In this document: piece by piece, positions 1-64,000 of the stretch
Position numbering within the stretch: position 1 is the stretch's first letter
Layout of the letters: the number at the start of each line of letters is the position of its first letter
NCBI GenBank assembly: GCA_902779305.1
Contig: CACZBD010000010.1
Location: 1-64,000, forward strand
Direction of reading: 5' to 3'
Length of the DNA: 64,000 nt
Source of the DNA: an uncultured Lachnospiraceae bacterium
GTDB taxonomy: Bacteria; Bacillota; Clostridia; Lachnospirales; Lachnospiraceae
The notes under the pieces: generated by a model
Told to the model about the DNA's origin: nothing
Seen by the model: only the letters and a program-made list of their open reading frames with translations
The model's database searches: none
Translations under genes and position numbers: made by a program

Positions 1-97
1 ACTTGTTAAGTTGATTGAACCGCCGTGTACCGAACGGTACGCACGGTGGTGTGAGAGGACGGAATTTCTCATTCATGAGAAATTCCTCCTACTCGAT
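1..97 (+). mobile_element. Group II intron, 3' end (domains V and VI)
   Basis: The first 97 bases fold as the end of a group II intron ribozyme. Domain V: lower stem 20-27 with 42-49 (8 pairs, one G-T), a 2-nt bulge CG at 40-41, upper stem 28-31 with 36-39, and loop GAAC. Domain VI: 53-59 pairs with 87-94 leaving A91 unpaired, followed by a perfect 12-bp hairpin at 61-72/75-86. A91 sits seven bases before the likely 3' splice site after T97 and is the expected branch-point adenosine. The rest of the intron, including any reverse transcriptase, lies upstream of the window. An open frame runs through this RNA into the next gene but should not be read as protein. Confidence 0.85.
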
Positions 98-146
98 TGC
101 GCTTACTGTTGTTGCTTTTGTCCTGTTTTCTGACGGCTGTTTGCTC

Positions 147-175
147 TTTTCATTTGATACAAAATATGCTAAAAT
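147..175 (+). promoter_or_regulatory. Promoter for the DUF5067-like/trk operon
   Basis: A -35-like TTTTCA (147-152), a 17-bp spacer ending in TGC, and TAAAAT (170-175) give an extended -10 sigma-A type promoter. Transcription would start near 182, about 35 bases before the ATG at 216. It lies just downstream of the intron end, so the operon has its own promoter. Confidence 0.45.
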
Positions 176-215
176 CATGCAGAGACTGACTAGATGTTGT
201 ACGATCGGAAAGAAA

Positions 216-839
216 ATGAGCAATCAAAAAAACGGAACGCAGGCAGGACCTGCGATGAACAGGCATGAAAGACGGATCGCGCAGAAAAGGCAGGTGACAT
301 CGATCGTTCTGATCGTTCTCGAAACCCTGATCCTGATCGGTGTGCTGATCGTGTTTTTTCATTTTTTCACAAAGCTGAAGGACCGTGATTTTGCCACGGA
401 AAAACCGAAATCCTCACAGAGTGAAGATCAGGCGAGCGGAAGCGTCAATGTGGACAATGACAATTTCGCGCTGACCTGTTATAAAGTGCAGATCGTCAGG
501 GACGTGGACGGAAATCCGGCGGCGCTGATCTATTTTCATTTCACCAACAAGACTTCGGAACCCTTAAGCATGTCGGATGTCTTCCCGCCTTCCGTCAGAC
601 AGGGAGATTATGACTGCGAGACCTTCGCGACGCTTGAAGATGCGCCGGAAGAACTGTACAACAGGGATCTGCAGATCAGCGACGGACAGTCCGTGGAATG
701 CTGCTATGCGGTGAAACTGCACGATACCATGGATACGCTCACCTTAACGATCCATGACAACCATGACACGTTTACCGATATCGGAAGCGTGGATATTCCG
801 CTCAGGAGCGAAGGACCGGCCGAAGAGCCGGCTGAGTAA
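216..839 (+). CDS. Membrane-anchored DUF5067-like protein
   Basis: A 207-residue protein. A basic N-terminus is followed by one hydrophobic segment (about residues 28-50), then a Ser/Glu-rich linker and a beta-rich extracytoplasmic domain (about 75-195). That domain resembles the DUF5067/DUF4352 fold of Firmicute lipoproteins and membrane-anchored proteins, where a sentence such as 'tissue of beta strands around a conserved YFHFTN-like strand' would describe it. The start at 216 was chosen because the upstream open frame is group II intron RNA; ATG 255 is another option. It lies 26 bp before trkA and may share its transcript. Function is unknown, and the domain match is from pattern recall only. 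Confidence 0.7.
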   Translation: MSNQKNGTQAGPAMNRHERRIAQKRQVTSIVLIVLETLILIGVLIVFFHFFTKLKDRDFATEKPKSSQSEDQASGSVNVDNDNFALTCYKVQIVRDVDGNPAALIYFHFTNKTSEPLSMSDVFPPSVRQGDYDCETFATLEDAPEELYNRDLQISDGQSVECCYAVKLHDTMDTLTLTIHDNHDTFTDIGSVDIPLRSEGPAEEPAE

Positions 840-865
840 GAGAAGTACCAAACGGAGGCATTATC

Positions 866-2221
866 ATGAAGATCATCATCGTTGGATGCGGGAAAGTCGG
901 CGTGACGCTGGCGGAACGGCTGAACGCGGAGGGACATGACATCACGCTGATCGACAAGGACGCGGCAATGCTGCGGACGGTCGCGGACCGTATTGATGTG
1001 ATGGGCGTGGAAGGAAACGGTGTGAGTTTCCAGGTGCTGGCCGAGGCCGGGATCAAACAGACCGACCTTCTGATCGCGACTTCCGGCTCCGATGAGCAGA
1101 ACATGCTCTGTTGTCTGATGGCGCATAAAGCCGGCAACTGTCATACGATCGCAAGGATCCGGAATCCGGAATATGTCAAAGAGATCCAGTTCATCCGCGA
1201 GGAACTGAACCTTTCCATGGTCATCAATCCCGAAAGGGAGGCGGCGATCGAGGTTTCCCGACTGATCAAATACCCTTCCGCGATCAAGATCGATTCGTTT
1301 GCCAAGGGACGTGTGGATCTGATGAAACTCGAGATCCCGGAAGAATCCGAACTGGACGGACTGAAGGTGTTCGAGGTCAATACCAGATTAAAATGCAGGA
1401 TCCTGATCTGTATTGTGGAACGCGCCGGAGAAGTGCTGATCCCGGACGGCAGCTTTGAACTGAAGGCGCATGACCGCCTGTCCTTTGTCGCAGACCATAA
1501 GCAGGCGCAGGATTTCTTCAAAAAAGCACACGTTACGGGAAATGCAGTCAGATCGATCCTTTTGATCGGCGGCGGCAAAATGACCTATTACGTGGCCAAG
1601 ATGCTGGAAGATACCGGCATCAGTGTCAAGATCATCGAACGGGATTTCAAGACCTGCCAGAGGCTGTCCGAGGTTCTTCCGAAAGCCATGATCATCAACG
1701 GAGACGGCACGGACCAGCAGCTGCTTCTGGACGAGGGGATCGAGCAGTGCGACGCGATCGCGACATTTACCGGGATCGATGAAGAAAATATCATGCTGAC
1801 GCTTTATGCGGGCAGCCTGAATTCCAAAGCAAAAATGCTGACCAAGATCAACCGGATCGGCTTTGACAATATCATCCGTACCATGAATCTGGGCAGTGTG
1901 ATCAATCCGCAGCTGATCAGCGCGGACCGCATCATTACCTATGTCAGGGCCATGCAGAATTCCGTAGGCTCCAATATCGAAACGCTGTTTCAGGTGGCAA
2001 AGGGCGCGGAGGCGCTGGAATTTAAGGTCGGCGCCGATTCCGGGGTCACGGATGTGGCGCTGCAGGAACTGGAACTGAAACATAATCTGCTGGTCGCCTG
2101 CATCAACCGCGGCGGCAAGATCATCATCCCGAACGGGCAGGACATGATCCGGGAAGGCGATACCGTCGTGATCGTAACGACGCAGCAGGGCCTGAAAGAC
2201 CTGCGGGATATCATGAGATAA
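866..2221 (+). CDS. trkA: Trk potassium uptake protein TrkA
   Basis: A 451-residue cytoplasmic regulatory subunit of the Trk/Ktr potassium channel. It has two tandem RCK units: a first Rossmann domain at the N-terminus (GCGKVG at residues 7-12) with a TrkA-C domain, then a second Rossmann domain beginning near residue 230 (LLIGGGK) with its own TrkA-C domain. These bind NAD(H) or nucleotides and gate the TrkH pore. The length matches the double-domain TrkA family. A GGAGG ribosome site precedes ATG 866. trkH starts 21 bp downstream, so the two subunits are co-transcribed. Confidence 0.95.
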   Translation: MKIIIVGCGKVGVTLAERLNAEGHDITLIDKDAAMLRTVADRIDVMGVEGNGVSFQVLAEAGIKQTDLLIATSGSDEQNMLCCLMAHKAGNCHTIARIRNPEYVKEIQFIREELNLSMVINPEREAAIEVSRLIKYPSAIKIDSFAKGRVDLMKLEIPEESELDGLKVFEVNTRLKCRILICIVERAGEVLIPDGSFELKAHDRLSFVADHKQAQDFFKKAHVTGNAVRSILLIGGGKMTYYVAKMLEDTGISVKIIERDFKTCQRLSEVLPKAMIINGDGTDQQLLLDEGIEQCDAIATFTGIDEENIMLTLYAGSLNSKAKMLTKINRIGFDNIIRTMNLGSVINPQLISADRIITYVRAMQNSVGSNIETLFQVAKGAEALEFKVGADSGVTDVALQELELKHNLLVACINRGGKIIIPNGQDMIREGDTVVIVTTQQGLKDLRDIMR

Positions 2222-2242
2222 TCACAGCATCAGAGGCGGAAT

Positions 2243-3685
2243 ATGAACCGGAAGATGATTTTTTATATCTTGAGCTGGGTGCTTAAGATCGAAGCCATTC
2301 TGATGATCCTTCCGATCATCGCGGCGATCATATACAAAGAACATGAGATCATGTATTTTCTGATCTCGGCGGGAAGCTGTGCGCTCTGCGGATTCCTGAT
2401 CTCGCCGCGCCGTCCGAAAGATGTCAGGCTCTACACGAGAGAGGGTTTCGTATCGGTTGCATTAAGCTGGGTGCTGCTGAGCTTTTTCGGCTGCCTCCCG
2501 TTTTATATCAGCGGTCAGATCCCGCATCTGATCGATGCGCTGTTTGAAACGGTTTCGGGATTTACCACGACCGGTGCTTCGATCCTGTCCGATGTGGAAT
2601 CCTTATCACGCTGCATGCTGTTATGGCGCAGCTTCACGCATTGGATCGGCGGCATGGGGATCCTGGTATTTGTGCTTGCAATCCTGCCGACATCAGGTGC
2701 TGAGAACATTCATATCATGCGCGCGGAGAGCCCGGGACCCTCCGTCGGCAAACTGGTCCCGAAGGTACGGTCCACGGCCAAGATCCTCTACTGCATCTAT
2801 CTCGTCCTGACACTTGTGGAATTTATTCTGCTCGCCTGCGGCGGCATGCCGGTATTCGATGCGATCTGCATCAGTTTCGGCACGGCCGGCACCGGCGGTT
2901 TTGCCGTAACGAATGCGGGACTCGGCGGTTATACGGTCTACCAGCAGTCCATCGCAACGATCTTCATGATCTTATTCGGTGTCAATTTCAATGTCTATTT
3001 CCTGTTCTATGCGAGAAAGCCCAAAGATGCGCTGAAATCGGAGGAAGCGAGAACCTATCTGCTGATCATTCTTGCGGCGACGCTCCTCATCACATGGAAT
3101 GTGCGCGGCTATTTTGCGACGCTCTATGAAAGTTTCCACCACAGCGCTTTTCAGGTCGCTTCGATCATCACGACGACCGGTTTTGCAACGACTGATTTTG
3201 ACAAATGGCCTTCTTTTTCCAAGGCGATCCTGGTGCTGCTCATGTTCATCGGCGCTTGCGCCGGCAGTACGGGCGGCGGCATCAAGGTTTCGAGGATCGG
3301 GATCCTGTTTAAGACGGCCGTCAAGGAAATGGCTTCCATGATCCATCCCAACAGTGTGAAGATCATCAAAATGGAAGGAAAACCCGTGGAGCACAATGTG
3401 CTTCGCTCGATCAATACATATCTGGTAACGTTTCTGGTGCTCTTTGTGGCTTCCGTTCTGATCGTCGCGTTTGACAGATTTGATCTGGAGACCACATTTA
3501 CGGCGGTTGCCGCCACGTTCAACAACATCGGACCGGGGCTTTCCGCGGTCGGACCGACCCGCAATTTCAGCGAATTTACGATCCTGTCCAAGTGTGTCCT
3601 GATCTTTGACATGCTTGCGGGCAGACTGGAATTGTTCCCGATGATCCTGCTGTTCAGCCCGCGCACATGGAGAAAACAGTTATGA
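2243..3685 (+). CDS. trkH: Trk potassium uptake protein TrkH
   Basis: A 480-residue polytopic membrane protein, the potassium-conducting partner of TrkA. The four pore-loop repeats are visible: VSGFTTTGAS (about 105), GTAGTGGF (about 215), ITTTGFATTD (about 312) and FNNIGPGL (about 428), each with the conserved filter glycine. The length fits TrkH/KtrB. Its stop overlaps the start of the next gene (ATGA), although that gene is an unrelated ECF ATPase, so the operon joins potassium and vitamin transport functions. Confidence 0.95.
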   Translation: MNRKMIFYILSWVLKIEAILMILPIIAAIIYKEHEIMYFLISAGSCALCGFLISPRRPKDVRLYTREGFVSVALSWVLLSFFGCLPFYISGQIPHLIDALFETVSGFTTTGASILSDVESLSRCMLLWRSFTHWIGGMGILVFVLAILPTSGAENIHIMRAESPGPSVGKLVPKVRSTAKILYCIYLVLTLVEFILLACGGMPVFDAICISFGTAGTGGFAVTNAGLGGYTVYQQSIATIFMILFGVNFNVYFLFYARKPKDALKSEEARTYLLIILAATLLITWNVRGYFATLYESFHHSAFQVASIITTTGFATTDFDKWPSFSKAILVLLMFIGACAGSTGGGIKVSRIGILFKTAVKEMASMIHPNSVKIIKMEGKPVEHNVLRSINTYLVTFLVLFVASVLIVAFDRFDLETTFTAVAATFNNIGPGLSAVGPTRNFSEFTILSKCVLIFDMLAGRLELFPMILLFSPRTWRKQL

Positions 3686-5403
3686 GCAGTGACAAGCCGC
3701 TGGTCAGCTTCCGTAATTATTCTTTTCAATATTTTGCCCAGGCGGAACCGACGCTTAAGGGGATCGATCTCGATATTTTTCCGGGCGAGAAGATCCTGAT
3801 CGTCGGACCGAGCGGCAGCGGAAAAAGCACGCTCGGAAACTGTATCAACGGACTGATCCCTTTTTCCTATAAGGGTGAAGCAACGGGCAGCGTAAAGATC
3901 AACGGAAAAGAGACTTCCGAAATGAGCCTGTTCGAGCTTTCCAAAACCGTCGGTACGGTCCTGCAGGATCCGGACGGGCAGTTTGTCGGGCTTACGGTTG
4001 CCGAAGATATCGCTTTTTCCCTGGAAAACCAGTGCGTTCTGCAGGATGAGATGATCGAGACCGTAAAGCGCGTGGCGCAGACCGTGGATATGGACCATCA
4101 TCTGCTGAATTCCCCCTTTGAACTGTCCGGCGGGCAGAAACAACGGGTCGGACTGGCAGGCGTCATGGTGGATGATGTGGAGCTGTTTCTGTTCGATGAA
4201 CCGCTGGCCAATCTGGATCCGGCAACGGGAAAGACGGCCATCGACCTGATCGACAGGATCGGGAGAGAATACAACAAGACCGTGGTGATCATCGAACACC
4301 GGCTCGAAGATGTCTTATACAGGCATGTCGACCGGATCGTTGTAATCCACGAAGGCAGGATCGTTGCGGATATGAATGCGGATAAACTGCTTGCGGAAGG
4401 GGTACTGCCGCCGCTGGGGATCAGGGAACCGCTTTATGTCACGGCGCTCCGGTATTGCGGCGTAAAGATCACGGAGGACTTGAAACCGGCAAGTTCCGGG
4501 ACATTAAACTATGACCGCGTCAAGGATGCCGTGCGGTCCTGGTACGAGGCGCAGCCTGCTTTGCCGGAAGAGGAATATGGAGAAGAGATCCTGCGCGCCA
4601 AGAACATCCGGTTTGCATACAACCGTGACAATGAGATCTTAAAAGGCATTGATTTTTCGATCCGCGCCGGGGAGATGGTTGCCATCGTCGGAACGAACGG
4701 AGCAGGGAAAAGCACTCTGGCCAAGGCGGTCTGCGCTCTGGTGAAAAACGTATCGGGCGATTTTTACTTCGAAGGCGACTGCATCAACGACCTGACGATC
4801 AAGGAACGGGCGCTTCACATCGGTTATGTGATGCAGAATCCGAACCAGATGATCTGTAAATCGATGATCTTCGATGAGGTGGCGCTTGGCCTGAAACTTC
4901 GCGGCTATTCCGAAGAGGAAATTCAGATCCGCGTCCATGAGGCATTGAGAACTTGCGGCCTCTACGAGATGCGTAACTGGCCGGTTTCCGCCCTCTCTTT
5001 CGGACAGAAAAAGCGCGTTACGATCGCTTCGATGCTTGCGCTCTGCCCGAAGATCCTGATCCTCGATGAGCCTACGGCAGGCCAGGATTATTATCACTAT
5101 ACGGAGATCATGGAATTCCTGCGCTCCCTGAACAAAAGCGGCGTAACGATCCTGATGATCACACATGATATGCATCTGATGCTCGAATACACGACAAGAG
5201 CGCTGGTGGTAAATGACGGAAAGATCATTTTTGACGGCAGCTCCGTGGAAGCGTTGACAAAGGCGGAGATCGCTGAGGCTGCAAACCTGAAGCTGACTTC
5301 CCTGCATGAACTGGCGCTCCGTTGCTCGATCAGCGATACGCAGTCATTTATCAGGCAGTTTATTCACTATGAAAGACAGATTCGCCAAAAGGACCCTGCA
5401 TGA
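3682..5403 (+). CDS. ECF transporter ATPase, two fused ATP-binding domains
   Basis: A 573-residue energy-coupling factor ATPase with two ABC domains in one chain. Each half has a Walker A (GPSGSGKST at about 42-50; GTNGAGKST at about 337-345), a signature (LSGGQKQR; LSFGQKKR) and a Walker B ending in DEP. It corresponds to EcfA1 plus EcfA2 and would power uptake with the T subunit encoded next. The start at 3682 gives an ATGA overlap with trkH and has a GGAG 9 bases upstream; an upstream in-frame ATG at 3667 lacks such a site. The fused form is typical of dedicated ECF cassettes such as YkoD-like ones. Confidence 0.92.
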   Translation: MSSDKPLVSFRNYSFQYFAQAEPTLKGIDLDIFPGEKILIVGPSGSGKSTLGNCINGLIPFSYKGEATGSVKINGKETSEMSLFELSKTVGTVLQDPDGQFVGLTVAEDIAFSLENQCVLQDEMIETVKRVAQTVDMDHHLLNSPFELSGGQKQRVGLAGVMVDDVELFLFDEPLANLDPATGKTAIDLIDRIGREYNKTVVIIEHRLEDVLYRHVDRIVVIHEGRIVADMNADKLLAEGVLPPLGIREPLYVTALRYCGVKITEDLKPASSGTLNYDRVKDAVRSWYEAQPALPEEEYGEEILRAKNIRFAYNRDNEILKGIDFSIRAGEMVAIVGTNGAGKSTLAKAVCALVKNVSGDFYFEGDCINDLTIKERALHIGYVMQNPNQMICKSMIFDEVALGLKLRGYSEEEIQIRVHEALRTCGLYEMRNWPVSALSFGQKKRVTIASMLALCPKILILDEPTAGQDYYHYTEIMEFLRSLNKSGVTILMITHDMHLMLEYTTRALVVNDGKIIFDGSSVEALTKAEIAEAANLKLTSLHELALRCSISDTQSFIRQFIHYERQIRQKDPA

Positions 5404-6233
5404 ATACCAAACTGTTTGACTATGTGGAACGGCACAATTTCATTTATGATCTGTCCGGCGTGACCAAATTTCTGTGTTTTATGATCGCCGGCGCCGCCGT
5501 GATGTTCACGTATGATATCCGCGTGATGATCGTGGTATTTGTGGTTTCCGTGATCGCCTTTTTTCTTTCCCGGATCACATTCAGACAGATCCGTGTGATG
5601 GTTGCCTATGTTGCGATCTTCATTCTGATGAACATCGTGCTGACCTTTTTGTTCAATCCGCAGTACGGCGTGGAGATCTACGGGACAAAGCACGTGCTTT
5701 TTACGATCACACAGCGGTATACACTGACTTCGGAGCAGCTGTTATATCAGGTCAGCAAAGTCATGAAATACTGCTCCATCATTCCGCTCGGGATGATCTT
5801 TATCCTGGCGACACATCCTTCGGAGATGGCTTCGTCGATGAACCGTATCGGGATCCCGTACAAAGCGACCTATGCACTGGCGCTGACATTGAGGTATTTT
5901 CCGGATGTGATCCGGGATTATCAGGATATTTCCGTTGCACAGCAGGCACGCGGACTCGATCTGTCCCGCAAGGAACGGTTCGCCTCCAGGATCAAAAATG
6001 TCCTCAATATCTGTGTGCCCCTGATCTTTACAACGCTTGACCGCATCGAGCTGATCAGCAACGCAATGGATCTGCGCGGGTTCGGCATGCAGAAGAAACG
6101 CACCTGGTACTGTGCGAAGAAACTGACAAAAAACGATTATCTGTCCATTGGCATCTGCGTGCTGCTGTTGCTGCTCTCGGTGGCGGTAAGCATCTTTGTC
6201 AATCATTCGCGTTACTATAATCCTTTTATATAA
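5400..6233 (+). CDS. ecfT: ECF transporter transmembrane T component
   Basis: A 277-residue membrane protein with several hydrophobic segments. The two cytoplasmic coupling motifs of EcfT are present: ARGLDLS (about residue 182) and the LRGFGMQ segment (about 225), which contact the ATPase grooves. It overlaps the ATPase gene by four bases. Together with the ATPase and the S subunit at 7150 it would form a full ECF importer; the substrate is not evident. Confidence 0.9.
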   Translation: MNTKLFDYVERHNFIYDLSGVTKFLCFMIAGAAVMFTYDIRVMIVVFVVSVIAFFLSRITFRQIRVMVAYVAIFILMNIVLTFLFNPQYGVEIYGTKHVLFTITQRYTLTSEQLLYQVSKVMKYCSIIPLGMIFILATHPSEMASSMNRIGIPYKATYALALTLRYFPDVIRDYQDISVAQQARGLDLSRKERFASRIKNVLNICVPLIFTTLDRIELISNAMDLRGFGMQKKRTWYCAKKLTKNDYLSIGICVLLLLLSVAVSIFVNHSRYYNPFI

Positions 6234-6244
6234 ACGGAGGAGAT

Positions 6245-7096
6245 ATGATCGATCATAACAAACCAATTCTTGTCTTTCAGACGGATTTCACTTACAAAGA
6301 AGGCGCAGTCTCTTCCATGTACGGTGTGGTCAAATCGGTTGACCTGACTTTGGAGATCATCGACGGCACGCATGAACTGCCGCAGTATGATATCTGGTCG
6401 GCTTCCTACCGGCTGAACCAGAGCCTAAGGTTCTGGCCGGAGGGAACAGTCTATGTATCTGTTGTGGATCCGGGCGTCGGCACACAGAGAAGGGCCTGCG
6501 TGGCAAAAGTGGAGGGCGGCTATTATGTAGTCACGCCCGATAACGGAACGCTGACGCATATCGCACGCGACATGGGGATCCTTGCGGTAAGGCAGATCGA
6601 TGAGAGTGTTAACCGTCTCAGGGGAAAGAACACGGAAGGCGTCGCGATCTTTCACGGAAGGGACCTGTTTGGCTATACTGCGGCAAGACTGGCTTCCGGG
6701 GTGATCGATTTTGAAGGCGTAGGCCCCGCTTATCCGGTTGAAGAGATCGTGACACTTAATCTTCCCGAAGCTAAGATCGAAAACGGCAAAGTCACCGGCA
6801 TGATCGAGATCGATGACCCGAATTTCGGGAATGCGTGGACAAACATTCCCCTGTCGCTTATGGAAAAGGCCGGTTTTTCATACGGAGAAATGCTTCCGGT
6901 CGTGATCCGCTGCAAAGACAGGGAGGTGTTTTCGCAGACGATCCTCTTTGACAAGGCTTTCGGATGCGTCGGAAAAGGAGAGCCGATCCTTTACAATAAC
7001 GAACTGATGAATGTGGCGTTTGCGGTCTGCATGGGTTCTTTTACCCAAACTTACGGGGTATCTTATGGCAGTACCTGGTCGGTCACGATCGGGTAG
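6245..7096 (+). CDS. SAM hydroxide adenosyltransferase (DUF62 family)
   Basis: A 283-residue enzyme of the chlorinase/fluorinase-related family, which hydrolyses S-adenosylmethionine to adenosine and methionine. Family signatures seen are VVDPGVGT (about 75), TPDNGTLT (about 98) and FHGRDLFGYTAA (about 137). It has a good GGAGG site and lies between the T and S genes of an ECF transporter. Family knowledge places DUF62 genes near ECF transporters in several Firmicutes. The transported substrate could be a purine, methionine or SAM-related compound, but the sequence does not settle this. Confidence 0.88.
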   Translation: MIDHNKPILVFQTDFTYKEGAVSSMYGVVKSVDLTLEIIDGTHELPQYDIWSASYRLNQSLRFWPEGTVYVSVVDPGVGTQRRACVAKVEGGYYVVTPDNGTLTHIARDMGILAVRQIDESVNRLRGKNTEGVAIFHGRDLFGYTAARLASGVIDFEGVGPAYPVEEIVTLNLPEAKIENGKVTGMIEIDDPNFGNAWTNIPLSLMEKAGFSYGEMLPVVIRCKDREVFSQTILFDKAFGCVGKGEPILYNNELMNVAFAVCMGSFTQTYGVSYGSTWSVTIG

Positions 7097-7149
7097 ACCT
7101 GCTGTTAAGATAGATCATAAATCTTTTATGAGGAAAAGGAGGAAGAAAT

Positions 7150-7716
7150 ATGGATTGGAAAAAATGTTGGAAATTCGGTACAAAGACGATCGTCGCCACA
7201 GCGCTTGGCGCAGCGATCTTCCTGGTGCTGAACATGTTTGTGAAGGTGCCGACCGGTATTCCGGAAACGCAGGTACAGACCTGTTACGGGATCTGCGCGT
7301 TCTTTGCAGCTCTTTTCGGACCAATCTGCGGCGCTCTGATCGCTTTTATCGGGCATGCGCTCGGGGATGCGATCTCCTACGGTTCCGTATGGTGGAGCTG
7401 GGTCATCGCCAGCGGTGTTGCGGGCTGTGTGTACGGTTTCAGCTTTGCAAAGCTGCGAGTCGATGAAGGCGTATTTGGCGGCAAAGACATCTTATTCTTC
7501 AACATCGTTCAGGTGATCGGCAACGTGATCGCTTGGATCGTTGTTGCGCCGGTATTGGATATCGTGATCTATGGAGAGCCGGTAAATCTTGTATTTACGC
7601 AGGGTGTGGTTGCGGCGATCTGCAATATCGTTTCCGCAGGTGTGATCGGCACGCTGCTCCTGTTCATCTACTCCAAGACCCGTTCTTCCAAAGGAAGCCT
7701 GAAGAAAGAGAACTGA
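7150..7716 (+). CDS. ECF transporter S component, UPF0397-like
   Basis: A 188-residue membrane protein with about five or six hydrophobic helices. The block FGPICGALIAFIGHALGD and the nearby WWSWVIASGV match the UPF0397 group of ECF substrate-binding (S) proteins. It would capture the substrate for the ATPase and T subunit encoded at 3682-6233. An AGGAGG-like site precedes ATG 7150. Its stop abuts the stop of the convergent minus-strand gene with no spacer and no obvious terminator. Confidence 0.85.
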   Translation: MDWKKCWKFGTKTIVATALGAAIFLVLNMFVKVPTGIPETQVQTCYGICAFFAALFGPICGALIAFIGHALGDAISYGSVWWSWVIASGVAGCVYGFSFAKLRVDEGVFGGKDILFFNIVQVIGNVIAWIVVAPVLDIVIYGEPVNLVFTQGVVAAICNIVSAGVIGTLLLFIYSKTRSSKGSLKKEN

Positions 7717-9234
7717 TCACTCTTTCAACAGATAGAGATTGCCGGAATTGTTGGAACAGATGCAATCATATTCCCGGTCAACGATCTCATAAAGAAACGG
7801 AATCTCACCCTCGAAGTTGTCTCCCACAACGAGCCACTTCGGGGGTGTTTGCGTCAGATAGTCCCTAAGCTCGTCGCCGATCTCAGGGTCGAGATCGATA
7901 AAGAACTGCAGATTGACCTGATAGGGATTGCATGGCAGGATCTGGTTGGCTTCAAACCAGATCATGTCCATGGAAAAGGAAAAGACCTGATCCCGCTCCT
8001 TTTCGGGGATCAGCGTGGCCAGTTCCCTGGCGGCCTGATAATCCTCCGAATACCACATGTTATCCCTCCCGTCGGCAAAGGTCTTGATCGTGTCGATCGC
8101 AGGGTGCGCATAGTAGTAGAACAGGATCACGATGAGCGCAAGCAGGAGAAACTGACGGATGTTCGCAAAGAGAACGAGCGGATCGTAGAGCCTTAAGAAG
8201 ACAGCAAAAGCGAACACAAACACCGGGAAGACCGTTGTGAAGTAATAGATGAACGGAACCCCTAAGTGCAGCAGGATATAAGTGATTGCCGAAACCGACA
8301 GCAGCAGGATGCGCACCGGCCGTTCGATCCTTTTGGGGTGGAAGATCGCCAGAAGGAAAGCAAATGTCGCGCCGAGAAGCTTTCTTTCCCATTCCAGGTT
8401 GAAAGGTTCGGAAAAATCAACCGAACGCTTGAAGGCGAATGAAAATACGCTGTAAAGCATGCGGGGAATGGCGTGATGATAACCGAAATAGAGAAAGACC
8501 GGACAGACGGCGATCAGAACGCCCAGCAGGGAAAAAGCAAGATATTTCAATAACGAACGGTATTTTTTCTCAAGCAGATCGTTCAGGAAAACGGCGATGA
8601 CGACCCCGCCGATCGGAGCAGCCACGGTGATCTTGGAAAAGGCGATGATCCCGAAACAGACACCGGTGATGACGGGAACAAAAGGAGGCAGCGCGGACAG
8701 ATCCAGACGGATCCCGGTACCGGACACCGACTTGTTTTCCGGAACGGCTTCTTCTGTATGATCTGCAGGAAGCAGGGCATATTTCAGCGTCAGGAACAGG
8801 ACCAGAAGGTTCAGCGGCAGCATGTATTCTTCCAGCGTATTGCCGCCCCAGAGCGTTGCAACATGCATGAACAATACCATGAGCAGGATCGAAACGGCTT
8901 TCAGTCTCGAAACGAACAGCCTTGCCAGTTCATACATCAGGATCAGGGACGCGGTAAAAAACGGGATCTCCAGGATAAAGACGCCCGTGCGGTCATTATG
9001 GAGGAACTGCCCCAAAGCCTGTAAAAAGAAAAAATAAGGGCCTTTTAAGTCGAAAAAATCAAGATACGGGACCCAGCCTTTGGTGATGCCTCTTCCCGCC
9101 ATCGAGAAAAAGGAAGCGTCACAACCGTACCAATGCGGATAGAGCGGGCTTTCCCAAAGGGAGAAAGCAAGCAGAAACAGAACAGCTATAACGAAAAAAA
9201 CTGGGTAAATGATGAAACGTTCGCGTTTTGTCAT
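7717..9234 (-). CDS. GT-C type multi-pass membrane protein
   Basis: A 505-residue integral membrane protein with about ten or more hydrophobic helices. Its first extracytoplasmic loop carries DASFF and DFFDLKGPYFFF, a layout like GT39/ArnT-type glycosyltransferases that use polyprenyl-phosphate sugars. The C-terminal 120 residues are soluble. The start at 9234 (MTKRERF) has AAGGA 9 bases upstream; the open frame upstream of it lacks a ribosome site and would run past the promoter. Donor and acceptor are unknown. Confidence 0.7.
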   Translation of the reverse strand: MTKRERFIIYPVFFVIAVLFLLAFSLWESPLYPHWYGCDASFFSMAGRGITKGWVPYLDFFDLKGPYFFFLQALGQFLHNDRTGVFILEIPFFTASLILMYELARLFVSRLKAVSILLMVLFMHVATLWGGNTLEEYMLPLNLLVLFLTLKYALLPADHTEEAVPENKSVSGTGIRLDLSALPPFVPVITGVCFGIIAFSKITVAAPIGGVVIAVFLNDLLEKKYRSLLKYLAFSLLGVLIAVCPVFLYFGYHHAIPRMLYSVFSFAFKRSVDFSEPFNLEWERKLLGATFAFLLAIFHPKRIERPVRILLLSVSAITYILLHLGVPFIYYFTTVFPVFVFAFAVFLRLYDPLVLFANIRQFLLLALIVILFYYYAHPAIDTIKTFADGRDNMWYSEDYQAARELATLIPEKERDQVFSFSMDMIWFEANQILPCNPYQVNLQFFIDLDPEIGDELRDYLTQTPPKWLVVGDNFEGEIPFLYEIVDREYDCICSNNSGNLYLLKE

Positions 9235-9270
9235 ATCGGATTTTCCTTGTGAGCCGGATCGTGAATAAAC

Positions 9271-9299
9271 TTGAGCATGACAGCGGAATCTGCTATATT
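9271..9299 (+). promoter_or_regulatory. Promoter for the 9360 gene and hflKC
   Basis: TTGAGC (9271-9276), 17-bp spacer ending in TGC, then TATATT (9294-9299). The expected start is near 9306. It faces away from the minus-strand membrane gene. Confidence 0.6.
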
Positions 9300-9332
9300 T
9301 ATTGTAATGCATTCCGTGCTTTTGCAATCATG

Positions 9333-9341
9333 ATTATACCA
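9333..9341 (-). promoter_or_regulatory. Extended -10 promoter for the GT-C membrane gene
   Basis: Read on the minus strand this is TGG followed by a perfect TATAAT. No good -35 is visible, which extended -10 promoters tolerate. The predicted leader is about 90 bases and the promoter lies inside the transcript of the divergent gene. Confidence 0.45.
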
Positions 9342-9359
9342 TACAGAAGGGGGATTGGT

Positions 9360-9812
9360 ATGAACGAAAAAGAACAAAATATCAGAGAACAGATCATTGA
9401 GCAGTATTCGGGGGATGTCGAGAAGCTTCTGAAGTATCTGCCCTGGCTTCGCAAGGTGAGAGGGGATGACGTGGAGAGCACCTACGAAGGGGAGGGGATG
9501 GAGACGCTCATTCAGATCCCGGTCTTTGATTCTACGCTGCTTGCGTTTGTGAAAGAAGCGGAAAAAACACAGTTTATCACCAAGAATTATCCCTATGTCT
9601 ATACACGTTACAGGATCAAATCTCCGGAAATGGAGCGGTACCTGTTAAGGACCGCCAAGATCCAGGAGATCGATATTTTCAAAGGGATCATCAGCAAGTA
9701 TGTTCTTGAAGGCAAACGCCGTCCGGCTGTCTGGAGAGCGGCCGTTGAGGAAGAGATCTTTGCAACGGCGCTGGATTGCCTGAATATGCTGTTTTTCAGG
9801 AAAAAGGAGTAG
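9360..9812 (+). CDS. Conserved hypothetical cytoplasmic protein
   Basis: A 150-residue soluble protein that I do not recognise. It is rich in charged residues and shows no signal peptide, membrane segment or metal-binding motif. The sequence suggests a helical N-terminus (about 1-35), a mixed middle (about 45-90) and a helical C-terminus. The start at 9360 has AAGGGGG about 8 bases upstream; open frame upstream of it covers the promoter. It sits 3 bp before hflK and probably shares its operon. Confidence 0.7.
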   Translation: MNEKEQNIREQIIEQYSGDVEKLLKYLPWLRKVRGDDVESTYEGEGMETLIQIPVFDSTLLAFVKEAEKTQFITKNYPYVYTRYRIKSPEMERYLLRTAKIQEIDIFKGIISKYVLEGKRRPAVWRAAVEEEIFATALDCLNMLFFRKKE

Positions 9813-9815
9813 ATC

Positions 9816-10880
9816 ATGGCATTTGAACAAAACGAACAGGGCGGACCGAAACGGTTTTCCGGGTTTCAGAAAGCCCCCTTTCAGTCCGGAAAGCCTGCCG
9901 GAAAAAAGGTGCTGAAGGTCATCGGCACGGTCGCTGCCGTCATTTTCCTGCTGGTTCTGATCGGGAATTCCGTTTATACGATCCGTGAGGAAGAGCAGGC
10001 GGTCGTTTGCACCTTCGGCGTCGCGAAAGCCGTAACGGAGCCGGGCATTCATTTCAAGGTCCCGCTGATCCAGACTGTCGATAAGGTCAATACAACGATC
10101 CAGGGGTTTGCGATCGGCTATTCCGATGACTATGAGCAGAATTATGATGCAGCATCGGGACCGGACGAATCCATGATGATCACATCGGATTATAACTTTA
10201 TCCAGATCGATTTTTACGTGGAATACCGTGTGACGGACCCGGTAAAAGCCCTCTATGCTTCCACCGATCCGAAACTGATCTTGGCAAACCTTGCACAGAA
10301 CTGTATCCGTACGACGATCGGCTCCTACGGGGTCGATTCGGTCCTGACGACAGGGAAGAACGAGATCCAGAGCAATATCAAGGAAATGATCTTGGATAAG
10401 CTTGAATCTCTCGATATCGGGATCCAGCTTGTAAACATCACGATCCAGGATGCGGAACCGCCGACGGAGGAAGTCGTATCCGCGTTCAAGTCCGTGGAAA
10501 CCGCCAAGCAGGGCAAGGAAACGGCGCTCAATAACGCCAACAAATACCGCAACGAACAGATCCCGAATGCTCAGGCGCAGGCCGATAAGATCCTGCAGGA
10601 TGCGGAAGCGGAAAAAGAAGGACGCATCAACGAGGCGGTCGGACAGGTGGCGCGCTTCAACGCGATGTATGAAGAGTATGTGAAATATCCGACGATCACG
10701 AAACAGCGCATGTTCTATGAGACCATGGAGGATGTGCTTCCCGACCTGAAAGTCATCATTGACGGCGATGAAGGCAGCGGAGTTTCCAAGGTCCTGCCGC
10801 TGGCGCCGTTTTCCGGGACAGAAAATGCGGATCCCGCTGTTTATGCGGAAGAAAATACAGAGACGGGAGGGAATGAATGA
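9816..10880 (+). CDS. hflK: SPFH/band-7 protein HflK
   Basis: A 354-residue membrane-anchored stomatin/prohibitin protein. There is one hydrophobic anchor at about residues 30-48, followed by the SPFH domain (EEEQAVVCTFGVAKAV onward) and a coiled-coil region rich in Ala, Glu and Lys (about 220-280). HflK and HflC form a membrane cage that modulates the FtsH protease. It lacks the Gly-rich N-terminus of the enterobacterial protein. The next gene, hflC, overlaps by four bases, the classic pair arrangement. Confidence 0.85.
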   Translation: MAFEQNEQGGPKRFSGFQKAPFQSGKPAGKKVLKVIGTVAAVIFLLVLIGNSVYTIREEEQAVVCTFGVAKAVTEPGIHFKVPLIQTVDKVNTTIQGFAIGYSDDYEQNYDAASGPDESMMITSDYNFIQIDFYVEYRVTDPVKALYASTDPKLILANLAQNCIRTTIGSYGVDSVLTTGKNEIQSNIKEMILDKLESLDIGIQLVNITIQDAEPPTEEVVSAFKSVETAKQGKETALNNANKYRNEQIPNAQAQADKILQDAEAEKEGRINEAVGQVARFNAMYEEYVKYPTITKQRMFYETMEDVLPDLKVIIDGDEGSGVSKVLPLAPFSGTENADPAVYAEENTETGGNE

Positions 10881-11932
10881 TGCCGGAAGCAGAAAGATTT
10901 GATTCAAACGGAAATCCCGTCCGTGATAAGAAAAAGAAGAGAAAGATCTGGCTCTGGGTGCTTTTGGCGCTCCTTTTGTTCATCGTGTTCGACACTTCTT
11001 TTGTGGTATGCAAGGAAAATGAATTCAAGCTGATCAGAAGGTTCGGCCGCGTGGAGAGAACGGTTACGCAGGCGGGGCTTGCGTTCAAGATCCCGTTCAT
11101 TGAATCCGTGGACACGATCCCGAGAGAGATCATGCTCTATGATATCCCGCCCTCAGATGTGATCACGTCCGACAAAAAATCGATGATCATTGACAGTTAT
11201 GTGCTCTGGGAGGTTACGGATCCGCTGCTTTTTGCGCAGACCTTAAGCTGTTCCGTTGCAAATGCGGAGAACAGGATCGATATCCTGGTCTACAACGCGA
11301 TGAAGAACAAGATCTCGGGCATGACGCAGGATGAAGTCATCAGAAGCCGTGACGGCAAAATGACGATCTCAGACGTTGTGGCGGAAGAGGATGTCGTGAA
11401 CAATGACATCGTGCTTGAAGAAAAGACCAAAGTCGTGCAGATCAAATCCCTGACGGAAGAGATCATGGATCACATTGGCACGGTTTACGAACAGTACGGT
11501 ATTAAGATCCTGACGGTCGAAGTCAAGAAACTCGACCTGCCGGATGATAACAAACAGGCGGTGTACACCCGTATGATCTCGGAGCGTGAAAACATTGCCG
11601 CGCAGTATACCGCGGAAGGTGCTTCCCAGGCGCAGATGATCAAGAACACGACCGATAAGGAAGTGTCGATCATGCTCTCGAAAGCAAAGGCAGATGCCGA
11701 AACGATCCGTGCGGAAGGTGAAGCGGAATACATGCACATCCTCTCGGAAGCGTATGCGGATCAGAACAAGAGTGATTTTTACACCTTTGTGCGCTCGCTG
11801 GATGCGGCCAAGGAAAGTATGAAGTCAGACGGCAGCGGACAGAAGACGCTGATCCTGCCTTCGGATTCGCCGATTGCCGAGGTGTTTACGCAGAGCGGAT
11901 TCGAGGAGGTTGCACCTTCGAATCCCGAGTGA
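10877..11932 (+). CDS. hflC: SPFH/band-7 protein HflC
   Basis: A 351-residue partner of HflK. A basic stretch is followed by an anchor helix (about 24-42), the SPFH domain starting at VVCKENEFKLIRRFG, and an Ala/Glu-rich coiled coil (about 215-290) containing the family-typical YTRMISERENIAAQY segment. Two adjacent ATG codons (10877 and 10880) overlap the hflK stop. After its stop comes a long palindrome, then an unrelated aminotransferase. Confidence 0.88.
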   Translation: MMPEAERFDSNGNPVRDKKKKRKIWLWVLLALLLFIVFDTSFVVCKENEFKLIRRFGRVERTVTQAGLAFKIPFIESVDTIPREIMLYDIPPSDVITSDKKSMIIDSYVLWEVTDPLLFAQTLSCSVANAENRIDILVYNAMKNKISGMTQDEVIRSRDGKMTISDVVAEEDVVNNDIVLEEKTKVVQIKSLTEEIMDHIGTVYEQYGIKILTVEVKKLDLPDDNKQAVYTRMISERENIAAQYTAEGASQAQMIKNTTDKEVSIMLSKAKADAETIRAEGEAEYMHILSEAYADQNKSDFYTFVRSLDAAKESMKSDGSGQKTLILPSDSPIAEVFTQSGFEEVAPSNPE

Positions 11933-11944
11933 GATTGTAAAACT

Positions 11945-12081
11945 GATCTGTGTATGCCGTATGACCTTCACGGAGCGATCCGCAGCGTCGGTTCCAGGCG
12001 AGGTGTTTTCGAGCCCGGAACCGCTACGCGAGGACACGAGCGCAAGCGTCTCCGGGAAGGTTTGTACGGCACGCACAGATC
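11945..12081. repeat. 137-bp imperfect palindrome between hflC and an aminotransferase gene
   Basis: The outer arms 11945-11975 and 12050-12081 are inverted copies of each other with only a few mismatches. The inner part also pairs (CGGTTCC near 11988 with GGAACCG near 12017). The whole intergenic space can thus fold as one long branched hairpin. There is no T-tract, so it is not a simple terminator. A non-autonomous miniature element or a structured RNA are both possible. Confidence 0.6.
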
Positions 12082-12109
12082 CGGAAAATAAACAACAGGA
12101 GATATCAAA

Positions 12110-13294
12110 ATGATCTGTGAGAAGATGAAAGGCCTGGTGAAGGGATCCTCCGCGATCCGGGCCATGTTTGAAGAAGGCAGAAAAATGGCTGCGGTTTACG
12201 GGGAAGAGAATGTGTATGATTTTTCCCTGGGAAATCCGAATGTGGCACCGCCCGAAGCGGTAAAGGATGCCGTGATGGATCTGATCCAGAACGAGGATCC
12301 GATGCGCCTGCACGGTTACATGAGCAATACCGGGTTTGAGTCCACAAGGAAAGCCGTGGCGGAATCGGTCAATGAAAAGAACGGGACACATTACGGCGCG
12401 GGAAATGTCATCATGACGGTCGGTGCTGCCTCAGGGCTCAATGTGGTCTTTCGGTCCCTCTTAAATCCCGGGGATGAAGTGATCACATTTGCTCCGTTTT
12501 TTGCCGAATACCGCAATTATGTGGCAAATTACGACGGCGTTCTGATCGAGATCTCGCCGGATACTTCTTCTTTCCAGCCAAGACTGGATGAATTTAAGGC
12601 CCGGATCAGCGCGAAAACGAAGTGCGTTCTGGTGAATTCCCCGAATAACCCGACAGGTGTGATCTATTCTGCAGAAACCTACCGGAACATGGCTTCCATT
12701 CTCGAAGAAAAACAGCGCGAATTCGGAACCCAGATCTATCTGGTGACGGATGAGCCTTACCGGGAACTGGTCTATGGGGATATCGAGGTTCCGTTTGTCC
12801 CGAAGTTCTATAAGAACACCATCGTCGGCTATTCCTTCAGTAAATCCCTGTCCCTTCCGGGAGAGAGGATCGGATATCTGATCATTCCTTCCGAAGTGGA
12901 TGATTTTGACGAAGTCTATGCGGCAATGAGCGTCGCAAACAGGATCCTGGGCTATGTGAACGCACCCTCCATGTTCCAGCTGGTCGTTGAACGCTGCCTC
13001 CATGAGACAACGGATATTTCCTACTACGAAAGGAACCGGAACACGCTGTACGAGGGCCTGACAAAACTTGGGTTCTCCTGTGTGAAGCCGGACGGCGCGT
13101 TCTATCTGTTCATGAAATCGCCGATGGAGGACGAGAAGGCGTTCTGTGAGATCGCCAAGAAGTACCACATCCTGATCGTGCCGGGCTCCGGGTTTGGGTG
13201 TCCGGGCTATGTCAGGATCGCATACTGTGTAGCTTATGAGACGATCCTCAATTCGCTTCCCGCGTTTGAAAAGCTTGCGGCAGAAACACTGTAA
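12110..13294 (+). CDS. Class I/II PLP-dependent aminotransferase
   Basis: A 394-residue fold-type I aminotransferase of the aspartate aminotransferase superfamily. NSPNNPTG (about residue 180) and the PLP-lysine segment SFSKSLSLPGERIG (about 244) are typical. The substrate cannot be fixed: aspartate, aromatic or another amino acid are all possible. The ribosome site CAGGAGATATCAAAA precedes ATG 12110. hisC follows 23 bp later, so the two aminotransferases are probably one operon. Confidence 0.85.
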   Translation: MICEKMKGLVKGSSAIRAMFEEGRKMAAVYGEENVYDFSLGNPNVAPPEAVKDAVMDLIQNEDPMRLHGYMSNTGFESTRKAVAESVNEKNGTHYGAGNVIMTVGAASGLNVVFRSLLNPGDEVITFAPFFAEYRNYVANYDGVLIEISPDTSSFQPRLDEFKARISAKTKCVLVNSPNNPTGVIYSAETYRNMASILEEKQREFGTQIYLVTDEPYRELVYGDIEVPFVPKFYKNTIVGYSFSKSLSLPGERIGYLIIPSEVDDFDEVYAAMSVANRILGYVNAPSMFQLVVERCLHETTDISYYERNRNTLYEGLTKLGFSCVKPDGAFYLFMKSPMEDEKAFCEIAKKYHILIVPGSGFGCPGYVRIAYCVAYETILNSLPAFEKLAAETL

Positions 13295-13317
13295 AAATCA
13301 CAGAAAGTTGAAAAATC

Positions 13318-14379
13318 ATGCCATATACCGACAATATCCGGAAGGTGACGCCCTATGTCCCCGGCGAACAGCCGAAAGTGACCGGAGATCTGATCAAACT
13401 GAATACAAATGAAAATCCCTATCCGCCTTCACCGAAGGTCAAACAGGCGATCGAAGCGCTACCTGTCGAGACCATGCGGCTCTACCCGGATGTTACGGCC
13501 GCGCCGCTTGCAAAGGCGCTTGCTGCATATCACGGGCTCAAAGAAGAGCAGGTTTTTGTGGGTGTCGGGAGCGATGATGTGCTTGCGACCTGCTTTTTGA
13601 CATTCTTTGCCGGGAAAAAGCCCGTGCTGTTTCCCGATATCACTTATTCGTTCTATGATGTCTGGGCAGAATTATACCGGATCCCCTATGAAACATTACC
13701 TTTGACGGAGGATTTCCGGATCAGAGCGGACGACTATAAGCGGGAAAACGGCGGGATCGTGATCGCAAATCCGAACGCGCCGACCTCGATCGCCCAGCCG
13801 TTGCCCTTTATCGAGGAGATCCTGACGGAAAACCATGACTCCATCGTGATCGTGGATGAGGCCTATGTGGACTTCGGCGGCGAAACGGCCCTGCCTTTGT
13901 TAAAAAAGTATAAGAACCTTGTGATCACGCGTACATTCAGTAAATCCCGTTCTTTTGCCGGCATGCGGATCGGGTATGCCATGGCGGATGAAACCCTGAT
14001 CGAAGCCCTGAACAATGTGAAGTTTTCGATCAATTCCTACACGATGAACTGTACGGCGATCGCATACGGCGTTGCGTCAGTTGATGATGAACCATATTTT
14101 AAGAAAACGATCGCAAAGATCGTCGCAACAAGGGAAAAGACGGCCGAAGCACTCCGGGAACTGGGCTTTACCTGCCTGCCCTCATCGGCCAATTTCCTCT
14201 TTGCATCGCACAAAAATGTACCTGCGGAAGAGATCTTTACGTATCTGAAGTCCAGAAACATTTATGTGCGTTTCTTCAAAAAACCGCGGATCGATAATTA
14301 CTTAAGGATCACGATCGGTACGGATGCGCAGATGGAGCGTCTGATCGCGGAACTTCGCGGGTTTTTGGAGACAAAGTAA
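13318..14379 (+). CDS. hisC: Histidinol-phosphate aminotransferase-like enzyme
   Basis: A 353-residue PLP aminotransferase close to HisC in length and motifs: KLNTNENPYPPSP near the N-terminus, NPNAPTS (about 150) and TFSKSRSFAGMRIGYA (about 203) with the PLP lysine. HisC converts imidazole-acetol phosphate and glutamate to histidinol phosphate. No other his genes are near, so it may be a stand-alone HisC or a related aromatic or phosphonate aminotransferase. The ribosome site is weak. Confidence 0.82.
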   Translation: MPYTDNIRKVTPYVPGEQPKVTGDLIKLNTNENPYPPSPKVKQAIEALPVETMRLYPDVTAAPLAKALAAYHGLKEEQVFVGVGSDDVLATCFLTFFAGKKPVLFPDITYSFYDVWAELYRIPYETLPLTEDFRIRADDYKRENGGIVIANPNAPTSIAQPLPFIEEILTENHDSIVIVDEAYVDFGGETALPLLKKYKNLVITRTFSKSRSFAGMRIGYAMADETLIEALNNVKFSINSYTMNCTAIAYGVASVDDEPYFKKTIAKIVATREKTAEALRELGFTCLPSSANFLFASHKNVPAEEIFTYLKSRNIYVRFFKKPRIDNYLRITIGTDAQMERLIAELRGFLETK

Positions 14380-14411
14380 AAAAGAGAGCTTTTTTTGAAA
14401 GGAGTTTTTCC

Positions 14412-14954
14412 ATGAGTGGAATTACAGACCATATTGTTCAGGCATTTTCAAGCAACACACTGACACAGTATATTGGGTGCTTTATCGTATCGATGATCCC
14501 GCTGATCGAGCTGAGGGGCGCGATCCCGGTGGCTTATGTTTTTGAAGGCATCAATCCGGAAGGCTTTAACCTGTTGCTCGGCTATATCGTGATCGCGATC
14601 GGCAATATGCTTCCGGTACCGGTTATTTTCTTCTTTGCCAGAAAAGTTCTGGAATGGGGCGCCGATAAGAAGGTGATCGGTCCATTCTTCCGTTTCTGTC
14701 TGGAAAAAGGGCATAAGGCAGGTGAAAAAATGCAGTCCAAAGCGGGCAGAGGCCTTTTTGTGGCGCTGATGCTGTTTGTGGGGATCCCGCTTCCCGGAAC
14801 GGGCGCATGGACCGGCACGCTCGCTGCGAGTCTTCTGGATATGAAATTCAAGGAGAGTATTGTTGCCGTCATGTGCGGCGTTGCGCTGGCGGGGATCATC
14901 GTCGGTGTGCTCTGCACACTCGGCTTTGGCGCATGGATCGGGATCACGGGTTAA
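14412..14954 (+). CDS. Small multi-drug export protein (COG2426 family)
   Basis: A 180-residue membrane protein with about four hydrophobic helices. PLIELRGAIPVAY (about residue 29) and FVGIPLPGTGAWTG (about 120) are the two signature repeats of the COG2426 group, loosely related to DedA-type proteins. Its export role is by annotation tradition and is not proven. AAAGGAG lies 7 bases before the ATG, and the stop overlaps the next start by one base. Confidence 0.8.
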   Translation: MSGITDHIVQAFSSNTLTQYIGCFIVSMIPLIELRGAIPVAYVFEGINPEGFNLLLGYIVIAIGNMLPVPVIFFFARKVLEWGADKKVIGPFFRFCLEKGHKAGEKMQSKAGRGLFVALMLFVGIPLPGTGAWTGTLAASLLDMKFKESIVAVMCGVALAGIIVGVLCTLGFGAWIGITG

Positions 14955-15712
14955 TGAATGCATATACGGGATTTGCACAAGTTTATGACGAACTGATGGA
15001 TAACGTTCCCTACGGGGAGTGGTGCGCCTATATCCATAAGATCCTTAAGGACTACGGGATCGATGACGGCCTGGTACTCGATCTTGGGTGCGGGACCGGG
15101 ACTTTTACGGAACTGCTTGCTTCAGATGGCTACGACATGATCGGTGTCGACGGGGCAGAGGACATGCTTTCGATCGCCATGGATAAGCGGTCGCAGAGCG
15201 GTCATGATATCCTCTACCTTTTGCAGGACATGCGGGAATTCGAACTATACGGAACGGTCCGCGCGATCGTCAGCGTATGTGACTGCATGAATTATCTGAC
15301 GGATCCGGACGATTTTGCACGGGTCTTAAGCCTTGCGCATAATTATCTCGATTACGGCGGTCTGTTTCTCTTTGACCTCAACACACCCTATAAATATGAG
15401 CAGATCCTAGCCGGCCACACCTTTGCGGAAAATCGGGAAAACTGCAGTTTTATCTGGGAAAATGACTATGATCCTGCTGAAAAGATCAACGAATATGCCC
15501 TGACACTTTTCATCCTGGACTTAGAAGACGGCGACCGTTACCGCCGCTTTACGGAAACGCATTACCAGCGCGCTTATGAGGTTGAAGAAGTGATCAAAAT
15601 GATCAAAGAATCGGGGCTTGAGTTTCTATCATGTTATGATGCCATGACATTTGAAGAAAGGAAGCCGGACAGCGAAAGGGTTCAGTTTATCGCAAGACGT
15701 CCGGTTCAGTAA
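14954..15712 (+). CDS. Class I SAM-dependent methyltransferase
   Basis: A 252-residue protein with a Rossmann methyltransferase fold. Motif I is VLDLGCGTGTFTELL (about residue 42), and the SVCDCMNYLTDPDD segment (about 105) matches the family that annotates as YqeM-like or mycosubtilin-type methyltransferases. The substrate is unknown. The start at 14954 overlaps the upstream stop (TAATG); the longer open frame upstream lies inside the export gene in another frame. Confidence 0.85.
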   Translation: MNAYTGFAQVYDELMDNVPYGEWCAYIHKILKDYGIDDGLVLDLGCGTGTFTELLASDGYDMIGVDGAEDMLSIAMDKRSQSGHDILYLLQDMREFELYGTVRAIVSVCDCMNYLTDPDDFARVLSLAHNYLDYGGLFLFDLNTPYKYEQILAGHTFAENRENCSFIWENDYDPAEKINEYALTLFILDLEDGDRYRRFTETHYQRAYEVEEVIKMIKESGLEFLSCYDAMTFEERKPDSERVQFIARRPVQ

Positions 15713-15733
15713 AGTCTGAATAAGGTACTAAAT

Positions 15734-16615
15734 ATGAAAGACCATATTGTGAGAGCAACAGCCGCAAACGGACAGATCCGTGCTTTTGCGGCGGATACAA
15801 GAGATGTTGTGGAAACCGCCAGACAGGCGCATGATCTAAGCCCTGTCATGACGGCCGCTTTGGGAAGACTGCTGACGGCAGGGGCCATGATGGGCGTGAC
15901 ACTGAAGGGAGAAGATGACTTTCTGACGCTGAAGATCAACGGTTCCGGTCCGGCAAAAGGCCTGACGGTCACTGCCGATGCCAAGGCAAACGTCAAAGGC
16001 TATGCGCTGGTGCCGGATGTCATGCTGCCGCCGAATGATAAAGGAAAACTGGATGTTTCGGGCGCGCTCGGCATCGGGGTCTTAAGCGTGATCAAGGATA
16101 TGGGTTTAAAAGACCCTTATGTCGGACAGGTGGAATTAAAGACAGGCGAGATCGCGGAGGACCTGACCTATTATTTTGCGACCAGTGAACAGGTTCCGTC
16201 TGCTGTCGGACTCGGTGTCCTCATGAATAAGGACAATACGGTCAGACAGGCCGGAGGTTTTATCCTCCAGCTGATGCCGTTCGCCGATGAAAAACTGATC
16301 GATGCGCTTGAAGAAAAGCTTAGAGATATGCCCAGCGTGACGGCACTTTTGGAAGAGGGAAGGACCCCGGAGGACCTGATCACGTATCTTCTGGGAGATT
16401 TTGAGCCTGAGATTTTGGAAACTTATCCGACGGCCTTTGTATGCAACTGTGATAAAAATCGCGTGGAGAAAGCTTTGATCGCGGTCGGAAAGAAAGATCT
16501 GGATGAGATGATCGCCGACGGAAAGCCGATCGAGGTCAAGTGCCAATTCTGTAACAAGGCTTATACATTTTCTGTTGAAGAACTGAAGGGGCTTCGCAAA
16601 AAGTCGAAGACCTGA
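15734..16615 (+). CDS. hslO: Redox-regulated chaperone Hsp33
   Basis: A 293-residue Hsp33. The C-terminal zinc-redox switch is intact, with cysteines 237, 239, 270 and 273 in the CxC...CxxC pattern. Under oxidative stress these release zinc and switch on holdase activity. The N-terminal GAMMGVTLKGED region and GxLGxGxLxVIKD-like core also match. The upstream ribosome site is poor (AAGG, 8 bases before the ATG). Confidence 0.95.
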   Translation: MKDHIVRATAANGQIRAFAADTRDVVETARQAHDLSPVMTAALGRLLTAGAMMGVTLKGEDDFLTLKINGSGPAKGLTVTADAKANVKGYALVPDVMLPPNDKGKLDVSGALGIGVLSVIKDMGLKDPYVGQVELKTGEIAEDLTYYFATSEQVPSAVGLGVLMNKDNTVRQAGGFILQLMPFADEKLIDALEEKLRDMPSVTALLEEGRTPEDLITYLLGDFEPEILETYPTAFVCNCDKNRVEKALIAVGKKDLDEMIADGKPIEVKCQFCNKAYTFSVEELKGLRKKSKT

Positions 16616-16737
16616 ACGGAAAGAGATAAATAATAACATAAGAAATTAAACCTTGATTTAATGCGGAAACAACACGATCATCATTAACAAAGCGCTTTCC
16701 GGGAGACCGGAGAACGAAATCATGAGGAGGCAACGAT

Positions 16738-18618
16738 ATGAGAGACGGATTTATTAAAATAGCAAGTGTTACTCCAAGCGTAAAAGTAGCGGATGTTGCT
16801 TATAACACCGGGGAGATCATCAAACTGTACAAAGAAGCCTGCGCTGCGGGCGCAAAGATCATCGTTTTCCCGAAACTGGCCGTTACGGGGAGTACCTGCG
16901 GAGATCTCTTTCTTCAGGAAGCGCTGCTTGCAGCGGCCGGAAGCGGTCTGCAACAGATCTTAAGGAACACGCAGGGACAGGATGCGATCGCATTTGTCGG
17001 GCTTCCGGATGCAAAAACCGGAAAACCGGTAACGGCTGTGCTGCAGAACGGCAGGGTCCTTGCCACGGTGGCGGACCCCGGAGAATTTCTGCTGGAAGTA
17101 ACGCTGACGGGAACCGAAGTGATGTTTTCCGTCGGCCTGTGTTATAAGAGCAGAGCGGATATTGTGGTAAAACCGCTTGCCGACCATGAACTGGTCTGCG
17201 CGGATCAGGTATTGACCATGGATGCAAAAAGCGCAAGCAGGAGAAACTGCTGTATCCTTGCCATTGCAAATGCGGGAGAGGGTGAATCGACGACAGACTA
17301 TGTGTTTGCGGGTCATAACATCATTACGCAGTGCGGGAAGGTGCTGGCGGAGTCCGGAAGCTTTACCAACGGGATCACTTATGCCGTGGCGGACGTGGAT
17401 CTGGTGCATTGCGCACGCAGAATGAATAAATCAAATCGTGATTTAACAAAAAAACAGGACATCAATGTGGTGGCAACCACCATGAATCCTTCGGGCGTGA
17501 TCCTCTCCGGATTTCTCAGAAAGAATCCGTTCCTGGCAGAGGATGCGCAGGAAATGCAGAGACGTTTCGCGCATATTTTCATGCTGCAGACCATGGGGCT
17601 TAAGAAAAGACTGACGCATTGCAATTCAAAAACAGCCGTTATTGGAATTTCCGGCGGGTTGGATTCTACGCTGGCCCTTCTGGTAACAGTCCATACGTTT
17701 GATCTTTTAGGTCTGGACCGGAAAAATATCATCGCAGTCACGATGCCCTGCTTCGGGACTTCTGACAGAACACATGAGAATGCATTGAAAATGATGGAAC
17801 TGCTGGGCGTTACCGTAAAGGAAGTACCGATCGGCAATGCCATCACGCAGCATTTTCAGGATATCGGACATGACAGCGAAGTGCATAATGCGACTTACGA
17901 GAATGCACAGGCAAGAGAGAGAACGCAGATCCTGATGGATATTGCCAACGATCATGACGGACTTGTGGTCGGTACAGGGGACCTTTCGGAACTTGCCCTT
18001 GGCTGGTGCACGTATAACGGGGATCATATGTCCATGTATGCGGTAAATGCGGATGTGCCCAAAACACTGATGAGAGAACTGGTGTCTTATCTTGCCGATG
18101 AGGCGAAGAAAGGCATTTTTGCAGGAAAAACATCAGAAGATCACAGACCGGATGCTGCTGCAGCAGTTGATGATACGGAGGCATATCTGGGAGGACCTAT
18201 TGCGGATCCGTCCGACGCGGGCGCAAAACTTGCGGCGACTTTGAAGGATGTGGTATCAACGCCCGTCAGTCCGGAACTTCTGCCGCCAAAAGAAGGACAG
18301 ATCGCCCAGAAAACCGAGGATATTATCGGCCCCTATGAGCTGCATGATTTCTTCCTCTACTATATGCTCCGGTACGGATTCATGCCGCATAAGATCTACC
18401 GCATGGCTGTTGTGGCGTTTGCGGGTGTCTATGACGGCGATACGATCTTAAAGTGGATCAAAGTCTTCTACAGACGGTTTTTCTCGCAGCAGTTCAAACG
18501 TTCCTGCATGCCGGACGGCCCGAAGATCGGCAGTGTCGGCTTAAGTCCGAGAGGAGATCTGAGGATGCCCAGCGATGCGATGGCTTCCGTCTGGAAGGAA
18601 GATCTGGAAAGGATCTGA
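16738..18618 (+). CDS. nadE: NAD synthetase with degenerate glutaminase domain
   Basis: A 626-residue protein in the layout of glutamine-dependent NadE: an N-terminal nitrilase-like domain (about 1-245) and a C-terminal ATP pyrophosphatase domain with GISGGLDST (about 305), which makes NAD from deamido-NAD. The N-terminal domain looks inactive. The catalytic Glu of the family FPEL motif is Lys46 (FPKL), the segment with the catalytic Lys (PKxxLPNY) is missing, and the region around Cys135 no longer reads EICEDLW. About 45-50 residues appear deleted. I infer an ammonia-dependent enzyme. An AGGAGG site precedes the ATG. Confidence 0.88.
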   Translation: MRDGFIKIASVTPSVKVADVAYNTGEIIKLYKEACAAGAKIIVFPKLAVTGSTCGDLFLQEALLAAAGSGLQQILRNTQGQDAIAFVGLPDAKTGKPVTAVLQNGRVLATVADPGEFLLEVTLTGTEVMFSVGLCYKSRADIVVKPLADHELVCADQVLTMDAKSASRRNCCILAIANAGEGESTTDYVFAGHNIITQCGKVLAESGSFTNGITYAVADVDLVHCARRMNKSNRDLTKKQDINVVATTMNPSGVILSGFLRKNPFLAEDAQEMQRRFAHIFMLQTMGLKKRLTHCNSKTAVIGISGGLDSTLALLVTVHTFDLLGLDRKNIIAVTMPCFGTSDRTHENALKMMELLGVTVKEVPIGNAITQHFQDIGHDSEVHNATYENAQARERTQILMDIANDHDGLVVGTGDLSELALGWCTYNGDHMSMYAVNADVPKTLMRELVSYLADEAKKGIFAGKTSEDHRPDAAAAVDDTEAYLGGPIADPSDAGAKLAATLKDVVSTPVSPELLPPKEGQIAQKTEDIIGPYELHDFFLYYMLRYGFMPHKIYRMAVVAFAGVYDGDTILKWIKVFYRRFFSQQFKRSCMPDGPKIGSVGLSPRGDLRMPSDAMASVWKEDLERI

Positions 18619-18628
18619 ACCGGACAGG

Positions 18629-20743
18629 TCAGTCCACGCTGAACAAAACGCTTCCGTAGGTCGGGAACGGCCACCTGTCGGAAGGCGTATAGACTTCCAT
18701 TTCATCGCAGGATGCACGCAGGCCGTTCATTGCGGGAATGATCTCGTCCCGGTAGATGCGTGCCGCTTTCAGAGCGTCATGGACACCTGAAGTCTGCTCG
18801 ACCTTGGCGGCAAGATCCAAAGCCTGCTGATAGGCCTGATCCTGCAGACCTGACAAGCGGACGATCAGTTCCTGTTCCATCATATGAGGCATATCGGATG
18901 TGGCCATGTTATAAGCATTGGCCACATTTGTTTTTCTCTGCAGGGTTTCCGACAACTCGCTGATATAGCGGTTGACGGCAGGAAGGATCTGTTTGTGCGA
19001 CATATTGACCATGGTCAGCGCTTCGATCCTGAGGATCTTTACATAGGTATCGAGACTGATCTCATATCTGCTGACCATTTCCGCTTCCGTAAAGATCTTA
19101 TGGCGCTTGAACAGCTCCACGTTTTTAGGCGCAAGAAACGTTTCAAAGGCATCGACTGCGCTCGGCAGGCTCAGCAGCCCGCGCTTCTTTGCTTCTTTCC
19201 GCCATTCTTCCGAATATCCGTCACCGTTAAAGAGAATGCGTTTGTGTTCTTTGATCGTGCGTTTGATCAGATCGTTTAAGGCATCCGTAAAATCATCCGC
19301 TTTTTCCAGTTCATCCGCGAACTGTCTGAGTTCTTCCGCCACGATGGTGTTCAATACCACGTTGGGACTTGAAATGGACTGCGAAGCGCCGGGAGAACGG
19401 AATTCAAACTTGTTGCCGGTAAAGGCAAACGGAGAGGTACGGTTCCGGTCCGTGGTGTCTTTGGTAAAGGAAGGCAGGACATGCACGCCGATCTCGATCT
19501 TTGACGTCTGCGCATCATAATCCGTGCCGTTTTCGATGGATTCGAGAACAGCTGCGAGGTCATCACCGATGAACATGGACATGACCGTCGGAGGCGCTTC
19601 ATCCCCGCCGAGACGGTTGTCGTTGCCGGCATAGGCCACAGAGTAGCGCAGCAGATCCTGATATTCGTCCACTGCTTTGATCACGGCGACAAGGAACAGC
19701 AGGAACTGCGCGTTTTCATGCGGTGATTTTCCCGGATTCAGCAGATTGACGCCGGTATCCGTGGAAAGAGACCAGTTATTGTGCTTGCCGCTCCCGTTTA
19801 CACCGTGAAACGGTTTCTCATGCAGCAGGCAGACCATTCCGTGATGTCTGGCCACATTTTTCATGATCTCCATGGTCAGCTGGTTATGGTCTACGGAGAT
19901 ATTCGCGGTGGTAAAGATCGGAGCAAGTTCATGCTGTGCGGGACTCGCCTCGTTGTGTTCGGTCTTGGCAAGGATCCCGAGTTTCCACAGTTCTTCGTTG
20001 AGTTCCCGCATGAAAGCGGAGATCCTCGGCTTGATCGCTCCAAAATAGTGGTCGCTCATCTCCTGACCTTTGGGCGAAGGCGCGCCAAAGAGCGTCCGTC
20101 CGCAATAGAACAGGTCTTTGCGCTTCTTATAGACGCTTTCGTCGATCAGGAAATATTCCTGTTCAGCCCCGACGGTCGGGTTGATCTTTTTCACATCGGT
20201 GTTTCCGAACAGCCTCACGACGCGCATGGCCTGTTCGCTGATCGCTTCCATGGAGCGTAAGAGCGGAGTCTTTTTATCCAGCGTCTCCCCGCCGTAGGAA
20301 CAAAAAGCTGTCGGGATGCATAAAACCCCGTCTTTGACAAAAGCATAACTCGTGGGATCCCAGGTGGTATAGCCTCTGGCCTCGAATGTGGCACGAAGAC
20401 CGCCTGAGGGGAAACTGGAGGCATCCGGTTCTCCTTTGATCAGGTTTTTGCCGGAAAATTCCATGATGATGCGTCCGTCGACCTGCGGAGAAATAAAACT
20501 GTCATGCTTTTCCGCGGTGATGCCGGTCAGCGGCTGAAACCAGTGGGTATAGTGTGTGGCTCCCTGCTCGATCGCCCAGTCCTTCATGGCGATGGCAACG
20601 ACATTGGCCACGGCAAGATCCAGATCTTTTCCGTCTTCTATGGTCTTGCGAAGGGATCTGTAAACGTCTTTCGGTAATTTGTCGCGCATGATACTGTCAT
20701 TGAATACCATGCTTCCAAAGGTTTCGGGGACGTTGCTTTTCAT
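18629..20743 (-). CDS. glnN: Type III glutamine synthetase GlnN
   Basis: A 704-residue glutamine synthetase of the large GSIII class found in Bacteroidetes, cyanobacteria and Clostridia. It makes glutamine from glutamate, ammonia and ATP as a dodecamer. Seen are the N-terminal beta-grasp region ([20 protein letters not shown]), [10 protein letters not shown] (about 192), the catalytic core [16 protein letters not shown] (about 262), and [16 protein letters not shown] (about 432). GGGAGGAGAG stands before the ATG at 20743. It converges with nadE, leaving only 10 bases between stops. Confidence 0.95.
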
Positions 20744-20789
20744 CGGCTCTCCTCCCGGCGCGGCTGCGCCTTAAAATATTACTGTTCCC

Positions 20790-20819
20790 ATTATATAGCG
20801 GTTTCTGACCTGTTGGCAA
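20790..20819 (-). promoter_or_regulatory. Promoter for glnN
   Basis: On the minus strand: TTGCCA (20819-20814), 18-bp spacer, TATAAT (20795-20790). The predicted start near 20783 gives a leader of about 40 bases. No nitrogen-regulator operator could be recognised. Confidence 0.65.
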
Positions 20820-20875
20820 GAACAGAAACTGCCAAAATATCGTTGCTTCATGCGATTTTTTTTGGACTTTATTTG

Positions 20876-20884
20876 TGCTAAAAT
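20876..20884 (+). promoter_or_regulatory. Extended -10 promoter placed for a leaderless addB mRNA
   Basis: TGC followed by TAAAAT (20879-20884) with only six bases before the addB ATG at 20891. The transcription start would fall on or next to the start codon. No Shine-Dalgarno sequence is present upstream of addB. Confidence 0.5.
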
Positions 20885-20890
20885 GACACC

Positions 20891-23800
20891 ATGGCACTGA
20901 AATTATGGCTCGGCAATGCCGGCAGCGGAAAATCTTATCAATTGTACCGGGAAGTGATCCGGGAATCACGGGAGCATAAGGAACTCAATTATCTGGTGAT
21001 CGTGCCGGAGCAGTTTACCCTGCAGACACAGCGGGATCTGGTCACGATGCATCCGGACAGCGGGATCTTAAACATTGATGTGCTCAGTTTTGCAAGGCTT
21101 TCCTACCGCATCTTTGAAGAGGTCGGCTTTTCAAGATCACCGGGTCTTTTGATCGACGATATGGGGAAAAACCTGATCTTAAGACACCTCGCATCGGAAC
21201 AGGAAAAGAACCTGAAGGTGATCGGAAAGAACTTAAAGAAACTCGGCTACATCACCGAGGTGAAATCCGTGATCTCCGAATTCATGCAATACGGCGTCGA
21301 TGACAACGCGATCGCCTCTCTGATCGGGCTCTGCAAAGAAAATAACAGGCGTTTGCTTTCGGAGAAGCTCGAAGATATCTCCACGCTCTATCATGCTTTC
21401 CGGGATCATATCCGTGAAAAATACACCACGAGCGAGGAACTGCTCGTACGCGTCAGCGAAGTGCTTGGTGAATCGGAAAAACTGTCGCATTCCGTCATTG
21501 TTCTGGACGGATTCACAGGATTTACACCGGTTCAGTATGATCTGATCCGCGCCCTTTTGCAAAAATGCGTGGATGTTCATGTGACGGTCCTTATCGACAC
21601 CGGATGCGATCTGAACCTTCCCTATGATGAGCAGGAACTGTTCTTCCTTTCCCGTGAAACGATCCGTGAGCTGAAACATATTGCGGAAGAAGTACAGGTT
21701 CCCGTTTTGCCGGATCATGTGATCAAAGAGCCGGTTCCTTACCGCTTCCGAAATGAAGGCAGGCGGCCCGAAATGCTCATTCATCTGGAGAAAAATCTCT
21801 TTCGTGAGAGCGGACGGCCGTGCGATAAAATATCGGATGATATTGAAATATTACACGCACAGAATCCGCAGGATGAGCTGTCTTTTGTTGCCGTAAAGAT
21901 CGAAGAACTTGTCAGAACGAAGGGCTGCCGGTATAAGGACATCGCCATCGTGAGCAATGATCCTGACACGTATATGCGTGTGAGCTCCCGCGTCCTTTCA
22001 GAATATAACATTCCTTTTTTCATAGACCGGAAGCTTCCGGTCCTGCAGAATCCTTTTATCGAGTATCTGCGCTCGATCATGCGGATCCTGACCGAAAACT
22101 TTTCACATGACGGCATGTTTTCCTATCTGAAGTCCTCCATGACGGACATTGGGACAGAAGATGTGGATCTTTTGGAGAACTATTGCATTGCCTGCGGGAT
22201 CCGAAGCAAAAAGCAGTGGATGAAGCCGTTTGGGCGACGCCCGGATTTTATCACGGAAGAGCAGCTTCCCGTTCTTGATGCGCTGAGGCGCAGGATCGTT
22301 GAACCGTTTTCCTTATTTGACAATGCAGTTACGGTAAAAGACTATTGTACGGCGCTGTTTATGATGCTGAGGGGCTGCAATGCACAGCAGAAGCTCCTGG
22401 CCTACCAAAAAGAGTTCCTGGAAAAAGGCCTCGATGTAAAAGCGAAAGAGTATGATCTGGTCTATCCGGCGGTGCTTCATCTTTTGGATAAACTCGTGGA
22501 ACTTCTAGGGGATGAGGAAATGGATGCGGAATCCTTCTATGAACTGCTCGATGCCGGGTTCAGTGAACTGCGCGTCGGAGCGATCCCATCCAAAACAGAT
22601 TATGTGCAGATCGGTGATCTGACCAGATCCCGTTTCCGCGAGATCAAGGCGCTCTTCTTTGTGGGCGTAAACGAAGGAATCATTCCGCAGGCCGCTTCCG
22701 CAGGCGGGATCATCTCGGATCTTGACAGGGAATTTTTCCTCGATCATCACGCAGACGTGCAGCTGGCGCCCTCTTCGAGAATGCAGGCCTATACACAGCG
22801 GCTGTATCTCTACATGGCCATGACAAAACCGGCAGCGCAGCTGTATCTTTCTTTTTCAGGCGTCTCAGCGGGCGGGACTTCCATGCTCCCCTCCTATCTG
22901 ATCACGGAACTGAAAAACATGTTTCCGAAAATCCGTGTCTCCTCTTTTGACCGGCTGTCTTTGCTCGATAAAGTCTATACGGAGGAGACTGCTTTTACCG
23001 GTCTTGCCGGAGATCTGCAAGGGCTGATCCGGGGAAATCCGGCACCGGAAACGCTTAAATTGTTTGAATATTTTGCCAATAACACACAATTCAGCGGAAG
23101 ACTGGAAACAATGATAAACAGGGCGTTTTTGAGCGCGGCAGGACAATTGACCGATACGGTCGGAGCGCAAATAGCGCACGTTATTTATGGAAACGAGATC
23201 GTCGGAAGCGTTACGCGTCTCGAGACGTATGCCAAGTGTGCATATGAGCATTTTCTGCACTACGGACTCGACTTAAAAGAACGGGTGGAATTTAATTTTG
23301 CGCCAAGTGATATGGGTTCGGTCTTCCACAATGCGTTGGAAACCTTTACCGGCATTTTGAAGGAGTCATCGATCCTGTGGACGGATCTTTCTGATGCTTT
23401 GGCAGATGAATTTGCATTGGAGGCGGTGAAACGTACGATCGCAGGATATGATGCGGTCTATGCATCCTTCAGATCCACGTATCTGGTCGAAAGGATCGGC
23501 AGGATTTTAAAAAAGACGGTCAAAGTTCTCAGGGAGCAGATCCGCGCGGGTGATTTTATCCCGACTCACTTTGAACTGGGCTTTTCTAAGACGGATGATC
23601 TGTCTTCGCTTCGTTTTCAGTTATCGGATCAGGAACGCATGCGGTTCATGGGACGGATCGACCGGGTGGATATTCTGGAAGATCAGGATCGTGTCTATGT
23701 CAAGATCATTGATTACAAGTCCGGAAAGCAGAAATTTGACCTTGCCGCGATCTACAAAGGGGAGCAGCTTCAGCTGGTAGTTTACCTGAACGCTGCGATG

Positions 23801-24283
23801 GAGATGGAGCAAAAAGCGCATCCGGACAAGGAAGTGATCCCTGCAGGGGTGCTTTATTATATGCTGGATGATCCGCTGATCGATGCAGACGGGTCCGAAA
23901 GCGATGAGGAGATCCGTAAGAAAGTGTTTTCCGAGCTGAAAATGCGGGGGCTTGTCAATGCGGACGCTTCCGTCTTCCGCAGGATGGACCGTGATTTTAC
24001 CGATCGGTCACAGATCATTCCCGTTACCGTTAATAAAGACGGAACGCCGGGAAAACAATCCGATGTCGCCACGCAGGAGGAATTCCGTGTCATTTCCGAT
24101 TACGTGAACCGGATCATTCCCCGGATGGGGAAGGAGATCTTAAACGGCAGGATTCAAGCAACAAGCGGAAAATGTGACTTTTGCCCGTATGCAAGCGTTT
24201 GCGGGATCTCCGGCGTGCAGGATAAGAATGCCTTGTCCGTAAGCCGTGATGAGATCCTTCAGAAAATGAGAGAAGAACTATGA
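20891..24283 (+). CDS. addB: ATP-dependent helicase/deoxyribonuclease subunit AddB
   Basis: A 1130-residue subunit of the AddAB helicase-nuclease that processes double-strand breaks for RecA. The N-terminal Walker A is GNAGSGKSY (about 8-16). The C-terminal nuclease core has IDYKSGKQ (about 940). The cysteines expected for the Fe-S cluster are visible: KCAYEHF (about 780) and the terminal group CDFCPYASVC (about 1096). The start lacks a ribosome site and sits right after a promoter, as for a leaderless message. addA follows with an ATGA overlap. Confidence 0.96.
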   Translation: MALKLWLGNAGSGKSYQLYREVIRESREHKELNYLVIVPEQFTLQTQRDLVTMHPDSGILNIDVLSFARLSYRIFEEVGFSRSPGLLIDDMGKNLILRHLASEQEKNLKVIGKNLKKLGYITEVKSVISEFMQYGVDDNAIASLIGLCKENNRRLLSEKLEDISTLYHAFRDHIREKYTTSEELLVRVSEVLGESEKLSHSVIVLDGFTGFTPVQYDLIRALLQKCVDVHVTVLIDTGCDLNLPYDEQELFFLSRETIRELKHIAEEVQVPVLPDHVIKEPVPYRFRNEGRRPEMLIHLEKNLFRESGRPCDKISDDIEILHAQNPQDELSFVAVKIEELVRTKGCRYKDIAIVSNDPDTYMRVSSRVLSEYNIPFFIDRKLPVLQNPFIEYLRSIMRILTENFSHDGMFSYLKSSMTDIGTEDVDLLENYCIACGIRSKKQWMKPFGRRPDFITEEQLPVLDALRRRIVEPFSLFDNAVTVKDYCTALFMMLRGCNAQQKLLAYQKEFLEKGLDVKAKEYDLVYPAVLHLLDKLVELLGDEEMDAESFYELLDAGFSELRVGAIPSKTDYVQIGDLTRSRFREIKALFFVGVNEGIIPQAASAGGIISDLDREFFLDHHADVQLAPSSRMQAYTQRLYLYMAMTKPAAQLYLSFSGVSAGGTSMLPSYLITELKNMFPKIRVSSFDRLSLLDKVYTEETAFTGLAGDLQGLIRGNPAPETLKLFEYFANNTQFSGRLETMINRAFLSAAGQLTDTVGAQIAHVIYGNEIVGSVTRLETYAKCAYEHFLHYGLDLKERVEFNFAPSDMGSVFHNALETFTGILKESSILWTDLSDALADEFALEAVKRTIAGYDAVYASFRSTYLVERIGRILKKTVKVLREQIRAGDFIPTHFELGFSKTDDLSSLRFQLSDQERMRFMGRIDRVDILEDQDRVYVKIIDYKSGKQKFDLAAIYKGEQLQLVVYLNAAMEMEQKAHPDKEVIPAGVLYYMLDDPLIDADGSESDEEIRKKVFSELKMRGLVNADASVFRRMDRDFTDRSQIIPVTVNKDGTPGKQSDVATQEEFRVISDYVNRIIPRMGKEILNGRIQATSGKCDFCPYASVCGISGVQDKNALSVSRDEILQKMREEL

Positions 24284-27200
24284 AACTTACAGAGAGCCAG
24301 CAAAGAGCGGTAGAGGAAAAAGGACAGAATATACTGGTGTCTGCAGCTGCGGGATCCGGAAAGACCGCGGTTTTGGTCCAGAGGATCATTCAGGCGCTTT
24401 TGAGAGATGAGGACCCGGTCGATATCGACAGGATCCTGGTCATGACGTTCACCAAGGCGGCGGCAGGAGAGATGCGGGAACGGATCATGAATGCGATCAA
24501 TGAACGCCTGAAAACGGGCGGGAACAGCCGGCTGTACAGACAGGCTGCCCTTGTACATAACGCGCATATCTCGACCATCCACGGATTCTGCCTGGATGTG
24601 ATCCGGAATCATTTTCACAGGATCGATCTGAGCCCCGACTTCAGAACGATGGATGAGCCCGAAGGAAAACTCATGATGCAGGATGTGCTCGAAGAAGTCC
24701 TTGAGGAAGCCTACGAGGCGGCAGATCCCGCTTTTCTTGCTATGAGTGAGAGGATCTCGGCCGGAAAAAATGACCGGAAGCTTGCGGATGCGATCCTGAA
24801 GCTGTACGGATTTGCCGTGAGCAGTCCGGATGCCGAAAAATGGTTTGAAACCTGCAGAAAACTGTATTCTAAGATCGATGAAGACGGATTTGATGCACAC
24901 CCTCTCGCAAGGGAACAGACCGCATATTATAAAGGAACCCTGATGAGTATCGGGGAACTTGCGCGTAAAATGCTTAAAATAACAGAGGAAGCGGACGGAC
25001 CCTATATGTACAGGGAAGCGGTGGAAAGCGATCTGGAAACGATCCGCCGTCTGTTGGAGGCAGAGACCTATCAGAACTTTGCGGATATTCTGCGCAACTA
25101 CGCGCCGGTCACGCTTGGAAGAGCCGATAAAAACGGTCCGGAAGTGAACGATGAGAAGAAAGAACTCGTAAAAACCCTCAGGACGAAAGTCAAAAGTGCG
25201 CTTACGGATATGCGGAAAGCTGATTTTTCGCTTTCTGTGGAGCAGATTGTTTCGCGGATGAAGGACTGTGAACAGGACGTGGACATCCTGCTGCAGCTTA
25301 CCGAGACTTTTTATGAGCGTTTTCAGGAAAAGAAGCGGAAAAAAGGGCTGATCGATTTTAATGACATGGAGCAGTACTGCCTGAAGATCCTGACCGGCTA
25401 TCCTTCCATTGCTGAGGAATACCGGGAATATTTCAGGGAGATCTATGTGGATGAATATCAGGATTCCAACTATGTGCAGGAAGCGATCGTAAACGCCATT
25501 GCGGACAATAATGTTTTTAATGTCGGCGATGTCAAGCAGAGCATATACAGCTTCAGGATGGCCAGACCGGACCTTTTTCTTAAGAAATATGAAGACTACA
25601 AGGAAAACCGGGGCGGGATCAGGATCGATCTGCAGGAAAACTTCCGGAGCCGTCTTGAAGTGATCCGGGCCGTGAACGAAGTGTTTGAAAAGATCATGCA
25701 GGAGAATCCCTGCAGGATGAAATATGATGACGAGGCAGCCCTGAAATACGGTGCGGCTTATTATGACAATACACCTGTTATCGAAAAGGACGGACCGGAG
25801 GAAAGATCACGGCAAAAAGAAACACAGTGCGTACGGGAAGCAGATGTTACAACTGCCGGTTACGAAAATGTTACGGAAGAGAATGCTTCCACAACATGCG
25901 TTGACTCAGCTGGTCACATACCATATATTGCGGAATATGTCGGGATCCTGAAAGAAGAGGGCGTAGACAGGATCGAACTGGAGGCCCGCTACATTGCAGG
26001 GCGGATCAGAGAGCTGATCGAGAGTCGTTTGCAGGTCTTTGACAAGGAACTGAACGGGTTCCGTCCGGTCCGCTATTCCGACATCGTGATCCTTCTGAGA
26101 GTTACGAAGGGAGCGGATGAAAAATTCTGCTCCGTGATCGGCGGATCCGGGATCCCGATCCATGCTTCTTCGACTACGGGATATTTCAGCGCGAACGAGA
26201 TCGTCTGGCTGCTCTCCTTTTTGCAGGTGATCGACAATCCTTTGCAGGATATCCCCCTGGCGTCTGCGCTGCTTTCACCGATCGGCGGCTTTACGAACGA
26301 GGAGCTGGCGATCATCCGCTCACGAGACAGGAAAACCACGCTTTATCAGTCATTAAAGGAATTCTGTGAAAATTCGACCGATCAGGTCAACACACCTGTT
26401 ATTGAAAAATGCCGTGTTTTTTTGCTGGAACTGCAATCCTTCCGGGAGAAGACTGCTTATACCAGCGTCTACGAGATCTTAAGAGAGATCGTGGACGGGG
26501 ATTACGGACGCAGGATCCTGTCCATGACGGGCGGACAAAAGCGGTACGCGAACCTGAACATGCTTTTAAACCATGCGCTGGAATTCGAGAAGACCAACTA
26601 CCGCGGACTCTTTCAGTTCATCCGCTATGTGGAGTTCCTGAAAAAGAACGAGATCGATTACGGAGAAGCCAATCTTCTGAGTGAACGGGACGATACGGTG
26701 CGGCTGATGAGCATTCATAAGAGCAAGGGTCTGGAATTTCCGGTCGTTTTTCTTGCCATGATGCATAAAGGAATGAACTTTCAGGATGCAAGGGCGTCTT
26801 TGGTGCTGGATTCGGATCTCGGGATCGGTGTCTTTGATGTGGATCTTGAGAAAAGGACAAGAATGCAGACCATTGCCAGAAGCGTGATCGGGAAAAAGAT
26901 CCAAAGGGACTGTCTGGCAGAAGAGATCAGGATCTTCTACGTGGCAATGACGAGGGCAAGAGAAAAACTGATCATGACCGGAATTGCGGAGGATGAGAAC
27001 GCTGTGCTCGGCAACTGCTTCAGCACGCTTCGTGCATCCTCTATGCGGGATCTGCTTGCATCCGCATTGGGCGAGGACGGTTTCTTTTCCAATATCCGTG
27101 TAAGTTCGGCAAGCGTGACCGGTCTTTTGATGGATGGCATGAAAAGAGAGATCAGCATGGAAGAAGCGCAGCTTGCACTCAAAGAGAGACTTCGCTCGAA

Positions 27201-27903
27201 AAAAGAGATCGTGCCTGATCCGATGCTGGAAGAGAGACTCCGTTTTGTCTACCCCGCGGATCCGAATGATCATTATGGAAAGATCTCCGTAACGGAACTG
27301 AAAAAGAGAAGCATGCAGATCGCATCGGCAGAAGAATATGAAGACGGGGAAAAACTGCCCGGCCACGAAACGGAGGATACGGAACTCATCCCGGCATTTA
27401 TGGGAGAAAATGCCCCGGTGATCTCGGCGGCCGGTCATGGAACAGCGTTTCACAGGATCCTTGAAATCTGGGATTATTCTCTTGCGCCCAAACCGGAGAG
27501 TGTCAGGGCCTTTTTAGAACAGGCCGCAAAAAACAGACGGGTCGAAGAGGACTATCTGAAAGCGGTCCGCGAGGAAGAGATCCTGGACTTTCTGAAAACG
27601 GATCTTGCCCGCAGGATGCAGGAAGCGTTCAACAGGAAAGAACTTTACCGGGAACAGCCGTTTGTGATCCGGGATGAGAATGAACTGTTGGTGCAGGGGA
27701 TCATCGATGCCTATTTTATCGAAAACGGAAAGATCGTTCTGGTAGACTACAAAACAGACAGGGTATCATCCGGAAAAGTCCTTACGGAGCGTTACCGGGT
27801 ACAGCTGGATTATTATGAAAAAGCGCTTGCAAGACTGAGCGGCTTGCCGGTGAAAGAGAAGATCATCTATTCTTCCGTGCTGAAAAAGACGGTCCTGCTT
27901 TAA
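24280..27903 (+). CDS. addA: ATP-dependent helicase/nuclease subunit AddA
   Basis: A 1207-residue UvrD-type helicase with a C-terminal nuclease. Helicase motifs in order: Walker A AAAGSGKTAVLV (about 24), TFTKAAAGEMRERI (about 67), DEYQDSNYVQ (about 391), GDVKQSIYSFRMA (about 415), SIHKSKGLEFPVVFLA (about 812) and AMTRAREKL (about 890). The nuclease motif VDYKTDRV lies near 1155. The segment about 495-550 is a hydrophilic linker unlike its surroundings, a region that varies in AddA proteins. It works with AddB encoded just upstream. Confidence 0.97.
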   Translation: MKLTESQQRAVEEKGQNILVSAAAGSGKTAVLVQRIIQALLRDEDPVDIDRILVMTFTKAAAGEMRERIMNAINERLKTGGNSRLYRQAALVHNAHISTIHGFCLDVIRNHFHRIDLSPDFRTMDEPEGKLMMQDVLEEVLEEAYEAADPAFLAMSERISAGKNDRKLADAILKLYGFAVSSPDAEKWFETCRKLYSKIDEDGFDAHPLAREQTAYYKGTLMSIGELARKMLKITEEADGPYMYREAVESDLETIRRLLEAETYQNFADILRNYAPVTLGRADKNGPEVNDEKKELVKTLRTKVKSALTDMRKADFSLSVEQIVSRMKDCEQDVDILLQLTETFYERFQEKKRKKGLIDFNDMEQYCLKILTGYPSIAEEYREYFREIYVDEYQDSNYVQEAIVNAIADNNVFNVGDVKQSIYSFRMARPDLFLKKYEDYKENRGGIRIDLQENFRSRLEVIRAVNEVFEKIMQENPCRMKYDDEAALKYGAAYYDNTPVIEKDGPEERSRQKETQCVREADVTTAGYENVTEENASTTCVDSAGHIPYIAEYVGILKEEGVDRIELEARYIAGRIRELIESRLQVFDKELNGFRPVRYSDIVILLRVTKGADEKFCSVIGGSGIPIHASSTTGYFSANEIVWLLSFLQVIDNPLQDIPLASALLSPIGGFTNEELAIIRSRDRKTTLYQSLKEFCENSTDQVNTPVIEKCRVFLLELQSFREKTAYTSVYEILREIVDGDYGRRILSMTGGQKRYANLNMLLNHALEFEKTNYRGLFQFIRYVEFLKKNEIDYGEANLLSERDDTVRLMSIHKSKGLEFPVVFLAMMHKGMNFQDARASLVLDSDLGIGVFDVDLEKRTRMQTIARSVIGKKIQRDCLAEEIRIFYVAMTRAREKLIMTGIAEDENAVLGNCFSTLRASSMRDLLASALGEDGFFSNIRVSSASVTGLLMDGMKREISMEEAQLALKERLRSKKEIVPDPMLEERLRFVYPADPNDHYGKISVTELKKRSMQIASAEEYEDGEKLPGHETEDTELIPAFMGENAPVISAAGHGTAFHRILEIWDYSLAPKPESVRAFLEQAAKNRRVEEDYLKAVREEEILDFLKTDLARRMQEAFNRKELYREQPFVIRDENELLVQGIIDAYFIENGKIVLVDYKTDRVSSGKVLTERYRVQLDYYEKALARLSGLPVKEKIIYSSVLKKTVLL

Positions 27904-27950
27904 ACTGCGGCGCATTCTGCGGGGAGGAAAGGGATGGTGCAAGGGCAGAC

Positions 27951-27980
27951 TTGACCGCAGAGTGATAATGGCGGTACAAT
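27951..27980 (+). promoter_or_regulatory. Promoter for the 28008 operon
   Basis: TTGACC (27951-27956), 18-bp spacer, TACAAT (27975-27980). The start would be near 27987, about 20 bases before ATG 28008, which has AAGGGG in front. Confidence 0.6.
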
Positions 27981-28007
27981 AACTATGTATGTGTTAAGGG
28001 GTATTCA

Positions 28008-28589
28008 ATGGAAAAGATCCGTTCCAGAAGTTTCAAATACAAATTCGGCATGCCGGAAGTGTTCGCAATGATCGTTGGGACCGTATTTCTGGTCGCCATC
28101 GGTATTTTGATGCGGAATGCATCCCTGCCTTATGTATTGGAAACGGAAGCGATCGTGATCGTTGTCGTCGCCACACTGTTCGGCCCGTCGGCCGGCGGCG
28201 TGATCGCTGTGGGCGCAACGCTGGTATATATCGCTTTTCTCCATGTGGATACGAGCTTTGTACATATCCTTGCATATATCCTCCTGTCAGCGGGGATCGG
28301 GCATTACGCAAATGATTTCGGCGTGCGGGACGGAACGTTCAACGCCGTTAAAGCGCTTGATTTTTGCGTGATCCACTTGCTGCTTGAGGGATTTGTCTGG
28401 ATGTTTTTCATCCCTTTTTTCGAATTTTTGCTTTTTCGGAAAAATCTTTTTGATGCGTTGGAAAAGAGTACTTACAGTCTGATCTTTACGACCGTGACGG
28501 ATGTGATCCTGGTTCCGCTCTTCTTTGCGATCAGCCGCATGATCGTCAGGAGACAGAAACGCAGCGAAAAGAGTTCCCTGTTATCATAA
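28008..28589 (+). CDS. Five- or six-helix membrane protein, ECF S-like
   Basis: A 193-residue integral membrane protein. Hydrophobic helices are at roughly 16-35, 42-60, 63-80, 84-100, 125-145 and 158-180. The FGPSAGGVIAVGATLVY block resembles the FGP...G pattern of ECF substrate-binding (S) subunits and related sensor membrane modules. It has its own promoter and is not beside ECF energy genes. The substrate is unknown, and an ECF S assignment is only a suggestion. Confidence 0.6.
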   Translation: MEKIRSRSFKYKFGMPEVFAMIVGTVFLVAIGILMRNASLPYVLETEAIVIVVVATLFGPSAGGVIAVGATLVYIAFLHVDTSFVHILAYILLSAGIGHYANDFGVRDGTFNAVKALDFCVIHLLLEGFVWMFFIPFFEFLLFRKNLFDALEKSTYSLIFTTVTDVILVPLFFAISRMIVRRQKRSEKSSLLS

Positions 28590-28603
28590 GGACATTCAGT
28601 GTT

Positions 28604-29599
28604 ATGGATTACAGAAACTACAACAACAGAGACCGCAGGAGCAGCACGGGCACGAAACGGAGGGTGCAGTCCGTACAGGATGTGATTAATCCGTCCGACC
28701 GTGCAAATTATAACCGCTCTTCGAGAAACCGCAGCAGAAATCGTGCATCCGGTTACGAAACTGCCGAATTTTCCGGCGGGATCGATTCGATCGCAGGCGT
28801 TATTTTTACAGGACTGCTTTGCATCTGTCTGCTTGTGGCCATTCTCTTCCATACTTCGGGTGCCGGAAACAGAAGCGGCTATTATCCGCTGGACATCTTC
28901 ACGATCAACGGTGTTTTAAATGATGCTTATGCGGGGCTTCCCGGAGCGCCCGTGGATACGGTGGCATCAGCTCCTTCCGGGACAACGCCTTCTGCAAGCA
29001 CGGATCCTTCTGCCGGGGTTTCCACGCCCACGGCTGAAGTTACACCGACGGTCACAGCGACCGGCGTTACGGGCGCTGCCATGCTTTTGGACGCGGGCGG
29101 CGGCGTGGACGGTTATACGGAAGCGGAAACCTATGCGGAACTTCTGACACAGCTTGAAACGGCGCTTACATCCGGAGATGTGAATTTTATCGGAAGTAAG
29201 ATCGGTTACACGGATGATTCAACCGGGAGCATTCTCGGTTTTCCCCAGTCGGTGGTCGAGCATTTTGCTTCCTTTATGGCTTCCAATGATGAGAAACGCC
29301 AGGCATTCCTGGACACGATCAAGGATGATACCAAATATGCCGGCATGAACGGAACGGCGCATATCGTGAATCTTCCCATGATCCGATACAAAGTCACATC
29401 GGATTATGATGAAACCACCTTCAGTTTTTCGGGCTTTTCGGAACAGACGATCAACGCGAATCAGGAAGCGACCGTGTCTCCGATGCTGCCGTGCATGTAC
29501 ACGGTAACGGCGACCTGTCCGTCCTGGGAGCAGCCGATCGAGGGCCAGCTGGAGGCAACCTTTGGAGAAAATCTGGAAGTGAATTTCGGGAAAAACTGA
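28604..29599 (+). CDS. Membrane-anchored protein with Ser/Thr/Pro-rich linker
   Basis: A 331-residue protein that I do not recognise. It has a basic Arg/Asn-rich cytoplasmic tail (about 1-55), one membrane helix (about 63-85), a Ser/Thr/Pro/Ala-rich stalk (about 115-155) and a folded extracytoplasmic C-terminal domain (about 165-331). That end has alternating hydrophobic strands and loosely recalls TcaA-like or NTF2-like wall-facing domains. It lies 14 bp after the membrane gene at 28008 and 9 bp before a GT2, so all three are probably one operon. Confidence 0.6.
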   Translation: MDYRNYNNRDRRSSTGTKRRVQSVQDVINPSDRANYNRSSRNRSRNRASGYETAEFSGGIDSIAGVIFTGLLCICLLVAILFHTSGAGNRSGYYPLDIFTINGVLNDAYAGLPGAPVDTVASAPSGTTPSASTDPSAGVSTPTAEVTPTVTATGVTGAAMLLDAGGGVDGYTEAETYAELLTQLETALTSGDVNFIGSKIGYTDDSTGSILGFPQSVVEHFASFMASNDEKRQAFLDTIKDDTKYAGMNGTAHIVNLPMIRYKVTSDYDETTFSFSGFSEQTINANQEATVSPMLPCMYTVTATCPSWEQPIEGQLEATFGENLEVNFGKN

Positions 29600-29608
29600 G
29601 AAACAAAT

Positions 29609-30322
29609 ATGAAGAAGACAATCATCGTAATGCCGGTGGCCAACGAGGAAGGAAGCATCGGCGGCGTTTTGGAACAGATCTTACAACTTCCCTATGATAA
29701 TCTTTATGTGTATCCGGTCATGGATGCATATTCCAAAGACGGGACCGAGCGGATCATACGTGAAATGGAGCAGAAAAGCGACAGGATCCGTTTGATCTTT
29801 CATGAAAGATCATATGGTGTGGTTTCCTGTTACCTTTACGGTTTTCAACAGGCTTTAAAGGATGGCGCAGAGCGGATCATTGAAATGGACGGCGGCGGTT
29901 CGCATCTTCCCGAAGAGATCCCGCAGTTTATCGAGAAGCTCGATGAGGGCTATGACTGCGTATGGGGTTCCCGCTATGTCAAAGGCGGAGATATCAGCAA
30001 TCATCCCCTATACCGCAGGATCTTAAGTTCCGGCGGCACGATCCTTTCCAATCTGGTGCTCGGCACAAAACTCAAGGATATGACGAGCGGGTTTGAGGCT
30101 TTTCAGCGACCTGTGCTGGAAGGGCTGGATCTGGACGCGTTCTTATCCACCGGCCATATGTATCAGACGGAGATGCGTTTTTACTGCAGAAACCTGCGTA
30201 CGGTCGAGGTGCCGATCCACTATGTCGGCTCCGAATCCAGCCTGAAATTCAAATCAGTCAAAGAAGCGCTTCGCATTCTTTTCCAACTGAAGAAATACGA
30301 ACCAAACGTCCGCAGGCAGTAA
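29609..30322 (+). CDS. GT2 family glycosyltransferase (DPM1-like)
   Basis: A 237-residue soluble GT-A glycosyltransferase. IIVMPVANEEGSIGGVL starts the nucleotide-sugar fold, and EMDGGGSHLPEEIPQF (about 90) is in the place of the usual DxD/DADxxH segment. There are no C-terminal membrane helices. Relatives make polyprenyl-phosphate sugars or act on lipid carriers. A Rho-independent terminator overlaps its last codons. Confidence 0.8.
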   Translation: MKKTIIVMPVANEEGSIGGVLEQILQLPYDNLYVYPVMDAYSKDGTERIIREMEQKSDRIRLIFHERSYGVVSCYLYGFQQALKDGAERIIEMDGGGSHLPEEIPQFIEKLDEGYDCVWGSRYVKGGDISNHPLYRRILSSGGTILSNLVLGTKLKDMTSGFEAFQRPVLEGLDLDAFLSTGHMYQTEMRFYCRNLRTVEVPIHYVGSESSLKFKSVKEALRILFQLKKYEPNVRRQ

Positions 30323-30338
30323 AGCGGACGTTTTCTTT
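30304..30338 (+). terminator. Rho-independent terminator after the GT2 gene
   Basis: A 10-bp stem (30304-30313 with 30324-30333) with a 10-base loop is followed by a T-rich tail. The stop codon of the upstream gene lies in the loop. Confidence 0.8.
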
Positions 30339-30379
30339 ACAGTTCTCCCGTTCTTTATTTTTTTTTAATACTTCTTTTA

Positions 30380-30408
30380 TTGACAACATCCCGGCGTAGT
30401 CTTATGAT
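30380..30408 (+). promoter_or_regulatory. groESL promoter
   Basis: Consensus TTGACA (30380-30385), 17-bp spacer, TATGAT (30403-30408). The predicted start near 30415 lies immediately before the CIRCE operator. Confidence 0.9.
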
Positions 30409-30419
30409 GTATTCGTTGG

Positions 30420-30446
30420 TTAGCACTCAAAAAGAAAGAGTGCTAA
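30420..30446 (+). promoter_or_regulatory. CIRCE operator (HrcA binding site)
   Basis: A perfect inverted repeat TTAGCACTC-N9-GAGTGCTAA. This is the heat-shock operator bound by HrcA. Its place just after the promoter means HrcA would block groESL transcription until heat or misfolded protein titrates GroEL. hrcA itself is not in the window. Confidence 0.98.
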
Positions 30447-30496
30447 CAGAATTCAGAGTCTCATTTATATGAGCGAAAATAAGGAGGCGTAGTGTT

Positions 30497-30781
30497 ATGA
30501 AGTTAGTACCGCTTGGCGACAGAGTTGTGTTAAAGCAACTGGTGGCTGAAGAAACGACTAAATCCGGCATCGTTCTGCCCGGTCAGGGCAAAGAAAAGCC
30601 GCAGCAGGCTGAAGTGATCGCAGTAGGTCCCGGGGGCGTGATCGACGGGAAAGAAGTTAAGATGCAGGTCAGTGTCGGACAACAGGTGATCTATTCCAAA
30701 TATGCAGGAACGGAAGTAAAACTGGAAGAAGATGAATACATCATCGTAAAACAGAGCGACATTCTCGCTGTAGTGGAGTAA
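30497..30781 (+). CDS. groES: Co-chaperonin GroES
   Basis: A 94-residue GroES. PLGDRVVLKQ at the N-terminus, the mobile loop (EETTKSGIVLPGQGKEKPQ) and the C-terminal DEYIIVKQSDILAVVE are typical. Seven subunits cap the GroEL ring. AAGGAGG precedes the ATG, and the leader contains the CIRCE operator. Confidence 0.98.
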   Translation: MKLVPLGDRVVLKQLVAEETTKSGIVLPGQGKEKPQQAEVIAVGPGGVIDGKEVKMQVSVGQQVIYSKYAGTEVKLEEDEYIIVKQSDILAVVE

Positions 30782-30800
30782 AACGCAGAATCAGTATTGA

Positions 30801-32443
<1,643 letters not shown>

Positions 32444-32444
<1 letters not shown>

Positions 32445-32464
32445 CAAGTGCCGGGGGCACTTGC
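32444..32464 (+). other. Small hairpin at the groEL stop codon
   Basis: A perfect 9-bp stem (32444-32452 with 32456-32464) with a GGG loop begins on the last base of the groEL stop. No T-tract follows, so it is more likely a 3'-end stabiliser or part of the repeat block that follows than a terminator. Confidence 0.55.
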
Positions 32465-32468
32465 GTAC

Positions 32469-32587
32469 TTGACACGATTTCGCAGAAATCGTGTCAGGAG
32501 CGACGTAGTCGCGACGTGTATTTGCCGCAATCTTTGATTGCGGCAGGAGCGGCGAAGCCGCGACGTGAATTTGCCGCAATCTCGCAG
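32469..32587. repeat. Tandem two-hairpin repeats downstream of groEL
   Basis: Two full units and a third partial one, about 50 bases each (32469-32521, 32522-32570, 32571-32587). Each full unit has a long hairpin (12 bp at 32470-32496; 10 bp at 32523-32545), then AGGA, a short 5-bp hairpin (32500-32512; 32549-32561) and GACGTGwAT. The hairpin bases differ between units but keep pairing, and the links between them are conserved. This is the pattern of a REP-like palindromic family. With the terminator and the downstream promoter it fills the 307-bp space between groEL and the GGDEF gene. Confidence 0.7.
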
Positions 32588-32620
32588 AAAGTCCGGATCC
32601 GGGAGGATCCGGACTTTTTT
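32588..32620 (+). terminator. Rho-independent terminator of groESL
   Basis: A 13-bp perfect stem (32588-32600 with 32605-32617), GGGA loop and T-run. It is the strongest terminator in the window. Confidence 0.92.
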
Positions 32621-32716
32621 GTGTGCCTAAGCTGATTCAATGTGAAGCTGAAAGGAAGACCGGATGAGAGCAGATGCGAAGCCGGGTGCCGGCTCGATAA
32701 AGGGGCCTGCTCGCTG

Positions 32717-32745
32717 TTGCGTGGGATACGTGGCTATGGTAAAAT
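32717..32745 (+). promoter_or_regulatory. Promoter placed for a leaderless GGDEF mRNA
   Basis: TTGCGT (32717-32722), 17-bp spacer ending in TGG, TAAAAT (32740-32745). Six bases separate the -10 from the ATG at 32752, exactly as at addB. No Shine-Dalgarno is present. Confidence 0.55.
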
Positions 32746-32751
32746 TACAGT

Positions 32752-34068
32752 ATGTATGATACCTTCCTGCAACAACTGATACAGATCAATATGCTTCCGC
32801 TCTGTCTCATCCTTTTTCTGGTCCTGTTTCTTCGTTTTAACGACCGTTATGAGCATGAGCTGACCGTGGAATTCTATCCGATCCTGGTTTTTATTCTGGG
32901 GCTGATCCTTGTGGATAATCTGGATTATTACTCCTATGATGTCAGAAATAACGGGCTTTTGCATGTTCTGATCGCGGTAATCGGCTACAACTTAAGGATC
33001 ACGATCCTGCTGTCGTTGATCCAGGTCATGCTGAAAAACACGGGGCCCGGACCGATCAAGAAAAGCGGCCTGATCCGGAAGCGGATCATTCTCTTTGCCC
33101 CCGCGATCCTCAATCTGTTCATCACGAGTCTTGCGCTGTTTACACACCTTGTGTTCTGGTATGATGACAACGGCCTGATCGTCAGAGGACCATTTGCCTA
33201 CACACCGCACTTTGTTGCGCTTTATTATGCGGTTCTTGTATTCGCATTTTCGTTTTATATCCGGAAACATTTCGGTAAGACCAACGAAGCGATCATCATC
33301 GGTCTGATGACGGTTTTGAGCATGCTGGGAACTTATGTTGAGATGCAGTTCTCATTAAGAGGGATCCTGATCGGCATCCTGGCCATGGCCATCACATTTT
33401 ACTATCTGTGCCTGCATATCGAATATTTCAAATATGACATTCTGACCGGTGCCCTGAACCGGACCAGTTTTCTGGCCGACAGACAGAAGTTTGCCGCTAA
33501 GGGAGGCGGCATGATCATCATGATCGACCTGAACGATCTGAAGAAGATCAATGACGAGAAAGGCCATGCGGAGGGCGATCTGGCCCTGAAGAGCATTGTG
33601 AATACGATCAACCACTGCATCGGATTCCAGAATATCCTGTACCGTGTCGGCGGGGATGAATTTGTGCTGCTCTGCAAAAACATGGAGGAAGAGGGGGCAA
33701 AAGAACTGATTGGATTGATCTCGGAACAACTGAGCAAGACCGAGTATTCCTGCGCCATGGGCTATGCATCCTGGGACGGTGTCACAAAGTTTGAGGAGGC
33801 ATATGAACGGGCGGATACATACATGTATGTGAACAAACGTGAGCAGAAAGAGGCCGTAAAGACCGTAAAGACCATAAAAACTGCGAACGATGATGCCTAT
33901 GTGGTAAAGACCACTACGAAAAAACGGAATAAATCCGGGGAAAAGACCGCAAAAGCAGAAAAAAAGCAAGAAGAAACCCAAAAACCGGAAGAAACCGGGA
34001 AGACTGAAGAAACTAAGAAAGCAGAAGGTACAAAGGAAGAAGATGGGACAACCAAAAAACCGGAATAA
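32752..34068 (+). CDS. Membrane-bound GGDEF protein (likely diguanylate cyclase)
   Basis: A 438-residue protein. The N-terminal half (about 10-220) holds about seven hydrophobic helices forming a sensor-like membrane module. The GGDEF domain covers about 225-365, with an intact GGDEF at residues 300-304 and MIDLNDLKKINDEKGH upstream. It would make cyclic di-GMP from GTP. The last 70 residues are a Lys/Glu/Thr-rich low-complexity tail with EETxKPEE-like repeats. The 3' end overlaps the next gene by 26 bases. The start has no ribosome site but follows a promoter directly. Confidence 0.88.
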   Translation: MYDTFLQQLIQINMLPLCLILFLVLFLRFNDRYEHELTVEFYPILVFILGLILVDNLDYYSYDVRNNGLLHVLIAVIGYNLRITILLSLIQVMLKNTGPGPIKKSGLIRKRIILFAPAILNLFITSLALFTHLVFWYDDNGLIVRGPFAYTPHFVALYYAVLVFAFSFYIRKHFGKTNEAIIIGLMTVLSMLGTYVEMQFSLRGILIGILAMAITFYYLCLHIEYFKYDILTGALNRTSFLADRQKFAAKGGGMIIMIDLNDLKKINDEKGHAEGDLALKSIVNTINHCIGFQNILYRVGGDEFVLLCKNMEEEGAKELIGLISEQLSKTEYSCAMGYASWDGVTKFEEAYERADTYMYVNKREQKEAVKTVKTIKTANDDAYVVKTTTKKRNKSGEKTAKAEKKQEETQKPEETGKTEETKKAEGTKEEDGTTKKPE

Positions 34069-34495
34069 GAAAAATACGGCATGGCTCTGGATCGTCCTGC
34101 ACCTGATGCTTGCCGTCTATGCACTCAGCACGGTCTTTTCAAAATTCGCTGCACAGGAAGAACATTTGACGTTTCGGTTCTTCCTTTTTTACGGTCTGGT
34201 CATTCTGCTGCTCGGACTTTACGCGATCGGCTGGCAGCAGATCATCAAGCGGCTGCCGCTTACCGTGGCTTACGCCAATAAGGCCGTCAGCGTGATCTGG
34301 GGCTGCATATACGGAATGATCTTCTTCAAAGAGAAATTAAATACAGGAAAGATCATAGGCGGCCTGCTTGTCGTCGCAGGAGTTGTTTTGTTTGCTTTAT
34401 CGGACACTTACGAGAAAACGACCGGATCGGTCAACGACAAAACAGACGATAAAATAGCAGATGATATTGATAAAACGGAAGGGGAGGGTGTGTGA
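34043..34495 (+). CDS. EmrE/ArnE-like small membrane transporter, first subunit
   Basis: A 150-residue protein with four hydrophobic helices (about 12-30, 40-58, 66-88, 95-115) and an acidic hydrophilic tail. The YANKAVSVIWGCIYGMIFFKE block is typical of the small DMT/SMR fold (EmrE, ArnE, ArnF). It begins inside the GGDEF gene and ends one base before the related gene at 34497, so the two are made together, like the ArnE/ArnF heterodimer that flips undecaprenyl-phosphate aminoarabinose. Confidence 0.75.
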   Translation: MGQPKNRNKKNTAWLWIVLHLMLAVYALSTVFSKFAAQEEHLTFRFFLFYGLVILLLGLYAIGWQQIIKRLPLTVAYANKAVSVIWGCIYGMIFFKEKLNTGKIIGGLLVVAGVVLFALSDTYEKTTGSVNDKTDDKIADDIDKTEGEGV

Positions 34496-34496
34496 C

Positions 34497-34841
34497 ATGC
34501 TGAAATTTGCACTTATCCTTGTGATCGGCACCTTCGTCAGCTCCGTGTCGCAGGTCATGCTGAAAAAAGCAGCCATGAAAGAATATGCGAATGTGATCCG
34601 GGAGTATCTGAACCCCCTGGTGATCTTTGCATATGTTTTGTTTTTTGTATCGACACTTGCCAGCATTCTGGCCTATAAAGGCATTCCGCTGTCTATGGGA
34701 CCCGTGCTGGAGGGCAGCGCCTATATTTTTGTGACCGTTTTTGGCGTCACCATTTTTAAAGAGAAGCTGAATACAAAAAAGGTGATCGCGCTGTTGCTCA
34801 TTCTTGCCGGGATCGTCATCTATTCTCTGTTTGGAGAATAG
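34497..34841 (+). CDS. EmrE/ArnF-like small membrane transporter, second subunit
   Basis: A 114-residue four-helix protein. SVSQVMLKKAA near the N-terminus and LEGSAYIFVTVFGVTIFKEKL (about 72) are characteristic of the DMT/SMR group. It shares the KEKLNT segment with its neighbour, which indicates a duplicated pair. The start at 34497 follows GGAAGGGGAGG. It converges with a polyprenyl-phosphate-type GT2 at 34863, consistent with flipping of that enzyme's lipid-sugar product; this link is inferred. Confidence 0.78.
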   Translation: MLKFALILVIGTFVSSVSQVMLKKAAMKEYANVIREYLNPLVIFAYVLFFVSTLASILAYKGIPLSMGPVLEGSAYIFVTVFGVTIFKEKLNTKKVIALLLILAGIVIYSLFGE

Positions 34842-34862
34842 GCCGGAGGCTGCAGAGTTCTG

Positions 34863-35807
34863 TTATTTTTCTTCGTTGTCTTTTGAATCGGACACTTCAT
34901 CAATGATGAAGGGCGGGCGATTCCTGGAAGCATCCAGCGCACGCCAGACATATTCCCCCAAGATCCCCAGCATCATTAAGATCAGTCCCGTGGAAAGCAG
35001 GATCAGGCAGATCAGCGTTGACCAGCCCCTTAAAGGCGTAGCGGCCACGAAGTATTCGATCACGACCTCGATGATCCATAAGAACGAAAGGACTGCAAAC
35101 ACAAAGCCGATCCCGGACATGAACCGGATCGGGAAATAGGAAAAACTCATCATGGAATCCAGCACCAGCTTGATCTTCTTGGACAGTGTCCATCTGGACT
35201 TTCCGACTTCGCGGTCTTTGCGGTGAAAATAGATCTTTTCGGATTTGAAGCCCACCCAGAGAACCTGCAGTGTCAGTGCGGAATTCTTTTCGTCCAGCAT
35301 CTCCAGCACTTTGATCACCTGTTTGTCCAGCAGATAGCAGTCAAATCCGCCCTTTGGCATGTTCTTGTCAATGAACCTCCTGACGATCGCATAATACAGA
35401 TTGGCAAAGAGTTTCTTGATCGCGGAATCGTCCCGCTCTTCCCGGACGGCGATCACAACCTTGTTGCCGCGTTTCCAGCTTTCATACATCTCAAGGATCA
35501 GCGAGGAGTCTTCCTGCAGATCCGCCTGCTTTGTAACGGCACAGTCGCCGGTGCACTGGGACAAGCCCGCCAGGATCGCGGAATGTTCGCCGAAATTACG
35601 GGAAAGTTTCACCAGTTTGACATTGGAAGGATCCAGACGCTGGATCTGCTGCATGACGTCGTAGGAGTCGTCTCCCGACCCGTCATCGACCATGACGATC
35701 TCATAATCGCCGAGCCGGTCCAGTATCTTTTCCCGCATGTCCTCATATAACATCATCAGTGTGTCTGCGTTATAGTACACAGGGATGACGATCGATATCT
35801 TGCTCAT
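34863..35807 (-). CDS. GT2 glycosyltransferase with two C-terminal helices (GtrB/ArnC-like)
   Basis: A 314-residue GT-A enzyme. It has ISIVIPVYYNADTL at the start, MVDDGSGDDS (about 43), KQADLQEDSSLILEMY (about 95) and DREVGKSRWTLSKKIK (about 205), then two membrane helices (about 230-252 and 264-288). This is the layout of polyprenyl-phosphate glucosyl- and 4-formamido-arabinosyl-transferases. The start at 35807 has a perfect AGGAGG 6 bases upstream; upstream open frame has no support. It is divergent from the deoxy-aminosugar genes. Confidence 0.9.
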   Translation of the reverse strand: MSKISIVIPVYYNADTLMMLYEDMREKILDRLGDYEIVMVDDGSGDDSYDVMQQIQRLDPSNVKLVKLSRNFGEHSAILAGLSQCTGDCAVTKQADLQEDSSLILEMYESWKRGNKVVIAVREERDDSAIKKLFANLYYAIVRRFIDKNMPKGGFDCYLLDKQVIKVLEMLDEKNSALTLQVLWVGFKSEKIYFHRKDREVGKSRWTLSKKIKLVLDSMMSFSYFPIRFMSGIGFVFAVLSFLWIIEVVIEYFVAATPLRGWSTLICLILLSTGLILMMLGILGEYVWRALDASRNRPPFIIDEVSDSKDNEEK

Positions 35808-35872
35808 GATGCCTCCTGAACGATCGTTCTGTCGCATTTCGCATAGGAAAACGCGGCGAACGCATTTACAAC

Positions 35873-35905
35873 AGTATAGCAAATATTTCGTGATTGTGGT
35901 ACTAT
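35873..35905. promoter_or_regulatory. Overlapping divergent promoters between GT2 and DegT genes
   Basis: On the minus strand TGC-TATACT (35881-35873) would serve the GT2 gene. On the plus strand TGG-TACTAT (35897-35905) would serve the aminosugar operon. Both are extended -10 elements without a clear -35. Their closeness suggests shared control of the GT2 and sugar synthesis. Confidence 0.45.
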
Positions 35906-35942
35906 GAACTGGATAGTTTGTAAAAATGAAAGGAAACCGGTT

Positions 35943-37043
35943 ATGGTACCTGTAAATGAATTGATCCGCGGCTTTAAACTCTACCAGCAGGAATATGAGG
36001 AGGCCGCGTTAAGAGTCCTTAGGAGCGGCTGGTATGTGCTCGGACATGAAGTTGAGGATTTTGAGAAGGAATTTGCAGCCTCTCTCGGAGAGGAATGCTA
36101 CTGCGCGGGCGTAGCCAACGGACTGGATGCGATCATGCTCGGTCTCATGGCAGCAGGCATCGGAGCGGGTGATGAAGTCATCGTGCAGGCAAACGGCTAT
36201 ATCGCAACGATGCTTGGTGTGATGCAGTGCGGCGCGGATCCCGTTTTTGTGGAACCGGATGCATATTACCAGCTGGATGCGGACAAGATCGAAGCGGCCA
36301 TCACGCCGAAGACCAAGGCCGTTCTGGTTACCCACCTTTACGGGCAGGCGACCCGCATGGACGCGATTTTGGATGTATGCAAACGAAACGGTCTCAGGCT
36401 GTTTGAAGACTGCGCACAGTCCCATTATGCACCGTATAAGGGCAAAAACACGGGGCTTTTCGGTGATGCTTCCTTCTTCAGTTTCTATCCGACCAAGAAC
36501 CTGGGCGGATTCGGAGACGGAGGCGGCGTGATCTCCAAGGACCCGGAACTCATCAGTCGTGTGAAAACACTGCGCAATTACGGTTCCGACAGGCGTTACC
36601 ACAATATCGCCATCGGATTTAACATGCGTCTCGACGAGATCCAGGCAGCCCTGCTCCGCGTCAAGGTGCGCCATATGCCGGAGCTTCTTGCAAACAGGGA
36701 TCATATCGCGCAGAGGTATCTCGCGGGGATCCGGAATCCGAAGGTGGAACTTCCCCTGACGGACAAGGACTGCAAGCACACCTGGTATCAGTTCATCATC
36801 CGTGTGGACGATCAGGACAAGTTCCGTAAATTCCTCGAGGAAAAAGGCGTCAAGACGGATATTTCCTGGAAGGTTCCGCCGTATCTGCAACCCTGTATGG
36901 TGGAAAAATACGGCTACAAGCGCGGTGATTTTCCCATTACGGAAGAACTCTGTGACCATATCGTGACACTTCCGATGATGGATTTCATGGAAGAAGAGGA
37001 GATCGATCAGGTCATTGAAGGAGTAAACGCGTATGAAAGTTAA
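35943..37043 (+). CDS. DegT/DnrJ/EryC1/StrS family sugar aminotransferase
   Basis: A 366-residue PLP enzyme that transfers an amino group from glutamate to a nucleotide-linked keto-sugar. FYPTKNLGGFGDGG (about 185) contains the PLP lysine, and FEDCAQSHYAPYKGK (about 155) and RNYGSDRRYHNIAIGFNMRLDEIQAA (in part; about 215) are typical of the family. The start at 35943 has AAAGGA upstream; the longer frame begins inside the promoter. It overlaps the FdtA-like gene by 11 bases. Its partners point to a 3- or 4-amino deoxyhexose. Confidence 0.93.
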   Translation: MVPVNELIRGFKLYQQEYEEAALRVLRSGWYVLGHEVEDFEKEFAASLGEECYCAGVANGLDAIMLGLMAAGIGAGDEVIVQANGYIATMLGVMQCGADPVFVEPDAYYQLDADKIEAAITPKTKAVLVTHLYGQATRMDAILDVCKRNGLRLFEDCAQSHYAPYKGKNTGLFGDASFFSFYPTKNLGGFGDGGGVISKDPELISRVKTLRNYGSDRRYHNIAIGFNMRLDEIQAALLRVKVRHMPELLANRDHIAQRYLAGIRNPKVELPLTDKDCKHTWYQFIIRVDDQDKFRKFLEEKGVKTDISWKVPPYLQPCMVEKYGYKRGDFPITEELCDHIVTLPMMDFMEEEEIDQVIEGVNAYES

Positions 37044-37440
37044 GGGATGTCAGTGGGTCGATGCAAGGCTTGTTTCGGAGAGCGACGGGCAGCTCTGGGT
37101 TGCCGAAGAGAAAAACTTCGTGCCCTTTACGATCCGCCGCGTGTTCTGCGTGATGAATGTCGCTGAGGGAAGATCAAGAGGCGACCATGCGACGAAGAAG
37201 ACGAAACTGATCCTCTTCCCGATCTGCGGCAGCTGTGATGTGGTCGTGAACGATGGGGAAAATCAGGAATCTTTTCATATGGATGACCCTACAAAAGGGC
37301 TCTGCATCGATGCAATGATCTGGCGGAGCATGCAGAATTTCACACCGGACTGTATCATGATGGCACTCTGCGACCGGCCTTTCGCGCCGGGAGAGGAGAC
37401 CTATGATGATTTTGAGGAGTATCTGGCGGCGTTAAAATGA
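37033..37440 (+). CDS. FdtA/QdtA-like NDP-hexose 3,4-ketoisomerase (WxcM-like)
   Basis: A 135-residue single-domain cupin. RGDHATKKTKLILFPICGSCDV (in part; about 50) carries the catalytic His region of the WxcM C-terminal family, and PTKGLCIDAMIWRSMQNF (about 86) is also typical. Such enzymes move the keto group of dTDP-4-keto-6-deoxyglucose to C3 so that a C3 aminotransferase can act. It overlaps both neighbours, so it is translationally coupled. Confidence 0.85.
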   Translation: MKVKGCQWVDARLVSESDGQLWVAEEKNFVPFTIRRVFCVMNVAEGRSRGDHATKKTKLILFPICGSCDVVVNDGENQESFHMDDPTKGLCIDAMIWRSMQNFTPDCIMMALCDRPFAPGEETYDDFEEYLAALK

Positions 37441-38801
37441 GTATCACGATCAACAATATTCTCGAAGAAAAAACCCAAAACGCGAAACATACCCCAGAGG
37501 AACTGGATGCGTGGTTTCGGACCGTCAACAAAACAGCGGACGTTCATCTGAACAGGATCCCGCTGTCCGCATGCCACCCCTGGTTCTATGATGAGATGTC
37601 GGGGCTGATCCGGAATACGGATAATTCTTTTTTCCAGATCGGCGGTATCAGGCTTACCGAGAATGACGGGACCAGAAAGGAACAGCCCATCATCATTCAG
37701 GATGAGATCGGCTTTCTTGGTATTATCTGCACCAAGATCGACGGGGTATGGCATTATCTGATGCAGGCCAAGATAGAGCCCGGAAATGTCAACGTGGTGC
37801 AGCTTTCCCCGACGATCCAGGCGACCAAGAGTAATTTTGAGCAAAAGCACGGCGGAAAGAGACCGCAGTTTCTGGAATATTTTCTGGATATGGAACCGGA
37901 CCACATTCTGGTCGACCAGATCCAGTCGGAGCAGTCTTCCAGATTTTTATGCAAGAGAAACCGGAATGTCCTTCTGATGGTCGATCATGAGCTCGAAGAA
38001 ACGGATAATCACCGCTGGATGACCTTAAGACAGATCAAGGAATGGATGCACAGGGACAATCTGATCAACATGGATACGAGAACGGTCCTGTCCTGTATTC
38101 CTTACGTGCTTCTCGGAGAAGAGGGCGATGTCCCGTTTTCCAACAGTTCCTATTTTGAGAAAAGCGCACAGAGCATCAACCGGAAGACGATCGTTGAGAT
38201 CTACAAAGAGATGAACGATTACAAGATGTTCAAGAAGCCGGCCATCCGGCACATTTCGCTGAAGGAACTCTCGGACTGGCAGATGCTGCCGGATGAGATC
38301 TCGCATAAAGGATCCTATCCGTTCAAGGTGATCTACTGTGATGTGGAGATCAACGGCCGTGAGGTCAGACACTGGAGACAGCCGCTGATCGCGGCAAACG
38401 GCAGCGCAACCATCGGCTTGATCTGCTGTGACGATAACGGTATTTTAAAGTTTCTGGTCAGGCCCAGAGCGGAGATCGGGTGCCTGGATGCGATCGAACT
38501 GGGACCGACGATCCAGCAGGAGGCCGGAACGGAGCCGGTAGAAGATGCCGTGACATCGCTGTTTTATGAGAAACTGAAAAAACAGGAAGGCATCCTAGCC
38601 GACATCATGCTTTCGGAAGAAGGCGGACGTTTCTATCAGGAGCAGAACAGGAACATCATCATCCAGGTGGACCGCAAAGAACTCGGGCGGCTTCCGAAAG
38701 GCTATGTTTTAAGTGACTACGGAACCCTGAACCTTTTGACGCAGATCAACAACTGTGTGAACATCCAGCTCCGGAACCTGCTGTCGCTGCTTGAGATTTA
38801 G
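37437..38801 (+). CDS. NDP-hexose 2,3-dehydratase
   Basis: A 454-residue protein built of two related halves, as in the TylX3/EvaA family. LQAKIEPGNV-like (MQAKIEPGNVNVVQLSPTIQ, about 102) in the first half corresponds to LVRPRAEIGCLDAIELGPTI (about 339) in the second. The enzyme removes the C2 hydroxyl of NDP-4-keto-6-deoxyhexose on the way to 2-deoxysugars. It is best known from actinomycete antibiotic clusters and is less usual in a Clostridium-type genome. The start overlaps the preceding stop (ATGA). Confidence 0.88.
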   Translation: MSITINNILEEKTQNAKHTPEELDAWFRTVNKTADVHLNRIPLSACHPWFYDEMSGLIRNTDNSFFQIGGIRLTENDGTRKEQPIIIQDEIGFLGIICTKIDGVWHYLMQAKIEPGNVNVVQLSPTIQATKSNFEQKHGGKRPQFLEYFLDMEPDHILVDQIQSEQSSRFLCKRNRNVLLMVDHELEETDNHRWMTLRQIKEWMHRDNLINMDTRTVLSCIPYVLLGEEGDVPFSNSSYFEKSAQSINRKTIVEIYKEMNDYKMFKKPAIRHISLKELSDWQMLPDEISHKGSYPFKVIYCDVEINGREVRHWRQPLIAANGSATIGLICCDDNGILKFLVRPRAEIGCLDAIELGPTIQQEAGTEPVEDAVTSLFYEKLKKQEGILADIMLSEEGGRFYQEQNRNIIIQVDRKELGRLPKGYVLSDYGTLNLLTQINNCVNIQLRNLLSLLEI

Positions 38802-38884
38802 AGCGAGCCGAAATCAGCGTTCGTGGAACCATCGTTCACAGTCAAATATTGCATCAAAACGAGAAATCACGGAAAGGAGATGGC

Positions 38885-39916
38885 ATGCTTCGAATCGGTG
38901 TAATGGGGACCGCAAATATCGCAAAAACAAGGATGATCCCCACGATCCTGTCATTGGCAGGCCTGGAATATGCGGGTGTAGCCCGTGCAAGTGAAGAAGA
39001 GTGGAATGCGCCGGATTCAGGTCCGGTTGCTGTTGCATACAGTGATGCTGCAGCCAAAAATCAGGAACTTGCCGCATCTTTCCAGGAATCCTTCGGCGGT
39101 GAGGTCTTTGAAGGCTACATGGAAATGCTTGAGCGGGATGATATCGACATCGTCTATATGCCCTTGCCGCCTTCCCTGCATTTTCAGTGGGGCATGGAGG
39201 CACTGAAGCATCACAAACACCTTTTGATGGAAAAGCCTTTCACGCTGTCGGCCAACGACACGAAAACCCTGCTTGATACGGCAGAGCGGGAAGGGCTTGC
39301 TGTGATCGAGAATTACGGTTTCATGTATCATACACAGTTTCTGAAGATCAAAGAACTGCTGGATGCCGGAAAGATCGGGGAGCTTCGTCTGATCCGCACG
39401 GCTTTCGGTTTTCCGCATCGTGCGCAGAACGATTTCAGATACAGCAGGCATTTCGGCGGCGGTGCGCTCTATGACTGCGGGGGCTATACCCTGAAGCTGG
39501 CATCTTCATTTCTGGAAGATCCGCTTTCGCTTCTTGCGCCGAACTTAACGGTTACACCCGGCCATGAGGTGGATATCTGCGGATCTGCGACGCTTTGCGA
39601 CAGGAACAGGACCGTGCAGCTTGCATTCGGCATGGATCATGCCTATAAATGCGAACTGGAATTGTGGGGCAGTACGGGAACATTGCTTTCGCAAAGGATC
39701 TATACGGCGCCGGGCGACCTTGCCGTGACGCTTGTCATCAAAAGCAATGCCGGCGAGGAAAAGATCACCGTAGAACCCTGCAATCAGTTTGGTGAGATCG
39801 TCAAACAGCTTTTGATCGCGATAAGAGATCCGAAACGGGCCGCATCCCTTCGGGAAGAGATCTTAAGGCAGGCAGAACTTGTGGATGCATTTGCCGAAAG
39901 CTGCCTGAAAGGATGA
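38885..39916 (+). CDS. Gfo/Idh/MocA oxidoreductase, likely NDP-sugar 3-ketoreductase
   Basis: A 343-residue NAD(P)-dependent oxidoreductase. IGVMGTANIAKTRMIP at the N-terminus is the dinucleotide motif, and LLMEKPFTL (about 114) holds the catalytic EKP lysine. In deoxysugar pathways this family reduces the 3-keto group left by the 2,3-dehydratase, and it directly follows that gene. The start at 38885 was chosen for the AAAGGAG 6-8 bases upstream; a start at 38849 is less likely. Confidence 0.88.
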   Translation: MLRIGVMGTANIAKTRMIPTILSLAGLEYAGVARASEEEWNAPDSGPVAVAYSDAAAKNQELAASFQESFGGEVFEGYMEMLERDDIDIVYMPLPPSLHFQWGMEALKHHKHLLMEKPFTLSANDTKTLLDTAEREGLAVIENYGFMYHTQFLKIKELLDAGKIGELRLIRTAFGFPHRAQNDFRYSRHFGGGALYDCGGYTLKLASSFLEDPLSLLAPNLTVTPGHEVDICGSATLCDRNRTVQLAFGMDHAYKCELELWGSTGTLLSQRIYTAPGDLAVTLVIKSNAGEEKITVEPCNQFGEIVKQLLIAIRDPKRAASLREEILRQAELVDAFAESCLKG

Positions 39917-39920
39917 CGGG

Positions 39921-40622
39921 ATGGACGGTAGGAAAGAACTGAAATTTCTGCTGGATTCCCGCATGCTTTTTCAGATCGAAAAGCGGATCTCCTGCGCCAT
40001 GAAGCGCGATCCGAACCAGAACGGGGACAGCTACAATATCCGGAGCATCTATTTTGACTCACCGGAAGATACCTGTTTTCATGAAAATCAGTCCGGCATC
40101 GATACCAGAAAGAAATACCGGATCAGGATCTACGACCACAGTGATGACCCGATCAAAGCGGAGATCAAGAGCAAATACCGGGATACGACACATAAGGAAA
40201 GCGCAAAGCTTACAAAAGAGCAGTTTTATGCCTGCATGAACGGCAGGAGTCTCCGTGAGATCCTTCCGGAAGATCCGCCAAAGCCGTTACTGGAATTTGC
40301 GCAGAAGATCATCGCGGAAGGATACCGTCCGGTCTCGATCGTGTCATACGACAGAAGCGCCTATATTTATACGCCCTGCAATGTCCGGGTGACGTTTGAT
40401 AAAAATATCGCAGCGAGCGCTGATCTTGACGCCTTTTTTGAAGAAAACCTTATATCAAAGCCGGTCTGTAAACCGGGGATGCATGTACTGGAAGTCAAAT
40501 ATGATGAGTTTCTGCCGGATCATATTCTGACCCTGCTGAAAGCAGGTGATCTGCGCAGGACTTCATTTTCGAAATATTATCTGTCCAGGCTGACGCTTGG
40601 CGGCACAGGACCTCAGGCGTGA
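39921..40622 (+). CDS. VTC-domain (polyphosphate polymerase-like) protein
   Basis: A 233-residue soluble protein with the VTC/CYTH-like tunnel fold. Charged strand motifs are IRSIYFDSPEDTCFHE (about 37), KYRIRIYDH (about 65) and KAEIKSKYRDTTHKESA (about 78). Eukaryotic VTC4 makes polyphosphate from ATP; the role of bacterial forms is not settled. VTC, DUF4956 and CotH genes commonly occur together, and the other two are nearby (40688, 44518). It starts four bases after the ketoreductase stop. Confidence 0.88.
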   Translation: MDGRKELKFLLDSRMLFQIEKRISCAMKRDPNQNGDSYNIRSIYFDSPEDTCFHENQSGIDTRKKYRIRIYDHSDDPIKAEIKSKYRDTTHKESAKLTKEQFYACMNGRSLREILPEDPPKPLLEFAQKIIAEGYRPVSIVSYDRSAYIYTPCNVRVTFDKNIAASADLDAFFEENLISKPVCKPGMHVLEVKYDEFLPDHILTLLKAGDLRRTSFSKYYLSRLTLGGTGPQA

Positions 40623-40687
40623 GCCGCCCTTCATTTTGCGCCGGGCAATCATTCAATACTTAGAAATCGGACAACGGGAGAGAAAAC

Positions 40688-41362
40688 ATGTCATTCAAAG
40701 ATTTGATCAGAAACAATCTGTTACAGGGCTTTGCCGGAGACTCCCTGACATCGACGGAGATCATCCTGACCATGTGCGTGGCATTCGTGCTGGCCGTCTA
40801 TCTGTTTTTCGCATACAGACTGCTGACAAAGAATGCTTTTTATTCCAAGAGTTACAACATCTCCATGGCGGCGATCTCGCTGGTGACCTGCGGCATCATC
40901 ATCGCGATGCAGTCCTCGCTTGTGATCTCGCTTGGTATGGTCGGTGCGCTTTCCATCGTGCGTTTCCGTACGGCGATCAAGGAGCCGATGGATCTGCTGT
41001 TTTTGTTCTGGTCGATCGGCACGGGGATCATCTGCGGGACGGGTCTTTATAAGATCGCGATCATCGTGGCCGTGATCGTAACCATTGCCATCCTTTTGCT
41101 GAAACTGATCCCGGAGACAAGATCATCCAACATTCTTTTCATCGGCAGCAGCGATAAGGAGATCGAAAAGAAACTCGCGGATGCGCTGAAAGACAATACG
41201 GATGCGTTCCATGTAAAAAGCAGAAATATCACGGCTTCCGGGATCGATCTGGTCGTGGAAGTGAAGACAAAGACGCCCGGAGAACTGGTGAACGCCGTTG
41301 ACCGTGTGCAGGGCGTGGACAGCGTTTCCCTCATCGAGCACGAAGGAGAATTTCGCGGTTGA
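40688..41362 (+). CDS. DUF4956 membrane protein
   Basis: A 224-residue protein with three or four N-terminal hydrophobic helices (about 25-130) and a cytoplasmic ACT-like C-terminal domain. The GMVGALSIVRFRTAIKEPMD block (about 86) is the family signature. Function is unknown; it habitually accompanies VTC-domain proteins and CotH kinases, as here. GGGAG precedes the ATG. Its stop overlaps the TTG start of the next gene. Confidence 0.88.
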   Translation: MSFKDLIRNNLLQGFAGDSLTSTEIILTMCVAFVLAVYLFFAYRLLTKNAFYSKSYNISMAAISLVTCGIIIAMQSSLVISLGMVGALSIVRFRTAIKEPMDLLFLFWSIGTGIICGTGLYKIAIIVAVIVTIAILLLKLIPETRSSNILFIGSSDKEIEKKLADALKDNTDAFHVKSRNITASGIDLVVEVKTKTPGELVNAVDRVQGVDSVSLIEHEGEFRG

Positions 41363-43062
41363 TAAAAAAGATCAAAGAACAATCGGTCCTCTATAGCATA
41401 ATGACCATCGCAATCCTTGCGTTTGCGGTGTTCTTTTTGTGTAAATGCTGGATACATATTTCTACGGTGCCATATGCAGTCAATGAGTACAGGGAAGCTG
41501 CGGATGTGCAGCTGACGGAGGCGTTTTTAAAGGGTGAAATTCCGTACCGGTTGGAATCACTGGATGCTTCCGGCGAAATGCCGCCGGTATTGTACCAGTA
41601 TTCTTTTTTAAACAGTGTGGTATCCGCCTTTTTTGCTCTGATCCTCGGCGGAAGAGTGGTATTGGCCCATTATATTGTCGCCACGCTTTCCATGATCGGC
41701 AGCGCCGTTCTTGCATATCACAACATCGACCGGTACAGTGGACAGACCGCTGCGCCCATGCTGGGTGCGGTTCTGACACTGTTCTGCCACTGGAGATTCG
41801 GCTATCTTTCCACTACGCCAAATTCTTTGGGCATTTTTTTAACGTTGCTGACTTTTACACTGGCAGTTTCTCCAAGGATCAAGTATAAAGCAGTCATTAC
41901 TGCATTTATGTGCATCCTGCTGTTTTATACGAAACTGTATTTTATAACGATCGCCGGTGCGATCTTTATCTATGATCTTCTCCATGACAGACGGGAGGCA
42001 TTCTCATTTTTGGGAATGACCATTTTGCATGGTCTTCTTTCTGTTTTGCTGATCCAGGCTTTCTGGCCGCTGTATTTTACGTACAGTCTGTTCTTTATAA
42101 ACGGAACCACCGTGTGGGCGCCCGTGAGCCGGCTATTGTCTTCCTTTCCGTTCCTTTCACATTCGGAAAGCCTTCTTTTTCCGGTAGGGACTTTTGTACC
42201 GCAGATCCAGCTTTTTCAAAAAGAAATGATCCTGTTCCAAGCCGGAACAACAGCTTCAGCTTATGTTTTTGAACAGTTTCAATATATGGCAACGGTGTTC
42301 GGTCCGCTTTTTGCAGTCCTTGCCGTTGCAATTGCGACTGTTATGATCAGAAAAACGAAAAGGTGGGAGAGAATTCATTTTGCGGAAAATGACGTATTGA
42401 CACTCGCTTTGGTCCAAGTGGCTGTGCAGGGGTTATGCATGCTTGTGTTGGGCCGCGGAGACGGAGCGTATCTCAGTTATTATCTGCAATTGTGGATCCC
42501 GTATGTGACGATCGCCGCACTGATCTGTTTGCAGAAATACCTGCAGTTTCCGAAGAAATATGTGAATGTGATCATTTTAGCCGCGGTTTCGTTTTTGCTG
42601 ATCTATTTGGGATATAAAAAACTCCCGCTTTTTATGATGACGGAAGAGGATGTCGGGAACTGGAAACAGGCCAGGGCGCACGTCGAAACATATGGATCCG
42701 GAGATATTTATTATGACCCGGTGCTTGCATATCTTGCCATGGAGCAAGGGAAACCGGTCTATAACAACGGCCATACCGGGATCATTGGTGAAAGGATCAG
42801 GAAGATCTGGAACGATGACAGGTTTGCGCCCATAGTTTTCCCTTATGCGGGAAAGATCATTGAAAAGAATTACGCATATCAGGAGCAGATCAAAGAGAAG
42901 ATCAGGGAACACTCCTATGCGCTTGTCACAACGGATGATGAACAGTTATTTGTTGACGATGAATTTCTGCGCGAAAATGGCTATATACAGATCGATGATC
43001 TGCCGCTTGCCGTCGGAAACGCCGATTATAACGTGAGATTTTGGGTTCCGAAGGAGGAATAG
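41359..43062 (+). CDS. GT-C type multi-pass membrane protein
   Basis: A 567-residue protein with about ten to twelve hydrophobic helices in residues 15-420 and a soluble C-terminal region of about 140 residues. The first loop has EYREAADVQLTEAFLKGEIPY, a position where GT39-like enzymes hold acidic catalytic residues. It begins with TTG (41359) overlapping the DUF4956 stop, with AAGGAG upstream. It separates DUF4956 from CotH. I suggest a polyprenyl-phosphate-sugar glycosyltransferase; donor and acceptor are unknown. Confidence 0.65.
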   Translation: MIKKIKEQSVLYSIMTIAILAFAVFFLCKCWIHISTVPYAVNEYREAADVQLTEAFLKGEIPYRLESLDASGEMPPVLYQYSFLNSVVSAFFALILGGRVVLAHYIVATLSMIGSAVLAYHNIDRYSGQTAAPMLGAVLTLFCHWRFGYLSTTPNSLGIFLTLLTFTLAVSPRIKYKAVITAFMCILLFYTKLYFITIAGAIFIYDLLHDRREAFSFLGMTILHGLLSVLLIQAFWPLYFTYSLFFINGTTVWAPVSRLLSSFPFLSHSESLLFPVGTFVPQIQLFQKEMILFQAGTTASAYVFEQFQYMATVFGPLFAVLAVAIATVMIRKTKRWERIHFAENDVLTLALVQVAVQGLCMLVLGRGDGAYLSYYLQLWIPYVTIAALICLQKYLQFPKKYVNVIILAAVSFLLIYLGYKKLPLFMMTEEDVGNWKQARAHVETYGSGDIYYDPVLAYLAMEQGKPVYNNGHTGIIGERIRKIWNDDRFAPIVFPYAGKIIEKNYAYQEQIKEKIREHSYALVTTDDEQLFVDDEFLRENGYIQIDDLPLAVGNADYNVRFWVPKEE

Positions 43063-43063
43063 G

Positions 43064-44485
43064 ATGAACTGGAAGCAGTTGATGTGTGAAAAGAGGCCTC
43101 GTGAGAGCACCGCAAGAGCTGTCAATGATCTTCGGACGGAATTTGAAAAGGATTATTTCAGGATCATTTCCAGCCCTTCTTTCAGGCGCCTGCAGGATAA
43201 GACGCAGGTTTTTCCGCTCGATCAGAGTGATTTCGTAAGGACCAGACTGACGCATTCCTTAGAGGTTTCTTCTTTTGCAAAATCACTCGGGCAGAATGTC
43301 GGCAGCAGGATCTTAAGAGAAGAGAAAGATCCTGATTTTACGCTGCAGACCCAGATGGACATCTGCGATGTGCTGCAGTGCGCAGGGCTTCTGCATGATA
43401 TCGGCAACCCGCCGTTCGGGCATTTCGGGGAAAATGCGATCAGGGACTGGTTTCGCTCCAATCTGGATGTGATCGAATACGATGATAGGCCGCTTTCTGC
43501 GATCTTAAACGAACAGATGCAGGCGGATCTTAAGAATTTCGAAGGCAATACGCAGGCCCTCCGTGTGGTTTCCAAACTGCATTTTCTGATCGATGCAAAC
43601 GGCATGAACTTAACCAAGGCGCTTTTGGGAACACTGATGAAGTATCCGTGCTCGTCCTTGGAGATTTCGTATAAAAAGGATGACCCGAACAGGGATGTCC
43701 GTTACAAGAAAATGGGCTATTTTTACGCGGAACGCGCCCTGTTTTCGGATGTGCAGAAAAGCACGGGAACGAACGGCGCCAGACATCCGCTCACGTTTCT
43801 TTTAGAGGCGGCGGATGACATCGCTTACACGACAGCGGACATTGAAGATGCGCAGAAAAAAGGACTTCTCGATTACGCCACACTGAATCTGCAGTTAAGG
43901 GAAGCCTGTCTTCGAAGAGACGCATCGGCCACGGTCAAGGAACTGATCGACGCTTTGGAAGAAAAATATGATGAGGCCATTGGTAAAAATCACAAAGAGC
44001 CGCAGTCTTATGCTGTCAGAAACTGGCTGGTGCTTGTGCAGAACGCGTTTCTGGATGCTGCAACCGGCAGCTTTATGGAGCATTATGAGCAGATCATGGA
44101 CGGGACTTACCGCTTCGAACTGCTGTATGATACGCCGGTTTATGACCTGCTGAAAGCCATGCAGGATATCGCTTACCGGTATGCATTCCTGTGCAAGCCG
44201 ATCCTGAAACTCGAGGTCAGGGCCGGGAGTATCCTGGATTTTCTGCTGAACCGCTTTATCCGGGGTTTTTTATACTATGACACGCCGCTTTGGAAAGAAA
44301 ATCACACGGCTGTCGATGAGAAGATCGTGCTGCTGATGAGTGATGATTACATGGAGATCTACCGCGCTTATGCGCAGGGAGCGGATGATCCGGAACGGCT
44401 GTATCTTCGCATCCTGATGGTGACGGATTATATTTCGGGGATGACGGACGGGTTTGCGGCCCGTCTGTATGAGGAGATCCGGTAA
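43064..44485 (+). CDS. dgt: dGTP triphosphohydrolase
   Basis: A 473-residue HD-domain phosphohydrolase that splits dGTP into deoxyguanosine and triphosphate. The metal-binding motifs are visible: SRLTHSLEVS-like RTRLTHSLEVSSFAKSLG (about 63), GLLHDIGNPPFGHFGE (about 109) and LEAADDIAYTTADIED (about 247). The length fits the bacterial Dgt type. It starts one base after the preceding stop, so it is co-transcribed with envelope genes although its role is in nucleotide pools. Confidence 0.93.
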   Translation: MNWKQLMCEKRPRESTARAVNDLRTEFEKDYFRIISSPSFRRLQDKTQVFPLDQSDFVRTRLTHSLEVSSFAKSLGQNVGSRILREEKDPDFTLQTQMDICDVLQCAGLLHDIGNPPFGHFGENAIRDWFRSNLDVIEYDDRPLSAILNEQMQADLKNFEGNTQALRVVSKLHFLIDANGMNLTKALLGTLMKYPCSSLEISYKKDDPNRDVRYKKMGYFYAERALFSDVQKSTGTNGARHPLTFLLEAADDIAYTTADIEDAQKKGLLDYATLNLQLREACLRRDASATVKELIDALEEKYDEAIGKNHKEPQSYAVRNWLVLVQNAFLDAATGSFMEHYEQIMDGTYRFELLYDTPVYDLLKAMQDIAYRYAFLCKPILKLEVRAGSILDFLLNRFIRGFLYYDTPLWKENHTAVDEKIVLLMSDDYMEIYRAYAQGADDPERLYLRILMVTDYISGMTDGFAARLYEEIR

Positions 44486-44517
44486 ATGCTTGGATGCAAC
44501 GGGAAAGGAAACAGTAA

Positions 44518-46116
44518 ATGAGTCGATACAGGATCACAATACTGGCTGCACTGATCCTTTCGCTGGCCGCCATCGGAGGCCTCCTTTATTGTGACAGGAT
44601 CACTGCAGGCATGAAGGAAAAACCGACGCTGATGATCTCGCCGGAAGAAATGGATACGCTGCAGCATGTCCGTTTCTGCCTTCCGAAGGATGAAAATCCC
44701 ACACTGACATCGGACCTTTTATCGACCGTTTTCAATGAGGACGAACTGATGCAGTATCTGATCGTGCCGAAGGATTTTCCTGCCTTTGGCGTTGTCTGCT
44801 ATGCCGTGGACGATCAGGACAACCTGCTGAACCGCTATGTGATCGATTTTTCCGAAACAGGCGAGTATGCCGTTGGCTTAAGACGCCTGTATCTGAAACA
44901 GACTTCCCTCCCGGTCATGACCATAGAGATCGGACAGGATTCCGAGAGCTTTGAAAAAATGATCTCCTCCGAAAAAGGAATCGAATGCACCGGCGATTTT
45001 GCACTGTATGTGGATAAAGAGCAGGCGCATAAGAAGCACTGGATCGAGGAGGTGCACAGCAGGGATGTCAGCAGGGATACCCTCGGCTCCGTAACGATCC
45101 GCGGAAGGGGAAATTCGACCTGGGATTTTGCAGACAAGAAGTCGTTTACGCTTGTTTTTGAAAAAGCGGTCTATATGCTCGGTCTCGGGAAGCATAAAAA
45201 ATGGAATCTGATCAGCAATTCCCAGGACCAGACGCTTTTGAACAATGAGGTCTTCCTCAAAATGGCGGCTGACATGGGGGTTGCGTTTGAACCAAAGTGT
45301 GAACAGGTCACGCTGTATGTGGACGGAAACTATCAGGGCGTTTACCTGCTGACCACAAAAGTGAATGTCGATAAGGACCGCGTGGACTTAAGAGGCGGGG
45401 ATTTCTTTATCAACTGGGGCGGAACCGGTGCCGCGCAGCCGTTATTTTATGAGTCAGAAACCTGGCTGGATGACGGCAGCGATTATCAGGATCCGTTTGT
45501 CGATCTCATCTGGCCCGAAGAAGCCTCGGATGCTGAAAAGTCACTGGCCGCTTCCACCGTGCAGGCCTTTATTTCTTCCATCGAGGATCCCGCAGATCCT
45601 TCCTATACGGATCATATGGACCTTGACAGCATGGTGCGTTACTACTGGGCGCAGGAGATCTGCATGAATTATGATGCGGCGTTCCGCTCGACCTACTCCT
45701 ATTACAAGGCAGACACCGGAAAGATCTACATGGGTCCGGTCTGGGATCTGGATCTGTGCCTTGGCTGGAATGCAGACAAATGCGGGGCGGATTTTACAGA
45801 TCCTGCGGGGTGGAAACTGCGCGGCATGAGCTGGTATGTTCCGCTCTTTGCCAGAAAAGACTTTGTCGATGCGATCAGGGATGCCTACTGGAACGGCGGG
45901 GTCCGTGAGACCATGTTTGATGCGCTTGCAAGGTATGAGGAGCGGACCTTTGAAATGCGTGAGGACGGACAGCTTAATTACCGGCGTTGGAACGGTGACC
46001 GTCCGGCACTTGGGATCCGCTACGGAGAGGATTACGTCAGCCAGACAGCTGGCAGGCTGCAGTTCTTTAAGGACCGTGTATCCTGGATCGATGCCGAAAT
46101 GTCAAAGGACCGGTAG
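44518..46116 (+). CDS. CotH kinase family protein, membrane anchored
   Basis: A 532-residue protein with an N-terminal signal anchor (about 5-25) and an extracytoplasmic CotH kinase-like domain. TIRGRGNSTWDFADKKSF (about 193), VTLYVDGNYQGVYLLTTKV (about 262) and GPVWDLDLCLGWN (about 407) match the family. Bacillus CotH phosphorylates spore coat proteins; in other bacteria these proteins often act in the envelope and go with VTC and DUF4956 genes. AAGGAAA lies before the ATG. Confidence 0.88.
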   Translation: MSRYRITILAALILSLAAIGGLLYCDRITAGMKEKPTLMISPEEMDTLQHVRFCLPKDENPTLTSDLLSTVFNEDELMQYLIVPKDFPAFGVVCYAVDDQDNLLNRYVIDFSETGEYAVGLRRLYLKQTSLPVMTIEIGQDSESFEKMISSEKGIECTGDFALYVDKEQAHKKHWIEEVHSRDVSRDTLGSVTIRGRGNSTWDFADKKSFTLVFEKAVYMLGLGKHKKWNLISNSQDQTLLNNEVFLKMAADMGVAFEPKCEQVTLYVDGNYQGVYLLTTKVNVDKDRVDLRGGDFFINWGGTGAAQPLFYESETWLDDGSDYQDPFVDLIWPEEASDAEKSLAASTVQAFISSIEDPADPSYTDHMDLDSMVRYYWAQEICMNYDAAFRSTYSYYKADTGKIYMGPVWDLDLCLGWNADKCGADFTDPAGWKLRGMSWYVPLFARKDFVDAIRDAYWNGGVRETMFDALARYEERTFEMREDGQLNYRRWNGDRPALGIRYGEDYVSQTAGRLQFFKDRVSWIDAEMSKDR

Positions 46117-46138
46117 CGTGGAGTTCCTGGCATGGCTA

Positions 46139-46147
46139 TGGTATAAT
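46139..46147 (+). promoter_or_regulatory. Extended -10 promoter of the polysaccharide cluster
   Basis: TGG followed by a perfect TATAAT (46142-46147), with no convincing -35. The start would be near 46154, giving a leader of about 30 bases. It is the only clear promoter seen before the long run of plus-strand polysaccharide genes. Confidence 0.55.
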
Positions 46148-46182
46148 ATGATGGTTGAAAATCATCGGATGTAGTGGGAAAT

Positions 46183-47334
46183 ATGAAGATCGTGCAGTTT
46201 ATTGACAGCATGTATACGGGCGGCGCGGAGACTTCCGTCTGCAACACCGCGTTGGAGATGAAACGGCAGGGGCTAGATATCGCAGTTCTTTGTTTTTCGA
46301 TCCGGCGGGGAACTGCTAATGAGAAACGGCTTGATCGCGCGGAAATTCCAACTTATTATTTGGCAGAGGAATGTCTGAAGAAGTTGCGTTTGCAAAAATG
46401 CATCCATTCCGCGATCCGCTATCTTGTCCAGATCCTGCTATCTGTGTTTATGTTTCGAGACTACATTAAACGTGAGCAACCGGATGTGCTGCATATGCAT
46501 TTGGATGCGCTCTTGTTTTACCCGTTTCTTCCACGCAAAGTAAAAAGAAAGTGCGCTGCCTTCTGGACGGTGCATAGTGATCCTGATATCTTTTTAAAGA
46601 TCGGATTTTTACATGTGTTCAGAAGAGTGATCCTAAGGCACAATCCGAACATGGGGATTCTTGTTCTGAACGGGGAAGGAATGGAAAAACTTTCGAGTTA
46701 CAACCTTTCCAATTCTGTCGGGATCATACGCAACGGAACTGACCTGACCGCATATCGGGCCGTTGCGAAACAAAAGGCAGAAACAAGGAAGAAGCTGCAT
46801 ATAACGGAAACTGCGCTTGTGATCGGACATATTGGCAGATTCGGTGAGGGTGAAGCGGTCAAAAACCAGTCCTTTTTGGTAAAGATTTTTCAAAAGATCC
46901 TTTTGCAAAGACCTGATGCGTGTCTGATGCTTGTTGGCGGAGGAAAACCGTCAGAAGGATTATCCCGAATGATCGAAAAAATGAGCGCTGACGGAAAGGC
47001 CCTTGTTTTGACTGACAGGTCCGACGTTCCGTTGCTGTTGGGCGCAATGGATGTTTTTGTGCTTCCGTCTGTATATGAGGGGTTCCCAATGACGCTTATT
47101 GAGGCGCAGGCGGCCGGACTTTTTTGTGTTGTTTCAGATTCCGTTACGAGGGAGACTGCGTTAACGGATCGTGTATGCTATTTACCCCTTGAGGATGACG
47201 CCGAAAAGTGGGCTGACGCTGTCTTACATGGCGGAAATTATGAAAAGCCGGTAGGAAAACTGGAAGACTATGATATCAAAAATATAGCAGACAGACTGGT
47301 TATGCTGTATCGGGATAAATGTGCCACAGATTGA
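46183..47334 (+). CDS. GT4 family glycosyltransferase
   Basis: A 383-residue GT-B enzyme. The N-terminal SMYTGGAETSVCNTALEM (about 8) is the acceptor-side loop, and the C-terminal YEGFPMTLIEAQAAGL (about 298) is the donor-binding E-x7-E motif of family 4. It transfers a hexose or related sugar during polysaccharide assembly. ATG 46183 is preferred over 46174 because of the usual MKIVQF start. It is the first gene after the cluster promoter. Confidence 0.9.
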   Translation: MKIVQFIDSMYTGGAETSVCNTALEMKRQGLDIAVLCFSIRRGTANEKRLDRAEIPTYYLAEECLKKLRLQKCIHSAIRYLVQILLSVFMFRDYIKREQPDVLHMHLDALLFYPFLPRKVKRKCAAFWTVHSDPDIFLKIGFLHVFRRVILRHNPNMGILVLNGEGMEKLSSYNLSNSVGIIRNGTDLTAYRAVAKQKAETRKKLHITETALVIGHIGRFGEGEAVKNQSFLVKIFQKILLQRPDACLMLVGGGKPSEGLSRMIEKMSADGKALVLTDRSDVPLLLGAMDVFVLPSVYEGFPMTLIEAQAAGLFCVVSDSVTRETALTDRVCYLPLEDDAEKWADAVLHGGNYEKPVGKLEDYDIKNIADRLVMLYRDKCATD

Positions 47335-47356
47335 CTTGTGAGTGGAGAATTGGCGG

Positions 47357-48442
47357 ATGATGAAAGAATTGACATTTAGCAGGATCCTTGTTACGGGAGC
47401 TGCCGGTTTTATCGGCGCGAATCTTGCGGAATACCTTTTGAGAAAATGCCCGGGCATTACGGTTATCGGTGTTGACAATCTGAATGACTACTATGATGTA
47501 TCTTTAAAAGAATACAGGTTGAAAAGAATTTTGGAAGCGGCTAGACAGAATCCTTCTTCAGATTGGTGTTTTGAGAAGGGTTCGATCGCAAACCAGGATT
47601 TTATCAGGAATATCTTTGAAAAGCACCAGCCCCAGATCGTTGTCAATCTGGCGGCACAGGCAGGCGTGCGGTATTCCATAGACCATCCGGATGTCTATAT
47701 GGAGTCTAATATGATGGGGTTCTTTGAGATCTTGGAGGCTTGCCGTCACTCCTATGATAATGGTGATCCGGGCGTGCAGCATCTGATCTATGCTTCTTCT
47801 TCCTCTGTATACGGTAATAATCGGAAAATTCCCTATTCTACGGATGACAATGTAGATCATCCGGTTTCTTTGTACGCTGCCACAAAAAAGTCTAATGAAT
47901 TACTTGCACACTGTTATTCAAAACTGTACAACATCCCGACAACCGGACTGCGTTTTTTCACGGTTTACGGACCGGCAGGCAGACCGGATATGGCGTATTT
48001 CAGTTTTGCTGACAAGCTGAGGAACGGAGAAAAGATCCGGATTTTCAACTATGGAAACTGTAAACGGGATTTCACCTATATAGATGATATTATTGAGGGT
48101 ATTTTCAGAGTGATGCATGTTGCGCCGGAAAAGAAAACAGGGGAGGACGGACTTCCGATCGCGCCGTATAACCTGTATAACATCGGGAACAGTCATCCGG
48201 AGAATTTGTTGGATTTTGTTGAAATCCTGCAACAGGAGTTGGTGCGCGCTGAGGTACTGCCGGAAAGCTATGATTTTGATGCACACAAGGAACTGGTCGC
48301 AATGCAGCCGGGAGACGTTGAGGTGACCTATGCGGACACGGAGCCACTCAAAAGAGACTTCGATTTTGTTCCCCGGACGCCGCTCAGAGAAGGACTTCGA
48401 AAGTTTGCGCAATGGTATTCAGACTACTATTCAGATCACTAA
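47357..48442 (+). CDS. NAD-dependent epimerase, UDP-glucuronate 4-epimerase-like
   Basis: A 361-residue short-chain dehydrogenase-type epimerase. It has VTGAAGFIGANLAEYL (about 13), NDYYDVSLKEYRL (about 42, as in CapI/UDP-GlcA epimerases), ASSSSVYGNN (about 145) and catalytic YAATKK (about 174). It would supply UDP-galacturonate to the glycan; UDP-glucose or other epimerase activity cannot be excluded. The start at 47357 has TGGAG 9 bases upstream; a GTG at 47342 is possible. Confidence 0.85.
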   Translation: MMKELTFSRILVTGAAGFIGANLAEYLLRKCPGITVIGVDNLNDYYDVSLKEYRLKRILEAARQNPSSDWCFEKGSIANQDFIRNIFEKHQPQIVVNLAAQAGVRYSIDHPDVYMESNMMGFFEILEACRHSYDNGDPGVQHLIYASSSSVYGNNRKIPYSTDDNVDHPVSLYAATKKSNELLAHCYSKLYNIPTTGLRFFTVYGPAGRPDMAYFSFADKLRNGEKIRIFNYGNCKRDFTYIDDIIEGIFRVMHVAPEKKTGEDGLPIAPYNLYNIGNSHPENLLDFVEILQQELVRAEVLPESYDFDAHKELVAMQPGDVEVTYADTEPLKRDFDFVPRTPLREGLRKFAQWYSDYYSDH

Positions 48443-48465
48443 AATATTTGAAAAGAGGATTGTCC

Positions 48466-49086
48466 ATGCAAAATAACCGGATAAAAGAAAAATCAAGAAA
48501 TTATTTTAATGAGCTGGCGCAGGCGGAAAATGGATATGACATTCCTGAGCCGAAAAAGTGTTATCCGTACATTATTGACGTTATTGAAAAGATTGGCGAT
48601 CGGAAGAGTAAGATCCTGGATATTGGATGTGGCGAGGGTGATGTATTGCTACAGCTTTCCGAGATGGGATATACCAGCCTGTACGGGGTAGACTTGTCCG
48701 ATGAGGCGGTAAAAAGAGCAAAGGAATTGAATCCGAAGATTAACTTTACTGTTGGGGATGTTGAGCAGCTCCCGTTTGATGATGAGGAATTTGATGTGAT
48801 CGTTTGTTCACACAGTTTTCACCATTATCCCGACCCTGCACTTGCAATGAGTGAGATGTACAGGGCCCTACAAAGAAACGGTCGTTTGCTTCTGGTCGAG
48901 AATGATACCTTTTTTCTGAGGCGGATCTGTATTAATATCAGTCTGATGCTGCGTCATCATCCTGCAGGAGACATTCGCTGGTATTCGCGAAACAAACTTT
49001 GCAGGTTGGCAGAAAAAGCAGGTTTCTCTTATGCACACTGTGAAACGATCACGAATCGTTCTGCAATGCTCGAAGCGGTTCGGTAA
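48466..49086 (+). CDS. Class I SAM-dependent methyltransferase
   Basis: A 206-residue methyltransferase with motif I ILDIGCGEGDVLLQL (about 46), the acidic loop GVDLSD and the post-motif VGDVEQLPFDDEEFDVIVCSH (in part; about 85) of the UbiE/methyltransferase-11 group. Its place between an epimerase and a GT8 suggests sugar O-methylation, which is inference. The start at 48466 follows AGAGGA; the upstream open frame overlaps the epimerase end. Confidence 0.8.
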   Translation: MQNNRIKEKSRNYFNELAQAENGYDIPEPKKCYPYIIDVIEKIGDRKSKILDIGCGEGDVLLQLSEMGYTSLYGVDLSDEAVKRAKELNPKINFTVGDVEQLPFDDEEFDVIVCSHSFHHYPDPALAMSEMYRALQRNGRLLLVENDTFFLRRICINISLMLRHHPAGDIRWYSRNKLCRLAEKAGFSYAHCETITNRSAMLEAVR

Positions 49087-49104
49087 ATAAAGGAGTTGAC
49101 ACAT

Positions 49105-50106
49105 ATGGAGCATTTACATGTCATGTATGCAGCTGACGAGAACTACGCCCCGTTTCTTGGGGTATCTGTTTTTTCTCTGCTTGAAAATAATCGCGACATA
49201 GAAAAAATCACCATCTATGCGGTGCTGGACCGTGTGTCTGACGACAATAAATCCCGGCTGACCAAAATGGTGGATTCTTTCGGACGCCGGCTGGTGATCG
49301 TGAATGCTGTCGAGTTTAATAAAACATTGAAGGAACTGGGCGTCCCGAAATACAGAGGATCCTACACAACTCACTTTCGTAAATTTTTTCATTTGTTTAT
49401 GGGGGATGAGGTAAAAAGGTTTTTGTATATCGATTCGGACTCAATTGTTCCCGGAAACCTGAAGCCATTGTTGGACCTGGACATGGGGGATTGTGTCGGC
49501 GCAGTGGTTTTGGATGCGCTTGCCAATAAGTATAAGTTATTACTCGGTTTCAGACCGGGAGAAACATACTTTAATGCCGGCGTTACCTTGATTGACGTTG
49601 ATAACTGGAAGGCAAACCGATGTACGGAGCGCCTGATAGAACATATCACGACAAAGAGAGCCGCTTATTGTAACCCGGATCAGGATCTGTTCAATATCCT
49701 TCTTCGCGGAAAAACGATGGTAATACCATGTCAATATAATTTTGTACCGGTTCACCGCGCATATTCCGACAGGGCCTATGCCAAGAATTACGGATTTGAA
49801 AACTATTACTCCCGCGAAGATGTTGTGTATGCGCGGGAGAATCCGGCGATCATCCACGCCTACCGTTTTCTTGGGGAATTTCCCTGGCATAAAGGGAATC
49901 TGCACCCTGACACACCGCTGTTTGACGAATATCTTCGCAGATCCCCCTGGGCAGACTATGAGAAGAAGCCATCCGGTGTCGGATTTGTGTTTAGGTGCGA
50001 AAAAATGCTATATCGGATCCTGCCAAGAGACTGGTTCCTGACCATATTCCGGATCATCACAGACAGAATGACCTACCGGAAAGAAATGAAATTAAGGAAA
50101 TCCTGA
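49105..50106 (+). CDS. GT8 family glycosyltransferase
   Basis: A 333-residue GT-A enzyme of the galactosyl/glucosyltransferase 8 family. MYAADENYAPFLGVSVFSLL lies at the N-terminus, and LYIDSDSIVPGNL (about 105) carries the metal-binding DxD. FNAGVTLIDVDNWK (about 157) and the HPDTPLFDEYLRRSPW end are also typical. ATG 49105 has AAGGAG 9 bases upstream. Confidence 0.9.
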   Translation: MEHLHVMYAADENYAPFLGVSVFSLLENNRDIEKITIYAVLDRVSDDNKSRLTKMVDSFGRRLVIVNAVEFNKTLKELGVPKYRGSYTTHFRKFFHLFMGDEVKRFLYIDSDSIVPGNLKPLLDLDMGDCVGAVVLDALANKYKLLLGFRPGETYFNAGVTLIDVDNWKANRCTERLIEHITTKRAAYCNPDQDLFNILLRGKTMVIPCQYNFVPVHRAYSDRAYAKNYGFENYYSREDVVYARENPAIIHAYRFLGEFPWHKGNLHPDTPLFDEYLRRSPWADYEKKPSGVGFVFRCEKMLYRILPRDWFLTIFRIITDRMTYRKEMKLRKS

Positions 50107-50153
50107 TGCCGGTTTAGGTGAAATGAACCGGAGTATGATTACCGGAGGAAGAA

Positions 50154-51272
50154 ATGAAAAAAATAATGGTTGTTTTTGGAACCAGACCAGAAGCCATCAA
50201 AATGTGTCCATTGGTTCTGGAATTAAAGAAAAGAAAGTGTTTCAGGACCGTTGTCTGCGTTACCGGACAGCACAGAGAAATGCTGCGGCAAGTGCTTAAT
50301 GCTTTTTCGATTGAGCCGGACTATGATTTGCAGATTATGAAGAAGCAACAAACATTATTTGATGTTACAACCGGTGTATTAACAGGGATACGGAGTGTTC
50401 TTGAGACGGAGAAGCCGGAAGTTGTTTTGGTCCACGGAGATACGAGTACTGCTTTTGTATCATCGCTGGCGGCATTCTATATGAACATTCCTGTTGGACA
50501 TGTCGAAGCTGGATTAAGGACATACGATCTTCAGGCACCTTACCCCGAAGAATTCAACCGTCAAGCCATCGATCTGGTTTCCGAGTACTATTTTGCGCCG
50601 ACAGAAACGGCGAAGCAGAATCTGATTGCTGAACAAAAGGATGCCGCTAAGATTTTTGTGACGGGAAATACCGTAATCGATGCGTTGAAAACAACTGTCA
50701 GAGATGATTATCAAAATCAGCATCTGGATTGGGCATGCGATTCAAAACTGATTCTTTTGACGGCGCACAGAAGAGAAAATCTGGGCGAGCCGATGAGAAA
50801 CATGTTTAGAGCGATCAAACGCGTCTGTGATGAGCATATAGATGTCAAAGTCCTTTACCCTATCCATATGAATCCTTATGTCCGTAGGATTGCGGACGAG
50901 GAATTGAGGAATTGCGACAGGATCAGGCTGATAGAACCTTTGGATGTCCTTGATTTTCACAATTTCATGGCCAAATGCTATTTTGTTCTTACAGACAGCG
51001 GAGGTATACAGGAAGAAGCCCCGGCGTTAGGAAAACCCGTGCTCGTGATGAGAGACACGACAGAGCGGCCGGAGGGGGTTGAAGCAGGAACACTGAAGCT
51101 GGTTGGAACAAGGGAAGAGAACGTTTATAAGGCTTTCAAAAAACTACTTGAGAATGATCACGAGTATGATAAAATGAGTAAAGCCGTGAATCCGTACGGA
51201 GATGGCACTGCATCTATACAGATTGCAGACATTCTGGAAAAATCACACGAGACAAAGACGGAGAAAACATGA
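50154..51272 (+). CDS. wecB: UDP-N-acetylglucosamine 2-epimerase
   Basis: A 372-residue non-hydrolysing epimerase converting UDP-GlcNAc to UDP-ManNAc. VVFGTRPEAIKMCPL at the start, VHGDTSTAF (about 83), HVEAGLRTYDLQAPYPEE (about 111), LLTAHRRENLG (about 202) and TDSGGIQEEAP (about 279) are the family blocks. It overlaps wecC by four bases; together they make UDP-ManNAcA for the surface glycan. Confidence 0.96.
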   Translation: MKKIMVVFGTRPEAIKMCPLVLELKKRKCFRTVVCVTGQHREMLRQVLNAFSIEPDYDLQIMKKQQTLFDVTTGVLTGIRSVLETEKPEVVLVHGDTSTAFVSSLAAFYMNIPVGHVEAGLRTYDLQAPYPEEFNRQAIDLVSEYYFAPTETAKQNLIAEQKDAAKIFVTGNTVIDALKTTVRDDYQNQHLDWACDSKLILLTAHRRENLGEPMRNMFRAIKRVCDEHIDVKVLYPIHMNPYVRRIADEELRNCDRIRLIEPLDVLDFHNFMAKCYFVLTDSGGIQEEAPALGKPVLVMRDTTERPEGVEAGTLKLVGTREENVYKAFKKLLENDHEYDKMSKAVNPYGDGTASIQIADILEKSHETKTEKT

Positions 51273-52495
51273 AGATCAATGTAATTGGATTGGGATACAT
51301 CGGGTTGCCGACTGCACTCAGCATGGCGGCAAACGGATTAAATGTCATCGGAACAGATTTAAAGCAGGATATTCTGGATACGATCAAAAAGGGTAAGATG
51401 ACATTTCAAGAGAAGGGGATGGATGAACTGCTGTCAAAAGCAAGGGAGTCCGGTAACCTGTCATTAAGCGATAGGTGTGTGGAAGCTGATGTCTATATCA
51501 TTTCCGTTCCCACACCGTATATTAAGATCAGCAAGAAAATTGATTCCAAATATGTGGAGAAAGCGGTCCGGGATGTTTTATCCATCTGCCCGGACGGATC
51601 CGTGATCGCAATTGAGTCAACCGTTTCTCCGGGAACGATCGATGATGTGGTCAGACCTGTTTTGGAAGAGAATGAAAATGAATCCGGAAAAAAAATCCAT
51701 ATTGCGCACGTGCCGGAGAGAATCATTCCGGGGAATATGCTTTATGAACTCAGAAACAACAGCCGGACTATAGGCGTTGATGATCCTTCGGTCGGAGAAA
51801 TGTTGAAGGAAGTATACGGTTCTTTCTGCATGGGTCAGATGATCGTTACAGATATCAAGACAGCAGAGATGACGAAGGTTATAGAAAATACTTATCGTGA
51901 TATCAACATCGCGTTTGCAAATGAACTGGCAAAGATCTGCAGACGGGACAATATGGATGTTTACGAGGTGATCCGAGTTGCCAATATGCATCCGCGTGTA
52001 AACATTCTGTCTCCGGGCCCGGGTGTAGGCGGGCACTGCATTTCCGTAGATCCGTGGTTTCTGGTTGGTGATTACCCGGATATCGTGAATATTATCCGCC
52101 ATGCACGATTGGTAAATGATGAGCAGCCAAGATATGTTTTGGAACGGATCAGCGAGATCATGCAGGAGAATTCCATCCAAAAGATTGAGGAAGTTGGTCT
52201 TTACGGAATGACCTATAAAGAAAATGTTGATGACACCAGAGAATCTCCGACACTGCAGTTATTGGACTATATGAAACAATACGCCGCCAAGGGGATAAAA
52301 GTTTACGATCCGTATATCACATACAACATGGTGCCGGATCAGTATCAGAATTTCGACAGTTTTCTGAACGATGTAAAAATGATTGTGGTCATGGTGGCCC
52401 ATGATCATATCATCAATAACTGTGCGTCATTGAAAGGCAAAGTTGTTTTTGATACCAGAAACTGCCTTCATGATATAGAAACATACAAATTGTAG
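51269..52495 (+). CDS. wecC: UDP-N-acetyl-D-mannosamine dehydrogenase
   Basis: A 408-residue UDP-sugar dehydrogenase oxidising UDP-ManNAc to UDP-ManNAcA with NAD. It has VIGLGYIGLPTALSMA (about 4), the TVSPGTIDDV block (about 117), NTYRDINIAFANELA (about 210), and the catalytic cysteine in SPGPGVGGHCISVDPWF (about 248). It is coupled to wecB. The same family also includes UDP-glucose and other UDP-sugar dehydrogenases, but the pairing with WecB supports this role. Confidence 0.94.
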   Translation: MKINVIGLGYIGLPTALSMAANGLNVIGTDLKQDILDTIKKGKMTFQEKGMDELLSKARESGNLSLSDRCVEADVYIISVPTPYIKISKKIDSKYVEKAVRDVLSICPDGSVIAIESTVSPGTIDDVVRPVLEENENESGKKIHIAHVPERIIPGNMLYELRNNSRTIGVDDPSVGEMLKEVYGSFCMGQMIVTDIKTAEMTKVIENTYRDINIAFANELAKICRRDNMDVYEVIRVANMHPRVNILSPGPGVGGHCISVDPWFLVGDYPDIVNIIRHARLVNDEQPRYVLERISEIMQENSIQKIEEVGLYGMTYKENVDDTRESPTLQLLDYMKQYAAKGIKVYDPYITYNMVPDQYQNFDSFLNDVKMIVVMVAHDHIINNCASLKGKVVFDTRNCLHDIETYKL

Positions 52496-52524
52496 AAGCC
52501 TGATGCTCGGATGAGGATAATGAT

Positions 52525-53478
52525 ATGAAGACCATCAGTTTCATGATCCCAACCTATAATGAAGTCGAGAATGCGGCTGCCATGAGCAAAGCCGTTATTG
52601 AAGAGGTTCAGAAGAACCTTCCCGGCTACGACTATGAGATCGTGTTTATCGATAACTGCTCCACGGATGGCACGCGTGACGTGATCCGAAAGCTTTGCGA
52701 AGAGGATCCGAAGATCAAAGCCATCTTGAACGTGACCAATTTCGGCCAGTTCAATTCCCCTTTTTACGGGATCTGCCAGACAACGGGAGACTGCACGATC
52801 TGTATTGCGGCTGATTTTCAGGAACCTGTGAGCCTGATCCCGACGCTGGTGCACAAGTGGGAAGAAGGACATAAGGTGGTACTCGGCATCAAGTCGACCA
52901 GCAAGGAAAACGGCCTGATCTATTTCTTGAGGAGCTGTTATTACAAGATCATCCGCAATATGTCTTCCGTGAAGATGATCGAGCATTTTAGCGGATACGG
53001 CCTGTATGACAGGACATTTGTTGCGCTTCTTCGGGAACTCGATGATCCGATCCCGTTTCTTAGAGGGATCGTTGCCGAGTACGGGGAAGGCTTCAACATG
53101 ACGGAAGTGGAATTCACGCAGGAAAAGCGCCGCGCGGGCAAAAGCTCCAACAATTTCTACAGCCTGTACGATGCAGCCATGCTGAGTTTTACCAGTTATA
53201 CCAAGGTCGGCTTAAGACTGGCCACGCTGATCGGTTTTATCGCGGGCGTGCTCAGCTTTATCGTTGCCATCGTCTATCTGGTGTTGAAATTGGTGTATTG
53301 GGATACGTTTTCCGCAGGCTATGCGCCGATGGCGATCGGCGTCTTTATGCTCGGATCGCTGCAGCTGTTCTTTATCGGTTTTCTCGGGGAATATGTGCTG
53401 AACATCAATACCCGTGTGATCAGAAGACCGGTTGTGGTGGAAGAGGAGCGGATCAATTTTAAGGAACCGAAAGAGTAA
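52525..53478 (+). CDS. GT2 glycosyltransferase with two C-terminal helices (GtrB-like)
   Basis: A 317-residue enzyme. It has ISFMIPTYNEVENAA, FIDNCSTDGTRDVI (about 44), IAADFQEPVSLIPTL (about 94) and FTQEKRRAGKSSNNFYSLYD (about 197), followed by two membrane helices (about 228-255 and 268-290). It resembles polyprenyl-phosphate glycosyltransferases. It lies 5 bp before the adenylating enzyme, so it may prepare the lipid-linked sugar that is acylated by the following dlt-like genes; this is inferred. Confidence 0.88.
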   Translation: MKTISFMIPTYNEVENAAAMSKAVIEEVQKNLPGYDYEIVFIDNCSTDGTRDVIRKLCEEDPKIKAILNVTNFGQFNSPFYGICQTTGDCTICIAADFQEPVSLIPTLVHKWEEGHKVVLGIKSTSKENGLIYFLRSCYYKIIRNMSSVKMIEHFSGYGLYDRTFVALLRELDDPIPFLRGIVAEYGEGFNMTEVEFTQEKRRAGKSSNNFYSLYDAAMLSFTSYTKVGLRLATLIGFIAGVLSFIVAIVYLVLKLVYWDTFSAGYAPMAIGVFMLGSLQLFFIGFLGEYVLNINTRVIRRPVVVEEERINFKEPKE

Positions 53479-53483
53479 CGGAT

Positions 53484-54992
53484 ATGGTACAGAGAACGAT
53501 CATTGATTATGTAAAAGATGCGGCTAAGACCTGCCCGGATAAATGCGCGTATTTCGACGAATCCGTGCGCCTGACCTACGGAAGGCTTGATACGATTGCA
53601 AGAAGCATCGCGAGCAGACTGATCGCGACACTGAATGTTACAAACCGCCCGGTGGCGGTCTATATGGAAAAATCACCCATGGCGGTTGCCGCTTTCTTCG
53701 GGACGGCATATTCCGGGAATTTCTATTCTCCCATTGATACGGGCATGCCGGATTACCGCCTGAAACTGGTCATGGAAAACTTAAAACCGGTCGGGATCAT
53801 TACGGATGCCTCGCATTATGATGTGGCAAGAACTTACTGCGCGCACGTTTTCCTGATCGAAGAATTCGGGGATGAAGAGATCAACGACGAGGCGATCGAG
53901 GAACGGCTTTCAAAGGCGCTGGATACCGATCCGCTTTATGTTCTGTACACATCGGGATCCACCGGCGTTCCAAAGGGCGTTGTTGTGTCCCATGCGTCTC
54001 TCATCGACTATATCGACGAATTCTGTGCTGCCGTTCCCATCAAAGAGGACGATATCGTTGCCAATCAGGCGCCGTTCTATTTTGATGCGTCCCTGATCGA
54101 TATCTACTGCACGCTGCATGAAAAGGCTACGATGGGGATCGTGCCGCTGCCTTTCTTTTCCGTACCGTTAAAGATCCTGCAGTACCTCTGTGACCATAAG
54201 ATCACCTTCATCCGCTGGGTTCCCTCGGCATTAAAGATGATCTCGACTTTCAAGGGGTTTTCGACCATGAAGCCGTCGTCATTAAGGACCGTAGTATTCG
54301 GCGCCGAGGCGATGCCGGTCAAATGTTATAATTACTGGTATGAAAATCTGAAGGATCAGGCAACTTTTATCCAGATCTACGGGCCCACCGAGATCACGGG
54401 CGTCTGCACCTATTATGTCTGCGACAGGACTTACGGGGAAGACGAGACGATCCCGATCGGGAAAGCTTTTCACAATACTTCCGTATTCCTTCTGGACGAA
54501 GACAACAAACTGGTCCGCAGAAAAGATGTGGCCGGGGAAATCTGCGTGAAGGGGACCTGCCTGGCTTTGGGCTATTTTAATGCGCCGGATAAGACCGCGG
54601 AGGTTTTTGTACAGAATCCGCTGAATCCCTATTATCCGGAACGGATCTACCGCACGGGCGATCTGGCCAGATATGACGCTGAAGGCAACCTGGTCTTCAT
54701 CAGCCGCAAGGATTACCAGATCAAGCATATGGGGCATCGGATCGAGCTTGGCGAGATCGAAGCCTGTGCCTCCATCCTGCCGGGGATCCGCAGCGCTTAC
54801 TGCGTGCACGACAAGAGCAAAGACAAGATCATCATGTTTTATGAATCCGATACCGTCGATGACAAGGTGCTTACCGAGGAACTGAAGAAGCGTCTGGTCA
54901 GATATATGGTGCCCAATGAGGTCAGAAAACTGGAACAGATGCCGATGCTTAAGAACGGCAAAGTAGACAGAATGAAACTGAAGGAGATGTAA
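53484..54992 (+). CDS. DltA-like amino acid adenylating enzyme
   Basis: A 502-residue AMP-forming synthetase of stand-alone adenylation domain size, as DltA. Core motifs: YTSGSTGVPKGVVVSH (about 154, P-loop), FYFDASLIDIY (about 198, with Asp201, which in alpha-amino acid A domains holds the amino group), IYGPTEITG (about 296), YRTGDLARYD (about 390) and the C-terminal NGKVD with Lys493. It would activate an amino acid and load it on the carrier protein encoded two bases later. The downstream aminomutase suggests a beta-amino acid rather than D-alanine. Confidence 0.88.
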   Translation: MVQRTIIDYVKDAAKTCPDKCAYFDESVRLTYGRLDTIARSIASRLIATLNVTNRPVAVYMEKSPMAVAAFFGTAYSGNFYSPIDTGMPDYRLKLVMENLKPVGIITDASHYDVARTYCAHVFLIEEFGDEEINDEAIEERLSKALDTDPLYVLYTSGSTGVPKGVVVSHASLIDYIDEFCAAVPIKEDDIVANQAPFYFDASLIDIYCTLHEKATMGIVPLPFFSVPLKILQYLCDHKITFIRWVPSALKMISTFKGFSTMKPSSLRTVVFGAEAMPVKCYNYWYENLKDQATFIQIYGPTEITGVCTYYVCDRTYGEDETIPIGKAFHNTSVFLLDEDNKLVRRKDVAGEICVKGTCLALGYFNAPDKTAEVFVQNPLNPYYPERIYRTGDLARYDAEGNLVFISRKDYQIKHMGHRIELGEIEACASILPGIRSAYCVHDKSKDKIIMFYESDTVDDKVLTEELKKRLVRYMVPNEVRKLEQMPMLKNGKVDRMKLKEM

Positions 54993-54993
54993 G

Positions 54994-55221
54994 ATGGACG
55001 AATTGAGAGAGATCCTGGAGGGGATCCATCCGGAAGTGGATTATGACACGGAAACCGGCCTGATCGACAAGAGGATCTTTGATTCTTTTGATGTGATCAC
55101 ACTGGTCGGTGAGCTGGTGGATACCTTTGATGTGGAGATCACTGCCGAACAGATGATCCCGGAAAACTTTAATTCCATGGAAGCGATCCGGAACCTGATC
55201 GAAAGGCTTTCTGACGAATAA
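54994..55221 (+). CDS. Acyl carrier protein, DltC-like
   Basis: A 75-residue four-helix carrier protein. FDSFDVITLVGELVDTFDVEI has the attachment serine (Ser31) in a DSF context, rather than DSL, and is followed by the acidic helix II. The serine would carry the phosphopantetheine arm holding the aminoacyl group. The start is one base after the adenylating gene, and the stop overlaps the start of the MBOAT gene. DltC or a similar aminoacyl carrier is the best match. Confidence 0.88.
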   Translation: MDELREILEGIHPEVDYDTETGLIDKRIFDSFDVITLVGELVDTFDVEITAEQMIPENFNSMEAIRNLIERLSDE

Positions 55222-56816
55222 TGTCACTGATATCTGTTGAATTTCTGTTTTTCTGTGCTTTTGTCCTTTTGCTGTATTACCTTGTGAAAGACAGATACCG
55301 CTGGATCGTGCTTCTCCTGTCCAGTCTGGTATTTTATTGCCTTGCGGGACCAAAGTATGTGCTCTATCTGTTGTTCAGCGCGACATCCGTCTATACGGGG
55401 GCGCGTCTGATCGATCGGATGAACGATACGAGGGATGCGTACCTTTCGGAGCATAAGGACGGCCTGAACAGAGAGGAAAAGAAAGCTTATAAGGCATCGG
55501 TCAAAAAGAAGCAGAAGCGGATCCTGTTTTTGTGTGTTCTGGCTAATGTGCTGGTATTGTTTACACTCAAATACCTTGACTTCGGGATCGCTTACTTTAA
55601 CTATTACAGGCTGCTGATTACCGGCAATACCAACCTGGTCCCGCAGCCGGGACTGATCCTGCCGCTCGGGATCTCGTTCTATACATTCCAGAGTCTCGGT
55701 TATGTCATCGATGTGTATTACGGCAAGGTAAAGAGCGAACGGAATTATTTCCGCTTTCTGCTCTTTATCAGCTTTTTCCCGCAGGTCGTGCAGGGACCGA
55801 TCTCCAGATTTTCAGCCCTTCAGCAGGAACTGTTTAGCGAAAAGCGCTTTGAGATGGAACGGATCACCTCGGGGCTGTATCGGATCTTATGGGGGCTTTT
55901 CAAGAAACTGATCATTGCGGACAGGCTGTCTTCTTATGTCGCAAGATCCGCTGCGTTCCGTATGGATTATAAAGGCCCTTACCTGCTGCTATGCATCTTT
56001 TTCTATGCATTTCAGATCTACGGTGATTTTTCCGGCGGCATCGATGTTGCGATCGGTGTGGCGGAGCTTTTCGGGATCAGACTTACCGAAAACTTCGAGC
56101 GGCCGTTCTTTTCCAAGAGCATCGCGGAATACTGGAGAAGATGGCATATCACGCTGGGTACCTGGTTCCGGGATTATATCTTCTATCCGCTGTCCGTGAA
56201 CAAGGGGATCTTAAACCTTGGCAAGTGGTGCAAAAAGCACCTGGGAGAAGCAGTCGGGAAGCGGGTTCCGGTTTATCTGCCGATGATCGCCGTCTGGGCG
56301 CTGACAGGCATGTGGCACGGCTCCGAGAGCAAATTCATTGTCTGGGGACTGTTAAACTGTACATTTCTGATCCTGGGGACCGAATTCGAGCCGCTGTCCA
56401 AACGGATCATGGAGAAACTGTCCCTGCGTGAGGATATGCTCATCGTCAAACTCTACCGGATCTTTAAGACCTTCTGGCTGATGGCCTTCCTGCGTGTCTT
56501 CGACTTTGTGAAGACCCCGAAAGACGGTTTTTATCTGATGGCGGATGTGTTCAAGAGGTGGGACAGCTTTGATCTGAACGAGATTTATACGACACTGCTT
56601 TTGCCAAAGGAAGAACTGATCGTTGCATTGATCGCGATCGCGGTCCTGGCGGCGGTTTCCACGATTCAGAGAAAAGGCTCCATCCGTGCAAAGATCCTTA
56701 CAAAAAACGCATGGATCCAGTATGCAGGGCTGATCGGGCTGGCTGCGGTTGTTCTGATCTTTGGCAGTTACGGACTCGGGTATGATGCGCAAAGCTTCAT
56801 ATACATGAAATTTTAA
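55221..56816 (+). CDS. MBOAT family O-acyltransferase, DltB/AlgI-like
   Basis: A 531-residue membrane protein with about ten or more helices. The MBOAT catalytic histidine is His366 in GMWHGSES, with the second conserved site around His309 (YWRRWHITLGTWFRDY). LGISFYTFQSLGYVID (about 150) and FFPQVVQGPISRF (about 190) are typical of DltB/AlgI. It would move the aminoacyl group from the carrier protein across the membrane to a glycan or teichoic-type acceptor. Confidence 0.93.
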   Translation: MSLISVEFLFFCAFVLLLYYLVKDRYRWIVLLLSSLVFYCLAGPKYVLYLLFSATSVYTGARLIDRMNDTRDAYLSEHKDGLNREEKKAYKASVKKKQKRILFLCVLANVLVLFTLKYLDFGIAYFNYYRLLITGNTNLVPQPGLILPLGISFYTFQSLGYVIDVYYGKVKSERNYFRFLLFISFFPQVVQGPISRFSALQQELFSEKRFEMERITSGLYRILWGLFKKLIIADRLSSYVARSAAFRMDYKGPYLLLCIFFYAFQIYGDFSGGIDVAIGVAELFGIRLTENFERPFFSKSIAEYWRRWHITLGTWFRDYIFYPLSVNKGILNLGKWCKKHLGEAVGKRVPVYLPMIAVWALTGMWHGSESKFIVWGLLNCTFLILGTEFEPLSKRIMEKLSLREDMLIVKLYRIFKTFWLMAFLRVFDFVKTPKDGFYLMADVFKRWDSFDLNEIYTTLLLPKEELIVALIAIAVLAAVSTIQRKGSIRAKILTKNAWIQYAGLIGLAAVVLIFGSYGLGYDAQSFIYMKF

Positions 56817-56819
56817 ACG

Positions 56820-57845
56820 ATGCAAAAGAAGAGCAGAAAAGCAAAACTGATCGCAAGAGGGTTTCTGATGGGCGCGCTGACACTGTTTTTGTTCTTAAGT
56901 GTCAACCTGCTGTTCATGCCCAAATATATCGAGGAAAACAAGGACGGACGGATCACGGAGGAATTCTACCGTGAAAAAATGAATTCCGACGTTCTCTTTG
57001 TCGGTTCTTCGACGGTTTTTTCGGCGATCAATCCGATCGTTTTATGGGAGGAATACGGGATCACGTCCTTTGACCGCGCCAATGCCTCACAGACCGCCTG
57101 GATCTCCTATTTCATGATCAAGGACGCGGTCGAGGTTTCGGACCCGGAAATGGTGGTTCTGGACCTGTCCTTCTTCCGCTATGAGGACGATTATGTGGAA
57201 GAGGCGGCAAACCGCAAGGCGATCGATGGGATGAGACCTTCGAAGACCAAGTTCCAGTGCATTCAGGCAGCAAGATCTCCCGATGAGACTTACATGGACT
57301 ATGTGTTTCCGATCGGCCGCTTCCATTCCAGATGGCAGTACCTGAATGCGGAAGACTGGAAATATTTGTATTATAAACCGACTGTGAGTTATAATGGATA
57401 CCTACCGTCATTCGATGTGGAGCCTGCACAGGCAGAGCGGAAAACGCAGGTGGAGGACGATTCGCTGATGTCCGATCGAAATGCGCTTTTCCTTGACAAC
57501 ATCATTACGATCTGCAGGGAAAACGATCTGCAGCTGCTGTTGATCAAGATCCCGTCCTATCAGCCAAAATGGGGGGAGATCTTTGACGGGGATGTCCGTA
57601 TGATCGCGGAAGATGCAGGCGTCCGGTATGTTGATTTTGACGAAGAAACCGAAGCGATCGGACTTGATTACAGTATTGATACGGATGATGGCGGAGGACA
57701 TCTCAATGATGCGGGTTCCGCCAAATTCACAAAATATTTAGGAAACTTCCTGGTTTCGAACTATCAGCTTCAAGATCACAGAGAGGATCCGGCTTATAGC
57801 AAGATCTGGAAAGAGAAATGTGAGAGATATCACAATGGAGAATAA
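56820..57845 (+). CDS. Membrane-anchored SGNH-like protein, DltD/AlgX role
   Basis: A 341-residue protein with one N-terminal membrane anchor (about 10-32) and an extracytoplasmic SGNH/GDSL-like domain. The nucleophile block is DVLFVGSSTVFSAINP (about 52), and the terminal Asp-x-x-His-like block is DDGGGHLNDAGS (about 289). It follows the MBOAT gene by three bases and takes the place of DltD or of AlgX/PatB-type final transferases. No clear ribosome site is seen, so translation is probably coupled. Confidence 0.8.
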   Translation: MQKKSRKAKLIARGFLMGALTLFLFLSVNLLFMPKYIEENKDGRITEEFYREKMNSDVLFVGSSTVFSAINPIVLWEEYGITSFDRANASQTAWISYFMIKDAVEVSDPEMVVLDLSFFRYEDDYVEEAANRKAIDGMRPSKTKFQCIQAARSPDETYMDYVFPIGRFHSRWQYLNAEDWKYLYYKPTVSYNGYLPSFDVEPAQAERKTQVEDDSLMSDRNALFLDNIITICRENDLQLLLIKIPSYQPKWGEIFDGDVRMIAEDAGVRYVDFDEETEAIGLDYSIDTDDGGGHLNDAGSAKFTKYLGNFLVSNYQLQDHREDPAYSKIWKEKCERYHNGE

Positions 57846-59058
57846 GAGAGAGATTTCCTTAGAGCGCGCCAAGGAACTTCATGAGGAGATCAAAGATTAC
57901 CTGGCTTTTAAAAACGAATACCTGATGGACATGAGCATGCGAAGGGATGTCATGAGCGAGCGTCACAAAAAGGACCTCCTCGAATACTTCGGTGCAACGG
58001 CCGAGGACTGGGATGACTGGCACTGGCAGCTGAAAAACAGGATCTCTTCGGCAGATGTTTTAAGACATTTCATGCATCTAAGCGATGAACAGGTGAGCCT
58101 GCTGGATCGGATCTCGACAAAATACCGCTGGGCAACCACACCGTATTACCTGTCGCTGATGGATTATGAGGATCTGAACTATCCGATCGACCGTATGGCG
58201 ATCCCGTCGAAGGACGAACTGGATGAAAGCGGTGAGCTCGACCCGATGCATGAGGAATATACGAATCCGGCGGCCTGCATCACCAGGCGCTATCCGAACC
58301 GCCTCATCATCAATGTGACCAGTTCGTGCGCGATGTTCTGCAGACACTGCCAAAGGAGACGCAGGATCGGGGAAACGGACCAGATCGAACCGAATCACCG
58401 GATCCAGGAAGCGATCGACTATATCAAGGCAACGGAAGAGATCCGGGATGTGCTGATCACCGGCGGGGACCCGCTGATGCTGCCGGATGAAGTGCTCGAA
58501 TCCATTATCGCGAGAGTCCGGGCGATCGAACATGTTGAGATCATCCGGATCGGCACAAGGCTTCCGGTAACGATGCCGCAGCGGATCACACCGCAGCTTA
58601 CCGCAATGCTTTCCAAATATCACCCGTTGTTTATCAACACGCAGTTCAATCATCCCGGCGAGATCACCAAGGAAGCTGCAAAAGCCTGCACGATGCTTGC
58701 GGATGCGGGGATCCCGCTCGGAAACCAGATGGTCTTCTTAAAGGGGATCAACAATGACAAATATATCGTGCAGCTTCTGAACGAGCAGCTGCTGAAGGTG
58801 CGTGTGAAGCCTTATTACATTTTCCATCCCAAGCAGGTTAAGGGCACAGGCCACTTTTCCATCAAGGTGGAAGAAGGGCTTGCAATCATGAAATATCTGC
58901 GCGGCCATACTTCGGGTCTCGCCATTCCGCAGTATATCCTGAACGCACCGGGCGGTCTCGGGAAGATCCCGCTGCTTCCGACCTATATTCAGGAAATGGA
59001 TGATACACATGTTATTTTACATACCTGGGAAGATAAAGAAGTGGAGATCGTGTATTGA
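57835..59058 (+). CDS. eam: Radical SAM aminomutase, probably glutamate 2,3-aminomutase
   Basis: A 407-residue KamA-family enzyme. The radical-SAM cluster cysteines are 165, 169 and 172 (CAMFCRHC), and the PLP lysine is Lys377 in APGGLGK. In lysine 2,3-aminomutase two aspartates bind the substrate side-chain amine (QCD and DAPGG contexts). Here they are Lys333 (FHPK) and Asn370 (LNAPGG), the pair described for glutamate 2,3-aminomutase. I therefore predict L-glutamate to beta-glutamate. The start lies inside the SGNH gene, and the stop overlaps the GT2 start, so it belongs to the dlt-like operon. Confidence 0.9.
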   Translation: MENKREISLERAKELHEEIKDYLAFKNEYLMDMSMRRDVMSERHKKDLLEYFGATAEDWDDWHWQLKNRISSADVLRHFMHLSDEQVSLLDRISTKYRWATTPYYLSLMDYEDLNYPIDRMAIPSKDELDESGELDPMHEEYTNPAACITRRYPNRLIINVTSSCAMFCRHCQRRRRIGETDQIEPNHRIQEAIDYIKATEEIRDVLITGGDPLMLPDEVLESIIARVRAIEHVEIIRIGTRLPVTMPQRITPQLTAMLSKYHPLFINTQFNHPGEITKEAAKACTMLADAGIPLGNQMVFLKGINNDKYIVQLLNEQLLKVRVKPYYIFHPKQVKGTGHFSIKVEEGLAIMKYLRGHTSGLAIPQYILNAPGGLGKIPLLPTYIQEMDDTHVILHTWEDKEVEIVY

Positions 59059-59768
59059 TGGACAGTCTGTATTTGGTCATGCCGGCTTACAACGAAGAAG
59101 CAAATATCGAGACGGTCGTTAAGCAGTGGTATCCCGTGCTTTTGGGTAAAAGCGAGAAGTCCCGTCTTCTGATCGCGGATGCCGGGAGCAGCGATAAAAC
59201 ACATGATATTTTGTTGCGCCTGCAGGAAGAGTACCCGAAGCTTGAAATCTTAACGGACAGCGACAAGCAGCACGGACCTAAGCTGATCGCGCTCTACGGC
59301 AAGGCAATAACAGATGGTATTGATTATGTGTTCCAGACCGATTCCGACGGACAGACCGATCCGGCGGAATTTGATGCATTTTGGGAAGAACGTTCCCACT
59401 ACGACGGGATCTTCGGAAACAGGACCGTCAGGGGAGACGGAAAGTCCAGGGCATTCGTGGAAAAAGTGGTCTGTATGCTGGTAAAGCACTACTTTAAGGT
59501 CCGCGTTCCCGATGCCAATGCGCCGTTTAGGCTGATGAAGGTTTCGACGCTTTCCAAGTATCTTGGAAAACTTCCGAAAGATTATAACATTCCAAACATC
59601 ATGCTGACCGCTTATTTTGTGCGTTTCCATGAGAAAACCTGCTTTAAGGAGATTTCCTTTAAGCCCAGACAGGGCGGAAAGAATTCCATCAACATCCGCA
59701 AGATCGTAAAGATCGGCTGGAAAGCCCTGGAGGACTTCAGGGGATTTCAAAAAGACATGAAAGCGTGA
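59058..59768 (+). CDS. GT2 family glycosyltransferase, soluble
   Basis: A 236-residue GT-A enzyme. It has LYLVMPAYNEEANIETVV, IADAGSSDKTHDILL (about 40), FQTDSDGQTDPAEFDAFW (about 93, with the DxD) and RVPDANAPFRLMK (about 150). There are no C-terminal helices. It begins on the last base of the aminomutase stop (TGATG), so it is co-translated with it. Confidence 0.88.
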   Translation: MDSLYLVMPAYNEEANIETVVKQWYPVLLGKSEKSRLLIADAGSSDKTHDILLRLQEEYPKLEILTDSDKQHGPKLIALYGKAITDGIDYVFQTDSDGQTDPAEFDAFWEERSHYDGIFGNRTVRGDGKSRAFVEKVVCMLVKHYFKVRVPDANAPFRLMKVSTLSKYLGKLPKDYNIPNIMLTAYFVRFHEKTCFKEISFKPRQGGKNSINIRKIVKIGWKALEDFRGFQKDMKA

Positions 59769-59772
59769 GCCA

Positions 59773-60870
59773 ATGAAAGGTTATATCATCCCGTTCGGAT
59801 CCAGATCCATGGTCAGCATCAATAAGAAGATCGATCTGCAGAAATCACAACTGGCTTCAATTTGTGAGATGTATGAGACAGACGTGACAGTCGATGTGTC
59901 GAACAGATGGAAGATACTTATTTCGATCTTTCTGCATGGCTCTTTGCCCGTTGATTATACGAGAGCCCGTGCAGAGCTCAAAGATCCGGACTTTGTCTTT
60001 ATCCGTCATGCGGGCGCCGACAGGCAGTTTGTCCGGTTTCTGAAATGGATCAGGGAAACATACCCGGCCTGCAGGATTGTTGTGGAGATCCCGACATATC
60101 CGTATATGAAAGAACATCTGGCCTCCATTGTGAACTGGCTTCTTTTGCCGGCAGAATTGTTCAACCGCCGCAAGTTGAAAAAATATGTAGACAGATTTTT
60201 TGTTTACTGTCAGGAAAAGGATATTTTCGGCATTCGCACGATCAGATCAATGAATGGGATCAACGTTGATTCAATCGTTCCGGTGGAATCGGAACTTTCC
60301 GACACGATCAATTTGATCGCAGTCGCACATATGCAGCATTATCACGGGTATGAGCGGATCATCAAAGGGATTGCTGCATATTATCGATCCGGTCCCGATC
60401 GAAAGGTAGAACTGTTTCTTGTGGGAGACGGTTCAGAACTTGAAAAGTACAGGCAGCTCGTCCAAAAAGAAAGGATCGGCGAACATGTTCATTTTTGCGG
60501 CAAACTGATCGGAGATGATCTTAAGAAAGCTTTTCAGAATGCGGCACTGGCCATCGAGGCACTGGGCTATTACAAGATTGGCCTACATGTGTCCACCACT
60601 TTAAAGGTACGGGAATATTTGGCTTACGGTTTGCCGGTGATTAGCGGAAATCAGGTGGATGTGTTTAACAGATATCCGTTCCCTTATCATCTGGAATTTC
60701 CGAATGATGATTCAGCCATAAACGTGAGGGATATCATTGCTTTTTATGATCGCATCTATCAGGAGAGATCCCGGAGAGAAATTTCCGAAGAAATACACAG
60801 GTATGCGAAGGAGCATGTGGATATCTCCATGACCATGAAACCACTGCTTGACTATCTTGAGAACTGCTAA
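59773..60870 (+). CDS. GT4-like glycosyltransferase
   Basis: A 365-residue GT-B type protein. The C-terminal half has VAHMQHYHGYERIIKGIAAY (about 177), LFLVGDGSELEKYRQLV (about 210) and AALAIEALGYYKIGLHVST (about 257, in place of the usual E-x7-E loop), then LKVREYLAYGLPVI. The N-terminal half is divergent. It lies 4 bp after the GT2 gene. Sugar specificity is unknown. Confidence 0.8.
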   Translation: MKGYIIPFGSRSMVSINKKIDLQKSQLASICEMYETDVTVDVSNRWKILISIFLHGSLPVDYTRARAELKDPDFVFIRHAGADRQFVRFLKWIRETYPACRIVVEIPTYPYMKEHLASIVNWLLLPAELFNRRKLKKYVDRFFVYCQEKDIFGIRTIRSMNGINVDSIVPVESELSDTINLIAVAHMQHYHGYERIIKGIAAYYRSGPDRKVELFLVGDGSELEKYRQLVQKERIGEHVHFCGKLIGDDLKKAFQNAALAIEALGYYKIGLHVSTTLKVREYLAYGLPVISGNQVDVFNRYPFPYHLEFPNDDSAINVRDIIAFYDRIYQERSRREISEEIHRYAKEHVDISMTMKPLLDYLENC

Positions 60871-60938
60871 TAACATACACGATCTATGGTTTATCATAAA
60901 AATGCTAACAGGACAGATTTAATTACGGAGAACCGATC

Positions 60939-62171
60939 ATGGATGAAAAACAATCTCCAAAACATCTCTTTATCATTACGGGAGGCAGTTTTGCCGGCAT
61001 GGGCGCCCTGTCCATGCTCTTTATTGTGGTTGATGAGTTGAAAAAAAGATTTCCGGATTGTCGTATTGTTGCGGATGTTCACTCCGAAATTCCAGACGGA
61101 CTGGCATTTTCGTGTGTGAATATCCTGCCATGGATGTGGAAAAGTTTTTGTAATCCGATATTTTTGGTTTTGGTCCAGATCAGGCGGATCCTGCGTCATT
61201 TTCTGACAGATTTTCCTGCTTCGACTTCATGGAGGGAAGCCAACAGGCTCGTCCGTTCGGCGGATGCCATTATAGATGTGAGCGGATTTGCGCTCTCTTC
61301 GCAATTCGATAACGAGACATCCGTTTTTTATCTGGACCGGATACGGGCCGCCGAAAAACTGCATATTCCGGTTTTCCTTTTACCGCAGTCTTATGGGCCG
61401 TTTGACTACAAACATGGCTGTGACAGGCTTCATACGAGGATCAAAAAGCAAATGTCTTATCCGAAGATCATTTTTGCAAGGGAGCAGCAGGGATACCGGC
61501 TTCTCACAAAGGAATGTGCCTTAACCAATGTCAGACTGTCATCGGATATTGTGCTGCAAAACCGTGGCATCGATTACGGTAAAATATTCAAAGATCCGTC
61601 CGAAACCGGAATCCTGCCAAAACTCAGGGATGGAAAGAAGGCAGCGGTCATCCCGAATTATAATCTTTACAGGATCGGGAAGAAAGAGGTCATTCTTACG
61701 TTTTATGAAAACGCGATTCGAGACCTTTGTGAAAATGGTTTTTCTGTTTATCTGATCAATCATACCCAAATGGATCTATCCATCTGTGATGACATCCTGA
61801 GCCGCATCGACAACGATTCAGTGGTCAAGATTCCTCTCGTCATGAAAATTCAGGAATTTGAGACGATCATCGGCAATTTTGATCTTGTGATCGGTTCCAG
61901 ATATCATGGGATCGTGCATGCACTCAAACAGGGAGTGCCTGTAATCTCTGTCGGGTGGGCCGCTAAATACAGAGAACTGATGGAGCTGTTTGACCAGCAG
62001 AAGTATGATCTTGATATTCGAAATGATCAGGATATGAACAGGGCATTGGAGGCGGTTCAGGATATGGAGAAGAATTACCCGGCAAACCGTGAGAAGATCC
62101 TGAGTATTCTTCCGAAATATCTGGATAATACTTGCTTTGAGGAAATATCCGCTTATTTTGGTCTGAAATGA
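60939..62171 (+). CDS. Polysaccharide pyruvyl transferase family protein
   Basis: A 410-residue protein of the CsaB/WcaK family that adds a pyruvate ketal to sugars from phosphoenolpyruvate, or in some members acts as a glycosyltransferase-like relative. Typical blocks are TGGSFAGMGALSM (about 14), ADAIIDVSGFALSS (about 107), PVFLLPQSYGPF (about 144), IFAREQQGYRLL (about 176) and the C-terminal VIGSRYHGIVHALKQGVPVI (about 315). CGGAG precedes the ATG. It would give the glycan an acidic ketal. Confidence 0.88.
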   Translation: MDEKQSPKHLFIITGGSFAGMGALSMLFIVVDELKKRFPDCRIVADVHSEIPDGLAFSCVNILPWMWKSFCNPIFLVLVQIRRILRHFLTDFPASTSWREANRLVRSADAIIDVSGFALSSQFDNETSVFYLDRIRAAEKLHIPVFLLPQSYGPFDYKHGCDRLHTRIKKQMSYPKIIFAREQQGYRLLTKECALTNVRLSSDIVLQNRGIDYGKIFKDPSETGILPKLRDGKKAAVIPNYNLYRIGKKEVILTFYENAIRDLCENGFSVYLINHTQMDLSICDDILSRIDNDSVVKIPLVMKIQEFETIIGNFDLVIGSRYHGIVHALKQGVPVISVGWAAKYRELMELFDQQKYDLDIRNDQDMNRALEAVQDMEKNYPANREKILSILPKYLDNTCFEEISAYFGLK

Positions 62172-62285
62172 AAAATGATGTGAACATAACTTGTAAATAG
62201 CTGAATTTTTTCTGAAAACTATATCGGTGGGGCAACTTTGTCTTTCCAATAACGTATCATAAAACTAATTAAAGAGGTGCGGAAT

Positions 62286-62339
62286 ATGCTAAATGCGATT
62301 GCTAATACGCATCTATATACAGGTAGAAAACTTGATTAA
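62286..62339 (+). CDS. Possible 17-codon leader ORF
   Basis: ATG 62286 follows AGAGGTG at ideal spacing and reads 17 codons to TAA at 62337. It overlaps the 5' end of the Fe-S reductase gene in another frame. It could be a real leader peptide coupled to a TTG start at 62332, or mark a frameshift. The evidence is only the ribosome site and frame. Confidence 0.25.
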   Translation: MLNAIANTHLYTGRKLD

Positions 62340-63594
62340 TAATATCAGCGTTGTAACAAATGAGCATCTTTGCATTTCCTGTGGCGCATGCATAGGAGTT
62401 TGCCCGGTAGGAGCGGTTTCCTTTTGCAGAACGGAAGGGATGTATGAGGCGAATGTTTCTGCGGCCTGCATTAACTGCGGAAGATGTATTTCCATATGTC
62501 CGGGTAAAGGGCTGGATTTATCCGAAATGGAGAATAAATACGGCTGCAACGCTTCCTCTAATCCTTTGCTTGGAAACTGTGTTCTGTCTGTTACCACTGC
62601 CACAAAAGATCCGGTCATAATAGAGAAAGCAACAAGCGGAGGCTTCGTTACAACTATAGTTCAACATCTTTTGACAGAGTCTGTATATGATGGTGCTTTT
62701 CTTGTGGATACAGATGACTACAGTGAGTTGGTACAGACTGTACATAAACGCAAAGGCGATTCTTTGCTTTCCACGGTTCGTTCTCGATATGTTCCCATTT
62801 CTCACGCAGATACATTTAAGTACATCGAAAGTCACCGGGAGGAAAGGCTGATAGTAATCGGGACTGGATGCTTCGTGGAAGCTTTCATCAGATTTTTGAA
62901 GTTGTATAATCTTCCCAGAGAGCAGTATCTGATTATAGGATTGTTTTGTGATCGGACTTTGACTTATAATGTTTTCTCATATTTCTCAAAGCGTTTTGGG
63001 AATGGAAGCGGGCTAAAGGGAATGAATTTCCGTGATAAATCAGTAAATGGATGGCCCGGCGGAGTCAAATTATATTTTTTTGATGGTAGACAGAGGAGTC
63101 TTTCGGCAAAAAAAAGGATTTTTGTGAAAGACTATTTTACGCCTGAGAGATGTATTTACTGTATTGATAAACTGAATATTTTTGCTGATATTTCTGTTGG
63201 AGACAATTATACGGATCAGCATCAGGATAAAAGGGGGAGCAGTTCCGCCATTATCCGGTCCCAAAACGGACTCGAAGCATGGTTGAGGAGCAGAGACTTG
63301 TTTATATCTTATGAAAGTGATCTGGAGCAGATTGCCAAAGCGCAAAAAATGGAGAACAGGAAGAAAAATATTCTTTTCCAGAAGATGAAACAATCCGGAG
63401 TTTTATTCAATAATGTTGATTTGTTGGAAAAAGACTCATTTGAAAAAAAGGACTGTCATGACTATTCGAAGCTGTTAAGCAGATGTGAGAAGGGAAAGCG
63501 ATTACGTATCGGCGCTATTGAGTTGGATGTGTTTCTTAACAGGATTAAAGGCCTGCTACTTTTTATAATGGGAAGAATTAAACTTTTTTTGTAG
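62293..63594 (+). CDS. Fe-S protein, F420H2 dehydrogenase beta-subunit-like
   Basis: Up to 433 residues. The N-terminal two-cluster ferredoxin domain has CISCGACIGVCP and CINCGRCISICP (about 33-72), followed by the coenzyme F420 hydrogenase/dehydrogenase beta subunit domains with TSGGFVTTIVQHLL (about 115), GTGCFVEAF (about 191) and CIYCIDKLNIFADISVGDNY (about 279). In polysaccharide clusters such proteins accompany pyruvyl transferases and are thought to reduce a sugar or carrier. The start is uncertain: ATG 62293 is poorly spaced, and TTG 62332 would begin 12 residues before the first cysteine, as in relatives. The DNA is AT-rich here. Confidence 0.85.
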   Translation: MRLLIRIYIQVENLINNISVVTNEHLCISCGACIGVCPVGAVSFCRTEGMYEANVSAACINCGRCISICPGKGLDLSEMENKYGCNASSNPLLGNCVLSVTTATKDPVIIEKATSGGFVTTIVQHLLTESVYDGAFLVDTDDYSELVQTVHKRKGDSLLSTVRSRYVPISHADTFKYIESHREERLIVIGTGCFVEAFIRFLKLYNLPREQYLIIGLFCDRTLTYNVFSYFSKRFGNGSGLKGMNFRDKSVNGWPGGVKLYFFDGRQRSLSAKKRIFVKDYFTPERCIYCIDKLNIFADISVGDNYTDQHQDKRGSSSAIIRSQNGLEAWLRSRDLFISYESDLEQIAKAQKMENRKKNILFQKMKQSGVLFNNVDLLEKDSFEKKDCHDYSKLLSRCEKGKRLRIGAIELDVFLNRIKGLLLFIMGRIKLFL

Positions 63595-63636
63595 GTTTGA
63601 TTCATCTAAAACAGGCCCATTTCTAAAAATGAGAAA

Positions 63637-64000
63637 ATGATTGCATTGAAAAAGTTGTGGAAACATTTTGCAAATACCGGGAAGAAATTCATTCGACGGC
63701 TGGACCGGAAGAATGTTGTCTTTTCTATTGGCGAAAACTGTCTCACAGATGATTTGCTCTCCCGTAACAACCTGAAAAGTTTCTCATCGCCATATTCGAC
63801 CGGAAGGTCCAATATCGAATATATTCTCGCCTTTGAGCAAGAGCAGTTTTCCTCATTTTTGTGCCCTGACTATCTCACTTATGAAACGGTTGATAATAAG
63901 AGAGTTGTACGAAATTCCAAATATGTGTCGGTAAAGAATTCGTACCATCCTTCTGTATTAAACGGCTTTGAGTTTACGCATCATGATGTATTGGGAGATC
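63637..64000 (+). CDS. DUF1796-like putative cysteine peptidase, partial
   Basis: An open frame from ATG 63637 runs off the window end (121 complete codons seen). A basic N-terminus is followed by VVFSIGENCLTDDLLSRNNL and FSSPYSTG. This matches the start of DUF1796 (papain-like) proteins found in polysaccharide and capsule clusters, where the Cys of the GENC/GYNC motif is the presumed nucleophile (Cys41 here). The ribosome site is weak (GAGAAA). The C-terminal part, with the expected His, is outside the window. Confidence 0.65.
   Translation, partial: MIALKKLWKHFANTGKKFIRRLDRKNVVFSIGENCLTDDLLSRNNLKSFSSPYSTGRSNIEYILAFEQEQFSSFLCPDYLTYETVDNKRVVRNSKYVSVKNSYHPSVLNGFEFTHHDVLGD

Follow-up and report, generated by a model that had tools for sequence, protein, structure and literature searches.

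In the Dlt pathway of teichoic-acid D-alanylation (DltA, DltC, DltB, DltX, DltD), an adenylating enzyme (A enzyme) loads a carrier protein, after which MBOAT and SGNH proteins move the aminoacyl group outside, as described in excerpts of PMC12148441. The FXYXXF acyl-shuttle motif described in the same excerpts is carried in Dlt by the DltX microprotein, and MBOAT-SGNH O-acetyltransferases (PatA/PatB, alginate type) are characterized, in the excerpted literature, by a C-terminal FXYXXF on the MBOAT and an SGNH partner. MBOAT/SGNH pathways other than Dlt are described without a carrier protein (excerpts of PMC12148441), evidently because acyl-CoA serves. The beta-amino acid starter module of the macrolactam incednine combines a glutamate 2,3-aminomutase-type enzyme (IdnL4), an A enzyme (IdnL1) and a stand-alone ACP, followed by dipeptidyl transfer (excerpts of PMC11284099). 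The exosortase A-associated models TIGR03098 (ligase) and TIGR03099 (PLP decarboxylase) are read as one cluster type from their names. The window (the whole 64,000-nucleotide stretch of DNA that was analysed) contains an operon that shares the A/carrier/MBOAT/SGNH logic of Dlt, the C-terminal FXYXXF MBOAT and (as an SGNH-like protein) the partner of the O-acetyltransferases, and the enzyme trio type of the incednine module, with the following genes:

53484..54992, + strand: stand-alone amino acid adenylating enzyme (A enzyme, A domain), from AMP-binding and TIGR01733 matches
54994..55221, + strand: stand-alone acyl/aminoacyl carrier protein, from a weak PP-binding_2 match and an FDSFD motif
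55221..56816, + strand: MBOAT acyltransferase, from Pfam MBOAT, WRRWHI, GMWHG and C-terminal FIYMKF
56820..57845, + strand: SGNH-like protein, from a weak Lipase_GDSL_2 match and sequence blocks
57820..59058, + strand: glutamate 2,3-aminomutase-like radical SAM/PLP enzyme (EAM), GTG start, from TIGR04368 and diagnostic residues
59055..59768, + strand: short GT2 glycosyltransferase overlapping the EAM gene, part of the gene chain

The five-gene chain that an earlier sequence-only reading had placed at 53484-59058 was recovered in full, with successive genes separated by +1, -1, +3 and -26 bases. Unlike Dlt, the operon has its own aminomutase gene and another A pocket, and its shuttle motif is fused to the MBOAT; no separate DltX gene was found within the block, where genes abut within 3 bases and follow the upstream GT2 gene (52525-53478) by 5 bases. 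The downstream GT2 gene starts at TTG 59055 or ATG 59058, and a homologue follows the block in L002 and L003, with none in L023. The likely donor is the carrier protein, unlike in the PatA/PatB-type O-acetyltransferases, and the operon has MBOAT and SGNH proteins rather than the dipeptidyl transfer of the incednine module.

The A enzyme matched Pfam AMP-binding (2.3e-68) and exceeded the TIGR01733 cut-off (335.7 bits, cut-off 317.4), fell below both DltA cut-offs (TIGR01734, 260.5 of 559.85; NF003417, 268.1 of 476), and matched TIGR03098 distantly, below cut-off. Its pocket code was read as D-A-I-R-V-G-I-G-V at residues 201, 202, 205, 244, 271, 273, 298, 306 and 307, which we take, by anchoring on short motifs, to be the Stachelhaus/PheA positions. 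This pocket differs from the DNLFLCLDA type, a member of which (L123) scored 324 of 476 on a DltA model. With the DltA cut-offs missed and a different pocket, D-alanine specificity appears disfavoured, and Arg244 of the putative pocket fits a substrate that retains a second carboxylate. The predicted structure was of modest confidence (pLDDT 69.6).

The carrier matched PP-binding_2 weakly (7.7e-4, below the Pfam cut-off) and scored below cut-off on AmcB (29.2 bits) and DltC (NF003464, 22 of 68), with a predicted phosphopantetheine site at Ser31 in FDSFD. The MBOAT protein (Pfam match 6.5e-21) aligns to solved DltB, scored 159.3 bits on LTA_dltB TIGR04091 (cut-off 375), and carries the histidine motifs WRRWHI and GMWHG and a C-terminal FIYMKF matching FXYXXF, with its tyrosine at Tyr528; F-x-Y-x-x-F was present in every EAM-positive MBOAT row whose C-terminus was read. 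The SGNH-like protein has an N-terminal hydrophobic helix, a GSST block and a D..GHLN block, and its Lipase_GDSL_2 match was weak, under the Pfam cut-off. Its predicted model (pLDDT 73.5) gave a best Foldseek match at E 1.7e-3 and none at 0.001, with the SGNH proteins TesA and PatB among the top fold matches (E at least 1.7e-3). The MBOAT His and SGNH Ser/Asp/His blocks are present in the window and form invariant columns in the alignment; fixed patterns for these motifs were unmatched in some relatives. A classical dlt operon was rejected, with the DltA, DltB and DltC cut-offs all missed.

The EAM matched Pfam Radical_SAM (2.5e-13) and LAM_C, with the radical SAM CxxxCxxC at C170/C174/C177 and Lys382 in the position of the PLP-binding lysine. 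TIGR04368 (glutamate 2,3-aminomutase) was its best listed model by 180 bits (601.2 bits, lysine aminomutase model 421), at a score below the curated cut-off of 650; none of the seven genomes searched (its own plus six from the genus) and none of the 14 control genomes gave a score above that cut-off. K338 and N375 align where lysine 2,3-aminomutase has D293 and D330 (reference 2A5H), and Lys and Asn in place of this aspartate pair are said, after Ruzicka and Frey in 2007, to mark glutamate 2,3-aminomutase. With duplicates retained among the alignment rows, 40 of 41 operon-type sequences had the K/N pair (the remaining one had a gap), as did 76 of 77 other EAM-like sequences; all 68 of the further KamA sequences had D/D. 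Model scores and residues support the glutamate-type aminomutase of the earlier reading, and lysine or arginine aminomutase was rejected on the diagnostic residues. No other KamA-like match was found in the genome that carries this EAM (E up to 0.001), and operon EAMs formed one clade (SH-aLRT 99, quick tree).

Judged from sequence, the operon probably makes beta-glutamate (3-aminoglutarate) and attaches it outside the cell. This reading is based on the genes, their motifs, conserved linkage, and a joint change of pocket and aminomutase in one lineage; from these we infer the reaction products, substrate, transfer order and acceptor. The aminomutase would convert L-glutamate to beta-glutamate, which the A enzyme would adenylate and then load as a thioester on the carrier; the beta-glutamyl group would cross the membrane via the MBOAT to Tyr528 in the FIYMKF at the C-terminus of the MBOAT itself, from which the SGNH protein would take it and esterify an extracellular polymer, the presumed acceptor.

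An alternative that we consider unlikely is that the block transfers a different amino acid, such as L- or D-glutamate or D-alanine, while the EAM supplies free beta-glutamate for use as an osmolyte, both being merely co-regulated as envelope or stress functions. beta-Glutamate is a known compatible solute (excerpts of PMC1224877). EAM-like genes occur widely across the phylum (140 of 398 genomes, counting the operon's own) and are common without the block, none of 46 distant EAM loci showing a gene for the carrier, MBOAT or SGNH protein (tblastn 1e-4). The sequence-only reading had named an aminomutase lying mostly outside the operon in relatives as evidence against coupling; this was found at phylum scale and not within the operon clade, where the EAM accompanies the block throughout. 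This association speaks against the osmolyte explanation, as do the missed DltA cut-offs of the A enzyme. Of 30 distinct EAMs of the operon clade, 29 had MBOAT and SGNH genes on the same fetched stretch, which upholds the proposed coupling, 27 had the carrier gene and 23 the A gene; the lone EAM without MBOAT and SGNH stops at a contig edge. Among 37 genomes of the genus, a close A enzyme was present in 31, an operon-type EAM in 29, and both in 27. The block recurs in relatives with SGNH identity as low as 39%, and its conservation is therefore beyond chance.

Several loci were irregular: G398 has carrier-MBOAT-SGNH-EAM with no close A enzyme in the assembly or the next 7.5 kb, G430 likewise lacks a close A enzyme and lies at a contig end, G418 has an EAM-type pocket on a contig that ends inside the MBOAT gene with no EAM found, and the G423 EAM carries one in-frame TGA. 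These irregularities were counted against the beta-glutamate reading, as were the wide spread of EAM-like genes, with the 46 distant loci lying outside such blocks, and the reliance of the pocket positions on Stachelhaus numbering anchored on short motifs. Loci L103, L148, L149, L154 and L159 were scored EAM-positive because their genomes carry an EAM on a different contig.

In three relatives an EAM-less four-gene block occupies the same tyrS-[block]-pheS-pheT position, as the osmolyte alternative would allow. Their A enzymes form one clade nested among EAM-positive enzymes, and among 143 A positions invariant in 28 EAM-linked enzymes, 2 were changed in all three, both of them pocket positions (hypergeometric P 0.002), which speaks against that alternative. 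L142 (EAM status undefined) lies outside this 28-row set, yet is labelled EAM-positive in the A-enzyme tree. A full-length rerun with 25 rows gave 3 of 146 positions changed, comprising the same two pocket positions and E98D (P 0.006), and no change at 24 invariant carrier and 38 invariant SGNH positions. The trio MBOAT was changed at 3 of 110 positions, including F531I at the last residue of the shuttle motif (ending FIYGNI, versus FIYMKF in the window), so that the A pocket was not the sole thing to have moved. The pocket change in the trio is a single evolutionary event; this, F531I, and the sub-cut-off EAM score were also counted against the beta-glutamate reading. KamA homologues that G193 and G399 carry unlinked to the block were rejected as replacement EAMs, with arginine and lysine aminomutase as best models, the glutamate model about 10-15 bits behind the best, and all equivalog cut-offs missed; no KamA homologue was found in G406.

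Related blocks in Lachnospiraceae that have a different pocket type carry an Asp/Glu-family racemase or a PLP decarboxylase-like gene, a further point against a free osmolyte. Across 124 A loci (excluding the window, L007, L008, L010, L015 and one duplicate, L157; 60 extra A loci taken in list order, not at random), with neighbour enzymes searched for along the whole fetched stretch, the EAM, the racemase and the PLP enzyme were each associated with a pocket type of their own, and lay within 5.5 kb of A, centre to centre, in 18 of 21, 27 of 29 and 40 of 40 cases. For the PLP protein of the DVK-pocket sister blocks, TIGR03099 was among the best models, below cut-off; the present operon has an EAM instead of the PLP decarboxylase of the exosortase-associated pair.

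Such PLP genes, and the incednine PLP enzyme IdnL3, which decarboxylates beta-glutamate to 3-aminobutyrate as the IdnL1 substrate (excerpts of PMC11284099), would suit an alternative in which beta-glutamate is altered before transfer, free or on the carrier, for example by decarboxylation to 3-aminobutyrate. This is very unlikely, given that the sister-block PLP protein had no match at the EAM-positive loci examined (tblastn 1e-8) and that Arg244 would fit a substrate with its second carboxylate kept.

The flanks bear on the acceptor. Glycan genes (44518-53478) separate a dGTPase gene from the block in the window, the dGTPase gene directly precedes the same block in L003, many relatives have the block adjoining tyrS and pheST, and others have it adjoining ABC-transporter and GT11 genes. 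With flanks differing among L003, the window and other relatives, the earlier suggestion that the acceptor is the glycan made by flanking genes was not supported, and the flanking glycan was rejected as a conserved operon partner. Most of the glycan genes around the operon do not accompany it in relatives, and A enzymes with stand-alone carriers also supply macrolactam assembly lines (excerpts of PMC11284099). Both might suggest a small secreted metabolite or lipid bearing beta-glutamate rather than a polymer decoration, to which we give little credence because polymers of the cell envelope are acylated by just such a pair of FXYXXF MBOAT and SGNH protein (excerpts of PMC12148441) and, unlike in the incednine module, no polyketide synthase was found among 14 window genes scanned (Pfam and curated models).

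Since blocks with other pockets carry other amino-acid enzymes, the beta-glutamate operon looks like one member of a cassette family. We lean towards the view that Lachnospiraceae possess a family of Dlt-like cassettes, each customised to its amino acid, in which a single conserved A-carrier-MBOAT-SGNH export machine is joined by exchangeable substrate-making enzymes and has an A pocket to match. The aminomutase would supply beta-glutamate, the Asp/Glu-family racemase D-aspartate, D-glutamate or D-cysteate, and the PLP decarboxylase-like enzyme, perhaps, an omega-amino acid formed while bound to the carrier; together they would give these gut and rumen bacteria a so far unrecognised surface code of non-proteinogenic aminoacyl esters that could be read from the pocket.

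Among the matches listed from open-licence papers, there was no description of such a beta-glutamate attachment system and nothing relevant on beta-glutamate in polysaccharides. If the beta-glutamate reading is true, a surface polymer of bacteria would be covalently decorated with a beta-amino acid, and glutamate 2,3-aminomutase would gain another physiological role besides supplying free beta-glutamate and precursors of antibiotics. In a beta-glutamyl ester a carboxylate and an amine would stay free (zwitterionic), versus the cationic D-alanine, and such an ester would therefore not simply neutralise charge. With pocket and neighbouring enzyme linked in this way, the surface chemistry of uncultured Lachnospiraceae from rumen and gut would become predictable and open to direct testing.

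The five genes that the sequence-only reading had described as a dlt-like operon with its own aminomutase were found at 53484-59058, forming a single chain spaced at +1, -1, +3 and -26 bases: adenylating (A) enzyme, carrier, MBOAT and SGNH protein (the block), followed by a glutamate 2,3-aminomutase-like protein of the KamA family (EAM). Against NCBIfam models, the A enzyme scored 335.7 on the general amino-acid-adenylation model, above its cut-off of 317.4, and stayed below both DltA cut-offs (268.1/476 and 260.5/559.85), as did the MBOAT for DltB (159.3/375) and the carrier for DltC (22/68), the top carrier match being AmcB, the carrier of cispentacin biosynthesis (29.2, cut-off 80). The top EAM model was glutamate 2,3-aminomutase at 601.2, below its cut-off of 650, with lysine aminomutase second (420.7). 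By membership tests, then, the operon is not a Dlt system, and its EAM does not exceed the EAM cut-off. Compared with the solved lysine 2,3-aminomutase 2A5H, CxxxCxxC and the PLP lysine are conserved, and K338/N375 stand in place of D293/D330, an exchange we take to be the mark of a glutamate enzyme. In a wide set of rows, with some genomes present twice, the KN pair occurred in 40/41 operon-type rows (one gap) and 76/77 other EAM-like rows, and DD in 68/68 further KamA rows.

Linkage was examined by a GTDB scan with the EAM as query (80 loci kept). The 19 nearest loci (L002-L019, L023; 72-89% identical) were Lachnospiraceae MAGs, of ruminant origin wherever the title names a source, with the block present as far as each stretch reaches; apart from the EAM, that of L013 contains just a trpS-like gene. 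Among 30 distinct operon-clade EAMs from all fetched loci, MBOAT and SGNH were present in 29, the carrier in 27, and a near homologue of the window's A enzyme (close A) in 23. Of the seven incomplete cases, L013/L155, L017, L104, L002 and L004 are contig-cut loci whose genomes carry close A on a different contig (G408, G404, G365, G411, G428; the last two were assigned to L002 and L004 from coordinates), and none was found for L018 (G430) or L150 (G398, next 7.5 kb also read). Across 37 genomes of the genus, 31 had close A and 29 operon-type EAM (counting fragments in G426, G397 and G400, and the G423 copy, which has a single in-frame TGA); 27 had both and 4 neither. G193, G399, G406 and G418 had A but no EAM, and G398 and G430 had EAM but no close A. 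Among 397 genomes sampled from the family, EAM of at least 65% identity was found in five, all with close A (5/5), and one further genome (G193) had close A only. The proposed co-occurrence of EAM and block thus holds within the operon clade (one clade of 29 rows, SH-aLRT 99, quick tree), but not across the phylum, where EAM-like genes are common (140/398 genomes, own included): a carrier, MBOAT or SGNH gene was found at 0/46 other EAM-like loci (tblastn 1e-4; 40 from the phylum search and six from the GTDB scan, some short), one of which had a 23% A domain ~5.5 kb away.

Three relatives (G193, G399, G406; completeness 99%, 70% and 99%) keep the block without EAM, at the site of many EAM-bearing relatives, tyrS-[block]-(brkB-)pheS-pheT, the brkB match being absent in L141. 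Their A enzymes form one clade (100/100) inside the EAM-bearing group, a nesting that requires two changes of label; on the outgroup-rooted tree EAM was gained once and lost once. The pocket common to the EAM-linked A enzymes is D-A-I-R-[IV]-G-I-G-[VI] (those of L007 and L008 being fragments without the first three pocket residues), and the trio has D-A-V-R-I-G-N-G-V. The 28 distinct EAM-linked enzymes have 143 invariant positions, and the whole trio departs from them at two, by I205V and I298N; each of these belongs to the 7 pocket positions that are invariant (P 0.002). A full-length rerun (25 rows) gave 3/146, adding E98D (P 0.006); since the trio is one event, P is no measure of repeated evolution. 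Such changes numbered 0/24 in the carrier, 0/38 in SGNH and 3/110 in the MBOAT (V240I, I266L and, at the final shuttle-motif residue, F531I), and all three MBOATs (L099:9472-12131, L140, L141) end in FIYGNI, not FXYXXF. G193 and G399 encode an unlinked KamA homologue (L144:6659-7747, L143:7460-8584), nearest to arginine/lysine 2,3-aminomutase models and missing every equivalog cut-off. Arg244, conserved in both pocket types, could bind a distal carboxylate. For VinN, PMC7756342 proposes binding of the substrate amine by Asp230 and of the carboxylate by Ser299/Arg331.

Other Lachnospiraceae carry blocks with A enzymes 37-48% identical to that of the window, and A matches at 1e-60 were found in 169/397 genomes, own genome and close A included.

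Pocket types at 124 distinct A loci and neighbouring enzymes on the fetched stretch
DAIR: 27 loci; EAM 21, none 6
DAVR: 3 loci; no neighbour enzyme
DAKC: 36 loci; Asp/Glu-family racemase 29, PLP decarboxylase-like 2, none 5
DVK..CN: 45 loci; PLP decarboxylase-like 37, none 8
Other pockets: 13 loci; PLP in one

Among these loci EAM was confined to the DAIR type and the racemase to the DAKC type; the pocket types are probably clades, so that few independent events are represented. The six DAIR loci without EAM nearby (L154, L142, L149, L103, L148, L159) were all contig-cut, and for five of them, all but L142, EAM is known from elsewhere in the genome. Representative neighbour genes were:

L106:10225-10938, L108:7515-8225, L114:7550-8269, L116:7218-7934, gene for an Asp/Glu-family racemase immediately 5' of A-carrier-MBOAT-SGNH blocks with the DAKC pocket
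L117:9265-10443, L118:10069-11328, gene for a PLP decarboxylase/alanine-racemase-like protein, lying between those for A and carrier in DVK..CN-pocket blocks

Two scanned racemases passed both TIGR00035 (198, 215; cut-off 93) and the cysteate racemase model (199, 209; cut-off 190); four scanned PLP proteins were nearest to TIGR03099 and lysA, below cut-off. The PLP gene is reminiscent of VinO and BtrK, PLP decarboxylases acting on carrier-bound amino acids. Separately, A enzymes of related blocks (L257, L284, L286, L288, L290) had the pocket SM[TLS]YLALDI, with Ser at the amine-binding position, usually Asp, which perhaps reflects either misalignment or a substrate lacking an alpha-amino group.

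The A-enzyme model (pLDDT 69.6) matched NRPS A domains, DltA and HitB, an enzyme for beta-amino acids. GSST and D..GHLN blocks are present in the SGNH protein, whose predicted model was nearest, weakly, to folds of the SGNH kind, TesA and PatB among them, with no match at 0.001. The MBOAT carries WRRWHI and GMWHG motifs and ends in FIYMKF. According to PMC12148441, FXYXXF is an acyl-shuttle motif that sits on DltX in the Dlt pathway, whereas other MBOAT/SGNH systems, said to be without carrier protein, have it at the C-terminus of the MBOAT; the window operon differs from both, combining a carrier with a shuttle-bearing MBOAT. The closest parallel to an EAM that supplies an A enzyme and carrier is found in incednine biosynthesis (IdnL4/IdnL1; PMC11284099), with IdnL4 activity not seen in vitro. 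Beta-glutamate serves as an osmolyte (PMC1224877). No beta-glutamate polymer system was among the matches listed in open-licence literature, a scope that makes this absence weak evidence.

Several relatives place other genes within or beside these components. A tryptophanyl-tRNA synthetase-like gene lies between SGNH and EAM in one subgroup (L007:8874-9983, L011:8872-9987, L017, L018, L145, L147, L150, L154), the L011 copy passing TIGR00233, and tyrS and pheST adjoin the block in many relatives. The L007 and L145 subgroup has two large genes between A and carrier (L007:948-5011; 704 aa HAD-like, 650 aa weakly GH43-like), and its MBOAT and SGNH genes are separated by one for inositol monophosphatase (L007:7008-7781). 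In a Clostridia MAG (L022:7354-12663) the EAM gene lies between dnaN-like and recF-like genes, beside dnaA. In a Bacilli MAG (L021:9012-11212) a 59% identical EAM gene directly follows a TupA-like ATP-grasp gene; as TupA is a teichuronopeptide protein, this pair is perhaps another route attaching beta-glutamate.

Upstream of the block, the window contains:

44518-53478, glycan genes (glycosyltransferases, epimerases, UDP-ManNAc dehydrogenase-like), mostly named by sequence reading

Model scans here covered 44518, 46174 and 52525 only, 44518 without match. The suggestion that the acceptor is the glycan made by flanking genes was not borne out: flanks vary, and in L003 the dGTPase gene (window 43064) lies directly 5' of the block, the genes that intervene in the window being absent at that place. 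ABC transporter and GT11 genes lie upstream in L010, L012 and L015, and a small GT2 gene 3' of EAM is common to the window, L002 and L003, and not in L023. The five-gene observation is confirmed and the earlier interpretation, unproven in its acceptor part, is supported at its core; the most probable mode of action is that of a Dlt system supplied by a putative glutamate aminomutase.
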